From Microcoleus vaginatus WJT46-NPBG5 (GTDB lineage Bacteria > Cyanobacteriota > Cyanobacteriia > Cyanobacteriales > Oscillatoriaceae), in assembly GCA_019359355.1 (NCBI GenBank), contig JAHHHM010000001.1:496001-560000 (forward strand): 64,000 nucleotides of DNA. The letters run 5' to 3'. Every line of letters starts with the position of its first letter. The first letter of the stretch is position 1. The notes under the pieces are model-generated. The model did not search any database. It saw only the letters and a program-made list of their open reading frames with translations, and was not told the origin of the DNA. Position numbers and translations under genes: made by a program. Positions 1-64,000 of the stretch are shown here, in pieces.

Positions 1-2
1 CA

Positions 3-491
3 GATGTTCAAGAAGCAGTTGATAAAGGTGTGTACCGCAGTGGATTTGAACATTATGAACGCTATGGACAAACTGAAGGACGAAAGCCTAGCAGTTTATT
101 TGATGAAAAATTCTATTTAGCTGAAAATGCTGATGTCGCAGAGGCTGTGGCTGCCGGCATTTATCGCAGTGGATTTGAACACTTTGTTAAGCATGGTTTA
201 TTTGAAGGGCGCAATCCCTGTGCTTTATTTGATAACCAACGCTATCTAGTTGAAAACCCAGATATCGCAGAGGCTGTGGCTGCCGGCATTTATCGCAGCG
301 GGTTTGAACAATTCCTAAAAGTCGGTTTACAAGCTGGGCGCGACTCGCAGTTTTTGCAGTTTAATGAAGCAGCTTATTTAGCAGCAAATGCAGATGTAGC
401 GGCTGCTGTGGCGGCTGGAGTTTACGGCAATGGGTTTGAGCATTTCAAACGATTTGGCCGATTTGAAGGTCGTGCCGGCTTAATTGGTTAA
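3..491 (+). CDS. C-terminal part of a protein with 43-residue GFEHF/EGR repeats (5' end outside window)
   Basis: The frame is open to the left edge, so this is the 3' end of a longer gene. The visible 162 residues are about three and a half copies of a repeat of roughly 43 residues with the pattern YLxxNxDVAxAVAAGxYxSGFEHFxxxGxxEGR. Such repeats occur in large secreted or cell-surface proteins and some glycosyltransferase-linked proteins of cyanobacteria and marine bacteria; their function is not settled. Two neighbouring units share a 34-base identical stretch (136-169 and 265-298), which points to recent unit duplication or gene conversion. No signal peptide or anchor is visible because the N-terminus is missing. 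The nearest downstream gene is convergent, so no operon can be inferred. The repeat identification is secure, the function is unknown. Confidence 0.8.
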   Translation, partial: DVQEAVDKGVYRSGFEHYERYGQTEGRKPSSLFDEKFYLAENADVAEAVAAGIYRSGFEHFVKHGLFEGRNPCALFDNQRYLVENPDIAEAVAAGIYRSGFEQFLKVGLQAGRDSQFLQFNEAAYLAANADVAAAVAAGVYGNGFEHFKRFGRFEGRAGLIG

Positions 492-546
492 CCGCTAAAA
501 TTCGAGGATAGAGTTAGCATTTTTATAGGAATAAATCCGGGATTTT

Positions 547-1065
547 TTAAGGATTTAATTTCTCGCGCTCATTGTGTAGATTGGGGAGAACTTCTTGAAT
601 TAAGAGATCAAGATTAATGTAAAAGACTACTTTACCTTCCGGCGTATTAATTATGTTTTGGATAGCTGCTGCGAGATTGCCTTGCCGGTATAATTCTGGA
701 ATCTCACTAAATTGGTCTTTCGGGACTTCCAAAATAGCCGGCATTTCTGGAATAGGAATGCCAAGCCGTTCGCCGTGATAAAGGGTGCAGACGATGAGAT
801 AGTGACGTTCTCGCTCATCATGACTGCTAATAAATAGTGTGGATAAATCGATAATTGTAATCGTTTCATTGTGATCTCGCACCAACCGGCAGCCGGTTTG
901 AAGTGTCCCGTGAGCCGTAAATTCTTTCAGAACACGCTGAACCCGCTCAATCGGAATTGCATAGTATTCACTTCCCAATTGAAACGTAACAAGTTTCTGA
1001 GCTGTTTTTCGAGAGCGTTCATCGTGCCTAGTGCGAAACCGCCGGCTGTACTTAGGACTATTCAT
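547..1065 (-). CDS. CheW-like adaptor protein, last gene of the chemotaxis operon
   Basis: A 172-residue protein with a single CheW domain (about residues 22-160), seen in the start TAQKLVTFQLGSEYYAIPI, a VQRVL helix and an IIDLSTLF strand. CheW proteins couple chemoreceptor tips to the CheA kinase in the cytoplasm. It lies 223 bases downstream of the cheA gene on the same strand and is a second CheW in addition to the one at 8549-9070. The basic N-terminal 20 residues are an extension relative to a minimal CheW. A duplicated adaptor could let the array hold a second receptor type or tune kinase coupling; that is inference. The start is ATG with no competing upstream start. Confidence 0.85.
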   Translation of the reverse strand: MNSPKYSRRFRTRHDERSRKTAQKLVTFQLGSEYYAIPIERVQRVLKEFTAHGTLQTGCRLVRDHNETITIIDLSTLFISSHDERERHYLIVCTLYHGERLGIPIPEMPAILEVPKDQFSEIPELYRQGNLAAAIQNIINTPEGKVVFYINLDLLIQEVLPNLHNEREKLNP

Positions 1066-1190
1066 TGTTATTTATCACTTAGTGGAATAACTCTAAAAAT
1101 TACTCTTCTAAACACCATTTTACATAAACCCATCAAGCCATCCTCTATGCCTAACGGCACGCTGCGCTATCATCTGCGTGCATCTGCGGA

Positions 1191-1240
1191 CGTAGGTGGA
1201 ACTTGAATGAAGAGCGTTGCACATTCAAGTTTCAGCTACG
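1191..1240. other. Hairpin between cheA and the second cheW
   Basis: A perfect 10-base inverted repeat, AACTTGAATG (1200-1209) with CATTCAAGTT (1222-1231), encloses a 12-base loop. An outer pair CGTAG (1191-1195) and CTACG (1236-1240) extends it across a 4x4 internal loop. There is no T-tract on the minus strand directly after it, so it looks more like an RNA processing or stability element between the two genes than a terminator. Confidence 0.45.
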
Positions 1241-1288
1241 GAATCTGCGGTAAAAAAATCTTTTTAACTCACTCTTTTACTCTTCCAC

Positions 1289-4144
1289 TCAGGATTTAAC
1301 ATAACCGGCAATCAATTGAGCAACCACTTCTAATAAATGTGGCTCACTATAAGGCTTCGTAAAATAATGAGAAGCACCTAATTCTAGAGCCATTTGCCGG
1401 TGCTTTGCCCCACTGCGAGAAGTGAGCATCGCCACAGGAATGGGGGCAAACTTGGGATCAGACTTAATCTCACGCAACAATTCAAATCCATCCATTCGCG
1501 GCATTTCAATATCAGCAATCACTAAAGAAAAATCTAGATTAGTCTGCAACTTTTCTAAAGCATCTTGACCGTCTTTCGCCTGAACCACTCGATAGCGTGC
1601 GCGTGTTAAAGCAAGTCCCAGCAATTGGCGGATCGCATAAGAATCATCCACTACTAAAATTTGCGGCTGTGACTTAGAAGGAGGCAACACCGGCACTGTC
1701 GTCGCCTGTCCAGCATGGCCGGCTGTCGGTCGCTTATCGGGAACCGCAACGGCTGTAACATTTCTCGTCTGAAATTGACTAACTAAATCATCCACATCCA
1801 GAATCGTTACCACTCGACCATCTCCCAAAATCGTACAGCCAACTACCCCGTGAGGCTTCGACAAAGGAGCCGGCAAGGGTTTGACGACAATTTCCTGCTG
1901 ACCGACGATGCGCTCAACAGCCGTTGCTAAAATCCCCTCACTAGACGCTAAAACCAATACAGGGATGTAATCTTGAGCAATCGGATCGGGAGAAGGGCCA
2001 TCAGGATGAAGAATGCTGTAGTGAATCAACTCCTGTAAACGCACCAAGCGGACAAATTCATCCCGCCAACGCACCATCGGTTGAGTGCCGGCCCTGTGGA
2101 CTTGATGGCCTTGAAGGTGCAAAATCTCTTCTACTGCATCCAAAGGCACCGCAACGGTATTGCGATCAGTTTTCACCAGCAACGCCTCCGTGATGGAAAG
2201 CATCAGCGGTAGCTTCAAAATAAAACTGGTGCCTTTCCCCGGACGGGAGTCCACTTTCACCGTTCCCCGAACCTGCCGCAGATTGGTGCGAACCACGTCC
2301 AAACCTACACCTCGACCGGAAAGATCCTGCACTTTATCCACTGTGCTAAACCCAGGCCAAAAGAGAAATTCATAGAGTTCTGCCGTGGTCAGGTCTTGCG
2401 CTTGTTCCACCGTCATAAACTCTTTTGCCACAATTTGCCGACGAATGGCTTCCGGATCAATGCCTTTACCATCATCCGTGACTGTAATAATCGTTTGACC
2501 GCCTTGGTGACGTGCTTCAATTTCAATTTGGCCACTCGGCGATTTCCCGACAGCTTTGCGAACCTCCGGCGGTTCAATGCCGTGATCAAAGGCATTACGC
2601 ACCAAATGCACTAAAGGGTCACGTAAGGCATCGAGCAAGCTTTCATCAATTTTCGTATCGCGCCCCAGCAGCAGTAAATTGACTTCCTTATTGTAGGCTT
2701 GGCACAAATCTCGCAATGCTCTAGGCACATGATCCACCGCCCGACTAAACGCCACCACCCGCAATTGCATCACTCGTGACCGCAGTTGGTCGGTAATGCG
2801 ACGCAAATGATCGGTACTGCGCTCAAATTTGCCGGCTAACTCATCAATTTTAGTGGCTGATTGAGAGATGGCTTGAGTGGTTTCTATCACTTCTTGAGCT
2901 GTGGAGTGGAATTCTGTATATTCATCCATCTCCAACGTATCAAAGACCGAATTAAAAATTGATAAGGCAGATTTCTTCAAGACTAATTCTTCACTTTTAA
3001 CCTTCCATTCTCCATCTCCTATACTCATGCGGTCATACTCTTCACGCAGTTGACCGCCGTAGTGATTTAAATCTAAAATCTTTCGACGAATTCGCTTGAC
3101 TTCTGACCGCAACTGTGATTCTTGAAGTTCTAAATTTGTTCGATTAATCACCAATTCGCCAACCAAATTTACTAGCTCAGTTAAACGTTCTAAATCAATC
3201 CGAATTGTCGGTCGCTGTACTGTCGTTGAAGAGATAGGATTAGGAGCTGGATGTGGCGAAATGACAACGGTTTCTTCTAGATGAATGATTTTTTCTTCAG
3301 TTTTTAGAACTTCGGCTTCTGGGATCTGGGTGGAAACTAAATCTTCCTCTACCTTTACTTCTGCAATGACTGCCGGCACATTGATCGCCTGCCCCAAACA
3401 TATTTGTTCGCGGGCAGTTTGCAAATTTTGTGCAACCGCCCATCCCGAAGACTTCAACTGTTCTAAACTGAGGTTAGGAGCATCGATTAAGGGGCGCAAT
3501 CGGTCAGCAATTTCTCCAAACTCAGGCAATTGCAGCATCCCAGCCAGCCCAGAAAGCTGATAATAAATTTCATTAATAACAACTAATGTTTTTTCTAAAG
3601 TCTCTGTTTTAGCTTGAGAAATTTCTGATTCTAAACGATTGATAATCGGTGGAACTTCATTTTCAAAAATCGCTTTAAGCAGGCCGGCACCGGCAGGGTT
3701 TTTAGAAACTGAGGCAGCAGGGGACGTTTTTTTGCCAAATTCAGTTTCCAACTGTTTTTTTATCTGAGCAATTGCCTTAAAATCTTCCTCTATATTGCTG
3801 TCTCCTGACGAAGATTTACTGGTAATCTTTTTAAGGTGATCTACTCCTTCCAGCAAAGCAGTAATCGTTGCTTGGTTGAGGTTCGATATATTTGTGCCAT
3901 CACGCACAATGGCAAAACAATCTTCCAGGACATGAGCCGCCTTAGCAAGTTCTTCAAACCCAAACATTAAAGCCGATCCCTTAATAGAATGGGCGGCGCG
4001 AAACATTTCTTTCACCAATTGCGAGCGATCATTACTAGCGCTGCTGCTTTCCATCGCTAATAAATTTGTCTCTAGCAATTGGAGAAATTCCTGAGTTTCA
4101 GCAAAAAATGCACCAATTAGGTGATGAAAATCTTCAGAGTTCAT
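1289..4144 (-). CDS. CheA-type hybrid histidine kinase with C-terminal receiver domain
   Basis: A 951-residue cytoplasmic kinase that would phosphorylate the CheY-like proteins of this operon in response to the chemoreceptor. Domain order: Hpt (residues 1-110, phospho-accepting His52 in AAHSIKGSA), an acidic linker, a dimerisation/P1-P3 region, HATPase (HLVRNAFDHG N-box, DDGKGID and GRGVGLDVV G-boxes, about 520-670), CheW-like domain (about 670-800) and a CheY-like receiver (about 835-950, with VVDDS, an IADIEMPRMDG acceptor Asp and FTKPYS Lys). This is the PilL/HmpE layout known from cyanobacterial type IV pilus motility operons. It is preceded by the chemoreceptor gene with an 89-base gap, so co-transcription is likely. 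The receiver may act as a phosphate sink or feedback element. Confidence 0.92.
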   Translation of the reverse strand: MNSEDFHHLIGAFFAETQEFLQLLETNLLAMESSSASNDRSQLVKEMFRAAHSIKGSALMFGFEELAKAAHVLEDCFAIVRDGTNISNLNQATITALLEGVDHLKKITSKSSSGDSNIEEDFKAIAQIKKQLETEFGKKTSPAASVSKNPAGAGLLKAIFENEVPPIINRLESEISQAKTETLEKTLVVINEIYYQLSGLAGMLQLPEFGEIADRLRPLIDAPNLSLEQLKSSGWAVAQNLQTAREQICLGQAINVPAVIAEVKVEEDLVSTQIPEAEVLKTEEKIIHLEETVVISPHPAPNPISSTTVQRPTIRIDLERLTELVNLVGELVINRTNLELQESQLRSEVKRIRRKILDLNHYGGQLREEYDRMSIGDGEWKVKSEELVLKKSALSIFNSVFDTLEMDEYTEFHSTAQEVIETTQAISQSATKIDELAGKFERSTDHLRRITDQLRSRVMQLRVVAFSRAVDHVPRALRDLCQAYNKEVNLLLLGRDTKIDESLLDALRDPLVHLVRNAFDHGIEPPEVRKAVGKSPSGQIEIEARHQGGQTIITVTDDGKGIDPEAIRRQIVAKEFMTVEQAQDLTTAELYEFLFWPGFSTVDKVQDLSGRGVGLDVVRTNLRQVRGTVKVDSRPGKGTSFILKLPLMLSITEALLVKTDRNTVAVPLDAVEEILHLQGHQVHRAGTQPMVRWRDEFVRLVRLQELIHYSILHPDGPSPDPIAQDYIPVLVLASSEGILATAVERIVGQQEIVVKPLPAPLSKPHGVVGCTILGDGRVVTILDVDDLVSQFQTRNVTAVAVPDKRPTAGHAGQATTVPVLPPSKSQPQILVVDDSYAIRQLLGLALTRARYRVVQAKDGQDALEKLQTNLDFSLVIADIEMPRMDGFELLREIKSDPKFAPIPVAMLTSRSGAKHRQMALELGASHYFTKPYSEPHLLEVVAQLIAGYVKS

Positions 4145-4233
4145 GAGATTTTATTGCTCATTTGTCTTTCGTCTGGGAATTGCAAGGGCGAACTGATTGC
4201 AAAAAAATAGCAATTTTGCAATCAATTTCATGA

Positions 4234-7200
4234 CTAACTGCGGAAATTTGCCACAGAACTTTGGAGTTTAGTGACAGTCACAGCTAACCCATCAAGGGAA
4301 GTGCGAACTTCCAGAGATTTTTCCGCAGTGGTGGAAGAAATGGTATTGACTTGTTGCATACTGCTAGCAATTTCTTCGGCAAAAGTTACTTGTTTATTCG
4401 CAGCGCGGGTAATGTTTTGAACCAAGGCATTAATCTGCCGGCTAACTTCAATGATGGCAATTAAATAAGTTTTGGCTTCTGTGGCTAATTGTGTGCCGGC
4501 AACCACTTCTTGAGTGCCGGCTTCCATTGCCTGCATCACCCGTCCAATTTCGCTGCGAATTTGCTCAACAATCTCGGAAATTTCTTCAGTCGCACTACCC
4601 GAACGTTCCGCTAATTTTCGCACTTCTTCCGCAACCACGGCGAAACCTTGCCCCTGTTCGCCGGCACGAGCAGCTTCAATCGTTGCATTCAAGGCCAGCA
4701 GGTTTGTTTGTGCGGCAATTTGCGAAATAGAAGTAACAATTTTCCCGATTTGTTGTGAAGATTCACCCAAGCGTTTCATCATTTTAGAAGTTTGGGCAAT
4801 CGTTTGGCGAAGCGTATTAATTCCTTCAACCGCCCGATCAACCGCAACGCCGCCGGCACCGGCTGTTTCTGATGCCTGCTGAGCAACTTGTTCGGTGCGG
4901 TTGGAAACATCACAAACATCTTTAATTGAATTAACCATTCGTTCAATTTGTTTGAGTGCCCCCTCAATTTGCTGCGCTTGCGTGCGAGCTTGTGTGGCTA
5001 ATTCATCTGTGTTATTAATCGATTCACTCGTGGCAGAACGGACTTGATTAGCCACATCCTGAATGCCGATGACAACTTTTCTTAGAGAACTGATCAGAAA
5101 ATTAAAAGAATCCGCAATTGCTCCCAAGCTATCATTATTCACTTCAGCTCTGACCGTTAAATCTCCTTTAGCAGCCCCTTTCACTTCATTTAACAGTTTC
5201 AGTGCTTGTTGAGTGAGAGAATCTGCTTCAGCTTTGCGTTCGGCGGCGAGTTTTTCCAGTTGTTCCTCAGCCTGTTTGCGCTCGGTAATATCGAAACGAA
5301 TGCTAATATATTTAACGATCTTGCCGAAGGGATCAAAGATCGGCGCAATGGTCGTGTCTACCCAGTAGAATGAGCCATCTTTGCGCTTATTTTGGATTTC
5401 TGCTTTCCAAACTCTGCCACGAGAAATCGTTGTCCACATCTCTTTAAAAAACGCGATGGAGTGATAGCCAGAGTTAAGAAGCCGATGGTTTTGCCCCATC
5501 AGTTCTTCCCGATTGTAGCCAGAGATTTCACAAAACTTGTCATTGGCATATGTAATCGTTCCTTTCACGTCGGTTTCGCTGACAATGGCTGCCTCATCCA
5601 AAGCATTTTGACGGTTTTTCAGCTCTTGCAACAATCGTTCCTGTTCCGCAGCCAGCTGTTGCAGGCGTTCTTGGGCTTGCTTGGCCGGCGTAATGTCGTA
5701 GAAAACAACAACGCCACCTTTGAGCGCACCCGTTTCATCTTTGAGGGGACTGCCATTGACTCTCGCCCAAATGCCTTCTGGGGCACCGGCATGACGGATA
5801 AATAATTCGGCATTGTCAACAACTTCTCCCCGGATCGCTCTTGCTAGAGGTAAATCCGCATCTGGGTAGCGCGTGACTCCATCGGCTAAATATATGCCGA
5901 ATTGCTCTGACCATTTGTTCGGGTTCGTATCGATTATGCCAACCCCCATGATCTTTTCTGCGGCGGGGTTGAATAGCAAAAACTTGCCATTTTGATCGGC
6001 AACCATTACCGCATCCCCCATGCTGTTGAGGACAGACTGCAAGATTTGGGTTTGCTGCCGCAACTGTGCCTCGGAACGCGCTAATTCAGCTTCGGCTTGT
6101 TTGCGTTGTGTGATGTCATCGTGAACCCCCACCCACTCTCTAACACTGCCGTCAGGATTAAGTATAGGCACGGCACGAATACTCATATATCGGTATTCAC
6201 CATTATGCCGGCGTACCCGATGCTCGACTTCATAAATGCCACGCTTAGCCAAGGCAGCAGTCCACGCTTGGGATGTATGAGCCTGATCATCGGGGTGAAT
6301 TGCCTTAAGCCATCCCCATCCTTTGTATTCGCTATAAGTTTGGCCGGTGAAGGTCGTCCACTCCGTCTGTTCTGTGATAAACTCGCCTTCTGCATTGGTA
6401 GACCAAGCGATTTGAGAGGTCGCGGCAACTAAAGAACGATAGCGCTCTTCCTTCTGGCGTAGGGCATCTTCTACCTGTTTGCTGTCGGTAATATCGCGGG
6501 CAATGGCATACATCAATTGATGTTCAGTAGACGCACCTGTAGTCCAAGACAGCCAACGATAGGAGCCATCTTTGCAGCGGTAGCGATTTTGAAAAGATAG
6601 GGTGTAACTACCAGCAGATAATTTTTCAGCTTCAGCAACGGTTGCTACATGGTCGTCGGGATGGACAAACTCCAGAAAAGGCCGGCCTATCAGTTCCTCT
6701 GTGCTATAACCTAAAGTTTTTGTCCAACTGGGGTTAAGACGCTTGAAGGCACCATCAAAACCGGCGATGCACAGCAAATCCAGGGAAAGGCTAAAGAAGC
6801 GATCGCGTTCTTCGGTAGAACGGCTTAATTCGTTGCTGCGGTCGCTGATACGCGCTTCCAGTTGATCATTGAGCTGGCGAAGATCCGCTTCAGCCTGCCG
6901 GCGTTGATTATCTAGAAATCCTAGGGATCTGGCATTCCACCAAATCAGGCCGGCAAAAACGACGATATTCAGGATCGTCACCAAGGAAATCGAGACTTCC
7001 GTATCGTAAGACTTGGCGCGATAGCCGTTTAAAATCAACCAACCTAAAATGGGTGGAACTGCAATCACTGCCGGCGACAGTTGCCGCGCCATCAAACCGC
7101 CGGCATTATTCGCGGTGCCAACGACCATCAATCCTCGATCTGGACGCGCAAACAAAATGCCTAAGCTCAGCAAGATAAAGCCGAAAGCGGCGTGCACAGC

Positions 7201-7794
7201 CATTTGGGTGTAGGAGCCAACGCCATACAGGGTTTTGACTTGATAAACGTAACCCAGCAACCCCAACAATGCCACCAGCAAGGCGATCAGGCTCAGAATT
7301 TGCATGGACTGGTAGTAGGCATAGGGTCCGACCAACAGCAGCAACGCCGCTCCCAAGATGACAAAATTGAAGGCTGTATTCGGTGCCATTCGGCCTGGGG
7401 CAGAGGTGCCAACGGTGTCTGTTGCAGCTTTGAACAGAAGTTCGTCAATGCCGAAGTTTCGCCCCAAGCCATACTGCAGCAGGGTTAGCAAACCGATGCC
7501 GAGAACAGTGCCGGCTAAGATTTGCGCCCACAGACGCTTAGACTGGTCGGTTGGATGCCGGTGCCACAGCCACAAAGCCGTCCCACCCATGATGAAGCAC
7601 GCTGCTGTGTTAGCTTTCATGGTGACTAACCCAGGCACTACGGTTTTGAGGGTGGGGATGTTTAACATCCAACCCACAATGACCATACTGCCAATGACAA
7701 TAACAGCAACACTGGCTTTTCTAGAAAAGGCTTGCAGTGAAGGAATAAGGTTTTGGGTCTGCGTTTCCTGAATTTGTGGATATATCTGTTCCAT
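4234..7794 (-). CDS. Large membrane chemoreceptor with four PAS domains and MCP signalling domain
   Basis: A 1186-residue methyl-accepting chemotaxis protein. The N-terminal 290 residues contain about eight hydrophobic helices forming an integral membrane sensor module. A short coiled coil leads to four PAS units (roughly 328-445, 455-570, 585-710 and 735-860; most end in a PAC signature such as DITxxKQ or DITQRKQ), a HAMP-like segment with LTVRAEV (about 875-940), and the MCP signalling hairpin (tip around [18 protein letters not shown], about 1070-1100). Cyanobacterial PilJ/HmpD receptors usually have a HAMP and a simpler sensor, or phytochrome-type GAF domains as in PixJ; no chromophore Cys-GAF is visible here. 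The ligand is unknown; PAS domains could bind flavin, haem or small molecules. The gene sits between cheW and cheA, consistent with being the receptor of this array. Confidence 0.9.
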
Positions 7795-8548
7795 TTTCTT
7801 GCCTCATTAATGAATGTTTCTCTGAAGTTTTAAACGCTTTGCCGGCATAAAATTTTAAAAACTGATTATTTTTCAAAATTATCTAAATTGCCAAATATTT
7901 TAACTGATAACTGAGTTACAAAATATTAAGTTCATAGAATACTAAGTTACCTACCGCTTCCCCTTTAACTTTTGAAGGTAAAGCGGTTTTTTCGTAGAAT
8001 CCACCCTAGCTCATACTGTCATAGCGCCCTAGCCGGCACTTCGCACCCTTCACTGGCTGATTTTTATCACAATAACAATAAATTATCCACCTTTTTTACT
8101 TTGTAATGATATTGCCCCCGCCTGCTCACCTCCTTGATTAAGCTCTGGAAATGAGGGGATCTTGATGCCGGTTCATACCCACTCCTAACTCTTAATTCAA
8201 TACCAGCTTTTCCCCAAAGCAATAAGGCTGAGCTTGATCGCTTTTTAAAACTCGCATAACAGACTTTATGATTTTTAATGAGTTTACAAATACACTCAAT
8301 TTTCTCTTGTTTTCGCCTTAGCACTTTCTGTCTATTCGTACTTAGCTTTGCTTGAAATGATTGCTAAAAATAAAAATGGTTTTATTAAGGTGACACTAAG
8401 CCCTAAGCTCATTAATTTAATAGCTACCCCACCCTTAATTTGCTCAAAATTATTCAGAAGATGCGCCCAATTCCATATTTTGGCAAATCCTAGATGCACC
8501 CATGATTCGCTAATTCATCTGCAACTTTGAATGATCAAGCACGACAGC
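7795..8548. other. 754-base spacer inside the chemotaxis operon
   Basis: This AT-rich spacer separates cheW from the chemoreceptor gene. A minus-strand frame of 85 codons (8067-8324) is present but shows no recognisable domain and no convincing ribosome binding site, so I do not call it a gene. The length suggests that the receptor gene may have its own promoter, but I cannot point to a clear one. Confidence 0.4.
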
Positions 8549-9070
8549 TTACCAGCGTTCAGATTGCGCGATCGCTTCAACATCCAAAATCATCACTAAC
8601 CGTCCCTCAGAGTCATAAAGACCTTTAAGCAGAGGAGCGAGTTCTTCACTCACTTCTACGGCTGAAACAATTTCCTCTGTATTCAGCGACAAAACCCCTT
8701 GAACCCGAGAAACAGCTAATCCCATCCGCATCACTCTTAAGCTCACATCTTGAGGTTCTGGGGCTTCTATGACTAAGATTCGGCTATGAGAATGTTGGGT
8801 GTCAACAGGTTCGGCTCCTATCAAACGACCAAAATCTCCCACTGCCAAGATTTCACCGCGCAAGTTGGTTAAGCCTAGGACAAAAGGGAGAGCATTAGGA
8901 ATTGGAGAAATCGACTGATCGTTCAGGCAAAGCACTTCTCGAACGGTAATTAGCTCAACAGCAAAAAGACTTTCTTCTTGTCCAAAAAGCAGGAACTGCT
9001 GTGTAGGAGCAGTGTGGTGTAAATCTGTAGATACGTTTGGATAAGAGCCGGCAGAAACAGATACATTCAT
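8549..9070 (-). CDS. CheW-like adaptor (PilI/HmpC position)
   Basis: A 173-residue CheW-domain protein. The core begins at about residue 25 with QQFLLFGQEESLFAVELITV and continues through LPFVLGLTNLRGEILAVGDFG, the typical CheW beta-barrel signature. It would bridge receptor and kinase CheA. Order and spacing (81 bases after the CheY-like gene) match the pilG-pilH-pilI-pilJ-pilL arrangement of cyanobacterial pilus chemotaxis operons. Start is ATG at 9070. The 25-residue N-terminal tail is poorly conserved in the family. Confidence 0.9.
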   Translation of the reverse strand: MNVSVSAGSYPNVSTDLHHTAPTQQFLLFGQEESLFAVELITVREVLCLNDQSISPIPNALPFVLGLTNLRGEILAVGDFGRLIGAEPVDTQHSHSRILVIEAPEPQDVSLRVMRMGLAVSRVQGVLSLNTEEIVSAVEVSEELAPLLKGLYDSEGRLVMILDVEAIAQSERW

Positions 9071-9151
9071 ACCGCTTTTAAATTTGCCGCTTTAAATTTT
9101 TTCTGATTGCTTGGTTTTGGGTTTCCGATGTTTCCCCAGTTTTCGCTGTTC

Positions 9152-9511
9152 TCACGCTAGACGCCGCACAATGTTAAGCAATTGTTGCGGTTCAAAGGGT
9201 TTACCGAGATAGGCATCTGCTCCCAAATCTGTCCCCCAAGTTTGGTCAAGCTCAGTGTTTTTTTGAGTGCAAAACACCACCGGCAAGTTTTTCGTTTCTT
9301 CATTTTCTCGCAGCTCTCGGATTACTTCAAATCCATTCATTCGAGGCATCACAACGTCTAAAATTACCAAATCCGGCGGGGTTTTTCGGATGCTCGCAAT
9401 TGCTTCCGCTCCATCACCGGCACGAATAACACTCATTCCTGCCTCTTGTAAAATACGGCAAATTAGCTCCAATTCACTTGGAACATCGTCTACGACTAAA
9501 ATTTTTAACAT
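9152..9511 (-). CDS. CheY-like single-domain response regulator (PilH position)
   Basis: A 119-residue stand-alone receiver domain. Conserved residues are visible: the acidic pair in VVDDVPSE, the phospho-accepting Asp in DLVILDVVMPRMNG, and the Lys in LGKPFEPQ. The usual Thr is replaced by Cys in PVVFCTQKN, where the following Thr may serve instead. It has no output domain, so it would act by protein-protein interaction, probably on the type IV pilus machinery, or as phosphate sink. It is the second gene of the minus-strand chemotaxis operon. Confidence 0.88.
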   Translation of the reverse strand: MLKILVVDDVPSELELICRILQEAGMSVIRAGDGAEAIASIRKTPPDLVILDVVMPRMNGFEVIRELRENEETKNLPVVFCTQKNTELDQTWGTDLGADAYLGKPFEPQQLLNIVRRLA

Positions 9512-9898
9512 GATTCGCTCCTTATTGACCTACTCTCGGCTACAAAGTTTCTACTACCAGATAAAAGTTATTTTTAGATAACTTCTGCGTTTAGAAAAAT
9601 TACTCTCCGCCATTTTACGGAATTCAGGTTCAATATTTTTTTCATTTTTAACCTTTTGCTCTCGCGGAATTTTGTGAAAATCAAAAGGTTAATGGTGGGT
9701 GAACATTGAAAATTTTCTTTTTTATTTTACAATCAAATGAAACCTATCTAAAAAATCTTTATATTAAACTTATAAATGCACTGGTTGATGAAAAATCTGT
9801 GCCGGCAAAGCGAACACAGAACCAGCTCCCTAGCGTTTTCCCACTTAAAGCAAGCTCGAAGCGACTTTGAATCGCTTCAATTAGATGTGAAGTGTATT
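9512..9898. other. 387-base spacer between two CheY-like genes
   Basis: AT-rich intergenic DNA with runs of A and T and no frame that I would call a gene. It could hold a promoter for the downstream cheY-cheW genes; no clear -35/-10 pair stood out. Confidence 0.4.
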
Positions 9899-10315
9899 TT
9901 AGAAAGTTGGTTTCACATCAGGCGGCACCAAAGCTTCCGTAAATTTTTTAACCACCTGGCACAGTTGCTCTGCCTCAAATGGCTTCGTTAAATACTCTGT
10001 CGCGCCGGCAAGGCGTCCTTGTACTTTGTCAAACATTCCATCTCGTGCAGTCAACATAATGATCGGCAACTTTTGAAATTGAGGTAAATTCCGCACTGTG
10101 CGACAAAGTTCCAAACCATCGATTCCCGGCATGGAAACATCCAGCAACAAAACTGATATTGGCTCGTGGTAAATCAAAGACAGCGCATCCACTGCATTAT
10201 CTGCCACTAAAACCCGATAATCCTCTTCCAACGCGCGTTTGACTAGGTTGTGCATCACAACACTATCATCCACAGCCATAATGGTCGGTTTCGAGTTCCT
10301 ACTTGTAGACGGCAT
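9899..10315 (-). CDS. CheY-like response regulator, first gene of the chemotaxis operon (PilG position)
   Basis: A 138-residue receiver protein with all key residues: VDDS acidic pair, phospho-acceptor in VLLLDVSMPGIDG, Thr in IIMLTARDG and Lys in YLTKPFEAEQ. It has a short N-terminal tail and a 15-residue C-terminal tail but no PATAN domain, unlike the PatA-like first regulators (PixG, PilG) of many cyanobacterial taxis operons. By position it is the expected target of CheA-type signalling to the pilus motors. ATG start at 10315. Confidence 0.88.
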   Translation of the reverse strand: MPSTSRNSKPTIMAVDDSVVMHNLVKRALEEDYRVLVADNAVDALSLIYHEPISVLLLDVSMPGIDGLELCRTVRNLPQFQKLPIIMLTARDGMFDKVQGRLAGATEYLTKPFEAEQLCQVVKKFTEALVPPDVKPTF

Positions 10316-11060
10316 ATATTTCTCTCCTGAGTGTGGATCTATGGGAACCTACCTGAGACGGTTCGGGTAAACGATTGAGGCTGCTGTATTCGCCGGCTTC
10401 TTATTTAGGCTTAAGCGCTATACCGCAAGCGGTTGCCTCATCTGTTAATATCCGAGTCTATTTTCCTCACCCTCTGCTGTAGACATTTTTATAGTGCCCA
10501 ATTTTTGGTTAAGGTCACTATTACTTAATGGTTTGTCACTATTAAAGGCTTCAGAGCGCTCGTGCCTTGAGCCGGCAGCCCCTAACACAATAACCCACTA
10601 CTCATTTTAACGATTAAGTTTTCTATCTTTCTGTTTTTAGGATATTTCTCATATTGGTAGAGGTTTGCAACACAGTTGAGGTCAATCCTCCCCTCAAAAG
10701 TAATGAGCTGCTTTTTACACGCTTCCCCTAAAACGTGCAAACCCGAAAACACAAGCAAAGGATGTCAATATTACTCCAATCCCGCCTCCCAAAAGACGTT
10801 CACAGGAAATGTTGACACCCTTTTCTCTCGCCGGCAAGTTAGCGCAGATCGGGCGCTTAATATCTTGCAAGCTCATACTGAAATTAGCTCTCTCACAGAA
10901 TTATCTGTGGCGCTACCGTCAGTATTGTTACAGGCAAGGCAAAAATAGAATTGGGAATAAGGCTGCCTAACAGCCTTCTGTTCCCGAACTTGGGCGTTTC
11001 AACGCTGGGGCAAATACGAAGGAAATAAAAATCCCTTTAGCGCGACTAAGCGACGATAGA
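10316..11060. other. 745-base intergenic region upstream of the chemotaxis operon
   Basis: This region lies between the first chemotaxis gene and purQ, both on the minus strand. It should contain the operon promoter. A plus-strand frame of 90 codons (10676-10948) exists; its last 40 residues look protein-like (RALNILQAHTEI...) but I recognise no family, see no ribosome binding site and do not call it. No RNA gene or repeat was recognised. Confidence 0.4.
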
Positions 11061-11774
11061 CTATGGCCGAGAGGCTACCCGCAAACGTACTGCCGAGGCT
11101 AACAAACCCTCAAACAGCGCCACCCCATCTGTACCTCCCACCATTGGATCTGATGCCCGCTCTGGATGGGGCATCATTCCCAACACATTTCCCTTCTGAT
11201 TGCAAATCCCCGCAATATTATTTAAAGAACCATTGCTATTGCCGGCCTTGCTCACCTCACCCCCTGCCGTGCAGTAACGGAACAAGATTTGGCCATTATT
11301 CTCCAACTGAGCCAGCGTGTCCGCATCAGCATAATACCGGCCTTCCCCATGAGCGATAGGCAGCTCAATCACCTCACCGACTGCATAAGCAGATGTCCAA
11401 GGGGTGCCGGTGCGCTCAACCTTAACCGGCACCCGATCACAAATAAAATGCAAATCCTGATTCCGAGTCAGCGCCCCTGGCAAAAGTCCCGCTTCCGTCA
11501 GCACTTGGAAGCCATTGCAAATTCCTAGGACAAACTTCCCTTCAGATGCGTGCTTCACTACCTCCCGCATCACAGGTGAAAAGCGAGCGATTGCCCCACA
11601 CCGTAAATAATCCCCATAGCTGAAGCCGCCAGGAATCACCACCACATCGATATCAGAAATATCCGTCTCTTCATGCCAGATCGTGCGCGTCGGTTGGCCA
11701 AGAATCCCTTGAGTCACCCAAACCACATCGCGATCACAATTTGAACCCGGAAAAACAACAACCCCAAATTTCAT
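11061..11774 (-). CDS. purQ: Phosphoribosylformylglycinamidine synthase subunit PurQ (glutaminase)
   Basis: A 237-residue class I glutamine amidotransferase. It supplies ammonia from glutamine to PurL for conversion of FGAR to FGAM, the fourth step of purine synthesis. The N-terminus reads [13 protein letters not shown], typical of PurQ; the nucleophile Cys86 is in GICNGFQVL and the His-Glu pair in MMPHPERA near residue 205. Full length for the family (about 220-230). It lies 85 bases downstream of purS on the same strand; together with PurL (not in the window) they make the three-part enzyme used by cyanobacteria and Gram-positives. Start ATG. Confidence 0.97.
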
Positions 11775-11859
11775 AACCTAATCCGGCTAATGATTACCTG
11801 ACTTTCCCTATCCCTGGAGGCGTAAGCGAGAAATGCCCCACACCGTGAAACCCAGAAAC

Positions 11860-12141
11860 TTAAATACTCGTTTCCGCCGGCACCGCGATCTCAGTTAACT
11901 CAAAGCGATAATTTTCAATCACCGGATTGGCGAGTAACTGATCGCAAATTTGCTCCAACTGCTGGCGTGCCTCATCCTCGCCGGCACACGAGAGCGTCAG
12001 CTCAACATACTTGCCAATGCGGACTTGCCCTACATTGTCATATCCTAAATGCTTTAAGCCAGACTGCACAGCCACACCAGCCGGGTCTAAGACCGAAGGG
12101 CGAAGAGTAACATAGATTTGAGCGTGATAGGTTTGAGTCAC
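11860..12141 (-). CDS. purS: Phosphoribosylformylglycinamidine synthase subunit PurS
   Basis: A 93-residue small protein of the PurS family (YHAQIYVTLRPSVLDPAG, LGYDNVGQVRIGKY, LLANPVIENY). PurS dimers bridge PurL and PurQ and are needed for ammonia channelling in purine synthesis. It starts with GTG at 12141 and ends with a short acidic tail. It is the first gene of the purS-purQ pair; the divergent gene upstream is a Fur-family regulator with about 200 bases between them, enough for promoters in both directions. Confidence 0.95.
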   Translation of the reverse strand: MTQTYHAQIYVTLRPSVLDPAGVAVQSGLKHLGYDNVGQVRIGKYVELTLSCAGEDEARQQLEQICDQLLANPVIENYRFELTEIAVPAETSI

Positions 12142-12338
12142 AATAAAGCCCTAAATTTTATAGACAAAGCCGATGTCACCATCTCCCTATTTTAAAACCG
12201 GGAGCTGTTCAGTTTAACCAATTTTTTTGTGGGTTTTGGCCGGAGCGAATTTACCAAACCCAGCCATACTTGTCAACCCCTGAGTTAGCCTAGAAAAAGC
12301 CCCTAATTTGACCAGAACAGATAAAGCACCCTATTACC

Positions 12339-12743
12339 ATGAAAGCCGCTCGCACCCGCAGCCAGGATCGGATTCTGAACCTGCTCAAAAGCTTAAAACA
12401 AGCCGTTTCAGCTCAAGATATTTATGTGGAGCTACGCAACCGCAGCCAAGGCGTGGGGCTAGCCACCGTTTATCGTGCCTTAGAATCCTTAAAACTTGAA
12501 GGCGTTGTTCAGGTGCGAACCTTAGCCAACGGCGAATCCCTCTACGGCTGCATGCAGCAAGATCAGCACCACCTCACCTGTTTGCAGTGCGGGACATCCA
12601 TTCCGATTGACGAATGCCCCGTTCATCAGCTCGAAACCCAACTGCAACAGTCCTACCATTTCAAAGTTTTTTACCATACCTTAGAATTTTTTGGACTGTG
12701 CGACCAATGTCAGCCCGTTCAAGCCACCGCCTCAGAATTTTGA
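12339..12743 (+). CDS. Fur-family metalloregulator, probably Zur-type
   Basis: A 134-residue Fur-family repressor. The winged helix spans residues 7-70 (helix-turn-helix with GVGLATVYRALESL); the dimerisation and metal domain follows, with two structural zinc Cys pairs, CLQC (81, 84) and CDQC (121, 124), and His77/His78, Cys93, His96 and His107/His113 as candidate regulatory ligands. Cyanobacteria normally hold Fur, Zur and PerR paralogues; the short N-terminus and the DECPVHQLE segment with a Cys in the regulatory site region fit Zur best, but assignment from sequence alone is tentative. It is monocistronic and followed by a repeat-rich 97-base gap and a convergent gene. Confidence 0.85.
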   Translation: MKAARTRSQDRILNLLKSLKQAVSAQDIYVELRNRSQGVGLATVYRALESLKLEGVVQVRTLANGESLYGCMQQDQHHLTCLQCGTSIPIDECPVHQLETQLQQSYHFKVFYHTLEFFGLCDQCQPVQATASEF

Positions 12744-12806
12744 GGAGGGGATAGGGGCTAAGGACTAGGGGAAGAGCGAAAGAATGGTCGGGCATTCTCT
12801 ATTATT

Positions 12807-12848
12807 TATGCCCCATGCCCTATGCCCTATGCCCCATGCCCTATTCCC
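12807..12848. repeat. Short tandem heptanucleotide repeat (YATGCCC x6) reaching into the SPFH gene
   Basis: Six consecutive heptamers: TATGCCC, CATGCCC, TATGCCC, TATGCCC, CATGCCC, TATTCCC. This is the STRR type known from filamentous cyanobacteria. The last units overlap the stop codon and final codons of the minus-strand SPFH gene (stop at 12841-12843). Confidence 0.85.
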
Positions 12849-13803
12849 TACTTTCTACGTGTTCTCCAACAATTGAGCGAATCCCCTCAAACGTTGCTGG
12901 GATACTACGCGGATCCATAAACATCACCTTACTGCTATCGCTGCTGCCAATTTTTACGCCCATATCTAGATAATTCTGAGCCAGTAAGAACTGCAGCGCT
13001 TCACGGGTACTAGGATCAGACTTAAGCGTTTTAGCAATAATTTGCAGCGCCTCAGAGGTGGCTTGCGCCTTCAACACTTGCTGCTGACGTTCTGCTTGGG
13101 CTTTAAGTATAATCGCCTGCTGCTGAGCTTCTGCATCCAGAACCGCCGCTTTTTTGCGGGCTTGTGCGTCGAGTTCTAGCGCCTCAGCCTTGCCTCTAGC
13201 GCTATTTACCGCAGACTCTCGCTCTCCTTCAGAGGTCAAAATTGCCGCCCGTTTGCGTCGATCTGCTGACATTTGCAATTCCATCGATTCCTGCACGGTT
13301 TTGGAAGGGATAATATCGCGCAGTTCTACCCGCGTCACCTTCACTCCCCAAGGATCAGTGGCAATGTCTAAATCCCGCAGCAACAATTCGTTGATTTGTG
13401 AACGGGCGGTAAACGTTTGATCGAGTTCGAGTTGCCCCATTTCTGCACGAATTTGAGTCAATACCAAATTCACCATTGCTGACTGAAGATTTTCCACTTT
13501 GTAGTAGGCTTTCTCCAAATCCATTATCCGCCAGTAAACGACTGCATCAACCGTGATGGAAACGTTGTCACGGGTAATACACTGTTGCGGTGGAATGTCT
13601 AAGACTTTTTCTCGAATTGTTTGCTGGTAAACGACGCGATCTAAAAATGGGGTGACAAAGTTAAGACCGGGTTCGAGTTTTTTACCGTTATATTTACCTA
13701 ACGTTTCTACTAAGGCTGCGTTACCTTGATTGATAATTTTGACCGAGCCGGCAAGTGCAGAACCACCGAGAGCCAAAAATACCATAAGAAATAGCTGTTC
13801 CAT
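12841..13803 (-). CDS. SPFH/stomatin-family membrane protein (paraslipin-like)
   Basis: A 320-residue protein with one N-terminal hydrophobic helix (residues 2-20) followed by an SPFH domain ([17 protein letters not shown] through [11 protein letters not shown], about 22-185), a charged Ala/Glu/Arg-rich coiled coil (about 190-265) and a conserved C-terminal part. Such proteins form large ring-shaped oligomers at membranes and often regulate proteases or organise microdomains. The gene 132 bases upstream on the same strand encodes an NfeD protein, the usual partner of stomatin/paraslipin proteins, which supports a joint role. The last residues (ESRE) are partly encoded by the heptamer repeat. 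ATG start; length normal for the family. Confidence 0.92.
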
Positions 13804-13935
13804 TTTGAACCTCTTGCATTTGAATTTTGAAACAGGTTGAGCCTAGGAATTTAGGAGGTTATGTGGGATTACAGTTAGCGGGTTTCCTTACCGAAAAATT
13901 CCTATAGCACTAGATACAACTTGAATGAGTGTGAT

Positions 13936-14436
13936 TTAGGAATGCAGGAGATGTTCAGGGACTACAATCAGGGTGTTGCCTTCACGCCTGACTACCAGAA
14001 CTTTTTGGTTCGGGGCAATTGCCATTTGGTAATCCTCACACCGGGCACGCCAAGAATTTCCTTCATAAATCACCCGACCGGCCTGTCCGGGTAAAATCTC
14101 TGTCAGAGTTTGTGCTTCCTTCGCATCCTCGATAGTAGGCACCTTGCGGTTGGGCAGCAGCCGTCTGGACAGAACCGTTAAAACCAGAGAAAGTACCATC
14201 CACAGCCCGATCTGCAAGCTCATATTCAACCCAGTCAGGGAGACAAGCGCGACGGCAAAGGCGCTCAGTCCCATTGTAAATTCCACAAAGGCGGTGGGGA
14301 AAAATAGCTCCATCAAGCAAAGAACCGCCCCTGCCACTAACCAGAGTATTGTTGAGGTCAATAACATAGATAAAACCGATGGAGGTGATGCTGTTGCTGC
14401 CACCTGTGGAATTAACCAAATCACACTCAAACCCAT
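13936..14436 (-). CDS. NfeD-family membrane protein
   Basis: A 166-residue protein (from ATG 14436) with about four hydrophobic stretches (roughly 20-95, including ILWLVAGAVLCLMELFFPTA) and a C-terminal OB-fold domain (GQAGRVIYEGNSWRARC to VLVVRREGNTLIVVP). This is the short NfeD form that pairs with SPFH proteins; the OB domain is thought to bind the partner. The frame is open further up to a TTG at 14472, but a GGGGAGG ribosome binding site precedes ATG 14436, so I chose that start. It is the first gene of an nfeD-SPFH pair. Divergent to the phosphatase gene at 14664. Confidence 0.88.
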   Translation of the reverse strand: MGLSVIWLIPQVAATASPPSVLSMLLTSTILWLVAGAVLCLMELFFPTAFVEFTMGLSAFAVALVSLTGLNMSLQIGLWMVLSLVLTVLSRRLLPNRKVPTIEDAKEAQTLTEILPGQAGRVIYEGNSWRARCEDYQMAIAPNQKVLVVRREGNTLIVVPEHLLHS

Positions 14437-14663
14437 TGACAGACCGGCCTCCCCAGAGTGGGTATTGATCAAGGCTGATTTGACGTGGCCGGCTTGATTG
14501 CAATGGCCAAGGGTTATCGCTCGCTAATTAATGCCGGCAATTTTTAATTAAGCTAGGTGATTGAAAATTTAGAGGTAGCTTTTTCAGTCTATGCTAGCTT
14601 TCAGTGATTCGCTATCTTGATCAACTTAACTTAAAAGTGTTTCTGTAGAAACTTCTGGGACGC

Positions 14664-16607
14664 ATGAGCAGTTCAGAGCCGGCCATTTACTGTATTAATC
14701 CCGCTTGCGCGAATCCCCACAATTCCCTTGGGGGTCAAGTCTGTGCGAGTTGCCAAACGCCTCTGGTGTATCGCTATCTTTGGGCAGTTGGCCCAGAGGC
14801 AGCGCAGGTTGCCATCGGCCAAGTCATTCACAACCGCTACTCGGTAGTTGCACCGCAAATCTGGCTAGATACTCAGCCGGCAGCGCAACCCTTTGTTCCC
14901 CAAGATTTTCCGGAGGCGATTCTCCCATACTTACATTTATATCCTCACCGGCTCCATGTTCCGGAGGTGTATGGGTTTGCCGAAGTCGGGGAGGGATCAG
15001 AGACAACTCAGATTTTGCTGCTGGAAAATGTGCCGGTTGATCCTGTCGGGAACTTATATCCTTCTGTGGTAGAGGCGTGGCCCACGGCATCAGCGGTGCG
15101 CCAGGTTTACTGGCTGTGGCAACTTCTGCAACTTTGGACGCCTTTATCAGAACAGGGGGTGGCGGCGAGTCTGCTGGCTACAGATAACATCCGGGTTGAA
15201 GGTTGGCGGGTGTGGTTGCAAGAACTTTATCTCGATGACACCGGCACCGGCAAAACGAAGGCGCTCTCTAAGATGCGCTTAAAAGATTTGGGATACTATT
15301 GGTTGAGTTGGATTTCTGGAGCACAGCCGCAAGTTGCAGACCAACTTAAAGAGATTTGCGAGATGCTACGGCGCGGTCATGCGACCCTAGAAGATATCTC
15401 AGCGCAACTTAATCAGCTATTGCTAGAACAAGCAGCAGAGTTACCCTTACGTGTGCGGGTTGCCGGCGCTACAGATACCGGCCCGATCCGTGAACACAAT
15501 GAAGATACCTGTTATCCGACAACGGCGGATGTAAAGGCGCGAAATATTCCGTCTAATAACCAGTTAATTCCTCATTTCTTCGTGGTTTGTGATGGCGTTG
15601 GGGGCCATGAGGGCGGAGAAGTTGCCAGTCAGTTGGCGGTACATTCCCTAAAGGCACTGGTACAGACTTTACTTGCAGATACGGCTGAAGCACCAGATAT
15701 CACGTCTCCTGATGTGGTAATGCAGCAACTCGAAGAAAGCATTCGGGTGATTAATAATACGATTGCCGCTCAGAATGACGCTCAGGGTCGCTCATCTCGG
15801 CAGCGCATGGGAACGACGTTGGTAATGGCTTTGCAGCTACCGCAAAAAGTCAGGGCGGCAAGTGGGGTGGAGTTTGGCAATGGTCATGAGCTTTATATTG
15901 CTCATGTGGGAGATAGCCGCGCCTATTGGATCACGGGCGATTATTGCCAGCGGCTGACGGTGGATGATGATGTATCGGTTCGGGAAGTCCGTTTGGGACG
16001 TTGTCTGTATCGGGAAGCGCTAGAGCGATCAGATGCCGGTGCGCTGACTCAAGCGCTGGGAACGCGGGATGCTGAGTTTCTGCGTCCGAACATCCGGCGG
16101 TTCATTGTGGAAGAAGATGGCTTGCTGCTGCTGTGTTCGGATGGCTTGAGTGATAATGACTGGGTGGAGCTAGCTTGGGCGAATTATGCGCCGGCAGTGC
16201 TTAAGGGGGAAATGCCTATTGAGGCAGCAGTCCAGGCTTTGATTGATCTGGCGAATGATAAGAATGGTCATGATAATACGTCGGTGGTTCTGGCTCACTG
16301 CCGGTTCTCTCCTGAACCGTTGGTACTTTTTGAGCCGGTGCAAATCCCGACTTTAAACAAGCCGGTGGAGTCTGAACTTTCAGAGGCTTCTAAAGCGCTG
16401 CTTTATGATGAACCGGCTGCCGGTGAGCAAACTGTGTCCGTTCAAGCACAACCCCCGAAGCGTCAAAAAAGTTTGGTGAGTGTTGTAGTGCTGTTAGGCG
16501 TATTATTGGGAATCGGAGTTGTGGGGTTGCTTGCTTGGTCGCAACTTGATCGTCCAGGTTTTGAGCGACTACGTGATGGACTTTTCCCGCCGGCGCAATC
16601 TCGATAA
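14664..16607 (+). CDS. PP2C-type protein phosphatase with N-terminal zinc ribbon and kinase-like segment, membrane anchored
   Basis: A 647-residue protein. Residues 8-35 hold a four-Cys zinc ribbon (CINPAC and CASC pairs) of the type at the N-terminus of several cyanobacterial Ser/Thr kinases. Residues about 50-265 resemble a degenerate protein kinase fold (HNRYSVV start, HVPEVYGF, ILLLENV, LATDNIRVEGW) but lack the catalytic HRD/DFG residues. The PP2C catalytic domain follows (about 270-550) with metal-binding motifs GPIREHNED, VVCDGVGGHEGG, HVGDSRAY and LCSDGLSDND. Residues 610-632 form one membrane helix near the C-terminus, leaving the catalytic domain presumably in the cytoplasm. It should dephosphorylate Ser/Thr phosphoproteins; the pseudokinase reading of the N-terminus is inference. 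Confidence 0.88.
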   Translation: MSSSEPAIYCINPACANPHNSLGGQVCASCQTPLVYRYLWAVGPEAAQVAIGQVIHNRYSVVAPQIWLDTQPAAQPFVPQDFPEAILPYLHLYPHRLHVPEVYGFAEVGEGSETTQILLLENVPVDPVGNLYPSVVEAWPTASAVRQVYWLWQLLQLWTPLSEQGVAASLLATDNIRVEGWRVWLQELYLDDTGTGKTKALSKMRLKDLGYYWLSWISGAQPQVADQLKEICEMLRRGHATLEDISAQLNQLLLEQAAELPLRVRVAGATDTGPIREHNEDTCYPTTADVKARNIPSNNQLIPHFFVVCDGVGGHEGGEVASQLAVHSLKALVQTLLADTAEAPDITSPDVVMQQLEESIRVINNTIAAQNDAQGRSSRQRMGTTLVMALQLPQKVRAASGVEFGNGHELYIAHVGDSRAYWITGDYCQRLTVDDDVSVREVRLGRCLYREALERSDAGALTQALGTRDAEFLRPNIRRFIVEEDGLLLLCSDGLSDNDWVELAWANYAPAVLKGEMPIEAAVQALIDLANDKNGHDNTSVVLAHCRFSPEPLVLFEPVQIPTLNKPVESELSEASKALLYDEPAAGEQTVSVQAQPPKRQKSLVSVVVLLGVLLGIGVVGLLAWSQLDRPGFERLRDGLFPPAQSR

Positions 16608-17632
16608 ACTTCCTTATGGCTGTTGAGATTTTTGCTTAAGAAACTACAGATGATTGGGTATCGTGCCGGCAGATATAGACACCGATAGCGTTTCTAATTG
16701 AAATGTAAACGGTGATTTGCCTTCTAAAGACGTTGCTTGAAATATCTAAAGGCAAAAAATATAAATCAATTAGAAGCGCCATAAACTTAATATTTTAAGT
16801 AAACTTAATTAACGGCTGATCTATAGCAATCCTATTTGAATTGTAAAAACTTGGGGTGCGGGCATCTAAAAAGCAGCTCAACGCACACGCTACGCGAAAG
16901 CACTCCGGGAAAATCTCAGGAATATTTTAACATTGCTTTATATTTATTCCAGCCAAAAATATTATTTTTTATTTTTCAAGTTTTTTAATTTTTAAATAGC
17001 TTAAATGAATTTAAAGCATCTAATTTCTTACAATTTGTTGTGAGGGGGCATCTTGCCCGTTTGCTGCCATCTGTAGCAGTAAGATGCTCTAATATTTTTG
17101 TCACATTAGACAGAAAGATACTCCCACTACAAATATTTTCGCCAATGTGGGATGTTTTTATTTTTATTAAAATTCACTTAAATACGGAATAGCTTGTGAA
17201 TCTATAGTTCAGCCTCGCCATCATCACTAATAGAGGACTTCTGCCATACAAAGTGTGAATAACCTAACGCTGCCGGCTCATAACCCAAGAACCCTGCACT
17301 CTGATGCAAACGTATCACGATACCCGGCCTACCACCCAAAAAAAACTCGCTGCACAGCGAAAAAACTTGACTTTTTAAGTAAATTATGTGTATTTGAAGA
17401 AACCCCCTAAAGTGAGAAACCCGTCTGCCGGCAACGCTTATGTAGTCGTTCATATTGGATATAAAGAGAATAAGGTAATTTGATAATCTCCCAGAAACCA
17501 AGGGCACGGTTAGGGCACAAGTGCCATCACAGCCGGCCCAGAAGTCCTAATATTTAAAAAGTCACTCTTGACATTTCGCCCAAAATCTCTCAAGTTGACT
17601 CTCTAGCCAAGCTGCTATCCAAAAAAGGTGCC
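16608..17632. other. 1,025-base AT-rich intergenic region with repeats and hairpins before topA
   Basis: No convincing gene. A 101-codon minus frame (17202-17507) has no family resemblance. The region holds a nested inverted repeat (16688-16779, listed separately), a copy of a dispersed intergenic motif (16850-16867, CTTGGGGTGCGGGCATCT, preceded by TATAGCAATC at 16822), and a hairpin GCATCTT (17048-17054) with AAGATGC (17081-17087) enclosing CTGC/GCAG and followed by TTTTT at 17095, which could terminate plus-strand transcription. The last 60 bases should include the topA promoter. Confidence 0.5.
16688..16779. repeat. Nested inverted repeat, about 92 bases
   Basis: The outer arms, 14 bases with one G-U pair (16688-16701 and 16766-16779, core TTCTAATTGA/TCAATTAGAA), enclose an inner 8-base stem TTTGCCTT/AAGGCAAA (16716-16723 and 16749-16756). 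It resembles a small structured mobile-type repeat or a folded RNA. No target-site duplication was recognised. Confidence 0.5.
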
Positions 17633-20305
17633 ATGTCAACCCTAGTTATCGTCGAATCTCCCACCAAAGCACGCACCATCCGTAATTACCTGCCTTCCAC
17701 CTATCGTGTGGAAGCCTCAATGGGTCATGTGCGCGATCTCCCGTCGTCTGCCGAAGAAATTCCCGAAGCTGTTAAGGGAGAAAAATGGGCGCAGCTTGGG
17801 GTGAATGTGGAGGCCGACTTTGAACCCTTGTACGTTGTCCCCAAAGACAAAAAGAAAATAGTCAAACAGCTCAAAGATGCACTGAAAGATGCGGATGAAC
17901 TGATTTTGGCCACAGACGAAGACCGGGAAGGGGAAAGCATTAGCTGGCATTTATTGCAATTGCTAAAACCTAAAGTGCCCACCAAGCGGATGGTGTTTCA
18001 CGAAATCACGCAAGAGGCAATCCGCGAAGCCTTGAAAAACTGCCGCAATATTGATGAGCAGTTGGTACGCGCCCAAGAAACGCGGCGAATTTTAGACCGG
18101 CTTGTGGGATATACCCTCTCTCCCCTACTGTGGAAAAAAATTGCCTCTGGTTTGTCTGCAGGGCGGGTTCAGTCGGTTGCGGTGCGGCTTTTGGTGCAGC
18201 GGGAACGTCAGCGTCGCGCCTTCCGCCAAGGTAGCTACTGGGATCTCAAGGCGACTCTGACCCACGAAAAAACGCCTTTTGATGCCAAACTGGTGATGTT
18301 AGCCGGCACCAAATTAGCCACCGGCAGCGATTTCGATGAAGCCACAGGTCAAATTATTGCCGGCCGGCGCGTGGTTTTGCTCAACGAAGCCGAGGCGAGA
18401 GCATTACAGGATAGATTATTCGGCAAAACTTGGGCAGTCTCTAACTTAGAAGAACGCCCCGTTACCCGCAAGCCGGCCCCTCCGTTTACTACCTCAACTC
18501 TGCAACAAGAAGCGAACCGCAAACTGCGGATGTCTGCCCGCGATACCATGCGAACCGCTCAAAGTCTGTACGAGCAAGGGTATATTACCTATATGCGAAC
18601 CGACTCGGTGCATTTATCCGACCAGGCGATCACGGCAGCACGCAGTTGCGTTGAGGAAATGTATGGCAAGCAGTATCTCAGTCCGCAACCTCGGCAATAT
18701 ACGACTAAGAGCAAAGGTGCACAAGAAGCACACGAAGCCATTCGTCCCGCCGGCAGCAGTTTCCGTACCCCGCAACAAACCGGCTTAGCCGGTCGAGAAC
18801 TGCAACTGTATGATTTGATTTGGAAACGCACCGTTGCTTCCCAAATGGCAGACTCGCGCCAAACTCACATCACCGTAGAAATGCAAGTTGAAGATGCCGG
18901 CTTTCGTTCTAGTGGCAAGCGCATCGACTTCCCCGGTTTCTTGCGGGCTTATGTGGAAGGTTCCGATGATCCGGATGCTGCTATTGAAGATCAAGAAGTG
19001 ATTCTGCCGGCCCTCAAAGTTGGAGATCGCCCCAAATGCCGCGATCTCGAAGCGATCGGTCACGAAACCCAGCCGCCGGCCCGTTTCACGGAAGCTTCTT
19101 TGGTAAAAACCCTGGAAAGTGAAGGCATCGGGCGTCCCAGCACCTACGCCAGCATCATTGGCACCATTATTGATCGCGGCTACTCCCAACTCGTCAGCAA
19201 CGCCCTCATTCCTACCTTCACAGCGTTTGCAGTCACCAGCTTGCTGGAAAAACACTTTCCCGAATTGGTAGACACCCGCTTTACCTCCCGCATGGAACAA
19301 ACCCTGGATGACATTTCCACCGGCGAAGCGAAATGGTTGCCCTATTTGCACGAATTCTTCCTGGGCCAAAAGGGTTTAGAAACCCAAGTCAAAGAACGGG
19401 AAAACCAGATCGACCCCAGTGAAGCGCGGACAGTGGAACTGGAGAACTTGGCGGCTAAAGTGCGGATCGGACGCTTTGGCCCCTACATTGAAGTGGAAAA
19501 TGGCAATGGGCCGGTGACTGCCTCGATCCCCAAAGATTTGACACCGGCAGACTTAGATCCGCAGAAGGTAGAGGTGCTGCTGCGGCAGAAAACAGAAGGC
19601 CCGGATGAAGTAGGCCGGCATCCCCTCACTGGCGAATTGATTTATATCAAAAACGGCACTTACGGCCCTTATGTCGAGTTAGGTGAAGTTTCTGAGGAGA
19701 ACAAGAAACCGAAACGTGCTTCTTTGCCTAAAGGCGTGAAGCCGGAAGACGTGACGCTGGAAATGGCAGTGGGGCTGCTTTCCCTGCCCCGCACCTTAGG
19801 AACCCATCCAGAAACCGGCGGTAAAATCCAAGCAAGTTTGGGCAAGTTTGGCCCTTATGTGGTGCATAACCAGGGAAAAGACTTGGAGGGAAAAGACTCG
19901 AAAGATTATCGCTCGCTTAAGGCCAGTGACGATGTCTTGACAATTGAGCTTAAACGTGCATTGGAACTCCTGTCGGAGCCGAAGAAGGGCGGGCGCGGCA
20001 CTCGGAGCAAGACGAAGGCAGCTTTGCGGGAACTTGGCCAGCACCCAGCCGACGGGGAGCCGGTGAATGTTTATGATGGGCCGTATGGGCCGTATGTGAA
20101 GCACGGGAAAACTAATGCTTCTGTACCGGAAGATCGATCTGTAGAGGATCTAACGCTGGCAGAGGCCGTGGAACTTTTGGCGGCAAAGGCTTCATCTGGC
20201 AAGAGTTCGTCTAAATCGAGTGGCTCAAAATCGGATAGCGCGACTAAGACTAAGGCTGCCGGTAAGAAATCGACAACCCGCAAAACCACTCAGAAAAAGA
20301 CTTAG
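17633..20305 (+). CDS. topA: DNA topoisomerase I
   Basis: An 890-residue type IA topoisomerase that relaxes negative supercoils. The N-terminal Toprim domain shows [13 protein letters not shown] and the acidic DEDREGESI metal site; the catalytic tyrosine is Tyr320 in ITYMRTDS, matching Tyr319 of E. coli. Instead of zinc fingers, the C-terminus has four copies of a repeat with GPYV (for example [38 protein letters not shown]), as usual for cyanobacterial TopA, followed by a Ser/Lys-rich basic tail of about 40 residues that probably contacts DNA. ATG start; length typical. It stands alone and ends convergently with a tyrosinase gene. Confidence 0.97.
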
Positions 20306-20317
20306 ACGGTAAAGAGT

Positions 20318-20344
20318 TAATCGCTCAGTATTAATGAGCGATTA
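20318..20344. terminator. Possible shared terminator hairpin between topA and tyrosinase
   Basis: A perfect 10-base stem, TAATCGCTCA (20318-20327) with TGAGCGATTA (20335-20344), and a 7-base loop lie between the convergent genes; the right arm contains the tyrosinase stop codon (20342-20344). No clear T-tract follows, so termination function is uncertain. Confidence 0.4.
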
Positions 20345-21727
20345 GCTATTTGCCTTGGCCAATGCCTTACGTTTGCGCTTGAACTGGGAGCCGGCACCCA
20401 AGGCCCCAAAGGCCAGCAACCCTAAAGCGACAGAAGGTTCAGGGACGTGTTCTGATTGATGGCAAGGCATATCGCAGGGCATCGCGATCTCGTCAGGACA
20501 CGGTTCTGTCCCGTCCCCGTGATAAGCCATGTGGCCCCAAGGGTTGTACATATAACCTGTCTGACTCTGAGCGATTGTGTTGTCCGACAAATCTGACGGG
20601 GCGCTGGCCATCATAAACAGAGACGAATCTGTAGGAGTAGCCGTTGCGGTAACTCCAGGCAAACCGGGCATTAAATCTCTCAAATCATTGGCAATGGGAA
20701 TGTTTGCTGTGTTCCAGGGGAACATTGGGTCGAGCAGGTTGTGTCCGTAAGGCTGACCACTGGAGGGATAAAAACTGTTACCCCAGCGTCCGTTCAGCTG
20801 CCATTGTCCCCAAAGGCGATCCACATTGGCATGAAGCAGGAAGAACATTGGATCATTGGGAGAATTCTGAAGATTCATCGAACCTCCGATCCAATTGTGC
20901 ATACTGTTGTGCAACCCGGTGCCGGTTTCTATACGCGAGCGAAATGCGTTATAGGTCGTTTGGGCAAGTGCACCATTTACCTGAGTTTGTGTGCCTAAGG
21001 TTGTCCAATCACGCAGACTGCGTGTGAGTTCTCGCGGAGTGCCGGTGGATAGTCCTGTCCATGCGCCCCTGTTAAGGGTATTGCTCAAGTCTCTTCTCAA
21101 AAGCCATCCATTCGCGCGGGAGAAAGGCCCAGACTGAACCGTTCCGCCTCCAACACCCCCAGTCCCGCCATTGGGACCCATGAAGTTGTTTTGAAAAATA
21201 ATGTTTCGTGTGGCGGTTTGATTTGTCCAATCCCAGTAGGGAAGTGTCACACTGGAGTCTACTGTTTGTAAGGCTCTTTCAAATTCATCTAAAAACTGCC
21301 GGTGCCACGGCAGAAAGGCAGCGTTGCCATGAGCGCCATTCACTAATGTCGTGCCATTTGGAGCGAGACGGCCTGTCATATCCATTGTTGCTAAATGGGT
21401 GGCCACAAACTGGTCATACTCGCTGATGCGAACGCCGTTTGGGGTGGTAACGAATCTTTGGGTTTTTAAGGCGACGACGGCATTGACGAACCTATCTATT
21501 TCAGTGCGGGTCATCGTCGCGGCATTTCTTCTCACCTGCAAAGTTCCACTGGTATTCCCAGAGTTGGGCATGGTGTCATATCTGTAGCCCAGACGCGTGA
21601 AATCTATAACGTCTGCCGGCCTGACATTGCTTCTAGCAAAAGTAAAGGCTTGAGCCGGATTCGCACAGAAGGCTACAACCGTGCCGGCGACTAAACCGAT
21701 GCCGGTGAAAGCACGTTTAAGATCCAT
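20342..21727 (-). CDS. Exported tyrosinase (type 3 copper enzyme) with PEP-CTERM anchor, copy 1
   Basis: A 461-residue tyrosinase-family protein (from ATG 21727, chosen because GGGGGAAT precedes it and a signal peptide begins there). It would oxidise phenols using a dinuclear copper centre. All six copper His are present: His111, His133 and His142 (CuA, NGAHGNAAFLPWHRQF) and His273, His277 and His299 (CuB, LHNSMHNWIGG and LLHANVDRLW). A signal peptide ends near NPAQA-F. The C-terminus has a Cys/His cluster (Cys410, Cys418, Cys422, His423, His427), then VPEPS, a hydrophobic stretch and a basic tail, the PEP-CTERM signal recognised by exosortase, so the protein is probably processed at the cell envelope. 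The neighbouring gene at 22432-23784 is a paralogue. Possible roles are melanin-like pigment or polyphenol oxidation; unproven. Confidence 0.93.
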   Translation of the reverse strand: MDLKRAFTGIGLVAGTVVAFCANPAQAFTFARSNVRPADVIDFTRLGYRYDTMPNSGNTSGTLQVRRNAATMTRTEIDRFVNAVVALKTQRFVTTPNGVRISEYDQFVATHLATMDMTGRLAPNGTTLVNGAHGNAAFLPWHRQFLDEFERALQTVDSSVTLPYWDWTNQTATRNIIFQNNFMGPNGGTGGVGGGTVQSGPFSRANGWLLRRDLSNTLNRGAWTGLSTGTPRELTRSLRDWTTLGTQTQVNGALAQTTYNAFRSRIETGTGLHNSMHNWIGGSMNLQNSPNDPMFFLLHANVDRLWGQWQLNGRWGNSFYPSSGQPYGHNLLDPMFPWNTANIPIANDLRDLMPGLPGVTATATPTDSSLFMMASAPSDLSDNTIAQSQTGYMYNPWGHMAYHGDGTEPCPDEIAMPCDMPCHQSEHVPEPSVALGLLAFGALGAGSQFKRKRKALAKANS

Positions 21728-22431
21728 AAGATTCCCCCAATAAAAGCGCAAAATTAATATAGGCATATTTAAAATGTCGTTGGCGCTCTGCCAAGATTGC
21801 TTAGCTAGCGCCTAGGCGATAAGTTCCAATACTCTGCTTTGTGCAGTGACGCGAGTAGTTTGGCTTCACTTCATGCAAAGCAGAGCCGGCTGAGAATTAC
21901 AACAAATTTCTTCTCAACAGGATTAGCAACTATGTTTAGTTGGTTATATTGACAAGCTTGACAAAAGTGTTTTCTTCGAGTTTTCACGAGCGGAAAGAAT
22001 CTCGAACCCCGACTCTCTAAGAGCTTGACTTTTTATATTATCTATGTAAGTAAGTATATACGTATCTTCTGCTATTTTGTTGCCAAAATGGCAGCTTTTT
22101 TTGAATAAAACAAAGCCTTGGAAAAGTTTTTAACTGAGGAGGGGCCTTCGATAGGTGCCGGCTCATCGAAACATGATTTTTTTTACCGCTGAGAGCCGGC
22201 ATAGAAGTAGACGAACTGTAGACTAAACTGCCTGAAAAATACTATAGAGGCGAGATGGGGCAGTTATTGAAGAGTCCATGAATCCTCAAAGCGTTCAAAA
22301 TTACTTATTTTTTTAATGTTTGTTTGATCCATCTGTAATTTCAGGAAGCTGGTTGAAGTTTAACAGTAGGGTCTGGTCGCCAACTAACAAACTGATTCAG
22401 TGAGTTTGGGTCAAGTTAGCCGGCTGTAATC
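21728..22431. other. 704-base intergenic region between the two tyrosinase genes
   Basis: AT-rich DNA without a gene. It must carry the end of copy 2 transcription and the promoter of copy 1. GC-rich arms TGCCGGCTCA and TGAGAGCCGGCA (about 22157-22202) form an imperfect inverted repeat with a run of eight T in the loop. No other element recognised. Confidence 0.4.
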
Positions 22432-23784
22432 TTAAACTTTTTGCGGTTGTTTACGCTTACGCAAGCGACCGGCACCCAATGCCCCAAATGCTAATAGACC
22501 AAATATAGAAGCCGGTTCAGGAACGTGTTCTGATTGATGGCAAGGCATATCACAGGGCATATCTATTTCGTCAGGACACGGTTCATCTCCATGATAGGCA
22601 TGATGACCCCAAGGATTGTACGTATTGCCGGTGGTATCTGAAAACAAATCTTCCGGCGCGCTGGCCATTAAAAATGATGAGAAATTAGAATTGGGTGGAG
22701 CAACACCTGGTAACCCAGGGAGTAGAGCGGCCAAGTCAGCGGCAATCTTTGATTGACCTCGATCCCAAGGCCACATTGGGTCGAGCCGGCTGTGTCCGTA
22801 ACCCTGGAAATTAGCAGCATAAGCCTCTGCACCATTCAAACGACCAGTACCCGCAACAGCAGTCTGCCATCTGGCCCAGAGGCGATCAACGTTGGCATGA
22901 AGCATCCAAAATATGGGATCGTTGGGAGAAGTCATCAAGTTCATTGAGCCTCCCACCCAGTTGTGCATGGGGTTGTGTATGTTTAACTCGATCCTGTTGT
23001 TTAACGTAAGGTAGCTAGTTGTATTGAGGGCTGTATTTTCCTGGGCGGCAGTGATCATCCCCCGATTCGTTGGTCCAGGGGCAAACGAACCCAAGTTGCG
23101 TGTCAGTGCTTGTGTGCCGGTGGAGGTTCCCAGCCAAACGTCACGACTCAAGTCACTTCTCTGAACCCATCCGCGGGCAGTTGTGAAAGGCCCACTCTGA
23201 ACCGCCCCACCAGGGTTTCCATTGGTGCTCCCATTGCCTCCCATAAAATTGTTTGTAAAGATGACGTTTTGAGAGCCACTAATATCCGTCCAATCCCAAT
23301 AGGGAATGGTTACAGTCGGATCTACAACTTGTAATGCCTTTTCAAATTCATATGTAAACGTCCGGTGCCACGGCAAAAAGCCGGCCCTGCCATGTGCCGC
23401 ATTAACTAAAGGACGCCCATCTGGCCCAGGCCGGCCGGCTAAATCCATCGCTCCCAAATGGGCTGCCACAAATTGGTCATACTCACTGATGACAACACCG
23501 TTCGCAGCCGTCACCGTCCTGGTTTTTAACATCCGGATAGCATTTACGAACCGCTCTATCTCAGTCGCATTCAAGGTAGCCGCGTTTCTTCTGACCTGTA
23601 AACCTGCCGTGCCGCCAGGAACATTTATACCGCTGTATGTATAACCCAGCGCTCTAAAGTCCAGAACGTCATTTGGTGTGTAAAAATTGCGGGTAAAAGT
23701 AAATGCTTGTGCTTGTACTGCACCAAACACGATAGCACTGCCTGTGATTAAGCCGAGCCAGGTAGAAGCGCGTTTTAGATTCAT
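22432..23784 (-). CDS. Exported tyrosinase with PEP-CTERM anchor, copy 2
   Basis: A 450-residue paralogue of the downstream tyrosinase (ATG 23784, preceded by GGAAGGA). CuA ligands lie in AAHLGAMD, NAAHGRAGFLPWHRTF; CuB ligands in LNIHNPMHNWVGG and MLHANVDRLW. The signal peptide ends at about VQAQA-F. The C-terminal Cys/His cluster (PCPDEIDMPCDMPCHQSEH) is almost identical to copy 1, followed by VPEPAS, a hydrophobic segment and RLRKRK, a PEP-CTERM signal. Overall similarity is high in the catalytic core but inserts differ, so this is an old tandem duplication. Both genes have their own long upstream regions, so they are probably transcribed separately. No copper chaperone (caddie) gene is adjacent. 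Confidence 0.93.
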   Translation of the reverse strand: MNLKRASTWLGLITGSAIVFGAVQAQAFTFTRNFYTPNDVLDFRALGYTYSGINVPGGTAGLQVRRNAATLNATEIERFVNAIRMLKTRTVTAANGVVISEYDQFVAAHLGAMDLAGRPGPDGRPLVNAAHGRAGFLPWHRTFTYEFEKALQVVDPTVTIPYWDWTDISGSQNVIFTNNFMGGNGSTNGNPGGAVQSGPFTTARGWVQRSDLSRDVWLGTSTGTQALTRNLGSFAPGPTNRGMITAAQENTALNTTSYLTLNNRIELNIHNPMHNWVGGSMNLMTSPNDPIFWMLHANVDRLWARWQTAVAGTGRLNGAEAYAANFQGYGHSRLDPMWPWDRGQSKIAADLAALLPGLPGVAPPNSNFSSFLMASAPEDLFSDTTGNTYNPWGHHAYHGDEPCPDEIDMPCDMPCHQSEHVPEPASIFGLLAFGALGAGRLRKRKQPQKV

Positions 23785-24773
23785 GTAATTATCCTTCCAA
23801 CACAATATAAATTCAGGGCTGGATTCTAAACGACATTCGCAATATTCTCGGCTGACCCTGAGCTACAAATATTTAGTGAATTAAGCCCGCGTTCTTTAGA
23901 GATTTGTGGTTACGCTTATCCTAGGATAAAGCCATCCCGACATATTCACTCTCAAAATCTCTGTATTTTTACGGAATCTTTATAAATTAATCCTAGGAAA
24001 AATAATTTGAGCTTTAAAAAGAAGGCGGTAATTTCCCCTACGCTTCCCCATCTTTTCTTAAAAAATATTGCTAATAAATCAATAAATCCTGCAAGCTATT
24101 TCAGGAAAAGCTAGAATTTTTATTGGTTCAACTTTCTATTTTTTTAGTGTAGTGAGTCATAGCTAAATATTATTAAATTTATTTAAATTTCAAGAATTTT
24201 ATCCTACAAAATCCTTGAAGTGCTTATCCATCAACCCATTTCGCTCTGACTGAATGACCGCAAAAATTGTTTATTATATTAATTTTAAAACAAAACTTTG
24301 ATTAATTAAATAATTATAATTACCAGATTTGTTTATTTTATCAATAAAAATATTTAGGTTTTTGTAGTTATACTTAAGTAGCGGATATTTTTAATAGCTA
24401 CTAGATTCAGTGTATTTTAAAAAAATGAATAAATTAATAATAAGTAGTTTTGTTAACCGAAAGTTCTGTAAAGATTTTGTAAAGATAAATCACTAAATGA
24501 CTAAATAGATATTATAAAAGCAGAAGAAATACAACGACTGAGTCCAACAGATTGGTTGGATGCATTGATGAATGGTTCCAAAAAGCAGACTTTTATGAAC
24601 TGACCCTAACCGGCAACCTGTAAGCTGAGCAGCCCCCTATGCAATTACGCGGAGCGCAGATCAGTGGTGAGTAAGTAACCGAGTGTATTGCTCAAATCCT
24701 TGGACTGAATAAGTTTATAGAGCGCTCCACACTCAGCACTCACCACTCAACACGAGAAGAAAGTGCTTTAGAC
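23785..24773. other. 989-base very AT-rich intergenic region
   Basis: This region lies between alanine dehydrogenase and tyrosinase copy 2, both on the minus strand. No frame looks like a gene. It contains short direct repeats such as GTAAAGAT (about 24470-24486) and palindromic CCTAGGA motifs around 23930 and 23992. The promoter of tyrosinase copy 2 must lie at its left end. No RNA gene recognised. Confidence 0.4.
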
Positions 24774-25868
24774 TCAGGACATTGCAGCTAAATCAGGAAA
24801 AACTTCCCGCACCGCCGGATGCACGATCTGGTGGTTTCGCACATTTAGCCCACTGGCCAAGACCGGATCTGTATCCAAGGCTTTGATCCCCTGATTTGCC
24901 AACTTGAACACATACGGTAATGTGCTGTTATTAAGGGCTTGGGTTGCAGTCCAGGGAACCGCCCCAGGCATATTCGGAACGCCATAGTGGACAACGCCCT
25001 CTTCTACATAGGTGGGATGGGTATGAGAAGTCGGGCGCAATGTTTCTACACAGCCACCCTGATCCACTGCAACATCAATAATCACAGAACCCGGACGCAT
25101 TTTTCCGACAAGGTTTCGAGAGACAAGCACCGGCGCGCGTCGTCCTAATACTAAAACAGCACCGATCAGCAAGTCGGCATCTGGAACGAGGGACTCAATT
25201 TGCAGAGACTGACTGTAAAGGAGCTGAACTCTAGAGCCAAAAAGGGTTTCGAGATAGGATAAACGCTCAACATTGATATCTAAAATCTGAACTTGAGCGC
25301 CCATTCCTACAGCCATTCGTGCCGCTTCTGTGCCAACAACACCGGCACCTAAAATCACGACTTTACCGGGCATTACCCCAGGAACACCCCCTAAGAGAAC
25401 GCCTCGCCCTCCCTGTTGGCGCTCTAAAAATCTTGATCCAAACTGCACTGCCAACCTGCCGGCGATAATGCTCATCGGCGTCAATAGAGGCAGTCGTTTA
25501 TCTGGCAGTTCGACGGTTTCATAAGCGATTGCACTGACGCCAGAATCAATCAGATGCTCTGTCAAAGTCCGATCAGCGGCTAAGTGCAAATAGGTAAAGA
25601 GCAACTGCTCTTTCTGGAGAAACGGGTACTCTGGCGACAGCGGTTCCTTGACTTTAACCACGAGTTCCCGATCCCAAGCGTCTTTGGCGCTGCCAACAAT
25701 TTTAGCGCCGGCCTGAATATAATCTTCATCCCCCAAGCCGGCACCGGCACCCGCGCCGGTTTCCACAAACACCGAATGACCCTTTTCACACAATACCCGA
25801 ACGCTGCTCGGACTCAGCCCGACGCGAAACTCCTGATCCTTCGTTTCCTTAGGAACGCCAATTTCCAT
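24774..25868 (-). CDS. ald: Alanine dehydrogenase
   Basis: A 364-residue NAD-dependent alanine dehydrogenase (alanine to pyruvate and ammonia). The N-terminus EIGVPKETKDQEFRVGLSP is typical for the AlaDH/PNT family; the Rossmann nucleotide site is VVILGAGVVGTEAARMAVGMGA (glycine pattern GAGVVG, near residue 175), and the catalytic His and Asp regions are present (FTYLHLAADRTL, NMPGAVPWTATQALNN). It is cytoplasmic, hexameric in known examples. The length equals the family norm (360-375). It stands alone, with the start codon close to a divergent Mop-domain gene. Confidence 0.96.
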   Translation of the reverse strand: MEIGVPKETKDQEFRVGLSPSSVRVLCEKGHSVFVETGAGAGAGLGDEDYIQAGAKIVGSAKDAWDRELVVKVKEPLSPEYPFLQKEQLLFTYLHLAADRTLTEHLIDSGVSAIAYETVELPDKRLPLLTPMSIIAGRLAVQFGSRFLERQQGGRGVLLGGVPGVMPGKVVILGAGVVGTEAARMAVGMGAQVQILDINVERLSYLETLFGSRVQLLYSQSLQIESLVPDADLLIGAVLVLGRRAPVLVSRNLVGKMRPGSVIIDVAVDQGGCVETLRPTSHTHPTYVEEGVVHYGVPNMPGAVPWTATQALNNSTLPYVFKLANQGIKALDTDPVLASGLNVRNHQIVHPAVREVFPDLAAMS

Positions 25869-26006
25869 CTGCCACCTCTTTATGACCCATGCTTTTAACT
25901 TATGTCTTTACAGACTTGCGCTGCGAATACTCTCACTGTATGCCAGCCGGCTCATGGTTTGCTGCTATCCTATCGACAGAGTTTGGCGATATTTGAGGTG
26001 CCGGCA

Positions 26007-26225
26007 GTGACGATTAAAATTAGCGGGCGCAATCAGCTCACAGGTAGAGTGACGGATATTCAGCTGGGAGATATCCTGGCAGAAGTCACAATTCAAGTTG
26101 GAGATAACTTGATCGATGCGGTGATCACGCGCCGGTCTGCTGAAAATCTTAAAATTGCCATAGGGGACGAAGTGACAGCCCTGATCAAAGCAACAGAAGT
26201 CATGGTTATCAAAGCGGTTGATTAG
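26007..26225 (+). CDS. Mop/TOBE-domain protein (molybdate or oxyanion binding)
   Basis: A 72-residue protein consisting of one Mop domain: KISGRNQLTGRVTDIQLGDILAEV and the DAVITRRSAENL core with the LIKATEVMVIKA end. Single Mop proteins (molbindins) bind molybdate or tungstate as oligomers and buffer them in the cytoplasm. The frame is open from an ATG at 25902, but the upstream part has no similarity to anything; GTG 26007, preceded by TGAGGTG, matches where the domain begins, so I chose it. It is divergent from ald and 94 bases upstream of the hli gene. Confidence 0.75.
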   Translation: MTIKISGRNQLTGRVTDIQLGDILAEVTIQVGDNLIDAVITRRSAENLKIAIGDEVTALIKATEVMVIKAVD

Positions 26226-26247
26226 ATTCAGTTCCTCAAAGTCGTGG

Positions 26248-26275
26248 TTGACGCGATACCAAGCATCTCTACAAT
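26248..26275 (+). promoter_or_regulatory. Putative sigma-70 type promoter of the hli gene
   Basis: TTGACG at 26248-26253 and TACAAT at 26270-26275 are separated by 16 bases, giving a transcription start near 26282 and a leader of about 38 bases before the hli start. It begins 23 bases after the Mop gene stop. Confidence 0.6.
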
Positions 26276-26319
26276 GGAAGACAATAAAAGGTAAAGAATT
26301 GTAACTAAGCGACAAAACC

Positions 26320-26490
26320 ATGACTCAACCACAACCCACCACCACACCCAAACTTGAGGAGCCAAAGTTTGGTTTCAATGACTACGCCGAGCGCTTGAAC
26401 GGTCGAGCTGCGATGATTGGCTTTGCGCTAACCGTAATCATTGAGTATGTCACCGGCCAGGGTTTGCTGGAATGGCTTGGACTTAAGTAA
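26320..26490 (+). CDS. High-light-inducible protein (single-helix CAB-like, HLIP/SCP)
   Basis: A 56-residue protein. After a Pro/Thr-rich 15-residue N-terminus comes the chlorophyll-binding helix with the signature ERLNGRAAMIGFALTVIIEY, where Glu and Asn/Arg ligand and pair as in light-harvesting proteins. HLIPs sit in the thylakoid membrane, bind chlorophyll and carotenoid, and protect newly made photosystem II or chlorophyll-binding proteins in high light. The FGFNDYAERLNGR stretch is standard for this family. The length is normal. It has its own promoter and is followed by a strong hairpin. The Ycf39 homologue, a known HLIP partner, is in the same window (44097-45068) but not linked. Confidence 0.95.
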   Translation: MTQPQPTTTPKLEEPKFGFNDYAERLNGRAAMIGFALTVIIEYVTGQGLLEWLGLK

Positions 26491-26498
26491 GTTCAGCA

Positions 26499-26576
26499 AG
26501 TCACCCTTCCCAAACTGAAACAAGCAGCGATTGCTGCGAGTCTTTGCACTTACAAGCTTGTTCGGGAAGGGTGACT
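26499..26576. other. Long branched inverted repeat downstream of hli
   Basis: A perfect 13-base stem (AGTCACCCTTCCC at 26499-26511 with GGGAAGGGTGACT at 26564-26576) encloses a second stem AACAAGC/GCTTGTT (26519-26525, 26556-26562) and a small hairpin GCAGC-GATT-GCTGC (26524-26537, overlapping alternative pairing). No T-tract follows. It lies 8 bases after the hli stop and could stabilise or end the hli mRNA. Confidence 0.6.
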
Positions 26577-26732
26577 GGCTCTACACCGATTGAAGGAATT
26601 CAAGTTTTGTCAAGATTCCCTACACTTTAAGGTGTAAGTTTAAGCTAGAGTATCCTTGAGCTAGAAGCGTTAAAGCGTTGTTAGCACTGTAAGTTTTAAG
26701 ATCGGAAATAAATAGGAACCAAGCAGACTGTG

Positions 26733-27026
26733 ATGAACGTTGTATGGCCTCGAATTTTGAAGTCAGCCTATCGTAGAGAACCCATTACCAGCTTTATCAT
26801 TACGGTTGGAGCTGTAGATGCGGTAATTGGGGGAATCGGCTCTCGCGGATCGTTGCTCACCTTCGGACTCACTATGGCCGGCGTTGCCCTGGCTCTGCGT
26901 TGGTGGCAATTCCAGCGCAGTCAAGTTGAACAACCAGAACGAGTCCCGGAACTGTATCTGCCGGCAAGCTCATCTCGCCCTCAGTTGCCCCAGTTGGCAC
27001 CGGCTAAGAAACGGCGTCCTCAATAA
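26733..27026 (+). CDS. Small conserved-looking membrane protein of unknown function
   Basis: A 97-residue protein (ATG 26733; a GTG codon directly before it is also possible; AGGAACC lies about 12 bases upstream). It has two hydrophobic helices (about residues 18-38 and 42-60: SFIITVGAVDAVIGGIG and LLTFGLTMAGVALALRWW) and a Pro/Ser/Lys-rich tail that would be cytosolic or lumenal. I do not recognise the family; the composition suggests a thylakoid or plasma membrane protein. It is followed by a 276-base gap before the MerR gene. Confidence 0.65.
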   Translation: MNVVWPRILKSAYRREPITSFIITVGAVDAVIGGIGSRGSLLTFGLTMAGVALALRWWQFQRSQVEQPERVPELYLPASSSRPQLPQLAPAKKRRPQ

Positions 27027-27302
27027 AGAATGCAGAAATTTTTCAAAGCGGGTTGATTGAGAATTTTGAATGTGTGATTAGCACGGTGGTTAAACCCGCT
27101 CATTGGAAAAGTTGAGATAGAAATCCGCTCACGGTAGCAGCATAGCAAAAGTTTCCAGCCTTCCACCGGCTGGCGCGTCCCATTTTTTTCTTGTAATAAT
27201 TTTTACTGCTTGCCGGCTAGAGCGGATTAGCTTACTAGAAAAAAAAGAAACTTAGTGAGCTTTGTCGCTCATCACCAGGCAAATCTTATTAGAACGAGAA
27301 TT

Positions 27303-27740
27303 ATGAGCACTCGCGCTATCGCCAAATTGCTTAAAATTGGCGAAGTAGCAGCCGGCACAGGGGTGCCGGTTAAAACCATTCGCTACTACGATGAAATTGG
27401 TTTGTTGGCTCCTACCGTAGAACGCTCTGATTCAGGATACCGACTTTTTAATGAAGCGATCATGAATCGGTTAGCATTTATTAAGCGAGCGCAATCTTTA
27501 GGACTTAGTCTCAGTGAAATACAAGAACTGCTGCTCATCCACGATCACGGAACGTTACCTTGCGGCGAAGTTAAACACCGGCTGCAAGCAAAATTAGAAG
27601 AAATTGCCGAGCAAATTGCCGCCTTGGAAATGCTAAAAGCTGAATTGCAAGGGCTGCTAAGCGGATGGGAAGAACAACCGCCGGCTCACCTAATTGCCCA
27701 AACAATATGTCCGAACATTCAATCGAATAATGATGAATGA
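27303..27740 (+). CDS. MerR-family transcriptional regulator (heavy-metal type)
   Basis: A 145-residue regulator. The winged helix-turn-helix is clear (LKIGEVAAGTGVPVKTIRYYDEIGLL, RSDSGYRLFN), followed by the long dimerisation helix. A Cys87 in GTLPCGEVKHRL and Cys136 in TICPNIQ align with the first and last metal ligands of MerR/ZntR-type sensors, but the intermediate Cys pair is missing, so the ligand set is incomplete. The frame extends to a GTG at 27255; ATG 27303 starts where the family begins. The WD40 gene begins 6 bases after the stop, so the two are likely co-transcribed, an unusual pairing because metal MerR genes usually neighbour an efflux pump. Confidence 0.9.
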   Translation: MSTRAIAKLLKIGEVAAGTGVPVKTIRYYDEIGLLAPTVERSDSGYRLFNEAIMNRLAFIKRAQSLGLSLSEIQELLLIHDHGTLPCGEVKHRLQAKLEEIAEQIAALEMLKAELQGLLSGWEEQPPAHLIAQTICPNIQSNNDE

Positions 27741-27746
27741 TGAAGG

Positions 27747-28853
27747 ATGAAAAAATTTCTGCATTCTACCTTTTCAGTTTGGCATTTTCCTAAATGGAAG
27801 ATTTTTTTGTTGGGCATTTTCCTGGCAGTTAGCATTGCTCATATTTCTCATGCTTCATCGGTTAGCCCTACGCCAAAAAGCCAAATTCCCAGCACTGAAG
27901 TTTCCCGAATCGTCCCCCTTACCAGTGCTTGGGAAAGCCCGCAACTAATTCGGATTTTGGAAGATCATAAAGGAACTGTTGAAAGTCTTTCCTTCAGCCC
28001 AGACGGGCAAATTCTTGCCAGTGGGGGAGGTAGTTTAGATCCGAGGATTAGAATTTGGGATTTACAAAAAGGGGAAAAAATTCGCACCCTTAAAGGACAT
28101 AAAACGAGGGTGCTGGCGCTAGCCATTGCCTCAGATGGTGAAACACTCGCCAGCGGCAGTGATGACTCCCTACTCAATATTTGGAATTTTAAAACCGGCA
28201 AGCTAAATCATACGTTCTCAGAGCCGGCTAGCAATATTTTATCTCTAGCGATTAGCCCGAACGGTCAAACCCTCGTCAGTGGCGGTTTGGATGGCATTAA
28301 ATTATGGGATTTAACGAAGCAACGACCCTTGCAAAATTGGGTGCGCTATGAGATTTTTTACTCAGTTGCAATTAGTCCCGATGGCCGTTTGCTAGTGAGT
28401 GGTGGCAAAGACGCAACGGTGAAAGTGTGGGATTTGTCCACCGGCAACTTCATCGGAAGCCTCAAGGGGCATACACAGCCGGTGAGTTCACTTGTTTTCA
28501 CACCAGACAGTCAAACATTAATTACCGGCAGTTACGATAATGCAATTAAAGTGTGGAATATCCAAACAGGAGAACTGATACACACACTTTTTGACCATAC
28601 CAATCAGATTGATTCTCTAGCGATGAATCCAGACGGGCAAACCTTAGCAAGTGCCGGTCATGATGGTATCCGAATCTGGGACTTAAATACTCAGCAGCTC
28701 ATCATCAAGTTTCCCGCCCATTCCGACTGGGTGCAATCCCTGGCGTTTAGTCCAGATGGGAAAACGCTTGCCACTGGGGGATTTGACAGCTTGATTAAGA
28801 TTTGGCAAGCTAGTCCGCCGCCTCAAGAAGTTTTAACCGGCAACGGAATTTAA
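27747..28853 (+). CDS. Exported or membrane-anchored WD40 repeat protein
   Basis: A 368-residue protein. Residues 1-38 form an N-terminal signal or anchor (basic start, then IFLLGIFLAVSIAHISHA). From about residue 62 to 360 there are seven WD40 units, each with the SPDGxxLASGxxDxxIxIWD pattern, enough for one complete seven-bladed propeller. Such proteins act as interaction platforms; no enzymatic domain is present. The location would be periplasm or thylakoid lumen if the signal is cleaved. It is in an apparent operon with the MerR regulator. Neither substrate nor partner can be told from sequence. Confidence 0.88.
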   Translation: MKKFLHSTFSVWHFPKWKIFLLGIFLAVSIAHISHASSVSPTPKSQIPSTEVSRIVPLTSAWESPQLIRILEDHKGTVESLSFSPDGQILASGGGSLDPRIRIWDLQKGEKIRTLKGHKTRVLALAIASDGETLASGSDDSLLNIWNFKTGKLNHTFSEPASNILSLAISPNGQTLVSGGLDGIKLWDLTKQRPLQNWVRYEIFYSVAISPDGRLLVSGGKDATVKVWDLSTGNFIGSLKGHTQPVSSLVFTPDSQTLITGSYDNAIKVWNIQTGELIHTLFDHTNQIDSLAMNPDGQTLASAGHDGIRIWDLNTQQLIIKFPAHSDWVQSLAFSPDGKTLATGGFDSLIKIWQASPPPQEVLTGNGI

Positions 28854-28934
28854 ACTTTTATCTGAAAAGCTTGGAGTGGCGGCATCTTGCCGGCTAGAAA
28901 TATTACAATCTACTTAGATTGCTATAACCTTCAA

Positions 28935-31118
28935 TCAAACTGCTTCTTTGTCACCAATATCTCGCTTTAAGGGGCGCTTATAAGTAAATGAAAAAGTGTC
29001 TCCACTATCCATCACCTGCTGTATTTCTTCATACATTGCATAGTCACCAACCCCACTAAGATTTGCCCAACCTCGCGCTCGTGTTAAGGCAATAAATAAC
29101 TGGTTACGCAAGCTAACATCACTCTCATTTCGAGCAACATTATCACAGCCAACCACATAAACCATATTTGCTTCATTGCCTTTGGCGCGGGGAACACGAG
29201 ACACTGTAATCCCACCCTCCATCCAAAAACGATTGGGTTCGTGGTGTGGCCACTGAGGTTTTAGTTCATTTAATTCTAAAGCAGTTGGAATATAGATATC
29301 AATGCCTTTTTCTATCAAGAAACTCGCTACTTGATTTTCTAACTCAATTGCATCCTCGCTAGCGCCTAAAACGACAACTAAAATGTCTCGACTGGGCTTG
29401 AGATCGTCTTCGCTCAGGTTATGCCAAATCTTCTCAGCAAGTGCGCTCATTTCCGCTTTGCGAGAGCTATAAGTGTTAAATTCTAATACAGGTTCTCCCC
29501 ACAATTCATTAACTGGATTCGGTGAATTTTGAGGAGGCCGGTGAAGCGTGATTTGCTGACCTGAAATAAACTTGCCGGTGACTTCATAGCCGATTGCCCT
29601 CCAGTCATCTGCACGGGTAATTCCTGTTAACATTCCCTCTGGACGAAGTAATCCCATTCCTATCGCATGAGCGGCTGTAAGAATTGGCCCTGGCGTGCGA
29701 TAACACCGGCGCATCACTTCATACTTTTTAATTCCCCCTGCATATTGCCCTCCTTTGGTTAATAACCCGCTGATATTTTCACCAAACAATTCTTTAGTCG
29801 TAGGAATTTTTAAGCTATCTAAACTTTGAGCTTCATCATACGCCCAAATTAACCGACGCTGCTCTGGATGTTCTGGATCGGTAGGACGCAAGGCTTGATA
29901 AGCTAGCCAGTAAATTGCTTGTTTATCTTGATATTTTAAATCACCATCAGCAACTAAATCCTGTCCTTCATCAATCAAAATTGCATCAAAAAGCGGTTGA
30001 ATTTCTATCTCTTCAGCTAACCGCTTGCACAAGTCAGCTAATCCGCGCCCAGGCTGTTTTTCCCTAGAGTCACCTGCCGTCCTGCGTCGAATTCCGTGGA
30101 ATTCACAAATTGTACTATAAAGTCCCGGTTGCTCTTTCGCTCCCCAGGCATGAAGCACTCTCAGCTTTTTATTTGTCTTTGGATCATACTGAATATCTCC
30201 TCCACTGAAATGACGCAACCATTGATCGACCGATCCAATCATTAAATCGTAAAGAGTGCGAGTAAAAAATACTAAGGCAATATCCCACTCTGGATACTTT
30301 AAATGCATATGTGCTGCTTTTTGACACAGCAAGACTGTTTTTCCTGAGCCAGCAATTCCTCGCATCCGCTGAAAACCCGGAGGAATTCCTTTACCGATAT
30401 GTTCTTGTTGAAAATCTAATTCATAAAGTTTTTCTTGCAAAGTTGCAATAATGCTAGCGCGAGTTTTATTATTGTTAGTTCCAAGGGTGCGGGGAGGTTT
30501 TCTTAACACTGTTGTCCCGCCGATAACTGCGAGCATTAACTCCCACTGTTCCTCATCTAAATTGCTCCCCACTAGGGCAGAATTGGTTTGTTGAATTCGT
30601 TCTAATAACCCGGCTTCACTCAAATGGTCTTGGAAGATAATAGGAGGGCAATTTGGAAGTTGCTCAAAGCCTTTTTCCTGCCATTCTTTTTGTATAATCA
30701 GAGGCAGTGCAACAAGCGCTCGTCCTGTAACTTTGCCACAAATAGCCGGCTCCCGATTACAATAGGCAATTAAAGCGTTTAGTTGTCCTTCAGCTTGCTG
30801 ATAAGGGTTCGATTCTGTGGCAGAAAAGTTCTGGAAACGCCACACATTTTCGTTAATCTCAATAATTTGATCAATGGTGATAGATAGAATTTCAATAACG
30901 ATTAGATTAAGTTCTTGATCAGCAATCAGAATATCTGGCTCTTTTCGAGTTTCTCCTACTTTGGAAAAAAGAGGATAGCGCCAATAGCCGATACAACATC
31001 TATCAGCGAACGCACTCCGCACTGCATCCCAAACTTTCTGTTCACCGGCTTGTGTGCTTGCTTCTAGCGGTTCTGTAGTGATGAACTTGCGACCCTGATC
31101 TTCGTTACCAACGGCCAT
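28935..31118 (-). CDS. NERD-like domain plus SF1 (UvrD/Rep-type) DNA helicase
   Basis: A 727-residue protein (ATG 31118; a TTG four codons upstream is an alternative). Residues about 24-120 resemble a NERD nuclease-related domain: Glu26 in GEQKVWD, Asp62 in EPDILI and Glu76 in VIEILS. The usual catalytic Lys of the ExK motif is Leu78, so nuclease activity is doubtful. The helicase part has Walker A GIAGSGKT (254-261), the Walker B motif ILIDEGQD, RRCYRTPGPI and the motif VI-like LFIALTRARGW near the end. NERD-helicases are found in mobile and defence-like settings as well as repair; no neighbour supports either. Length and motifs suggest an active ATPase. It stands alone downstream of a strong terminator. 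Confidence 0.88.
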   Translation of the reverse strand: MAVGNEDQGRKFITTEPLEASTQAGEQKVWDAVRSAFADRCCIGYWRYPLFSKVGETRKEPDILIADQELNLIVIEILSITIDQIIEINENVWRFQNFSATESNPYQQAEGQLNALIAYCNREPAICGKVTGRALVALPLIIQKEWQEKGFEQLPNCPPIIFQDHLSEAGLLERIQQTNSALVGSNLDEEQWELMLAVIGGTTVLRKPPRTLGTNNNKTRASIIATLQEKLYELDFQQEHIGKGIPPGFQRMRGIAGSGKTVLLCQKAAHMHLKYPEWDIALVFFTRTLYDLMIGSVDQWLRHFSGGDIQYDPKTNKKLRVLHAWGAKEQPGLYSTICEFHGIRRRTAGDSREKQPGRGLADLCKRLAEEIEIQPLFDAILIDEGQDLVADGDLKYQDKQAIYWLAYQALRPTDPEHPEQRRLIWAYDEAQSLDSLKIPTTKELFGENISGLLTKGGQYAGGIKKYEVMRRCYRTPGPILTAAHAIGMGLLRPEGMLTGITRADDWRAIGYEVTGKFISGQQITLHRPPQNSPNPVNELWGEPVLEFNTYSSRKAEMSALAEKIWHNLSEDDLKPSRDILVVVLGASEDAIELENQVASFLIEKGIDIYIPTALELNELKPQWPHHEPNRFWMEGGITVSRVPRAKGNEANMVYVVGCDNVARNESDVSLRNQLFIALTRARGWANLSGVGDYAMYEEIQQVMDSGDTFSFTYKRPLKRDIGDKEAV

Positions 31119-31179
31119 CTGGCTTACCAAACCCTACTTGCTCAAAGCTACTGCATGAAGCGTTAAAGCCGGCCTTGTT

Positions 31180-31422
31180 TCAACATTTTGTAAAATATCG
31201 CGCTGTAAGTCCCGCAATACTGCCGGCTGGCAGCCCCAAACAAAAAGGGAAGAGAACATCGCGTCTCTTCCCTTGATTATTGTCTTGGGTTTCCCCTTGT
31301 AGCTTCTTCCGCAGTATTTGCTGCTGTTTCTTCAGCTGTCGTGCTCGTGCAGCGCCGCCTTTGCCTTTGGAGTTTCTTCCCTCACGGCGAGGGGACTCCC
31401 AGCTTTTCAACCGTTGAGCCAT
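31180..31422 (-). CDS. Small basic protein of unknown function
   Basis: An 80-codon frame with ATG at 31422 preceded by GAAGGTAG. The first 45 residues are highly basic (Arg/Lys/Gln-rich, RARQLKKQQQ segment) and could bind nucleic acid; the rest is less protein-like. A strong minus-strand terminator (31245-31274) lies inside the last third, so most transcripts would end before the stop codon. The true product may therefore be shorter through a past frameshift, or the frame may be decayed. No family recognised. It is downstream of tRNA-Leu on the same strand. Confidence 0.45.
   Translation of the reverse strand: MAQRLKSWESPRREGRNSKGKGGAARARQLKKQQQILRKKLQGETQDNNQGKRRDVLFPFCLGLPAGSIAGLTARYFTKC
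31240..31274 (-). terminator. Rho-independent terminator (minus strand)
   Basis: A perfect 11-base stem (31245-31255 and 31264-31274; AAGGGAAGAGA/TCTCTTCCCTT) with an 8-base loop continues on the minus strand as TTTGTTT. It would end the murA-M48-tRNA-Leu transcript and insulate the helicase gene. Confidence 0.75.
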
Positions 31423-31476
31423 AATGACTACCTTCTTTCAACTCAGTCACTTCTGAGCACGCAGTGCTCAAGAAAG

Positions 31477-31558
31477 TGGGCGAGGAGAGAATCGAACTCT
31501 CATACCTTTCGGTGTCAGATTTTGAGTCTGATGCGTCTACCAATTCCGCCACCCGCCC
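31477..31558 (-). tRNA. tRNA-Leu (anticodon CAA)
   Basis: An 82-base tRNA with long variable arm. Acceptor GGGCGGG pairs with CTCGCCC, the D arm reads GGAATTGGTAGACGC, the anticodon stem TCAGA/TCTGA holds loop CTCAAAA, and the T arm is GAGAGTTCGAATCTCTC. CCA is not encoded. The 5' 22 bases overlap the 3' end of the M48 peptidase gene. A hairpin GAGCAC/GTGCTC lies in the 3' trailer (31451-31474). Confidence 0.95.
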
Positions 31559-32427
31559 TTGGGTTCCGAGTTTTTATTATAGCGCATTTCTCGCTGATGC
31601 AACAAAGATTCATAATCTTTTGTAGTTGCCCAGCGATCAATTTCTCGCGCCCGCAGAACCGGCACCGGATGCGTCAGTTGAGCCGTTTGCGCTTGCTTGA
31701 GCATTTCCCCCAACTGGTTTCTGCTGATGTCATCGTAAGCACGGGCTTGAGCCAGAAACGCATCCACATTCAATTGCGGTGCCAGAGTCGCCGAACCCCC
31801 TGCCAACTTCATCAGCAAAGAAATCACGACCTTCGGATCTTGGGAAGCTAGCAGCGCCGCCCGATCACACGTAAATTCTGCACATCGCACCCACTCTAGC
31901 AGTTGGGCTTGTAAGCTTTGGGCGATCGCTCCGCCCAGGTTTGGCAGTTGATTGGCGGCAAGCACCATCAAGTTTGCCAAAGTCAAATACACCCCATGAT
32001 CGCACTTGAGATGACCCAATTCGTGGGCGATTACCGCTTGAATTTCAGGCGGAGTCAGCAACTCAATCAAAGAGGTGTGCATGACAATAAACGGTTGCCG
32101 GCCCCGCATCGCAAAAGTATAAGCATTGGGAACCGGATGTTGGCGCACATAAAGTTGCGGCGGTTCTAGATCCAAAATTTTGCAGGCTTCTAACAGCAGT
32201 TGATGCAAATGCGGCAACTGCTGTTCGCCCACCAAAACACTAGAGGCAATATTGTCCAGGTAAAAAAACTGCTCACCGATTGGCCCTAGCAGATTTCGCA
32301 CCAGCAGGTCTAACCCAGGCAGTTGCTTGAGGGAATTTGTCGCTTCCAGATCGAGCGGGTGACGAAATTGGTCTGCTTTCAGACCGATTAGCGGTGTTTT
32401 CAAGAAGTCCATGCCGGCCACATCCAC
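31537..32427 (-). CDS. M48-family zinc metallopeptidase
   Basis: A 296-residue peptidase. The active site HELGH (VIAHELGHLKCDHG) lies near residue 137 and the third ligand Glu in CAEFTCDRAALL near residue 185. Weakly hydrophobic segments follow HELGH (LTLANLMVLAANQLP), so it may be peripheral or membrane-associated, as in the Oma1/HtpX-like family that trims membrane or periplasmic proteins. It begins 21 bases after murA on the same strand, so they are probably co-transcribed. The last codons (GWRN and the Trp before the stop) are read from the first 22 bases of tRNA-Leu; the TAG stop sits in the tRNA D-loop. Start is ATG near MDVAGMDFL; a second ATG at residue 6 is possible. Confidence 0.88.
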   Translation of the reverse strand: MDVAGMDFLKTPLIGLKADQFRHPLDLEATNSLKQLPGLDLLVRNLLGPIGEQFFYLDNIASSVLVGEQQLPHLHQLLLEACKILDLEPPQLYVRQHPVPNAYTFAMRGRQPFIVMHTSLIELLTPPEIQAVIAHELGHLKCDHGVYLTLANLMVLAANQLPNLGGAIAQSLQAQLLEWVRCAEFTCDRAALLASQDPKVVISLLMKLAGGSATLAPQLNVDAFLAQARAYDDISRNQLGEMLKQAQTAQLTHPVPVLRAREIDRWATTKDYESLLHQREMRYNKNSEPKGGWRNW

Positions 32428-32448
32428 CAGGTAAACAGTCCCAGACCT

Positions 32449-33870
32449 TTATTTTAATGCCGATTGTGTTGGCTTGCTTGCCGCCGATTCATTGTCCACT
32501 TCTGCTTCCACTTTCGCCTCTTCAGGCTCACCCTGTGTCCGCTGTAATTTAGCGCCGAGTTGCTGTAGTTTGACATCTAGCCTCTCGTAACCCCGGTCTA
32601 GGTGTTGCAATCCCTGAATCGTGGTTTTGCCCTCTGCTGCCAGCGCAGCCAGCACCAAAGCGGCAGAAGCGCGTAAGTCAGTTGCCACCACCGGCGCACC
32701 TGAAAGCATCGGTACACCTCGCACAATCGCGTGATTGCCTTTGACGCGAATATCTGCCCCCATGCGGTTTAATTCCGCCACATGACGCAGACGATTCTCA
32801 AACACCGTCTCGCTAATAACACTGTCTCCCTCACTCATGGTGAGCAAAGCCATAAACTGCGCCTGCATATCAGTGGGGAAACCGGGATATGGCAATGTTT
32901 CAATATCCGTTGCTATATTATTTTCCCCTGGGATAACCCGCAGTTGGTAGGGCGCATCAGCGATTATTTTCGCCCCAATCGCCCGCAGTTTAGCAATAAC
33001 TGCCGTCAGATCATCCGGCACCACCGGCGACAGGCTAATTTCCGAACGGGTAATCGCCCCCGCGACCAAAAATGTCCCAGCTTCTATCCGATCAGGAATG
33101 ATGCTGTAATCGGTCGAGTGCAATTTCGGCACTCCAGAAATCACAATAGTCTTGGTGCCGGCCCCTTGTATTTTCGCCCCCATTGAGCGACAGAAATTCG
33201 CCAGATCCACCACTTCTGGCTCTTGTGCCGCGTTATCAATTGTGGTTTCGCCATCAGCCAGCGTCGCCGCCATCATCAGGGTTTCAGTTGCTCCTACGCT
33301 GGGGTAGTCCAGGTAGATTTTGGCACCCTTTAAGCGCCGATTCGGGCCGGTAACATAAGCATGAACAATGCCATGATCAATTTGCACATCCGCCCCCATC
33401 GCCCGCAAACCGCGAACGTGAAGCTCAACCGGCCTCGCACCGATGGCACACCCTCCAGGTAGAGGGATTTGAGCGGCCCCCAACCGGGCGAGTATTGGCC
33501 CAATTGCAAAGAAACTTGCTCTTAGCTGGCTTACCAACTCGTAAGGCGCTTGCGATTGACCAATTTCGCTGGCATTAATGTCTAAAGCGTCCCCATTTCG
33601 CTCTATTTTCACTCCTAGGGCTGAAAGAATTTGGCCCATGCGAGCGACATCGGCTAATAACGGAACGTTGCGGATTCGGCAATCCTCTGGGCAGAGCAAT
33701 GCGCCAGCCATTACTACCAAGGCCGCGTTTTTCGCCCCGCTAATTTTGACATGGCCTTGCAGAGTAGACCGGCCCCAAATGTGCAGAATCGAGTTGTCTG
33801 CTTTTTCAGGAGATGCGTGATTATCTTTCAAGCTGAGAGAGGAAGTAATATGTTTACCCTCCAGGATCAA
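32449..33870 (-). CDS. murA: UDP-N-acetylglucosamine 1-carboxyvinyltransferase (MurA)
   Basis: A 473-residue EPSP synthase-fold enzyme that transfers enolpyruvate to UDP-GlcNAc, the first committed step of peptidoglycan synthesis. Evidence: [18 protein letters not shown] at the N-terminal domain (Lys-Asn pair of the active site), [17 protein letters not shown] with the usual Cys position (LPGGCAIG, fosfomycin-sensitive type), and [16 protein letters not shown]. The N-terminal 28 residues and a Glu/Ser-rich C-terminal tail are extensions. The start is uncertain: the frame opens with TTG 33870, but the strongest ribosome binding site GGAGGG lies inside it at about residue 4, and no ATG or GTG follows in the right place. 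It is cytoplasmic and first in the murA-M48-tRNA unit. Confidence 0.95.
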
Positions 33871-34059
33871 TTAATACTTTGTAACTTCTGATTTGGTTCC
33901 GATTTTACCGGAAAGATGTCAGATGTCCAGTTTTATGCTTCCATAAGTTAGCAGTTTCTTCCGCATGATTGCTGAAATTAGGGATATTTAGCAAACAGGC
34001 TTGACAGCCACAGTGAATGGCGCTACGGTAATATACTGCGATACGAGATAAACCAGTAA

Positions 34060-34141
34060 GCGGAACTGGCGGAATTGGTAGACGCGCATGATTCAGGTTC
34101 ATGTGGTGCAAGCCTTCCGGGTTCAAGTCCCGGGTTCCGCA
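34060..34141 (+). tRNA. tRNA-Leu (anticodon CAG)
   Basis: An 82-base tRNA with long variable arm. The acceptor starts GCGGAAC and ends GTTCCGC plus discriminator A; anticodon stem CATGA/TCATG holds loop TTCAGGT; T arm CCGGGTTCAAGTCCCGG. No encoded CCA. It stands 117 bases upstream of a TrmH-family rRNA/tRNA methyltransferase gene and divergent from murA. Confidence 0.95.
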
Positions 34142-34257
34142 TTTTTAAGGATGAGAGATAAAAGATCAGTGAAATTATTCGTTTTGACCGATAACCGATT
34201 GCTTTCGGATTCAGGCAAAGAAGTTTCACCCTTTATCCCTCATCTTTTATTTTTTCC

Positions 34258-35076
34258 ATGCTGACCAGTCTTCAGAATTCTTTAGTCAAACAAATTCGGA
34301 AGTTGCACGCTGCCAAAGGCCGGCGGGAACAACAGCTATTTCTCATCGAAGGAACCCATTTGCTCGAAGAAGCCTGTGCGGTGAACTTCCCCCTCGTCAC
34401 GGTTTGTTGTACCCCGCAATGGCAGGAACGCCACCCCAATTTGTGGGAAATGGCCACAGACAAAGCTGATCGCTCAGAAGTGGTAAGTCCTGAAGTGCTC
34501 GCAGCATTGGCAACCACGGTTAACCCGGATGGGGTTATCGCAACAGCACAACGGACAGCAACGACTTCGCCTTCAGTTGCCACAGATTTGGGTATTGCCT
34601 TGGAAACGTTGCAAGATCCGGGCAACCTAGGCACCATTATCCGGACGGCAACGGCTGCCGGGGCCGGCGGTTTATGGCTGAGTGGGGATAGTGTAGATGC
34701 AGATCAGCCAAAGGTGCTGCGGGCGTCAGCAGGGGCATGGTTTCGGTTGCCAATAATCGTTAGTTCAAATTTAAAAGCTGACGTTGGTCGCTGCCGGCAG
34801 CAGGGAATGCAAGTAATCGCAACTGCCAGCAATGCCCCAGAAACTTATTGGGAAATTGACTACCGCCGCCCTACGCTGATTTTGCTGGGTAATGAAGGGG
34901 CTGGCTTATCTGCTGATTTAGTGGAGTTAGCAGACCGGCAAGTCAAAATTCCTCTCAAAGCCGGTGTGGAGTCGTTGAATGTGGCCATTGCTGCCGCCCT
35001 AATATTATACGAAGCTCAACGGCAGCGCGGCTTTACTCCTGAGAATTCTGAGAATCCGTCGATTTTGGATACTTAG
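34258..35076 (+). CDS. TrmH/SpoU-family RNA 2'-O-methyltransferase
   Basis: A 272-residue SPOUT-fold methyltransferase. An N-terminal substrate-binding domain (SLQNSLVKQIRKLHAAKGRREQQLFLIEGTHLLEEA) is followed by the knotted catalytic domain with motif 1 LETLQDPGNLGTIIRTATAAG, motif 2 LILLGNEGAGLS and motif 3 IPLKAGVESLNVAIAAAL. It would methylate ribose 2'-OH in rRNA or tRNA; the exact nucleotide cannot be inferred. Its last 44 bases overlap the 3' end of the convergent small gene. ATG start; normal length. Confidence 0.93.
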   Translation: MLTSLQNSLVKQIRKLHAAKGRREQQLFLIEGTHLLEEACAVNFPLVTVCCTPQWQERHPNLWEMATDKADRSEVVSPEVLAALATTVNPDGVIATAQRTATTSPSVATDLGIALETLQDPGNLGTIIRTATAAGAGGLWLSGDSVDADQPKVLRASAGAWFRLPIIVSSNLKADVGRCRQQGMQVIATASNAPETYWEIDYRRPTLILLGNEGAGLSADLVELADRQVKIPLKAGVESLNVAIAAALILYEAQRQRGFTPENSENPSILDT

Positions 35077-35302
35077 ATTGAAAAAACTGCTCAATATCTG
35101 CTGCTGCTTGTTCTAGCTCAGTGAGATCAATTTTTTTTACCGGCTTTTTGTCGGCTTTTGCAGGTGTCTCACGTTCAACAGTCGGTTCTGATTTTTGCTG
35201 TTGAGCTTCCGCGTCGCTTAAGGTTTTCTGCAATTGGTCAAGTGAGTCGAAAAAGGATCGCGTCGCCTCTCGACGCAGATCTCGCTGATTATCACGATCC
35301 AT
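35033..35302 (-). CDS. Small acidic/basic hypothetical protein
   Basis: An 89-residue protein from ATG 35302 (GGGAG upstream). The frame reaches a further 8 codons upstream, but the RBS favours this start. It has a charged N-terminus (RDLRREATRSFFDSLDQLQKTL) that should form an amphipathic helix and a second helix TELEQAAADIEQFFQSK. I know of no function; it resembles small cyanobacterial proteins with predicted coiled coils. Its end overlaps the convergent methyltransferase gene by 44 bases. Confidence 0.7.
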   Translation of the reverse strand: MDRDNQRDLRREATRSFFDSLDQLQKTLSDAEAQQQKSEPTVERETPAKADKKPVKKIDLTELEQAAADIEQFFQSKYPKSTDSQNSQE

Positions 35303-35792
35303 AGTGCTTGACTCCCAATTCGACAACTAACGACTCCAACTGCTCACCTCGGCTAAGTGTTGCAAGATAGAAGGCAAATTTCTAGAATTCACAAATGTCG
35401 CCAATCTAGCTGTCACTTACAACAAGCATTATGCTGAGTTTATCTATTTTTCTGTGGTGTAGCTAGTGGGAATATTAAGGGGATAAAGCCGGCCTTCGAT
35501 CAATCTGCCGGTAATTGCCGAGGGGAGAAGCGCAGAGAATGTCTGGAAAATAAACATTAATTAATTTTTAACCCCTCGCAGAGGATGGCAAGCGTCCTAC
35601 CTGTGCAGCAGCAGAGGCGGCAAAAAAATCTTGTGTGAGCGAGCGCCTCCAGTTGACAATAAGGAGGGGAACGCACCCCTAACTTGAGGTGCCCCTAATT
35701 TCCCCGTAAGCTTCGTTGAAACAAAACAGTAAAAATGTTTGAATAGGTAGTCTGCTCACTCTAAAACCTAAAATCTAAAATCTAAAATTGCT
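35303..35792. other. 490-base intergenic region upstream of lpdA
   Basis: It contains a hairpin with arms GCACC (35673-35677) and GGTGC (35688-35692) flanked by GGG/CCC, a TTGACA box at 35653-35658 without a clear -10, and four tandem heptamers next to the lpdA start. No gene seen. Confidence 0.45.
35761..35788. repeat. Short tandem heptanucleotide repeat (CTAAAAY x4) at the lpdA start
   Basis: CTAAAAC followed by three copies of CTAAAAT, ending 4 bases before the lpdA ATG at 35793. The usual ribosome binding site position is therefore filled by repeat sequence. Confidence 0.8.
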
Positions 35793-37226
35793 ATGAGTCA
35801 GGGATTTGATTACGATTTGCTAATTATCGGGGCCGGTGTGGGCGGACATGGTGCGGCTTTGCACGCAGTCAGCTGCGGCTTAAAAGTGGCGATTGTGGAA
35901 TCGGCAGAAATGGGCGGCACCTGTATTAACCGGGGCTGCATTCCCTCAAAAGCGTTGCTGGCGGCTGCCGGTCGCGTACGGGAACTGCGGGATGCCCACC
36001 ATCTCAAGACGCTGGGGATTCAATTGGGGGAAATGACGTTTGACCGGCAAGCGATTTCAGACCATGCCGGCAGCATCGTCAGCAAAATTCGCGGCGATAT
36101 GACCAATAGCCTCAAACGTTTAGGCGTTGATGTGATTCAGGGATGGGGCCGGCTGGCTGGAACGCAAAAAGTCACCGTCACGACAGACAAAGGTGAAAAA
36201 ACAGTTACCGCCGACGAGATTATTTTGGCCCCCGGTTCGGTTCCTTTTGTCCCCCCAGGCATTGAAATTGACGGAAAAACCGTATTTACGAGTGATGGTG
36301 GCATCAAGCTAGAATCACTGCCGTCTTGGATCGCAATTATTGGCAGTGGTTATATTGGGCTAGAGTTTGCCGATATTTACACCGCACTGGGCAGCGAAAT
36401 CACGATGATCGAAGCCCTCGACCAGCTGATGCCCACGTTTGACCCAGATATTGCCAAACAAGCTCAGCGCATACTGATCGCACCGCGCGACATTGAAACT
36501 AGAGTGGGGCTTTTGGCGAAAAAAGTAACGCCCGGATCGCCGGTGGTGATTGAACTTGCCGACGCCAAAACCAAAGAAATTGTAGAAGTTTTAGAAGTGG
36601 ATGCCTGCTTGGTGGCAACAGGACGCATCCCAGCCACCAAGGATATGGGATTGGAAGCTGCCGGCGTTGAAATTGACCGGCGCGGCTTTATCCCCGTCGA
36701 TGACCGCATGGCGGTATTATCTGGCGGTGAGCCGGTGCCCCACCTGTGGGCAATTGGCGACGCCACCGGCAAGATGATGCTCGCTCATGCAGCCTCCGCA
36801 CAGGGCATCACAGCCGTGGAAAATATTTGTGGGCGTCCTCGTACTGTTGATTACCGCTGCATCCCCGCCGCTGCCTTCACTCACCCGGAAATTAGCTTTG
36901 TCGGTATGACAGAGCCGGCAGCAAAGGAAATGGGCCAAGCAGAAGGATTTGAAGTGGCAGCCGTACGGACATACTTCAAGGGCAATTCTAAAGCTATTGC
37001 CGAAGGAGAAACCGACGGCTTAGCCAAAGTGATCTACCGGCAAGACACCGGCGAATTACTGGGTGTTCATATTCTCGGTATCCACGCCGCCGATTTAATC
37101 CAAGAAGCCGCTAATGCCATTGCCCATCGGCAATCTGTTCACGATTTAGCCTTTTTGGTTCACACCCATCCCACCCTCTCGGAAGTGTTGGATGAAGCCT
37201 ATAAGCGAGCGCTGGCACCACATTGA
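35793..37226 (+). CDS. lpdA: Dihydrolipoyl dehydrogenase (E3)
   Basis: A 477-residue flavoprotein disulfide reductase. The FAD site [10 protein letters not shown], the redox disulfide Cys44/Cys49 in [16 protein letters not shown], the NAD site [12 protein letters not shown] and the C-terminal [13 protein letters not shown] His-Glu dyad are all present. It reoxidises dihydrolipoamide of pyruvate dehydrogenase and the glycine cleavage system. Length is normal. Codon context: heptamer repeats directly precede the ATG. Two copies of a palindromic repeat follow the stop. No other E1/E2 genes are nearby, as usual in cyanobacteria. Confidence 0.96.
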
Positions 37227-37286
37227 GTGCTCAGTGCTGAGTCGGAAGCGGGGAAGAAGGGGAGATAGTGCTCAGTGCTGAGTCGG
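37226..37286. repeat. Two direct copies of a palindromic 20-base repeat
   Basis: The same 20 bases occur at 37226-37245 and 37267-37286 (period 41); each contains the palindrome CTCAGTGCTGAG. They lie immediately after the lpdA stop and could form hairpins in the 3' UTR. Confidence 0.7.
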
Positions 37287-37312
37287 GAGAGTCTAAGAAA
37301 AACAGCGATTAC

Positions 37313-37354
37313 CCCAATCCCCAATTCCCAATTCCCAATTCCCAATCCCTAATT
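37313..37354. repeat. Short tandem heptanucleotide repeat (CCCAATY x6) upstream of trpC
   Basis: CCCAATC, CCCAATT, CCCAATT, CCCAATT, CCCAATC, CCTAATT in succession, ending 8 bases before the trpC ATG. STRR-type repeat with a different unit from the other two in this window. Confidence 0.85.
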
Positions 37355-37362
37355 CCCTTAAT

Positions 37363-38250
37363 ATGCACATTCGACGCCGTCCTCCAAATCCATCTGTTGC
37401 CGTTACTTCCCTGCGCTATCAGGTGAAAATGGCTGACTCGGAACCGCGCCATATTTTAGAAGAAATTGTCTGGCAAAAAGAAACTGAAGTCGCCCAACTG
37501 CGGGAACGCTTGCCTTTAGCTGAGCTACAGTATCAGGTAAAAAGCGCACCGGCACCCCGCGATTTTTTGGCGGCGTTGCGGGAAGGCAAAACGCAACCGG
37601 CACTGATTGCGGAAGTCAAGAAAGCGTCTCCCAGTAAGGGCGTAATCCGGGAGGATTTCGAGCCGGTGGAGATTGCGCTGGCTTATCAGCAAGGCGGTGC
37701 AAGCTGCATCTCGGTTTTGACGGATGAGAAATTCTTTCAAGGCAGCTTTGAGAATTTGCGGCGGGTTCGCTCCTCAGTTGAGCTGCCGGTGCTGTGCAAG
37801 GATTTTCTAATTTATCCGTATCAAATCTACCTGGCTCGCCTCAACGGGGCTGATGCGGTGCTGTTGATTGCGGCGATTCTCTCTGACAAAGATATACAAT
37901 ATTTTGTCAAAATTGTCAAGGTTTTAGGAATGACAGCCCTGATAGAAGTGCACACCTTGGAGGAGCTTGATCGGGTGCTGGGCATCGAGGGCGTAACGTT
38001 GGTGGGGATTAACAATCGCAATTTGGAAGACTTTTCGGTAGATTTGCAAACCACTGTTGGACTGATGGCAGAACGAGGCGAGCAGTTACGCGAACGTGGG
38101 ATTTTAGTGGTGAGTGAATCGGGACTACATACCAGAGAGGATCTGAGTCGGGTGGCTGATGCCGGCGCTACTGCGGTTCTCATTGGTGAGTCTTTGGTGA
38201 AACAGCCAGACCCAGCCGATGCCATCGCGAAGCTTTTTTTAAACACCTAG
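37363..38250 (+). CDS. trpC: Indole-3-glycerol phosphate synthase
   Basis: A 295-residue TIM-barrel enzyme that closes the indole ring from CdRP in tryptophan synthesis. The N-terminal extension [19 protein letters not shown] is typical of cyanobacterial TrpC. Active-site segments: [15 protein letters not shown] (catalytic Lys), [32 protein letters not shown] and VSESGL. Cytoplasmic. ATG at 37363; the repeat upstream leaves little space for a ribosome binding site. No other trp genes lie next to it, so trp genes are dispersed. Confidence 0.96.
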
Positions 38251-38606
38251 GGCTTGTCGGCAAAACAAAAATTGTGGAGACAGCTCGGAGCGAGTCAGGT
38301 TTTTAATGCCGGCAATTTCTATTTTTGGAAGCATAAATGTGAGCTGTTAGCGTTCAAAAACATATTAATTAAGGAAAATAAATTCTTTTCCTGTGCGCCT
38401 TTCTCCCACTGAAGCAGGAGTGCGGATCACTTTGCCGTGGCAGGGGGGGCGGGTATAGAGTATGATGCAATACTAGACTCTGCATTTTGGAAACTTAGGT
38501 TTCTTTGAATGGCGGCGAAACGCCCAGATCCAGTAATATGCTTGGTTCTGCAACGCCTCATTTTATGACGATCGGGTCTCGGTTCACTTGAGGTAGATCA
38601 GCTTTC
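38251..38606. other. 356-base intergenic region downstream of trpC
   Basis: No gene seen. A run of seven G (about 38443-38449) and AT-rich stretches are present. It should contain the promoter of the small gene at 38607. Confidence 0.4.
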
Positions 38607-38888
38607 ATGGAGCCTATTCCTCTTCCTTCTCATATCCACTACGAATTGTTATTGCAACTGTTAGAGCGTCAAACAATGTTTGCTGTTGGGCAAAAGCCTT
38701 CTCAACGCGAACAGGTACATCAGCTGATTTCGACGCTCCGCAAAGCGCTTGCTCAACAGAAGCAACTAGAAGATAGCTGTGAACGAGCGAATGTACCTAT
38801 AGAGTACCGTTGGTCACTCAATGACAGCAACGGAGAACAGGCTTCTACTCACAATTTCCGGAAAGCACAGCAGCAGCCACCGGCCTGA
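38607..38888 (+). CDS. Small cyanobacterial hypothetical protein (DUF5340-like)
   Basis: A 93-residue protein with helix-rich N-terminal part (HIHYELLLQLLERQTMFAV, then SQREQVHQLISTLRKALAQQKQLE) and a polar tail rich in Ser, Asn and Gln. The opening MEPIPLPSHIHYELLLQLLE is what I recall of the DUF5340 family restricted to cyanobacteria; I cannot confirm by search. Function unknown. GAGGT lies about 12 bases before the ATG. It is not part of an evident operon; the aminotransferase gene starts 217 bases later. Confidence 0.7.
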   Translation: MEPIPLPSHIHYELLLQLLERQTMFAVGQKPSQREQVHQLISTLRKALAQQKQLEDSCERANVPIEYRWSLNDSNGEQASTHNFRKAQQQPPA

Positions 38889-39105
38889 TACGATATTTGG
38901 ATCGAGCAATGGGCGGATTTGAAATGATGAATGCTGCTGCCGCTCGTTTTTCTAAATGGATCGGTTGCCGGCATTTACCACAAGGGGACGAGAAAGTAAA
39001 AAGTAAAAAATCAGTGATTTTTTCTGTTACTTTTGCATATCGCTTTGTGCTATAAAAACACCCCTAGCCACTAAAAAAAGATTTTTGAGACAGTAGGACG
39101 GACTC

Positions 39106-40260
39106 ATGGACGATAAGCTGATGCTGATGATTCCTGGCCCAACGCCGGTGCCAGAGCAGGCATTACTCGCGCTCTCTCGGCACCCAATTGGCCACCGCAG
39201 TGCTGATTTTAGTAAAATCATGGCCGAGGTTACTCAAAACCTCAAATGGCTGCACCAAACGGAAAACGATGTTTTGATTTTGACAGCCAGTGGCACCGGC
39301 GCGATGGAAGCAGGAATTATCAACTTTCTGAGTCCAGGCGATCGAGTTTTGGTTGGCTGTAATGGTAAATTTGGCGATCGGTGGGCTGAAGTTTGTGAAG
39401 CTTACGGACTCGCGGTAGAGAAAGTCTCCGCAGAGTGGGGCAAAGCACTCGAACCTGAACAGTTCCGAGAAAAACTGGCAGCAGACACCGACAAACAAAT
39501 TAAAGCGGTGATCCTTACCCACAGCGAAACGTCCACCGGCGTGCTTAATGACTTAGAAGCAATCAACCGGCACGTCAAAGATCATGGTGAAGCTTTGATG
39601 ATGGTAGACACCGTTACCAGCTTAGGGGCGGTTAATGTGCCGGTGGATGCCTGGGGATTGGATGTCGTGGCATCTGGGTCACAAAAGGGCTATATGATTC
39701 CTCCTGGGCTGGGTTTTGTGGCAGTTAGCCCGAAAGCATGGGAGGCTTACAAAACGGCAAAACTGCCGCGCTACTACTTGGATCTGGGTAAGTATCGTAA
39801 AGATGCTGCGAAAAACACCACGCCCTTTACGCCGCCGGTGAACTTGTTCTTTGCCCTGCAAGCCTCGCTGAAGATGATGCGGAATGAAGGGCTAGAAAAC
39901 ATTTTTGCACGGCACCAGCGCTTAATGAAGGCCACTCGCGCTGCAATTAAAGCAATGGATCTTCCCCTGTTGACCTCGGATGAGGCAGCTAGTCCAGCGA
40001 TCACAGCCGTAGGGCCGGCACAAATAGACGCGGAAAAAGTGCGTTCAATTGTGAAAAAGCGGTTTGATATTGTCCTCGCCGGTGGACAAGATCATCTGAC
40101 AGGCAAGATATTCCGAATTGGCCACTTAGGTTTTGTCAGTGATCGTGATATCTTGGCGGCAATTGCTTCTCTAGAAGTTGCCTTTAAAGAATTGGGTCAT
40201 AAAAGCTTCACTCCGGGTGCCGGTGTTGCCGCTGCTGCTGAAATTTTTGCCCAGTCTTAG
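39106..40260 (+). CDS. Class V aminotransferase (alanine/serine-glyoxylate type; soluble hydrogenase small-subunit homologue)
   Basis: A 384-residue PLP-dependent enzyme. It begins IPGPTPVPEQALLALSRHPIGHRS, the start of the alanine-glyoxylate/serine-glyoxylate family; the PLP-binding Lys is in ASGSQKGYMIPPG, the acid partner in VDTVTSLGAV. In cyanobacteria this protein is annotated as a small subunit of soluble hydrogenase, but by fold it is an aminotransferase probably acting on glyoxylate in photorespiration. The substrate is inferred from family only. The length is typical (380-385). A clear terminator follows. Confidence 0.92.
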   Translation: MDDKLMLMIPGPTPVPEQALLALSRHPIGHRSADFSKIMAEVTQNLKWLHQTENDVLILTASGTGAMEAGIINFLSPGDRVLVGCNGKFGDRWAEVCEAYGLAVEKVSAEWGKALEPEQFREKLAADTDKQIKAVILTHSETSTGVLNDLEAINRHVKDHGEALMMVDTVTSLGAVNVPVDAWGLDVVASGSQKGYMIPPGLGFVAVSPKAWEAYKTAKLPRYYLDLGKYRKDAAKNTTPFTPPVNLFFALQASLKMMRNEGLENIFARHQRLMKATRAAIKAMDLPLLTSDEAASPAITAVGPAQIDAEKVRSIVKKRFDIVLAGGQDHLTGKIFRIGHLGFVSDRDILAAIASLEVAFKELGHKSFTPGAGVAAAAEIFAQS

Positions 40261-40296
40261 GCGAGAATTTAAATCTAATATTTAGGCTTCAAAATC

Positions 40297-40335
40297 AAAA
40301 GAGCGGGCTGTTTAACAAACCCGCTCTTTTTATTA
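40297..40335 (+). terminator. Rho-independent terminator after the aminotransferase gene
   Basis: Stem AAAAGAGCGGG (40297-40307) with CCCGCTCTTTT (40320-40330), a loop in which GTTT and AAAC can pair, then TTATT. Begins 36 bases after the stop. Confidence 0.85.
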
Positions 40336-40430
40336 TGTTGTTTTGATTGTTGCCGAAGTCAATTTTCAAAGACATTTTCTCCTGCATCCGGATTAAGCCG
40401 GTGGACAAGCTAGATAACATAAATCAAATC

Positions 40431-40622
40431 TTATGCTGTTTCCAGCCAGTCGTAGATTCGTTCTAACTGTTCAATCGTTACCAAGCCATACTGCCAGAGA
40501 ATCATGGGCAATGGGCCTGGATCTTGCTCCCGATGCCGCAGAGCGATTTTAAGACAAGATGCTGAAATCGCTAAATCTTCTTGTAAAAATCGAATGAATT
40601 TATTATGTGTTGCGGGTGCCAT
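40431..40622 (-). CDS. DUF2949-family small protein
   Basis: A 63-residue protein starting at ATG 40622 (GGAAGG 6 bases upstream; the frame reaches 7 codons further). It matches the DUF2949 pattern of cyanobacteria: FIRFLQEDLAISASCLKIALRHREQD, then LPMILWQYGLVTIEQLERIYDWLE. Two helices flank a conserved LPxxLWQYGL turn. Function unknown. It stands alone in a gene-poor stretch, with the preceding terminator separating it from the aminotransferase gene on the other strand. Confidence 0.85.
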   Translation of the reverse strand: MAPATHNKFIRFLQEDLAISASCLKIALRHREQDPGPLPMILWQYGLVTIEQLERIYDWLETA

Positions 40623-41391
40623 ATCTGCCTTCCATCTCTTCAATTAAACCTAATTTTGTAACATCAATCCTGCTTTTAAAGCGTGCAGGTAGCCAGTATG
40701 GGATCTGTACACAGGGGTTGCCGACGATTCGTACCGATGACGGGACGATACGCCGCTTTATTGTGTGCCAGAGGCTGCTAAAACTTTGTCACGCCCAGGA
40801 CTGAAAGCTCTAGAGCTACTTGTCCTCTTCGCGTGCGTTTTGCGCTGATCTCCGAATTCGTTGGGAGCTTTGCTGCCGCCGCAGACAACTTATTCGCTAA
40901 TCCCTAGTGCATCAGGTTCTGCGAGCAACAACATCTGTAAATTTACAGATTTTTAGACCAGAACCGGATGGGCGCTTCAGCTGTTCTACTGAAACTTTTT
41001 ATGAGCTAGAGCCGGCTTACATTTGCCAAACCCTTGCTACATCAATATTCCTTCCCTTTCGGGATGGTTTTATGGGGGTCCACTCCTGTCTCACTCCTAC
41101 ACCAAAAGAAATACGCTTTGAGTGTACCTTCCCCCAATTTCCGCCTTTGACTACAACCGCTAACTTCAGGATGAGGCAACTGCCCCACACTTAACTATCG
41201 ATTGAGTTTGAGCGCTCGTCGGTATCTTGTACAAATTTACTCCAACTGTATCCATTTCTTGCCGCAGTCGAGTAAAGATTGTACAGAGATTTTGTGAAGT
41301 TTCCAAGAAGCATTTTATAAATTTTTTGCTCCTCAGATAGACAGATTAACAAATCCCGGTCCTTCTGTCCACAATCACAGATTATGCAATT
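40623..41391. other. 769-base intergenic region
   Basis: Two plus frames (40607-40804 and 40907-41194, 65 and 95 codons) have no family resemblance and no ribosome binding site; I do not call them. Composition is close to coding DNA in places, so a decayed gene is possible. No RNA gene recognised. Confidence 0.4.
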
Positions 41392-41979
41392 TTAATGGTT
41401 TGGATAAGGTTTGGCCGGGGATTGAGGAGCTTGCTCGGTGCCGGCTTCTAAAAACTCGATAGCAATTAGATCGCCGGCTTTCAAGCCTAGTTCAGCAGCT
41501 CTGCCGCCTCGCAGCTCAATCACTTGGTCAACCAGTGTACCATCAGGGCCGTAAGTTGGACAAGGTAAGGTGTTGCAAGGCGGCACATTTGCCTCAATGG
41601 CTTGCACTTGCCCGTCGCGCAAGAAGATCATATCCAAATTAATCACAACATTCTTCATCCAAAAGCTGACACTTTTGGGCGGGTTAAAGGGAAACAACAT
41701 CCCGCGATCATCTGCTAAGGAGGTTCGGTACATTAACCCTGTGGCTTGTTGTTGCGGTGTTTTAGCCACTTCCAGGGCAATGCGTTCACCGGCAATGGTT
41801 GCTTTTGCGGAAATCGGTAACGCTTGCCCTTGGGAGGTACTCACCGGCAGTGGAGATACCACAGCCGGCAGTGGCGGTGATTCCTGCGAGCCAGCCTGAG
41901 AGCTTTCTGGTGCCGGTTGTGAGCATCCCATTAGCAAAACACTAAGCGTTATTCCTACCAAACTATTGTGATCAATCAC
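41392..41979 (-). CDS. DUF192-family lipoprotein
   Basis: A 195-residue protein with a signal peptide ending in lipobox LLMGC (Cys19), followed by a Ser/Pro/Gln-rich linker to about residue 55 and a DUF192 domain (about 60-180: GERIALEVAKTPQQQATGLMYRTSL, GMLFPFNPPKSVSFWMKNVVINLDMIFL, QVIELRGGRAAELGLKAGD). DUF192 proteins are small beta-barrels of unknown function, often exported. It would be anchored to a membrane facing the periplasm. It follows the NblR-like gene divergently? No, it is on the same minus strand, 79 bases downstream of it, so it may share a transcript. Confidence 0.9.
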   Translation of the reverse strand: MIDHNSLVGITLSVLLMGCSQPAPESSQAGSQESPPLPAVVSPLPVSTSQGQALPISAKATIAGERIALEVAKTPQQQATGLMYRTSLADDRGMLFPFNPPKSVSFWMKNVVINLDMIFLRDGQVQAIEANVPPCNTLPCPTYGPDGTLVDQVIELRGGRAAELGLKAGDLIAIEFLEAGTEQAPQSPAKPYPNH

Positions 41980-42058
41980 CTCGCGCTCGCTCCTTTTTAC
42001 AATCGATTTTAGAGAGTGGGTTTAAAAATTATTTTTCACCCCTAAAATCTCAAATTCC

Positions 42059-42742
42059 CTACGCTTCTCGTAAAACGTAGCCCACACCTCGCACGGTTTG
42101 GATCAGGCGCTTCTGACCCTCATCTTCAATTTTGAGACGCAAATATCGAATATACACCTCAATCACATTCGATTCACCCATAAAGTCATAACCCCAAACA
42201 TTTTCTAAAATTTGGTCGCGGGTTAGCACTTCTCTGGGGTGTTCCATCAAATACTTCAGCAGTTCATATTCCTTCATCGTCAGCTCGATCACCCGTCCAT
42301 TCCGCAACGCGCGGCGGGTAGACAGATCCAGTACCAGATCACCAAAGCGCAACTGTTCCGTCCCTGGCGCATCCGGTTGTAGGTACAGACGCACCAGTTG
42401 TAAAAAATCTTCGCTGCGATAGGGTTTGAGAAAATAATCATCCGCCCCCGCTTCTAAACAAGCCACGCGATCATCAACGCTATCACGAGCCATTAATAGC
42501 AGCACCGGCGCTCGATTACCCACTCTTCTCAGTTGGGTGCACAACTGCAACCCCGACTCTCCTGCCAGCATCCGATCCACAACAATTAAAGACGGCTGGA
42601 GTTGATCGGCTTGAGAAAGGCCGGTGGTTGCATCATAAGCCACAACCGGCTCATATCCAGATTCTTTTAAATCCAGACTGACATTGTGAGCCAAAGCGGC
42701 ATCCGTTTCTATCAGCAGGACACAGGGATTTCGATCAAGCAT
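42059..42742 (-). CDS. OmpR-family response regulator with atypical receiver, NblR-like
   Basis: A 227-residue regulator with receiver (1-118) and winged-helix DNA-binding domain (130-225: ELTMKEYELLKYLMEHPREVLTRDQILENVWG, VYIRYLRLKI, VRGVGYVLREA). In the receiver the acidic pair is Glu12-Thr13 (normally two acids), the phospho-acceptor Asp56 and Lys106 are kept, but the switch Thr is Met84. NblR, which controls phycobilisome degradation and survival in nutrient and high-light stress, is known for a receiver that can work without phosphorylation; the sequence VLLIETD fits it. The assignment is likely but not certain. DUF192 gene downstream, nadK upstream on the same strand. Confidence 0.8.
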   Translation of the reverse strand: MLDRNPCVLLIETDAALAHNVSLDLKESGYEPVVAYDATTGLSQADQLQPSLIVVDRMLAGESGLQLCTQLRRVGNRAPVLLLMARDSVDDRVACLEAGADDYFLKPYRSEDFLQLVRLYLQPDAPGTEQLRFGDLVLDLSTRRALRNGRVIELTMKEYELLKYLMEHPREVLTRDQILENVWGYDFMGESNVIEVYIRYLRLKIEDEGQKRLIQTVRGVGYVLREA

Positions 42743-42889
42743 AATAGCCCTTGTTAGTGATTCGTGGTGAGTGGTTAGGCATCAGCGGTGAATGGGCAAT
42801 CTCATCGGGGTTTAGGAACTCAGCCACCTCCAAACCCATAACCCAATAACGACTGACCACTGACTGCTAACAGAAGACAACTTTACCCA

Positions 42890-43807
42890 TCAGGGTAGTT
42901 CCACTGAGGTGGGTTTGGCAATGTGAGGCAAACCCCAGCCCAATTTTTCGCGCAAGATGTGGAAAAATTCTGGGGATTGCAGGCGGATAAATCGAGCGCC
43001 GTAGTTGGATTTCTCAACCCGCACTTGATCGTCTGGTAAGACGTAGCAGCCGGCATTCCCATCGACCACCATCACCAGCCGGTTAGGGTTGGCTGGATAA
43101 ATCGTCACCGGCTCTGTATTAGCAAATACTAGGGCACGAGAAGCCAGGGAGTGAGGACAGATCGGCAATAGCTGCAACACCGGCACCCCAGGCGTCACGA
43201 CCGGGCCACCTGCAGACAAGGCGTAGGCGGTTGAGCCGGTTGGCGTTGAGATAATAATCCCATCTGCCGCGATATCAACCGGCGCGTGCCGGCCCACTTC
43301 TATTTCAAAGTGACACATACAGGTGAGCGCTTCTCGGTGCAGCACCATTTCATTCAGGCACAGCGCTTCCCACAGTCGAACATTGTCTCGAAGTAACTGC
43401 ACTGAGAGCATGGTGCGCTCTTCAATTTCATAATCCCCAGCCAGCAGCTTTTCGAGCGCTTGGGGCAGTTGATTTAAATAAGTCTCGGTTAAAAACCCCA
43501 TGTGGCCGGTATTTACCGCTAGCAGGGGGATACCCCAAGGCGCGACTTGACGAAATGCCGAAAGCACCGTCCCATCTCCCCCCATCACCACGGCAAACTT
43601 CATGTCATCGTCGAAACCGGGTGGTGCCAGTTGCTCAATCGCGGTGTGGCAAATTGGCTTACCGGGGGTAGAATAGCCGAGAATCCCTCCGATGCCGGTG
43701 GTCATGCAAACATCCCACCCACAGCTATTTAGCTTGTCTTTGAGATCCGCTGCGGCGCGACAAGCTATGGGTTTAAGATCGTTGTAAATAATGCCAGCTT
43801 TGGGCAC
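42890..43807 (-). CDS. nadK: NAD kinase
   Basis: A 305-residue ATP-NAD kinase that makes NADP. GTG start: [18 protein letters not shown] is the typical cyanobacterial N-terminus. The catalytic GGDGT motif ([15 protein letters not shown], near residue 80), NTGHMGFL, and the NE/D motif with LNEMVLHRE and [24 protein letters not shown] are all present. Cytoplasmic. Cyanobacteria usually carry two NAD kinases; this is of the shorter type. It is 147 bases upstream of the NblR-like gene on the same strand. Confidence 0.96.
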
Positions 43808-44096
43808 ACTCAGAGTCCGGGTTAGGGTTCAGAATATAAGGAGGAATTTTAACACCTCACATCTTAAAAAAAGCTGTGAGAGGTTGGGCAATGGCTTTGC
43901 GATCGCTGCAAGAAACAGCTCCTCACCATTTCAGCCAATTTTTACCGCGCCGGCTCAGCGCCTTTACTTTGCTAGGTTTATCGTTGCATATTTTGCACCG
44001 GCTGGCTATCGGGTGCGGCTGCTTCTATCCCACCGATTCACTACAAAACCTCACAGGGTAGGATTTTCAGCCAGCGCAGTTCTTCACCCATTTTGA

Positions 44097-45068
44097 TTAA
44101 AACGGGACTTTTCGTTTATTTTGCTTTTTAAGTTTTCCTTTCTCGTAATCTAATTCCTTCAACTTCTTCATAATTCGGCTGTAGTAGTCTTGCAAATAAG
44201 CTTCTAAGGTTGTTATCTCTTGGGGATCTAGCCCAAACACCTGATAAACCTCGTCCATTTCTGCGGTTAAAGGTTTGCCATTGGCGACGACTTCCGCAAA
44301 AGCCAGCCGATCAGCCACATTCCATCCCCACTGAAAGAACCGAGTCACGTTACGAACCCCTCGCAATACAGCTAAGGGTAGCCGCGTCACCTTTGCTTGC
44401 TGCCCTGAAAGGCGTTCGCACAGGCGGATAATTTCATCGCCACTCCATGCCCGTGTCCCGACAATGGGAAAGGCTTTGTTTTTTGCTTCCGGAACTGAGA
44501 TGGCGCGGACGGCAAATTTGGCCACATCTTGGGTATCCATAAATGCCACAGGAGAGGTTTCACCCGTCACCCAAACCGCTTGATTTTCTAAAATCGGAAT
44601 CGCGTACTGACCGATCAACCCCTGCATGAACCCACAGGGTTTCAGGATCGTATAGTTCAAGCCCGATTCCGCTAAAAATAGCTCCGTACACCGCTTGATT
44701 TCCATCAGCGGGACTTGGGGGTATTTCTGGGCGTCTAGAATAGAAAAGAATATATAACGTTCGACACCGGCAGCCTTCGCCGCTTGAATCAACGCGACTT
44801 TGCCATCCCAGTCTACTTCTTTCACACTTAAGGAATCTGTCGGTCGAGCGGTTGCGACATCGATTACTGCCGTCACCCCTTCCAGGGCAGGTGGCAAGCT
44901 TTCGGGATCGCACAAATCTCCCCTTACCAGTTCAGCGCCCCATTCTTTTAGAAAAGCAGCTTTTTTCAGGTTACGGACTAAGCAGCGTATTTGATAGCCC
45001 TCATCCAAGGCACGGCGGGCGACTTGTCTCCCTAAAGTGCCGGTGGCACCGACAACCAATAAAATCAT
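44097..45068 (-). CDS. ycf39: NAD(P)-binding photosystem II assembly factor Ycf39
   Basis: A 323-residue atypical short-chain dehydrogenase. The Rossmann motif VGATGTLGRQVARRALDEG begins at residue 6, the substrate region reads KEWGAELVRGDLCDPESL and YIFFSILDAQKYPQVPLM, and the catalytic Tyr-Lys pair of active SDRs is absent. This is Ycf39/HCF244, which with HLIPs binds early D1 and delivers chlorophyll in photosystem II assembly at the thylakoid. The basic C-terminal tail (LKKQNKRK) is longer than usual. ATG start. No photosystem genes are adjacent, although an hli gene is in the same window. Confidence 0.92.
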   Translation of the reverse strand: MILLVVGATGTLGRQVARRALDEGYQIRCLVRNLKKAAFLKEWGAELVRGDLCDPESLPPALEGVTAVIDVATARPTDSLSVKEVDWDGKVALIQAAKAAGVERYIFFSILDAQKYPQVPLMEIKRCTELFLAESGLNYTILKPCGFMQGLIGQYAIPILENQAVWVTGETSPVAFMDTQDVAKFAVRAISVPEAKNKAFPIVGTRAWSGDEIIRLCERLSGQQAKVTRLPLAVLRGVRNVTRFFQWGWNVADRLAFAEVVANGKPLTAEMDEVYQVFGLDPQEITTLEAYLQDYYSRIMKKLKELDYEKGKLKKQNKRKVPF

Positions 45069-45638
45069 GAAGAATTGATTACGATTCTTAAAACTTTCTC
45101 TAAGATAGTATCAGAATTTTCTCATTTTGACACAAAACTTAACAATTAGAGCGAAAAGTCGATAGGGCACCGGCACCTTTACGAGGGACAATGGAAAAGG
45201 GAAAAAAAATATTTACTCTCTTATTACGCTTTGATAGGCTTAACGATTGCCACCCTTCATCGGGACATCAAACAAATTGAAATAATTTACATTTTGAGCA
45301 CCGGCCTGAATTCATAAAATTTATAAAGCGACAAACAAGATAAAGTCGGCACTTAACATCTGTAGGGTTTTAACCTTGAAGTCGCCAACGGGGGGGGAGT
45401 AGGGCAGAGATGGAAAGAAAGTACGAAAGGATAAGAGTTTGAGCCACGGATATCAACGCTGTCGGTGACTTACAATATAAATATTTACCCTGATCAGCAA
45501 AGCCGGCATACATTCCAAATGACCCGTTGATACTGCAAAAGATTACCCTGTCAAGTTTCATAGCTGGGTATATATATATATATATATATATCTTTTGTGT
45601 GAGTAATTTCTTATAGGTAGGTAATCTAGGAAGGACAG
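45069..45638. other. 570-base intergenic region between ycf39 and the CheR gene
   Basis: It separates divergent ycf39 and CheR-PAS genes. Present: a run of eight G (45390-45397), a TA dinucleotide repeat (listed) and AGGAAGGACAG just before the CheR start. A 98-codon minus frame across it translates the TA repeat and is not a plausible gene. Confidence 0.45.
45569..45591. repeat. (TA)n dinucleotide tract upstream of the CheR-PAS gene
   Basis: 23 bases of uninterrupted TA dinucleotides, 48 bases before the ATG at 45639, in the position expected for promoter elements. Confidence 0.9.
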
Positions 45639-47507
45639 ATGGATCAATTAGACATAGACCCAACATTTGAAAGCCTAATACAGTATCTAAAACATAGTCG
45701 GGGCATAGATTTCACTGGCTACAAACGTTCAAGCTTGATGCGGCGAGTCAACAAACGGATACAGACAGTAGGCATAGAGAGTTATATCGAGTATCAAGAC
45801 TATCTGGAAGTGCATCCAGAAGAATTTGTTCATTTATTTAACACCCTATTAATTAACGTTACGGGCTTCTTCCGAGATCGCTCAGCCTGGGATTATATAG
45901 CGAGTGAGAGTGTTCCCAAGATCATTGCCGACAAAGACGGGTATGAAAATTTCCGGCTGTGGAGTGCCGGCTGCGCTTCTGGGGAAGAAGCCTATACCTT
46001 AGCGATCATCATGGCAGAAGCGCTTGGCTTCGAGCAATTTCGCGAGAGAGTTAAAATCTTCGCCACCGATATTGACGAAGAAGCGCTCAACCAAGCTCGA
46101 CTGGGCGCTTATTGCAGCAAAGAAGTTACAGGACTTCCTGAAGAATATCTAAAAAAATACTTCGATCTCATTGATAACCGCTATGTATTTCGTAAGGATC
46201 TGCGGCGATCAATTATTTTTGGCCGCAACAACTTAGTCCAAGATGCGCCAATTTCTCGGATTGATTTACTAACGTGCCGCAATGCCTTAATGTATTTCAA
46301 CGCCGAAACTCAAGCAAAAATACTGACACGCTTTCACTTCGCTTTGAATAGCGGCGGCATTTTATTTTTAGGGAAAGCAGAGACATTGCTCACCCACAAC
46401 CACAGCTTTGCGCCAGTGGATTTAAAACGGCGTATCTTTACACAAGTGCAAAAAGGAAATTTGCGGGATCGCCTGTTGCTTTTGGCCCAAGCAGAAACTC
46501 CAGATACGTCCAACTTTCGTTCAAATCAGGTGCGTATGCGTGAAGCTGCTTTTGATGCCGGCATCTCAGCCCAAGTTGTGGTGGATACTAACGGTACAGT
46601 CGTGCTAGCTAATGAACGAGCACGTAAGCTTTTTGACCTCAAAGCTAAAGATATTGGCCGGCCTTTACAAGATTTAGAATTTTCTTACCGGCCAGTGGAG
46701 TTACGCTCTCGGATCGCGCAAGTTTATTCAGAACGCCGCTCGATTATCTTAAAAGATATTGAGTGGTTGCAGCCTAACGGTGCGATGCACTATTTAGAAG
46801 TTGAGATAACTCCACTGTTAAACGGTACTGGAGTTTTGCTGGGTACAAGTATTAGCTTCAGCGATATCAGCCGGACTAAACAGCTGCAAGAGGCATTGCA
46901 ACAAGCCAACCAAGAGTTGGAAATGGCTTATGAAGAATTGCAGTCCACTAATGAAGAATTAGAAACGACGAACGAGGAATTGCAATCAACCGTCGAAGAG
47001 TTAGAAACGACGAACGAGGAGTTGCAATCCACCAACGAAGAGTTGGAAACGATGAATGAGGAGCTACAATCCACCAATGAAGAACTGCAAACGATTAACG
47101 ACGAACTGCGTCACCGCAGCGACGAACTCAACCAAGTTAATGGGTTTTTAGAATCTATCCTCACCAGCCTGCGGAGTGCGGTTGTGGTATTGAATCGAGA
47201 CTTGCTGATTCAAATTTGGAATGACAAAGCTGAAGATTTATGGGGTTTGCGGTTTAATGAAGTGCAAGGCGAGCATTTTCTCAATTTGGATATCGGCCTG
47301 CCGGTGGGCCAACTGAGGCAGCCCATTCGCGATTGTGTCAATGGAGAGGCACAATTGTCTGAAATAATACTGGATGCTACAAACAGACGTGGCAGGATGA
47401 TGCAGTGTAAAGTGATTTGCACGCCCCTGCTGAATGGCCAAAAACAACTTGAGGGGGCAATCTTGCTAATGGAGGCGATTGTCCAGGAGGAGCCGGTGCA
47501 ACAATAG
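45639..47507 (+). CDS. CheR-type protein-glutamate methyltransferase with PAS domains
   Basis: A 622-residue protein. The CheR methyltransferase domain (about 5-275) shows IQYLKHSRGIDFTGYKRSSLMRRV, the SAM motif LWSAGCASGEEAYTLAI and FGRNNLVQDAPISRIDLLTCRNALMYF. A PAS domain (about 300-410) follows, then a long coiled coil made of ELQSTNEELETTNEEL repeats (about 415-500) and a second PAS (about 505-615). In many bacteria this is fused to CheB and called CheB/CheR-PAS; here CheB is separate, two genes downstream. It would methylate chemoreceptor glutamates or act as a sensor. AGGAAGGACAG precedes the start. Confidence 0.92.
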   Translation: MDQLDIDPTFESLIQYLKHSRGIDFTGYKRSSLMRRVNKRIQTVGIESYIEYQDYLEVHPEEFVHLFNTLLINVTGFFRDRSAWDYIASESVPKIIADKDGYENFRLWSAGCASGEEAYTLAIIMAEALGFEQFRERVKIFATDIDEEALNQARLGAYCSKEVTGLPEEYLKKYFDLIDNRYVFRKDLRRSIIFGRNNLVQDAPISRIDLLTCRNALMYFNAETQAKILTRFHFALNSGGILFLGKAETLLTHNHSFAPVDLKRRIFTQVQKGNLRDRLLLLAQAETPDTSNFRSNQVRMREAAFDAGISAQVVVDTNGTVVLANERARKLFDLKAKDIGRPLQDLEFSYRPVELRSRIAQVYSERRSIILKDIEWLQPNGAMHYLEVEITPLLNGTGVLLGTSISFSDISRTKQLQEALQQANQELEMAYEELQSTNEELETTNEELQSTVEELETTNEELQSTNEELETMNEELQSTNEELQTINDELRHRSDELNQVNGFLESILTSLRSAVVVLNRDLLIQIWNDKAEDLWGLRFNEVQGEHFLNLDIGLPVGQLRQPIRDCVNGEAQLSEIILDATNRRGRMMQCKVICTPLLNGQKQLEGAILLMEAIVQEEPVQQ

Positions 47508-47823
47508 GGGCAGAAATTCTTCCCCAGCTCCGAGAGACAGTAGCATGGGGAGGAGCCGGCAGGAGAAATGAAGGGAAGCGCCAAAACGACAAGAGAGAAT
47601 GTATCTGCGGTTACTAAAAATAGGATTCAGGAGATCACAGTTAACATCTATTGGGTAATAAACCTGTCTTCAGCCTTCTAGTTGATGCAGCGCTTCATGA
47701 AAATGCCTTAGAAAGAACTATGAGAAATTTATTCAGAAGCCTTAATTTGTTGCTGTCTAATGAAGCCAACAATTTAGAAAGCGGTTAAATCGACAAAAAC
47801 GCAATAATGGCGGCAGGTGTAGT
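47508..47823. other. 316-base spacer between CheR-PAS and histidine kinase genes
   Basis: No gene or clear terminator. The spacing is long for an operon, so the kinase gene may have its own promoter. Confidence 0.4.
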
Positions 47824-49161
47824 GTGAACACAGACAATCAGTTACTCCAGCAGATAGAAAATGTCAGTTCGCGCTTGACACAAATGCACGAGTGTGTTCA
47901 AGACTTGCCGGCACATAAAGTAGAAGTGATAACAGAAGTCCTCGAACAAGTTAACGTTTCTCTAGAAGAACTCAGGGTTGCTAGAGAAGAGCTAAGCCAC
48001 CAAAACGAACAGCTAAGCGTTACTAGAGAGCAATTAGAACGTGAGCGCCAGCGCTATAAAGAGCTGTTTGAGTTTGCACCGGATGCCTACTTAGTAACCG
48101 ATGAGAATGGGACGATCCGGGAAGCCAACTACACTGCCGCCGCTCTTCTTAACGTTTCTCAAAGGTTTTTAGTGGGCAAACCCCTAAGCATTTTTGTCCC
48201 TGAAGAAGAACGTCGGGATTTTCGTTTGCGAATCAATCAGCTGAGAATCGGCGAATTGGAGAGACTGCGGGAGTGGGAATTGCGAATGCAGCCGCGTAAA
48301 GGAGAGAGCTTTGAGGCTGCCATCACCGTGAGTGCAGTCTGGAACCCGGAAGGTTTTAACTTGCGCTGGATGCTGCGCGACATCACTAGACGCAAGAAAG
48401 TTGAGGCGCAACTCGGCCAAATGCATTTAGAAAATTTGCGGCTGCAAGAGATAACGCAGATTAAATCGCAATTTTTATCAGCGATTTCTCACGAACTTCG
48501 CACACCGATGAACGCGATCCTCGGTTTTTCCCAACTGCTGCTGCGCCACCCCCACTTGTCCTTAGAACCCAAGCAAGTTCAAATGGTGGAACGCATTCAT
48601 GATAATGGTCATAATTTATTGGGATTGATTAATGACATCCTCGACCTTTCAAAAGTCGATGCCGGTCGGATGGAGTTACCATTAGAAGAAGTTGATTTGG
48701 TGGATTTAGTTCATAAAACAACTGACGAATTGCAATCTTTGGTTATTGAAAAACATTTATTTTTGCAGGTTCATACTGATCTGCAAAATCCGATCACAAT
48801 TAACAACCGTTCTCGTCTTCGTCAGATTTTAGTGAATCTGCTTGCCAACGCCATTAAATTTACTGAAACCGGCGGAGTGCGGATAGAGGTAAGTGAAGTG
48901 GAAGGAGACTTAGATCGGCTCGTAATTGAGGTTAAAGACACCGGCATTGGAATTCCTAAAGAGGATATAGAACGCATTTTTGAGGCATTTGAACAAGTAG
49001 ATCGAAGTGCGAAGCGCAACTATCAGAGCACAGGTTTGGGTTTAGCTATCAGCAAATCGCTTGTAGATTTAATGCAAGGAACGATTACGGTTACCAGTCA
49101 AGTTGGAGAAGGTTCGACCTTTCGTGTTGAACTGCCTCGGCGACTGAGGGTTCACAAATAA
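47824..49161 (+). CDS. PAS sensor histidine kinase (soluble)
   Basis: A 445-residue kinase starting with GTG 47824. An N-terminal coiled coil (residues 5-75) leads to a PAS domain (about 78-195: FEFAPDAYLVTDENGTIREAN, ending MLRDITRRKK), then HisKA with the phosphorylated His in ISHELRTPMNAILGFSQLL (near residue 225) and HATPase (NAIKFTETGG, KDTGIGIPKEDIERIFEAF, STGLGLAISKSLVDLM). No transmembrane helix, so it is cytoplasmic. It lies between CheR-PAS and CheB genes on the same strand, suggesting a joint sensory pathway, but its response regulator is not adjacent. Confidence 0.92.
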   Translation: MNTDNQLLQQIENVSSRLTQMHECVQDLPAHKVEVITEVLEQVNVSLEELRVAREELSHQNEQLSVTREQLERERQRYKELFEFAPDAYLVTDENGTIREANYTAAALLNVSQRFLVGKPLSIFVPEEERRDFRLRINQLRIGELERLREWELRMQPRKGESFEAAITVSAVWNPEGFNLRWMLRDITRRKKVEAQLGQMHLENLRLQEITQIKSQFLSAISHELRTPMNAILGFSQLLLRHPHLSLEPKQVQMVERIHDNGHNLLGLINDILDLSKVDAGRMELPLEEVDLVDLVHKTTDELQSLVIEKHLFLQVHTDLQNPITINNRSRLRQILVNLLANAIKFTETGGVRIEVSEVEGDLDRLVIEVKDTGIGIPKEDIERIFEAFEQVDRSAKRNYQSTGLGLAISKSLVDLMQGTITVTSQVGEGSTFRVELPRRLRVHK

Positions 49162-49323
49162 GCAGGCTCTACTTTTTGGCAGTGAATTTCACCAACAAAT
49201 CACTGATTATTGCAAAATTTATGCAACTCAGCGGTTGAGTCAGCTGTTCTGCTAGCCTGAATAAAGCAGCGCACCTTTGCCAAAGAAAACAAAAATATCG
49301 GTGTTGCTCAAAGGAATAAAGAA

Positions 49324-50328
49324 ATGCCCGGTCACGATATTATCGTCATAGGTGCCTCCGCCGGCGGAGTAGACGCCTTATCAAATCTGGTTCGCGAATT
49401 GCCCTCAGAATTGCCGGCAGCGATTTTTATTGTTCTTCATGTGTCAGCCAACGCTAGAAGTCTCATGGCGGACATCTTAAATCGTGTGGGTGCTTTAAAA
49501 GCCGTGCCGGCCAAAGACGGTGAGGTAATTGAACATGGACATATTTATATAGCACCCCCAAACCATCACCTGCTAATTAAGTCTGGCTATATCCGCTTAT
49601 CCCAAGGGCCAAAAGAAAACTGTCACCGGCCAGCAGTTGATCCTTTATTTCGCACAGCGGCGCGGGCCTACGGTCGGCGAGTTGTGGGGGTGATTTTATC
49701 GGGCACGCTTGACGATGGGACTGCCGGCCTGATGGCAGTGAAGAGTCGCGGCGGCGTAGCGATTGTGCAAAGCCCTGAAGAGGCGATGTTTTCTGGAATG
49801 CCAAAGAGTGCGATCAACAATGTTAGCGTTGATCATGTTCTGCCGATTAGCGAAATTGCGGCGCGATTGGTGCAACTTGCCGATCAGCTCGTGCAAGATG
49901 AAGACGCAGAGCCGGTGTCTGAGGAAATAAAATTGGAATCGGACGTTGCAGAATTTGATATCGCTGCAATGAACCGCGAGACAGAGATAGGGACACCGGC
50001 CAATCTGGGTTGTCCGACCTGCGGCGGGACTTTATGGGAGCATAATGCCGGTGATCTACTGCGCTTCCGCTGCCGCGTCGGCCACGCTTGGTCAGCAGAC
50101 AGTTTGATAGCACAGCAGTCTGAGGCAATTGAAGAGGCGCTGTGGACAGCATTTAGAGCTTTAGAAGAAAGTTCTGCTTTGTCGCGCCGGCTGGCTAAAC
50201 GGGCGCAAGATCGCAAGCAAGGGCAAATTGCAGCACGTTTTGAAGATGAGGCGCTGCAAATGAAGGGGCAAGCTGAAGTAATCCGAAAGGTGCTTGTGAA
50301 TAAGGACAAACACGGCTATATCGAGTGA
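49324..50328 (+). CDS. CheB-type protein-glutamate methylesterase without receiver domain
   Basis: A 334-residue protein. The methylesterase domain (1-180) has the catalytic triad Ser12 (IGASAGGVDAL), His39 (IVLHVSANARS) and Asp131 (VILSGTLDDGTAGL). The usual N-terminal receiver is absent, so activity cannot be controlled by phosphorylation in cis. The C-terminal part (about 215-330) has a zinc-finger-like segment CPTCGG with a further Cys and His in RCRVGHAWS and a helical end; this tail is known in CheB of CheB/CheR fusions and some cyanobacterial CheB. It is the third gene of the 45.6-50.3 kb signalling cluster. Confidence 0.92.
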   Translation: MPGHDIIVIGASAGGVDALSNLVRELPSELPAAIFIVLHVSANARSLMADILNRVGALKAVPAKDGEVIEHGHIYIAPPNHHLLIKSGYIRLSQGPKENCHRPAVDPLFRTAARAYGRRVVGVILSGTLDDGTAGLMAVKSRGGVAIVQSPEEAMFSGMPKSAINNVSVDHVLPISEIAARLVQLADQLVQDEDAEPVSEEIKLESDVAEFDIAAMNRETEIGTPANLGCPTCGGTLWEHNAGDLLRFRCRVGHAWSADSLIAQQSEAIEEALWTAFRALEESSALSRRLAKRAQDRKQGQIAARFEDEALQMKGQAEVIRKVLVNKDKHGYIE

Positions 50329-50471
50329 GTGAATGAGTAGAAAAGAAGCATTTTGGCGCAAAGATTCGCAGGGGGCATCTCCCTCAGTCTCTAGAGTTCC
50401 CTTGCTAGCCGGTTGCCGATGTTAAAGCTAAGGTTAAGTTAACACTCTGGTGCAATATTTTAAATTTTGTT

Positions 50472-50882
50472 ATGTCCAAACCGCTTGACGCTCAAACTGA
50501 AATCGCTTCGTTGCCGGTCGCAGACGACTTGAACTGCAGCGTGGTGCATCCTGTCGATCTCAGCAGTGTTCGTCTGTTGCATCGGGATATTCTTAATCCT
50601 GAGAAAGCCCAGCGGATGGCAGAATTTTTTAGTTTGCTGGGCGATGCTAACCGCTTGCGGATTGTGTCTGCCCTAGCTGTGCAAGAACTGTGCGTCTGTG
50701 ATCTGGCGGCTGCAGTTAAAATGAGTGAATCTGCGGTTTCTCACCAGTTGCGAATGCTGCGGGCGATGCGTTTAGTCGGTTATCGCAAGCAGGGACGGAA
50801 TGTTTTCTACCACCTTAAAGACACTCACGTACTCAACCTTTATCGGGAAGTGGCTGAACACTTGGATGAACCGGAAGACTAA
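50472..50882 (+). CDS. ArsR/SmtB-family metal-sensing repressor
   Basis: A 136-residue winged-helix repressor. Metal sites: alpha3N type, Cys22 and His26 in the N-terminal arm with CVC (Cys74, Cys76) in helix 3, and the alpha5 zinc site Asp117, His119, His130, Glu133 with exact SmtB spacing. It therefore resembles ZiaR/BxmR/AztR that repress metal efflux or metallothionein genes and release DNA when zinc, cadmium or other metals bind. The HTH is in [15 protein letters not shown]. No metal pump or metallothionein gene is next to it in this window, so its target is elsewhere or autoregulation only. ATG start. Confidence 0.92.
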
Positions 50883-50932
50883 GGAAAGGGAAGCGGCACT
50901 GAGCAGCCGGTGAGCACTCAATGCCGCTGATA

Positions 50933-51040
50933 TTACTCTTCTTCCGCGCCTTGGATTTTCAGCAAGAGAAAGCCGGCAGCGATGCCAACGAAGACTAAAG
51001 AAAAAGAAATCAATGCCGCGTTGAAAATTTCACCGCTCAT
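50933..51040 (-). CDS. petM: Cytochrome b6f complex subunit PetM
   Basis: A 35-residue single-helix protein, [10 protein letters not shown]... then a hydrophobic stretch to [11 protein letters not shown]. The N-terminus SGExxNAAL and the end [10 protein letters not shown] are diagnostic for PetM (subunit 7) of cyanobacteria. It is an integral part of the cytochrome b6f dimer in the thylakoid membrane. It lies convergent to the SmtB-type gene (51 bases apart). Too short to be found by length alone; the match to PetM makes the call. Confidence 0.9.
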
Positions 51041-51273
51041 GTTTGTTAATGCTCCTTTAGGATGGATGGAAGGTGAGCTGGGATCACCACAGCGTAAGGG
51101 GCAGCCTACCTGGAAGTGTTAGCCTAGCAGGAAGTATTGTAAAACAGTTCGGGGTTGAATCCTCAATTGTGCGTTGGTAGAGCCGGTGTGGACGGTTGAG
51201 GACTGCCGGCTTTCCCTGTGTCCGTTATAATTTTTGTCTCCCGTACCCACTCAGCACTCTCTAGTCCCCCACA

Positions 51274-52350
51274 ATGCCTACGATGAATAACAATATCCGT
51301 CCTCGTCTTGCTGTCACGTTGGGAGATCCTGCCGGCATTGGCCCAGAAGTGGTTTTGAAGGCTTTGGCAGATCCGCAAGTGATTCAAGGTTGCGAGGTGA
51401 CGGTGGTTGGATCTCGCTCGCTTTTGCTGGAAACTCACACACAGCTAAGCCGGCACTCTCAACTGGGGGAAATTCTGGCAGATCCGCAACAGTTGGATAT
51501 TTTAGATGTGCCGGTGAATGGGGAACTGGGTGAAATTAAGACCGGCATCGGCAATGCGGCAAGTGGTGCGGCAAGTTTTGCTTATATGAAAGTAGCCATT
51601 AAGCGAACCCTTGCCGGCGAGTTTCAAGGCATTGTCACCGGCCCGATTTCTAAGACCGATTGGAAGGCCGCAGGATATGATTATCCGGGGCAAACTGAAT
51701 TGTTAGCTGAAGCTTCCGGAGTTAAGCGGTTTGGGATGTTGTTTGTGGCGCGTTCTCCCCACACCGGCTGGACACTCCGCACGTTACTTGCGACCACACA
51801 TATTCCTTTATGTCAAGTTTCAACAACGCTAACCCCAGAATTACTGACTCTGAAACTTGATTTGCTGGTGGAGTGTTTGCGGCAAGATTTTGGGTTAGAA
51901 AAGGCAAGAATTGCGATTGCCGGTTTAAACCCTCACAGTGGCGAAAATGGGCAATTGGGATATGAGGAAAAAGATTGGTTAATTCCCTGGTTAGAAGCAG
52001 AACGCAAGCGCCGGCCTAATTTAATTTTAGAAGGGCCGGTGCCGCCGGATACGCTTTGGGTAAAGCCGGGACAAGCTTGGTTTGGAAATGCCAAATCTAA
52101 TATCCAAAATCCTGCTGATGCCTATTTAGCATTGTACCATGATCAGGGGTTAATTCCTGTTAAGTTAATGGCGTTTGATCGGGCAGTGAATACAACAATT
52201 GGTTTGCCTTTCATTCGCACTTCTCCGGATCATGGAACAGCGTTTGATATTGCCGGCAAAGGAATTGCGGATGCTTCAAGTATGAAAGCGGCTTTGCTGT
52301 TTGCGGCTGAAGTTGTGCAGCAGCGGAAAAATCTTGTGCCGGTGTCGTGA
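51274..52350 (+). CDS. pdxA: 4-hydroxythreonine-4-phosphate dehydrogenase
   Basis: A 358-residue enzyme of vitamin B6 (pyridoxine phosphate) synthesis; it oxidises 4-hydroxythreonine 4-phosphate. Motifs: [18 protein letters not shown] at the N-terminus, [38 protein letters not shown] and the metal site [18 protein letters not shown]. Many cyanobacteria use the PdxA family protein although their PLP can come from the DXP-independent route. The stop TGA is directly followed by the ATG of the next gene. About 100 bases of its 3' end recur at 52903-53005. ATG start, length typical. Confidence 0.95.
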
Positions 52351-52662
52351 ATGAAAATTTTAACCGATTACCAGGGCCGGCAGATCAGGCTTACTGACGA
52401 ACGATTAGCGCACATTTTGGAACATCCCGAAATGGCCGGCATGGAGATTGCAATAGAGCAAACCTTACAAAACCCAGAAGTTGTCAGGAAATCAAGAACG
52501 GATGAAACGGCTCTTTTGCACTATCACTACTATACTGGAACTTTAGTTGGTGATAAGTGGTTGTGTGTAGTGGTGAAATATACCGTTGAAGATGCTTTTG
52601 TTTTAACCGCTTATTTCACGGATAAACAGAAAAAAGGAGAACAACTATGGCCACAACCGTAA
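52351..52662 (+). CDS. Small putative RNase toxin-like protein (RelE/PBECR-like fold)
   Basis: A 103-residue protein. It has the pattern RLTDERLAHILEHPEM, IEQTLQNPEVVRKSRTDE, LHYHYYTG, KWLCVVVKYTVEDAFVLTAYFTD, which resembles a group of small proteins often paired with DUF2283 partners and grouped with barnase-EndoU-ColicinE5/RelE-like nucleases. Invariant His (HILEH, LHYHYY), Arg and a final strand fit a nuclease fold, but activity is inferred. The ATG abuts the pdxA stop, and the gene overlaps the next one by 16 bases, so the two are translationally coupled. Enclosed by a duplicated pdxA end. Confidence 0.75.
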   Translation: MKILTDYQGRQIRLTDERLAHILEHPEMAGMEIAIEQTLQNPEVVRKSRTDETALLHYHYYTGTLVGDKWLCVVVKYTVEDAFVLTAYFTDKQKKGEQLWPQP

Positions 52663-52865
52663 AAGTTTGGTTTGACAAAGAAGGAGATTTCTTAGAAGTT
52701 TTGTTTTCCGATAAACCAGGTTATATGCGAGAAACAGATAGCGACGCTGTTATGGAACGAGTTGATGAGCAAGGAAATCTTCTGGGGTTTTCTATCATGC
52801 AAGTCAGCAAACTTGCAACAGATAAGCCCTTAGTAGCTGAGTTGCTTTCTGGAGCAAAGATATAA
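52647..52865 (+). CDS. DUF2283-family small protein, probable antitoxin
   Basis: A 72-residue protein: VKVWFDKEGDFLEVLFSD, YMRETDSDAVMERVDEQGNLLGFSIMQVSKL, a DUF2283 domain (short beta-strand unit plus helix). DUF2283 proteins are commonly encoded next to RelE/HigB-like or similar toxins, and are taken as antitoxins; this is known for the family only by association. It overlaps the upstream gene by 16 bases (different frame), with AAAGGAGAACA ribosome binding site inside the toxin-like gene. The gene order toxin-then-antitoxin is the reverse of the commonest layout. Confidence 0.85.
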   Translation: MATTVKVWFDKEGDFLEVLFSDKPGYMRETDSDAVMERVDEQGNLLGFSIMQVSKLATDKPLVAELLSGAKI

Positions 52866-53347
52866 TTAAACTTTGCTTGTTAGCAAAAAGTTTGAATCGG
52901 AAATTGCCGGCCAAGGAATTGCGGATGCTTCAAGTATGAAAGCTGCCTTGCTATTTGCGGCTGAAGTTGTGTAGCAGCGGAAAAGTTTTGTGCCGGTGCC
53001 AGTAACTAGCTTGAGAAGCTAAAAAGATCAGCATTTAGCAGCCGATTAATCAGCAAAATACTTCCTGCAACATGGATTTTTATCCTCAACATCAGTTACC
53101 CTTTGATGCCACTTGCGGAGGTTGTTAAAATGCCGCAAATGGGGGTATTTGTAGAAATTTTAATTCTGGATGGAATTGGGATAGCGTTAGCTCAACGGCA
53201 ACCACCAATCGCGCAAGCAGTTTAGAGGACGAAAGGGCAATTGAACAGCCTGAGTTAAATTAATTTAAAAACAAAAAATAAAAGACAAAAGAATTAATAA
53301 AAAAATCCGTTTGCCTTTTATTTGTTATTTATTTAATTTTTTGCACT
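52866..53347. other. 482-base region after the DUF2283 gene
   Basis: It holds the pdxA fragment (52903-53005), a 39-codon plus frame at 53106-53225 that has no family resemblance, and an AT-rich stretch at 53255-53340 with partly complementary A- and T-rich parts that may end transcription of the adenosine deaminase-like gene. Confidence 0.5.
52903..53005 (+). pseudogene. Degenerate duplicate of the pdxA 3' end
   Basis: About 100 bases match the last 102 bases of pdxA (52249-52350) with seven mismatches in the first 96 (about 93% identity). The reading frame is kept but a CAG codon has become TAG, so the copy cannot encode the full end. It has no start region; the rest of pdxA is not duplicated here. 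Confidence 0.9.
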
Positions 53348-54379
53348 TCACGTTGCTGACACCGGCTCATGCTTCAAAACACCCGTTAAAATGGATGCCG
53401 GCGGTTTACCGTGGGGCCAAGCGAAAGCATGACGAAAAGCGGCCTCCTTACACGCTTCTAATTCATCAAAACCAATGATATCTAAGGTCAGCAAATTCTC
53501 AAATTCAAACGGCAAACGGACGTTATGCAAGCCCGCGTTATCCGTACAAATCGCGATATCAACACCAGCATCAAAACACCGATCAAACACCAGTTTTAAC
53601 TGACGCATATCTTGAAGCGTGCCGGTTTTTAAATACGTGGTGGGGCAAACTTCCAAACACTGCTGCCGGCTAGCAATTTCTGGCAATAACTCTGGATGCA
53701 ATAGGGGAATTTGAATGCCGTGGCCGATTCGCATTAAATAAGGTAGCAATTCTGGATAACAGCCAGAAGGTGTTTCATAGAGATGCCCAGTGGTTTTAAG
53801 ACCTCGTGCTCGCGCATAAGCGTATAACTCGATAAACTCATCCAAACGCTCAGCATATTGAGCATCTCCGCCGGCTAAATCGATCCCACACACATACTGC
53901 GGAAACTGGCCGGCTAAATCAACAATTGCCCGGTTCACCTCATAAGGCAAACGCGAGTGCATACACAAAATTTGACTGGTTACAATGGGACAGTCAGTCA
54001 GTTGGCTTGCCTTGCCGACAATGTCCACAATTGCAGTCATTTGATCAATTCGTTCAGACTGACTCAAATGTTCCGGCGTTCGGAGATAGGGCGTGTACCG
54101 TAACTCCAAATACGCTAAATTTTCAAAAATATAAGCGCCCCGAATTAGCCGGTAGATGAAGTAAGGCAACGTCTCGGCAGTTTGGACACTTTCAACCAGT
54201 GTGTGTAGTTCTAAATACTCATCAAGCGTTTTGCGAGGCTTGGTGTAAAACTCCTCAAACGTTGGGTACTCAGGAAATTGCTCAGCCAGGTGGGAGTGAT
54301 GGCGTTGGAAATACCGCCATAGAATACGCGGTACAACCGAACCACCCAGATGCCGGTGTAACTCAGCGTGTAAAGCCAC
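53348..54379 (-). CDS. Adenosine deaminase-family metallohydrolase
   Basis: A 343-residue amidohydrolase. Metal and catalytic motifs: LHRHLGGS (HxH), TGHLYETPSG (His and catalytic Glu), RIGHGIQ (His) and CTDNAG (Asp of the metal site). In classical adenosine deaminase the last motif is TDDP; here the second Asp, which contacts the adenine ring, is Asn, so the substrate may not be adenosine. GTG start (AGAGG upstream). It is divergent to purA and near a PfkB adenosine-kinase-like gene, which favours a purine or nucleoside role. Cytoplasmic. Confidence 0.85.
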   Translation of the reverse strand: MALHAELHRHLGGSVVPRILWRYFQRHHSHLAEQFPEYPTFEEFYTKPRKTLDEYLELHTLVESVQTAETLPYFIYRLIRGAYIFENLAYLELRYTPYLRTPEHLSQSERIDQMTAIVDIVGKASQLTDCPIVTSQILCMHSRLPYEVNRAIVDLAGQFPQYVCGIDLAGGDAQYAERLDEFIELYAYARARGLKTTGHLYETPSGCYPELLPYLMRIGHGIQIPLLHPELLPEIASRQQCLEVCPTTYLKTGTLQDMRQLKLVFDRCFDAGVDIAICTDNAGLHNVRLPFEFENLLTLDIIGFDELEACKEAAFRHAFAWPHGKPPASILTGVLKHEPVSAT

Positions 54380-54483
54380 AAAAACCTCTTCAGATTAACG
54401 AAAACTTGAGAATAAGCAAGAATACGGGCGCTTAAAGGAGATCCCTAAAAGCTGATGGCTAAATGCGGGTAGCTAACCCTTAA

Positions 54484-55914
<1,431 letters not shown>

Positions 55915-55982
55915 GGGAAGAGTCAACAGTGACGGGTAGCAGATGATAAAAGATCAAGAAGAAAGGACAATTAGCAACTGAT

Positions 55983-56585
55983 ATGGAACTCACACTTGAA
56001 GGTCAAAAACGGGTTGAAGGCAGTAAACCCAATGCACTTCGCCGCGAAGGATTGATTCCGGCAGTTGTGTACGGCCATAACGGAGCAGAATCGATTGCTT
56101 TCACGGTTAAAGCAAAGAAAGTTGAGCATCTGTTGAGAGATGCCACCGTTAACAATACGCTCATCGAGCTGAATATCCCCGAGGTTCCTTGGAATGGCAA
56201 GGCTCTGTTACGCGAAGTTCAGACCCATCCTTGGAAAAACTATCCTTACCACCTCAGCTTTTTTGCGGTGTCCGCTCAAGATACCTTAGAAGTTGAACTC
56301 GCCCTGAATTTTGTGGGTGAACCTGTTGGGGTCAAACTAGAGAATGGGATTTTAGACCCTGTTCTCACGCAACTGGTCGTCAAATGTAAGCCAGAGAGCA
56401 TCCCTGAATCCCTTGATATTGATGTTTCTGAGCTTCATGTGGGTGATGCCTTGCACGTCGATCAACTCTCCTTGCCTGATGGCGTCGTTGCTGTTGGGGA
56501 ACCGGGTCGGGTTGTGGTTAGTGTCCTCTTGGGTAAAGGCGACGCTGTAGACGACGAAGCAGATGCGGCGGCTGCTGCAGTTTAA
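55983..56585 (+). CDS. rplY: 50S ribosomal protein L25 (general stress/Ctc type)
   Basis: A 200-residue protein with an L25 N-terminal domain (residues 1-90: [16 protein letters not shown], which binds 5S rRNA) and a C-terminal TL5/Ctc domain (about 95-185: [21 protein letters not shown]). Length is as in the longer cyanobacterial L25. The tail is Asp/Ala-rich. It assembles into the central protuberance of the large ribosomal subunit. Follows purA, possibly co-transcribed; a strong terminator ends it. Confidence 0.95.
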
Positions 56586-56606
56586 GCAATTTTAGAACTG
56601 CACGGA

Positions 56607-56645
56607 GAAAAGCCTGGGATGAGTCTCAGGCTTTTCTATTTCTAT
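56607..56645 (+). terminator. Rho-independent terminator after rplY
   Basis: GAAAAGCCTG (56607-56616) pairs with CAGGCTTTTC (56627-56636); inner GGA/TCT pairs leave a TGAG tetraloop, and TATTTCTATT follows. Starts 22 bases after the rplY stop; convergent kinase gene ends beyond it. Confidence 0.88.
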
Positions 56646-56673
56646 TCCCTAATTTTCTAATCCTGGCTTTGTT

Positions 56674-57690
56674 TTAGCCGGCAACGATTTCCTCAACTTT
56701 TTTAGCCGGCAATTCTTCCAAACGCGGCCCGTGAACCTGCACCACAGAGGATGCGAGGTAATTACCCCAACGAGCCGCTTGAGTGGCGCTGTAGCCGTTG
56801 GTGAGGCCGAATAACACACCGCCGGCAAAGGCATCTCCCGCCCCTACCGTATCTATCGCCCGCACCGGAAATCCGGGCACATGGACGATTTGCCGGTTTT
56901 CCACCACCAGACAGCCATTCTCGCTATCGGTGATAAAAGCCAGATCCACGAGTTCACCCATTTTACGAGCGCAATCTTCTAGCGATTCCATCTCACAAAA
57001 CCGGCGCACTTCATCGGCATTGCAGAAAATCGTATCGCAATAGTCCGTTACCAGCTTGTGAAAATCACCGGCAAAGCGATCAACGAGAAATGAATCGGAA
57101 AAGGTAAACGAAACCTTGACCCCGTTACGCTTAGACTGCTCCATCGTTTCAATGGAAGCTTTTCGGGGTTCTGGCGCATCCCAAAGATAGCCTTCAATAT
57201 AGCTGTATTGGCACCGGCTCAGTCGCTCCACATCGATATCTGTGGCGGCTAAGGTGGTGGAAACTCCGAGATTGGTACACATGGTGCGCTCAGCATCGGG
57301 AGTTGTCAGCACCAAGCAAGTGCCGGTTGGGCCATTTGAGGGGGGTGCTGGGTGCACGTCAAATTCAATGCCGGCGGCTATCATGTCTTGCCGGTAAAAT
57401 TCCCCGTTGGTATCTTGGGCAACTTTACCCGAATAGAAGCCGGTGCCCCCACTTTGGGCGAGGGCGATCATGGCGTTGGCTGCCGATCCGCCGGATCGCA
57501 GTTGCAGGGAGGTGTGGGCCAAGTTATGCAAAAGGCCGGCCTGCCTTTCCGCGTCCACCAAAGTCATTGAGCCACGATTTAGGGAATGTTCCTGGACAAA
57601 ATCATCTTGCACTAATGCAAGAATATCTACTAAGGCGTTGCCGACGCCAAATACACCGACTGGTTTTGACTGCTGGTTGTTTTCTGTCAT
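56674..57690 (-). CDS. PfkB-family sugar/nucleoside kinase (adenosine kinase-like)
   Basis: A 338-residue ribokinase-fold enzyme. It has the N-terminal GVGNALVDILALVQDDF, SGGSAANAMIALAQSGG motif and the C-terminal DTVGAGDAFAGGVLFGL with catalytic Asp. The region GVSTTLAATDI and IEGYLWDAPEPRKAS is typical of bacterial adenosine kinase-like PfkB proteins. It would phosphorylate adenosine or a related sugar/nucleoside; exact substrate not provable. It sits near purA and the deaminase-like gene. ATG start. Confidence 0.9.
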   Translation of the reverse strand: MTENNQQSKPVGVFGVGNALVDILALVQDDFVQEHSLNRGSMTLVDAERQAGLLHNLAHTSLQLRSGGSAANAMIALAQSGGTGFYSGKVAQDTNGEFYRQDMIAAGIEFDVHPAPPSNGPTGTCLVLTTPDAERTMCTNLGVSTTLAATDIDVERLSRCQYSYIEGYLWDAPEPRKASIETMEQSKRNGVKVSFTFSDSFLVDRFAGDFHKLVTDYCDTIFCNADEVRRFCEMESLEDCARKMGELVDLAFITDSENGCLVVENRQIVHVPGFPVRAIDTVGAGDAFAGGVLFGLTNGYSATQAARWGNYLASSVVQVHGPRLEELPAKKVEEIVAG

Positions 57691-57813
57691 AGAACTTTTT
57701 TCTTTTTAAGAATTATACACCGTAGAGGTTTAATTTTAATTAAAAAGTTATGCTTAAAAAGTTTTGTTTAATCCAAAATTAGAGGATAAGTTAAGGTCTA
57801 ATTTTGAAACAAT

Positions 57814-59364
57814 ATGAGTGATGCTTGTGTTCCTGTTTTAATTCAGCAGATGTTGCAACCGACCTTTTATTACCATCGGGTGAGAGAGCCGATTGAACTG
57901 ATTCAAACCCATATTTCTTTCGTTTTGCTGACAGGTGATTACGTTTACAAAATCAAGAAGCCAGTGTATTTTGGTTTATTGGATTATTCGACTTTGGAAA
58001 AACGCCGTTTTTTTTGCAAAAGAGAATTGCTTTTGAATCAGTGGGGTGCGCCAGATATTTATCTAGAAGTTCTACCGATTACTCAACTAGGCAGTCAATT
58101 TCAGTTAGGTGGCATAGGTGAGCCGGTTGAATATGCACTTAAAATGCGTCAGTTTCCCCAAGACGCTCTATTTATTAACTTGCTTCAGCGGGGCTTGTTA
58201 ACAGAACAGCATTTAGAAGAATTGGGGCGTTGTGTCGCAAGTTTTCATAAAAAATCCTTAAGTAATGAGCGGATTTGGAGTTTTGGTAATGTTTCTCAGA
58301 TTCGCGAGGCAATTGATCAAAATTATCAGCGGACAGAAAAGTATGTCGATTGGCTATTAAGTCGGGAGCAATTTGCAGAAATTAGAAGATTTACAGATAA
58401 TTTTTTCGCTCAATATCAAGCAGTATTTAACAGTCGAATTGAGAATCGTTGGATTCGAGAATGTCATGGAGATTTGCATTTAAGTAATATTGCTTGGTGT
58501 CAGGATCAAGTTTTGCTATTTGATTGTATTGAATTTAATGATCGTCTACGCTGCGTCGATGTTATGTTCGATCTGGCTTATGCAGTCGTCGATTTGGAGG
58601 TAAGACAGCGCCCGGATTTGGGCAATATTTATCTAAACACTTATATTGAGCAAACAGGTGATTGGGAAGGATTGCAGGTATTGCCACTGTATTTAATTCG
58701 GCAAGCGTATGTCAGGGCGATGGTAACATCTTTTTTGCTAGACGATCCGAGTGTTTCATCTGAAGAAAAAGAGAAGCCGTTGGAAACTGCTAAAAAATAT
58801 TACAACCTGGCTTGGCAATACACTCAACCGCGCCAAGGTGAGATTATTTTAATGTCAGGTTTATCGGGTTCTGGTAAGAGTACAGTAGCGCGGTATTTAG
58901 CGCGTCACACGAATGCTATTCACATTCGATCAGATGCCGTTCGGAAACATTTAGGAGGGATTTCTTTAAATCAGCGGGGTGGGGAGAATCTTTATACACC
59001 GGAGATGACTCACAAGACTTATAACCGGCTGTTAGAGTTAGGAGTTATTCTAGCTCAACAAGGTTGGCGGGTAATTTTAGATGGGAAATATGATCGGCAG
59101 GCATTTAGGTTAAATGCAATAATCCAATGCAATACCCATCAACTGCCTTTGCAAATCGTCTACTGTACTGCGCCGGCAGAAGTGTTGCGTGATCGACTCA
59201 ACCGGCGCAGTGGTGATATTGCCGACGCAACTGCCGATCTGCTGTCGGCGCAACAAGCAACGGCTGAACCTTTCACAGACTTTGAACAATCTTATGTAAA
59301 AATTATAGATACTACACAAGATTTAGAGCAACAATTAATAAAAATACGAATATTCAGCGATTAG
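57814..59364 (+). CDS. Aminoglycoside phosphotransferase-like domain fused to a P-loop kinase
   Basis: A 516-residue protein. Residues about 30-330 form an APH/choline kinase-like fold with the catalytic loop WIRECHGDLHLSNIAW and the metal-binding DCIEFNDRLRCVDVMFD; residues 345-510 form a P-loop kinase domain with LMSGLSGSGKSTVARYLA and RSDAVRKHL. This bifunctional arrangement is common in bacteria, seen as a COG2187-COG0645 fusion, and function is unknown (possibly phosphorylation of small molecules or aminoglycoside-like compounds). Cytoplasmic. The small membrane gene follows 60 bases later. Confidence 0.88.
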   Translation: MSDACVPVLIQQMLQPTFYYHRVREPIELIQTHISFVLLTGDYVYKIKKPVYFGLLDYSTLEKRRFFCKRELLLNQWGAPDIYLEVLPITQLGSQFQLGGIGEPVEYALKMRQFPQDALFINLLQRGLLTEQHLEELGRCVASFHKKSLSNERIWSFGNVSQIREAIDQNYQRTEKYVDWLLSREQFAEIRRFTDNFFAQYQAVFNSRIENRWIRECHGDLHLSNIAWCQDQVLLFDCIEFNDRLRCVDVMFDLAYAVVDLEVRQRPDLGNIYLNTYIEQTGDWEGLQVLPLYLIRQAYVRAMVTSFLLDDPSVSSEEKEKPLETAKKYYNLAWQYTQPRQGEIILMSGLSGSGKSTVARYLARHTNAIHIRSDAVRKHLGGISLNQRGGENLYTPEMTHKTYNRLLELGVILAQQGWRVILDGKYDRQAFRLNAIIQCNTHQLPLQIVYCTAPAEVLRDRLNRRSGDIADATADLLSAQQATAEPFTDFEQSYVKIIDTTQDLEQQLIKIRIFSD

Positions 59365-59424
59365 TGATGGGTTTTATGTTGTGAAGAGCTTTGTATATCT
59401 AAAAATTGTATCTAGAAAAATTTT

Positions 59425-59826
59425 ATGAAAGTTAATCGAAAGTTTGAGCGAAAACCTGCCGGCCTTTCCAAAGGATTTTATATAGGATTGCAAGTTTGGA
59501 TGTTGTTTCTTGTTGCTTTTCTTTCTCTGGGATATCGAATTGCTTTGAGTGTTTTTTTAGGGGCCATTGGAGGTTTTGCAGCCGGCTTTATAAACGCTTG
59601 GTGGCGAACTAACGATCCAGATTTTCCAGTCGGTGAAGAAAATGAAAATCAGCTTTCTAGATTGGCTAAAGCGCGTTTAGAAACGCTGGAAAAACAGCAA
59701 ACCTCTAGTTTGGCAAAACAGAGCCGGTGGACTCGTCAAGCAGGTTCAAGCCGGCGCTTATTTGACGATCCTCCTGAGCCAATCGATGAAAATGATAATG
59801 ATGACGATGAAAAGGTAAAAGAATAA
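59425..59826 (+). CDS. Small two-helix membrane protein of unknown function
   Basis: A 133-residue protein. Two hydrophobic helices (about 20-36 YIGLQVWMLFLVAFLSLGY, and 40-58 ALSVFLGAIGGFAAGFI) are followed by a charged tail (RLAKARLETLEKQQ) and an Asp/Glu-rich end. It has the shape of cyanobacterial membrane proteins of unknown function with a cytosolic tail. No catalytic motif. It may be co-transcribed with the kinase fusion 60 bases upstream. Confidence 0.7.
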   Translation: MKVNRKFERKPAGLSKGFYIGLQVWMLFLVAFLSLGYRIALSVFLGAIGGFAAGFINAWWRTNDPDFPVGEENENQLSRLAKARLETLEKQQTSSLAKQSRWTRQAGSSRRLFDDPPEPIDENDNDDDEKVKE

Positions 59827-59852
59827 GCTATTTTAGATTTGAAAGTGATAGA

Positions 59853-62800
59853 TTATTTAAAAAGAGCCGGTTCGTGATATTGCTGCTGCACCGGCAGCTC
59901 AATAATAAACTCTGTTCCCTCACCAGGTGCTGAAACACAACTCAGTTCGCCTCCATGTTTATCTACTACAATTTGATAACTAATTGATAGCCCCAAACCC
60001 GTGCCGGCACCCACAGGTTTTGTCGTAAAGAACGGATCAAAAACGCGCTGTTTAACGTCCTGGCTCATCCCTGGGCCATTATCTGAAATTCGGATTTCCA
60101 CGCGCTGTCCATTTAAAAGGCCAGTGTGAATCCGAATTGTCGGCAGCGATGAAGCATTTCCCAGCTTTCTGTCCCCTTCCAAAGCATCAATCGCATTCGC
60201 CAGGATATTCATAAACACCTGATTTAATTGCCCAGCAAAACAGTGGACTGGCTGCAACTTTCCATATTCTTTAATCACCTGAACTTCAGAAGTTGCCCCC
60301 TTAGCTTTCAAACGATTTTGCAAAATCATAAGGGTATTATCAAGCCCCTCATGAATATCCACAGATTTCATTTGCGCTTCATCCAGTCGTGAGAAATTCC
60401 GCAGCGATAAAACGATCTGGCGAATGCGTTCCGCCCCCACTTTCATGGATGATAAAAGTTTCGGTAAATCTTCTTTTAAGAATTCTAGGTCTATCGCTTC
60501 AATTTCATCTTGAATCACCGGCAGCGGTTCCGGATAGGATTGCCGGTAAAGCTCTAACAAATTAAGCAAATCTTCAATGTATTCCATCGCCGGGTCAACA
60601 TTGCCATAGATAAAACTCACCGGATTATTAATTTCGTGAGCAACACCGGCAACCATCTGCCCCAAAGACGACATTTTTTCCGTTTGAATCAGTTGCGCTT
60701 GCGTTTGTTGCAGCGCTTTCATCGCTTGCTGAAGCTGTTGGGCTTGCTCTCGTGCCGCCCGCGCTGCCTCGGTGGCATGGGCGTAGAGTTCCGCTTGGCT
60801 GATGGCGATCGTGACCTGGTCACTAATTGCTTGCAACAGCGTCAATTCACTATCCCGCCAAGGACGAGGCCCACTACAGTGAGCGCAGCTAAGCCAACCC
60901 ATTTCTCCGGCCAGTGTGACAATGGGAATAATTGCAACTGAGGTATAGCCCCAACTTGTGTGCATCTGCTGATATTCTGGATCGGCAGACAGGGTAAGAT
61001 CGTCCACCCGAATCATTTCCCGATTCAACAGCTTTGCCAGGTAGTGATTTTCTGGATGATTCGGATAGTGACCCAAGAGGCTGGGAAGCTCAGGATTTCG
61101 GGCTTCTTTGACCACTTCCCAAGAGGCGGTTTGACCTTTAAAATTTGAATTTGGGCTAGAAAAATCTCTCAGATGACTGCCACCGGCATTTGAGCGATAC
61201 CAAATAAACAGACATCGATCAATTTGCAACAAACTGCGAATTTCTCGCACAGCCGCGTCCAAAATCGTATCTAAATCTAAGGAGTTGCGGATTTGACTGG
61301 CTAGCTGGTTGAGCAGTGCTTCTCGTTTGGCCAAGTTTCTAAATCGCGCTTCCGATTTCCGCAAGGCTGCCTCAGCCCGCTTGCGTTGGGTAATGTCGCG
61401 CCCCACTGCCTGAAATTCTATAACATCACCCGATTCGTCAAAGATGGCCCGATTTGTCCACTGCTGGGCGCGGATTTCCCCATTTGGCAAAACGAGCCGG
61501 TTTTCCCAGGTGAGGACGGGATTTTTGAGGGAGACAGATTTTAAGTTTTTGATCACGATCGCCTGTTCCCGTTCCGGGATTGCCGAGATAAAGCGATCTC
61601 CGATCACGTCTTCTCGCGGCTTGCCGAAATACCGGCAGTAGGCGTCATTGACAAACGTTAGGGTTCCATTCGGCAAAAACCGGCAGATTAATTCGGTTTG
61701 ATCTTCAACAATTGCGCGATAGTGCTTTTCGCTGGTTAAGAGTGCCTCTTGTGCCTGCTTGGCTTCGGTAATGTCAGTGGAGATGCCATCAAGACGGATC
61801 GCGCTACCCTCGGCATTGTAAAGAATTCGAGACCGCTCACTTAGCCAGCGCACTTCCCCACTAGGGTGGATGATGCGGTATTCTAATTCAACGGTGCCGG
61901 CTTGAAAACGCTTTTGCATCAACTTTTGAACGCGCTGCCGGTCTTCTGGGTGAATAACCTCTACCCAAATGTTAGGATTTGTCAGAAAATCGTTGACTGA
62001 GCGTCCATAAACTGTTTCGACGGCGGAACTCAAATAAAGCAACTGAGAGGTTGTTACATCAATTGACCAAACTACGTCATCAAGCGAATTGAGAATACTG
62101 TTAAGCCTTTCTTCGCTTTGATGCAGCGCTTCCCCCACCAACTGCCGTTCAGCGATCTCTTCTTGCAATTGCTTGTTAGCTTGTTGGAAGGCTTTGGTGC
62201 GTTCCTGAACTCGAATTTCCAAGTCTTCGTTTAACTTTTGCAACGCTTCTTCAGCCCGTTTGCGTTCTGTAATGTCGGTGGCAATGCCGTCGAGACGCAG
62301 AGGGATACCGTCAGCGGTGCAAGTTAGATGTCCCCGATCATGCAGCCAGCGCACTTCTCCATCAGGCCGGACAATTCGATATTCTATCTCTTTGAAGCCG
62401 GTGGTGAGCATTTGCTGGGAGGCAAACATTGCTCGTTCGCGATCTTCTGGATAAATGACTTCCAGCCATAAACTAGAGTTTTGGAAAAATTCTGAGGTGG
62501 GCCGGCTGTAAACGTTTTCTGCTGCGGGATTGAGATAAAGTGTTTCAAAAGTTTGTGCAGAAACAGACCATACGATATCTGTGAGGGAGTTGAGAATGCC
62601 TTCTAGCCGGTCTTCCGATTCCCGCAGTGCTTCTTCCATGCGCTTGCGATCGGTGATATCGCTGCCGATCAGGGTAACCGCAACAACTTTACCACCGTTG
62701 TGAACCGGCCCAAGCCGGCTGGAATACCAGCAATAGTTGCCGGCAGAACCAACCCAAGCAAGTTCACAATTCTGGGGTAGGCCGGTTTCAAAAACGCTGT

Positions 62801-64000
62801 TGATGCGCTGTCTTAATGGTTCGCGCGACTCTAGGGGAACGCAGTCATAAATACTGGTTCCCATAACTTCTTCTATGGTTAATCCCGGCAGGACGCGATT
62901 GATAAACTGAATCGTGCCGGTGGCATCTACGGTGATAATCGTATCCGGTGCGTTTTCTACTAAGGAACGCCATTTCGCTTCTGATTCCTGTCGTGCCGTC
63001 TCCGCCCGCTTGCGCTCGGTGATGTCCTGCGCTAAACAGACAAACCCTTGAATTTGACCTTCATCATCCCGCAAAACTGAAGCTGAAAAATAGACGGGAA
63101 TTTTCTCACCATTTTTAGCTAAAAGCGTTGTTTCTTTTCGACCTAAAAAACTGTTATTTTGAGTTAGTTCGCTCTCTTCTAAATCTTTTAAAAATCTTTT
63201 ATCTCCTAATATAATTTTTAATGACTGGCCGATTAAATCGCTTTCATCGTCATATCTCAATAACAAGAAAGCAGCAAAATTAAAAGTTTTAATCGTCAGG
63301 TCAGGATTGAGGACGATCAAAGCGTCTATCATCGACCTTAAAACATTATCAAAATAAGATTGAGAAACCGTAATCTTGGCTAAATTGTCGGCCATTGTAT
63401 TAAAAGTATCTGCCAAGATAGCGATTTCACTTAGATTTTTAGATTTTAACCTGACCTCCAATTTACCTTGACCAATTTTAACCGCAGCATCTTTAATTTC
63501 AATAATCGGTTGAACAACTTTTTTTGCTAAAAATAATCCTAGATAAATGGCTAAAATAGTAACTAATATTATTGATGCCAAGTTGAGTTGCAGGGCATTT
63601 TTTACATTTCGAGCAGATCTTTCTTCAGCAAGCCTTAGATTATCTATCTCTATGGCAATCGCTCGATCAATTAAATCAAGAAATTCTTCTTCTGTTTCTT
63701 CCAAACCCTTGGTGGCTGCTAAAACAACTGCATTTGTATTTGGGGTATTTTTTAAATCAATGAGTAATTTATTCTTTTGAAAAAATATATTTTGATATTC
63801 TTGAAGTTCTTGAAACAACTTCTTTGATTTAGAATCGCGGGGAAGAGATTCTAATTTTTTCATCCAGGCATCCATTTCTTTTTGGGCTGCGGCAAATTCT
63901 TGTTCTTCTTCTTTCCGGTATTTTGCCAAATTTTGTGCTTCATTCGTCTTGGAGGATGTCTGAGCTAATTCTGATTTAATTAAAGCTTGACTTAAAGTTT
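59853..64000 (-). CDS. Giant membrane sensor histidine kinase with HAMP, five PAS and a GAF domain (5' end beyond window)
   Basis: The frame is open to the right edge, so the N-terminus is missing; at least 1,382 residues are visible. From the visible start: a helical periplasmic or extracytoplasmic sensor segment ending in the membrane helix LASIILVTILAIYLGLFLA, a HAMP linker (VVQPIIEIKDAAVKIGQG), five PAS/PAC units, a GAF domain (LDTILDAAVREIRSLLQIDRCLF), then HisKA (QMVAGVAHEINNPVSFIYGN) and HATPase (DNGPGMSQDVKQRVFDPFFTTKPVGAG with GTGLGLSI). This kind of multi-PAS kinase is frequent in filamentous cyanobacteria; the signal is unknown. Convergent with the small membrane protein gene. Confidence 0.93.
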   Translation of the reverse strand, partial: TLSQALIKSELAQTSSKTNEAQNLAKYRKEEEQEFAAAQKEMDAWMKKLESLPRDSKSKKLFQELQEYQNIFFQKNKLLIDLKNTPNTNAVVLAATKGLEETEEEFLDLIDRAIAIEIDNLRLAEERSARNVKNALQLNLASIILVTILAIYLGLFLAKKVVQPIIEIKDAAVKIGQGKLEVRLKSKNLSEIAILADTFNTMADNLAKITVSQSYFDNVLRSMIDALIVLNPDLTIKTFNFAAFLLLRYDDESDLIGQSLKIILGDKRFLKDLEESELTQNNSFLGRKETTLLAKNGEKIPVYFSASVLRDDEGQIQGFVCLAQDITERKRAETARQESEAKWRSLVENAPDTIITVDATGTIQFINRVLPGLTIEEVMGTSIYDCVPLESREPLRQRINSVFETGLPQNCELAWVGSAGNYCWYSSRLGPVHNGGKVVAVTLIGSDITDRKRMEEALRESEDRLEGILNSLTDIVWSVSAQTFETLYLNPAAENVYSRPTSEFFQNSSLWLEVIYPEDRERAMFASQQMLTTGFKEIEYRIVRPDGEVRWLHDRGHLTCTADGIPLRLDGIATDITERKRAEEALQKLNEDLEIRVQERTKAFQQANKQLQEEIAERQLVGEALHQSEERLNSILNSLDDVVWSIDVTTSQLLYLSSAVETVYGRSVNDFLTNPNIWVEVIHPEDRQRVQKLMQKRFQAGTVELEYRIIHPSGEVRWLSERSRILYNAEGSAIRLDGISTDITEAKQAQEALLTSEKHYRAIVEDQTELICRFLPNGTLTFVNDAYCRYFGKPREDVIGDRFISAIPEREQAIVIKNLKSVSLKNPVLTWENRLVLPNGEIRAQQWTNRAIFDESGDVIEFQAVGRDITQRKRAEAALRKSEARFRNLAKREALLNQLASQIRNSLDLDTILDAAVREIRSLLQIDRCLFIWYRSNAGGSHLRDFSSPNSNFKGQTASWEVVKEARNPELPSLLGHYPNHPENHYLAKLLNREMIRVDDLTLSADPEYQQMHTSWGYTSVAIIPIVTLAGEMGWLSCAHCSGPRPWRDSELTLLQAISDQVTIAISQAELYAHATEAARAAREQAQQLQQAMKALQQTQAQLIQTEKMSSLGQMVAGVAHEINNPVSFIYGNVDPAMEYIEDLLNLLELYRQSYPEPLPVIQDEIEAIDLEFLKEDLPKLLSSMKVGAERIRQIVLSLRNFSRLDEAQMKSVDIHEGLDNTLMILQNRLKAKGATSEVQVIKEYGKLQPVHCFAGQLNQVFMNILANAIDALEGDRKLGNASSLPTIRIHTGLLNGQRVEIRISDNGPGMSQDVKQRVFDPFFTTKPVGAGTGLGLSISYQIVVDKHGGELSCVSAPGEGTEFIIELPVQQQYHEPALFK

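Follow-up and report, generated by a model that had tools for sequence, protein, structure and literature searches.

The catalytic core of tyrosinases, polyphenol oxidases and hemocyanins is closed by a tyrosine motif. The Streptomyces tyrosinase MelC2 requires a separate caddie protein, MelC1, which loads its copper; the same job has been proposed for C-terminal domains elsewhere, and Aspergillus oryzae tyrosinase is loaded with copper via a CXXC motif. To our knowledge, circularly permuted tyrosinases are known solely from protein engineering, and one built from a bacterial enzyme (by Lee et al. in 2019) is reportedly active, as its title states. A literature search covering titles and the starts of abstracts showed no natural one among the papers listed. 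The fungal pro-tyrosinase AbPPO4 carries a CXXC motif in its C-terminal domain, according to the available text of PMC5431950. Gatekeeper residues are supplied by C-terminal extensions or caddies in vsTyr and in fungal and Streptomyces enzymes, according to that of PMC10526336. Here we describe a tandem pair of cyanobacterial tyrosinases in which the tyrosine motif is N-terminal and a Cys/His-rich tail follows the core.

A tandem pair of tyrosinase genes

The pair, P1 and P2, lies within the 64,000-nucleotide stretch of DNA that was analysed (the window; Table 1). The two proteins are 57% identical over 465 aligned positions. Both matched PF00264 far above the cut-off of 22.6 bits (151.9 bits for P1 and 155.4 for P2), and neither lacks any part of the CuA and CuB histidine patterns, which are likewise present in all 12 permuted proteins described below. 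With their signal peptides, assigned by eye from a hydrophobic stretch, and their PEP-CTERM ends, P1 and P2 are thus the tandem paralogous tyrosinases with all six copper His that the first-pass annotation had described, the sorting signal of P1 being borderline. This signal passed the Pfam cut-off in P2 (22.3 versus 20.7 bits) and failed it in P1 (18.0 bits). Both passed the TIGR02595 cut-off of 16 in a search of the genome, and P1 fell under it in the protein scan (15.3 bits). Elsewhere in the genome, exosortase is represented by two PF09721 matches over the cut-off. Against NF047834, the MelC2 equivalog model, the pair scored 165.6 and 148.9 bits, far below the cut-off of 450.

The first-pass annotation had seen no adjacent caddie gene; this holds for the whole genome, in which no MelC1 caddie (PF06236) scored over the cut-off (best E 0.86). 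Its remark that tyrosinase is not standard in cyanobacteria was only partly right, since PF00264 matched at E <= 1e-10 in 65 of the 388 genomes that represent the same order in our sample.

Table 1. Features of the tyrosinase pair, in window positions
Feature	Positions	Strand	Basis and remarks
P1 (tyrosinase paralogue 1)	20342..21727	-	ORF, ATG start, 461 aa; PF00264 E 4.3e-44
P1 signal peptide	21647..21727	-	by eye; end at AQA|F
P1 relocated tyrosine-motif block VRPADVIDFTRLGYRYDTM, N-terminal	21569..21625	-	23.3 bits, relatives' C-terminal motif profile; residues 36-54 in a 462-residue reading of P1
P1 tyrosinase central domain (CuA, CuB)	20798..21424	-	PF00264, residues 103-311
P1 Cys/His segment YNPWGHMAYHGDGTEPCPDEIAMPCDMPCH	20459..20548	-	sequence comparison
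P1 PEP-CTERM sorting signal	20366..20446	-	TIGR02595, 18.5 bits in genome search
P2 (tyrosinase paralogue 2)	22432..23784	-	ORF, 450 aa; PF00264 E 3.6e-45
P2 signal peptide	23704..23784	-	by eye; end at AQA|F
P2 relocated tyrosine-motif block TPNDVLDFRALGYTYS, N-terminal	23632..23679	-	25.9 bits, relatives' C-terminal motif profile
P2 tyrosinase central domain	22861..23487	-	PF00264, residues 100-308
P2 Cys/His segment YNPWGHHAYHGDEPCPDEIDMPCDMPCH	22537..22620	-	sequence comparison
P2 PEP-CTERM sorting signal	22447..22524	-	PF07589 22.3 bits; TIGR02595 25.9 bits in genome search
P1-P2 intergenic gap	21728..22431	.	conserved within genus

Gene order around the pair is kept in four genomes. The neighbours scanned include topA, ald, a MerR gene and WD40, helicase and M48 genes; none is a copper gene, and a copper operon around the pair was rejected. 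The gap between P1 and P2 is 88% identical to that of genome G387 and 72% to that of G386, and it gave no Rfam match. No regulatory RNA or tandem repeats were found, and promoter- and terminator-like sites showed no excess over shuffled sequence. Matches occurred in 95 plasmid records, none reaching 80% query coverage, and the 12 listed of these 95 all start at query residue 56-59 and lack the N-terminal block. Viral contigs gave no match.

Position of the tyrosine motif

In P1 and P2 the tyrosine motif, a TPxDxLDFxxLGYxYD block, lies downstream of the signal peptide and precedes the first core strand (QVRRN), to which it is connected by a loop of ~13-22 residues. A profile built from 25 distinct C-terminal motifs of relatives matched the N-terminus of all eight small permuted proteins with 18.6-27.2 bits, and a profile search found no C-terminal motif in these eight at E <= 0.01. 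The segments are reordered and the old place is empty, the same profile reaching at most 2.3 bits at the C-terminus of six distinct permuted proteins.

We then surveyed motif position in a sample of 123 distinct tyrosinase ORFs. The motif was N-terminal in 8 and C-terminal in 67 (up to 28 of the C-terminal-motif ORFs had also been used in building the profile), was not detected in 48, and was never found at both ends. The 96 ORFs with a complete core comprised 63 with a C-terminal motif, 8 with an N-terminal one, 25 with none detected and 0 with both; in the 27 with an incomplete core it was C-terminal in four and not detected in 23. An earlier regex survey of 85 ORFs had given the same picture. 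In the opposite direction, a profile made from 10 of the permuted N-terminal segments was run on 115 other tyrosinases, none of which had contributed to it, and placed the motif at the C-terminus in 62 and at the N-terminus in none, with 53 showing no detectable match. Searched against all PDB sequences, it gave three matches at E <= 10, all to mollusc hemocyanins (2.1e-8, 1e-5 and 1.7), and none to bacterial tyrosinases. In the hemocyanin KLH1 (4bed_B) the match is at 264-285, past the tyrosinase-like match at 60-230. On these sequence comparisons, the motif has almost certainly been relocated to the N-terminus, and the core is very probably a true structural circular permutation. Judged in this way, P1 and P2 are a variant of the tyrosinase/type 3 copper family and not canonical members, the tyrosine motif being present but N-terminal.

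Two AlphaFold models were compared. In model 1, whose alignment was biased by including the C-terminal motif of relatives, the N-terminal block had a pLDDT of ~30; in model 2, for which the relatives were truncated ahead of the motif, the two ends were below 50. Tail block means were ~28-41 across both. Since the ends are of low confidence in both models, these were not counted as support for the permutation. The best structural match of model 1 was 9h2o_A (Z 30.7, rmsd 2.8, 267 residues, 36% identity), a comparison that supports the predicted tyrosinase core only.

The permuted architecture went unnoticed in the first reading of this DNA and is more unusual than the Cys/His segment.

The Cys/His-rich tail

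The segment running from YNPWG to PCH is identical between P1 and P2 at 26 of 28 positions, compared to 162 of 272 in the core (Fisher p 1.8e-4), in agreement with the near-identity seen in the first reading. Where the residue is shared, the two copies use the same codon in a fraction of 0.57 for the segment and 0.54 for the core. Codons are therefore as diverged in the segment as in the core, which suggests that the likeness has been kept by selection on the protein and rules out recent gene conversion as its source. Between genera, the tail was significantly more conserved than the core in only one of two pairs (p 0.03 and 0.19).

In all eight small permuted proteins every Cys of the mature protein falls inside the segment, which holds three, spaced C-x7/8-C-x3-C-H. 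The best 30-residue tail window contains 7-13 His, Cys or Met residues in all 12 permuted tyrosinases. For the 20 non-permuted tails of at least 30 residues the median is 1 and the highest value 8; the comparison ignores kinship. The two tails from genome G388, which are devoid of Met, overlap the three highest non-permuted tails (7 versus 8, 7 and 7). Since the 12 permuted proteins form one clade, tail richness counts as one association, not twelve. The earlier proposal of a built-in copper-loading segment is thus partly sustained: the His/Cys/Met-rich tails in 12 of 12 and the lack of a caddie match over the cut-off are consistent with it, within this one clade. We consider a metal-binding tail with a copper-handling role, in place of a caddie, to be only just short of an even chance.

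Permuted tyrosinases in other cyanobacteria

A junction search revealed four more permuted tyrosinases within large surface-type proteins from two other cyanobacterial families. All four share the junction and have a single Pfam tyrosinase domain with repeats of other families upstream; two of them end at a contig edge on the upstream side. Since other-family repeats precede the single domain in all four, the possibility that the N-terminal block is left over from the end of an upstream tyrosinase domain since lost, read through from a tandem array, is not supported. All 12 permuted tyrosinases group as one clade (support 100/98). No PEP-CTERM end was seen in the large relatives, whose tails remain metal-type, being rich in His, Asp and Met, with a single Cys in L183. 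Tentatively, and with somewhat less than even confidence, we read these proteins as a single-origin natural lineage of permuted cyanobacterial tyrosinases, the freed C-terminus of which evolved a built-in copper-delivery tail. One form would be the small tandem enzymes anchored through PEP-CTERM, the other giant surface proteins of the DUF4347/FG-GAP type, whose His/Met/Cys tails are long.

Alternative explanations for the motif and the tail

The N-terminal block could be an extra copy arising by duplication, with the C-terminal YNPWG element as the diverged but working original. P1-type proteins do retain GYMY at the C-terminus, perhaps as a remnant or as a substitute; MAFFT aligns the C-terminal GYMYN with the motif of relatives, and model 1, made from that alignment, has a one-residue strand there (Y389 of P2, in GNTYN), so that the C-terminal element could fill the place of the motif. 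We nevertheless regard duplication as quite improbable, given that the C-terminal copy reaches no more than 2.3 bits in the six distinct proteins compared to at least 18.6 for the N-terminal one in all eight, that Y-X-Y is present in 8/8 N-terminal but 4/8 C-terminal copies, and that a long insert places the YNP element of the large proteins well downstream of the core.

For the tail, the three Cys could instead form disulfides, and the segment might cross-link the paralogues to each other or to an envelope partner with no role in copper. Their odd number and exclusive tail location in 8/8 proteins fit this, and the G388 tails are closer to each other (26/29) than to their presumed window counterparts (22/28); however, the cross pair G000_2/G388_1 reaches 24/28, and trees disagree on which G388 copy pairs with which window copy. 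The His/Asp/Met-rich tails of the large relatives, with the one Cys of L183, suit metal binding better, and we judge cross-linking unlikely. A lid is another reading, somewhat unlikely in our view, in which an aromatic residue of YNPWGH or AYHGD enters the active site, so that the enzyme stays latent until cleavage at the anchor, without carrying copper. YNPWGHxAYHGD is invariant but for one position in all eight small proteins, and the gatekeeper residues of other tyrosinases (PMC10526336, available text) provide a precedent, but a lid leaves unexplained both the Cys/Met/His part and the abundance of His and Met in the tails of the large relatives. The first-pass annotation had also suggested a hook for the anchor step; the segment would then belong to the PEP-CTERM sorting signal and hook exosortase. 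The segment does directly adjoin VPEP in both proteins, but it is absent from the 12 of 13 other PEP-CTERM proteins of this genome that were read; within the 60 residues preceding PEP, 11 of these lack Cys and the twelfth has one. It is also missing from five further tyrosinases of cyanobacteria whose ends are PEP-CTERM-like, as assigned by pattern or eye (L005, L015, L019, L037 and L092), and metal-type tails persist in large relatives that have no visible PEP-CTERM end. A hook is therefore highly improbable. Absence from otherwise similar tyrosinases had been named beforehand as evidence against the roles proposed for the segment, and for tyrosinases generally it largely holds; however, these five keep the motif C-terminal, which suggests that the segment tracks the permuted architecture.

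Proposed mechanism and comparison with known tyrosinases

Our best overall explanation, which we rate as evenly balanced, is that P1 and P2 are exported, anchored, permuted tyrosinases with a copper-handling tail. As type 3 copper oxidases held in the envelope, they would have a core whose circular permutation arose in nature; the moved strand would still pair beside the N-terminal Arg strand, so that the fold is kept and the chain ends elsewhere. Relocation of the strand would leave the C-terminal end free for a Cys/His-rich tail, a possible source of copper for the enzyme. Along this C-terminus a conserved YNPxxG element comes first, then the His/Cys/Met-rich tail and finally the PEP-CTERM. 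The tail would bind copper outside the cytoplasm and load or guard the dinuclear site in cis, and exosortase would anchor the enzyme in the envelope, where phenols would be oxidised. If this is real, the motif that marks the end of the core in tyrosinases, polyphenol oxidases and hemocyanins can change place while the copper site is retained, the pair would offer compact enzymes for studying copper loading on a single chain, and envelope phenol oxidation may occur in some cyanobacteria.

P1 and P2 have the central domain and six His in common with Priestia (Bacillus) megaterium tyrosinase (9H2O, 3NM8) and Streptomyces MelC2. In those enzymes the tyrosine motif closes the core, whereas here it is N-terminal, and MelC2 depends on its caddie, whereas this genome has no caddie match over the cut-off. 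The permutant of Lee et al. 2019 is, going by its title, a laboratory construct; the permutation described here is natural, occurs in 12 proteins and is coupled to a new tail. The five cyanobacterial tyrosinases with PEP-CTERM-like ends share the enzyme and the type of end with P1 and P2 but differ in their C-terminal motif (by eye in L092) and in lacking the Cys/His segment. Fungal CXXC pro-tyrosinases, as presented in the available text of PMC5431950, resemble the pair by analogy in that the free Cys would all lie in the C-terminal extension. The fungal extension has CXXC, in contrast to the C-x3-C-H in a short tail here, and the likeness we propose is one of working only. The bacterial tyrosinase of Verrucomicrobium spinosum likewise does without a caddie and has a C-terminal extension, and both of its activity-controller positions are Asn, as in P1 (HNSMHNW) and P2 (HNPMHNW). 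Its extension is a predicted jelly-roll, and the available text of PMC10526336, on which this comparison draws, mentions neither an anchor tail nor a permutation.

The tyrosine-motif block precedes the catalytic core in P1 and P2

The tandem paralogous copper oxidases described in the first-pass annotation were borne out: P1 (461 aa) and P2 (450 aa) both match the Pfam tyrosinase family (Table), share 57% identity and each carry a complete set of six copper His. A signal peptide was judged by eye to be present in both; the PEP-CTERM end claimed for the two proteins is clear in P2 and borderline in P1. At E <= 0.001, P1 matched only two places in the genome, the pair itself. The pair is flanked by topA and ald, an order shared by the two further genomes of this genus and by G388, which belongs to another genus of the family. 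Four of the eight family genomes searched have the pair; in a fifth, G390, the sole tyrosinase is a different one, and three gave no match at E <= 1e-20. Long stretches ahead of both genes show 72-88% identity within the genus and contain no Rfam family. A MerR-family regulator is encoded near the pair, not adjacent to it.

Table. Positions of the tyrosinase genes and of other features
Feature	Sequence	Position	Strand	Match
P1 tyrosinase gene	window	20342-21727	minus	PF00264 E 4.3e-44
P2 tyrosinase gene	window	22432-23784	minus	PF00264 E 3.6e-45
Stretches ahead of tyrosinase genes	window	21728-22431; 23785-24773		
MerR-family regulator	window	27255-27740		
PEP-CTERM protein and exosortase genes (L152, L067)	window genome (G000), contig C28	~103450-104580	same strand	
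Large permuted protein	locus L185	8150-16453		
Large permuted protein	locus L186	3972-8756		
Large permuted protein	locus L184	1335-6362		
Large permuted protein	locus L183	3147-5534		
ORF of 1782 aa	locus L185	2245-7590		

Elsewhere the motif TPxDxLDFxxLGYxYD ends the catalytic core and, in a homology model, it and a conserved N-terminal Arg link the chain ends through a beta-sheet and pi-cation contacts (PMC6238066, in part). P1 and P2 carry this block immediately behind the signal peptide. A forward profile of 25 distinct C-terminal motifs of relatives matched the N-terminal block at 23.3 bits (P1) and 25.9 bits (P2), and scored at most 2.3 bits at the C-terminus of six distinct permuted proteins, P1 and P2 having been entered in duplicate. 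Tyrosinases were surveyed as 123 distinct ORFs out of 149 loci. Among the 96 complete cores the motif was C-terminal in 63, N-terminal in 8 (the four pairs), undetected in 25 and at both ends in none; among the 27 incomplete cores it was C-terminal in 4 and undetected in 23. Up to 28 of all C-terminal cases and none of the N-terminal ones overlapped the training set. A reverse profile of 10 permuted N-terminal segments matched the C-terminus in 62 of the other 115 ORFs, the N-terminus in none and nothing in 53. Against all PDB sequences (E <= 10) it found no bacterial tyrosinase and three distinct matches, all mollusc hemocyanins (E 2.1e-8, 1e-5 and 1.7); in 4bed_B the match (264-285) is downstream of a tyrosinase-like match (60-230).

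AlphaFold model 1 of P2 (28 alignment rows) has a good core and aligned with the P. megaterium tyrosinase at Z 30.7 and rmsd 2.8 over 267 residues. Its alignment placed the relatives' C-terminal motif on GNTYN of P2, where a one-residue strand formed at Y389, and its N-terminal 62 residues have pLDDT < 50. In model 2, with relatives trimmed before the motif, residues 1-35 and 315-391 fall below the same value. Neither model thus shows where in the fold the moved strand sits, and we infer its position there.

Large proteins share the permuted order

A set of 388 genomes of the class was searched with a junction query (A3: the N-terminal block plus the start of the core). The 22 matching places comprised the two window genes, four further full junctions (G799 and G780 of family f25, and two in G887 of f23) and 16 matches starting at model position 12 or later. 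Of these 16, the two with starts at 12-13 belong to the genes of L006 and L007, both with a C-terminal motif, and part of the other 14 were inspected individually. No further full junctions were found in the orders of G780 and G887 (29 and 42 genomes).

The four added proteins are large. Two (2768 and 1595 aa) have DUF4347, FG-GAP and SWM repeats, a third (1676 aa) FG-GAP and SWM repeats and the fourth (796 aa) an SWM repeat, the last two being truncated where their contigs end. A single Pfam tyrosinase domain occurs in each, with the block directly ahead (10.3-18.3 bits). Past the core, a long insert is followed by ..LYxDTDxSLYNPxFG or similar, which by eye resembles DLFSDTTGNTYNPWG of P2, and the tails contain stretches like HSEHDHSDHDMGDMTGGM or YCQCKQGNSCGKPK; in the tail of L185, 34 residues are X. 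The tails are His/Asp-rich, some with YCxCKxGNxCGKPKxP repeats. Beside the G780 giant lies an ORF that by eye resembles an AMP-binding/ketoreductase/thioesterase assembly-line enzyme.

In a tree of 86 cores (midpoint root, some long branches), a branch supported at 100/98 separated all 12 permuted proteins from the 74 other cores, non-cyanobacterial rows included. As hemocyanins also have the canonical order, the permutation is most simply a derived state.

A conserved Cys/His segment lies in a His/Cys/Met-rich tail

The segment YNPWGHxAYHGD..PCPD.....PCDxPCH is kept in all eight proteins of the four genomes with the pair, and no Cys other than its three occurs outside the signal peptide. P1 and P2 are identical at 26/28 segment and 162/272 core positions (Fisher p 1.8e-4), and the G388 pair at 26/29 and 139/263 (p 6e-5). 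Between genera both presumed orthologue pairs agree at 22/28 segment positions, a weaker excess over the core (p 0.19 and 0.03) with uncertain copy assignment, one G388 copy being placed differently by two trees. Codon agreement at residues shared by P1 and P2 was 0.57 in the segment and 0.54 in the core; because codons have diverged equally in both, the likeness of the segment stems from constraint, not recent copying.

The first-pass annotation proposed comparing the segment with other PEP-CTERM proteins and tyrosinases, and this revealed no general occurrence. PCDxPCH was found nowhere else in the genome. Thirteen of its 15 PEP-CTERM places over the cut-off are other proteins; among the 12 of these read by script, 11 have no Cys within 60 residues ahead of PEP and one has a single Cys. 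The segment is also absent from five non-permuted tyrosinases of other cyanobacteria (L005, L015, L019, L037 and L092), whose PEP-CTERM-like ends were called by pattern or eye (the start of L037 is cut off). The segment is thus not a feature of tyrosinases in general, nor of the anchor in general.

In their richest stretch of 30 residues after YNP, the 12 permuted proteins reach 7-13 His, Cys and Met, compared with 8, 7, 7, 5 and otherwise at most 3 in 20 non-permuted tails (Mann-Whitney p 3e-6, uncorrected for kinship). These 20 are the tails of at least 30 residues among the 67 proteins whose motif is C-terminal, where the median tail has 12 residues. Taken over whole tails, the fraction was 0.13-0.31 in the permuted proteins, and none of 21 non-permuted tails with a length of at least 20 residues exceeded 0.118. 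By eye, three tyrosinases (L062 of G390, L042 and L047) have a long C-terminal region like von Willebrand factor A, and L145 (G491) has GGxGDD-type, RTX-like repeats behind the tyrosinase end.

Discussion

Lee et al. (2019) reportedly engineered a circular permutant of a bacterial tyrosinase. Our literature search found no natural one among the titles and abstracts listed, and no paper on a cyanobacterial tyrosinase with PEP-CTERM.

P1 and P2 are most likely caddie-free, envelope-anchored phenol oxidases, as predicted here. The reported lack of an adjacent caddie holds genome-wide, with no MelC1 over the cut-off, and the suggested search for an exosortase elsewhere in the genome returned two matches. 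On contig C28 a PEP-CTERM protein gene stands just before an exosortase gene. For the segment, a disulfide link is a real alternative to a copper role, and so is an aromatic lid formed by the segment or tail; lid and copper roles may be joined in one tail.

In each predicted oxidase, the first two CuB His are both followed by Asn (HNSMHNW in P1, HNPMHNW in P2). They share Asn at both positions with the V. spinosum tyrosinase, for which the same pair is described in an excerpt of PMC10526336, so by analogy monophenol activity is plausible. In Streptomyces copper is delivered by a caddie (PMC11608171, in part), and in fungal AbPPO4 every free Cys lies in a C-terminal CXXC (PMC5431950, in part). 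The Streptomyces caddie role and an AbPPO4-type Cys tail could come together on one chain in a permuted enzyme bearing a His/Cys/Met tail.
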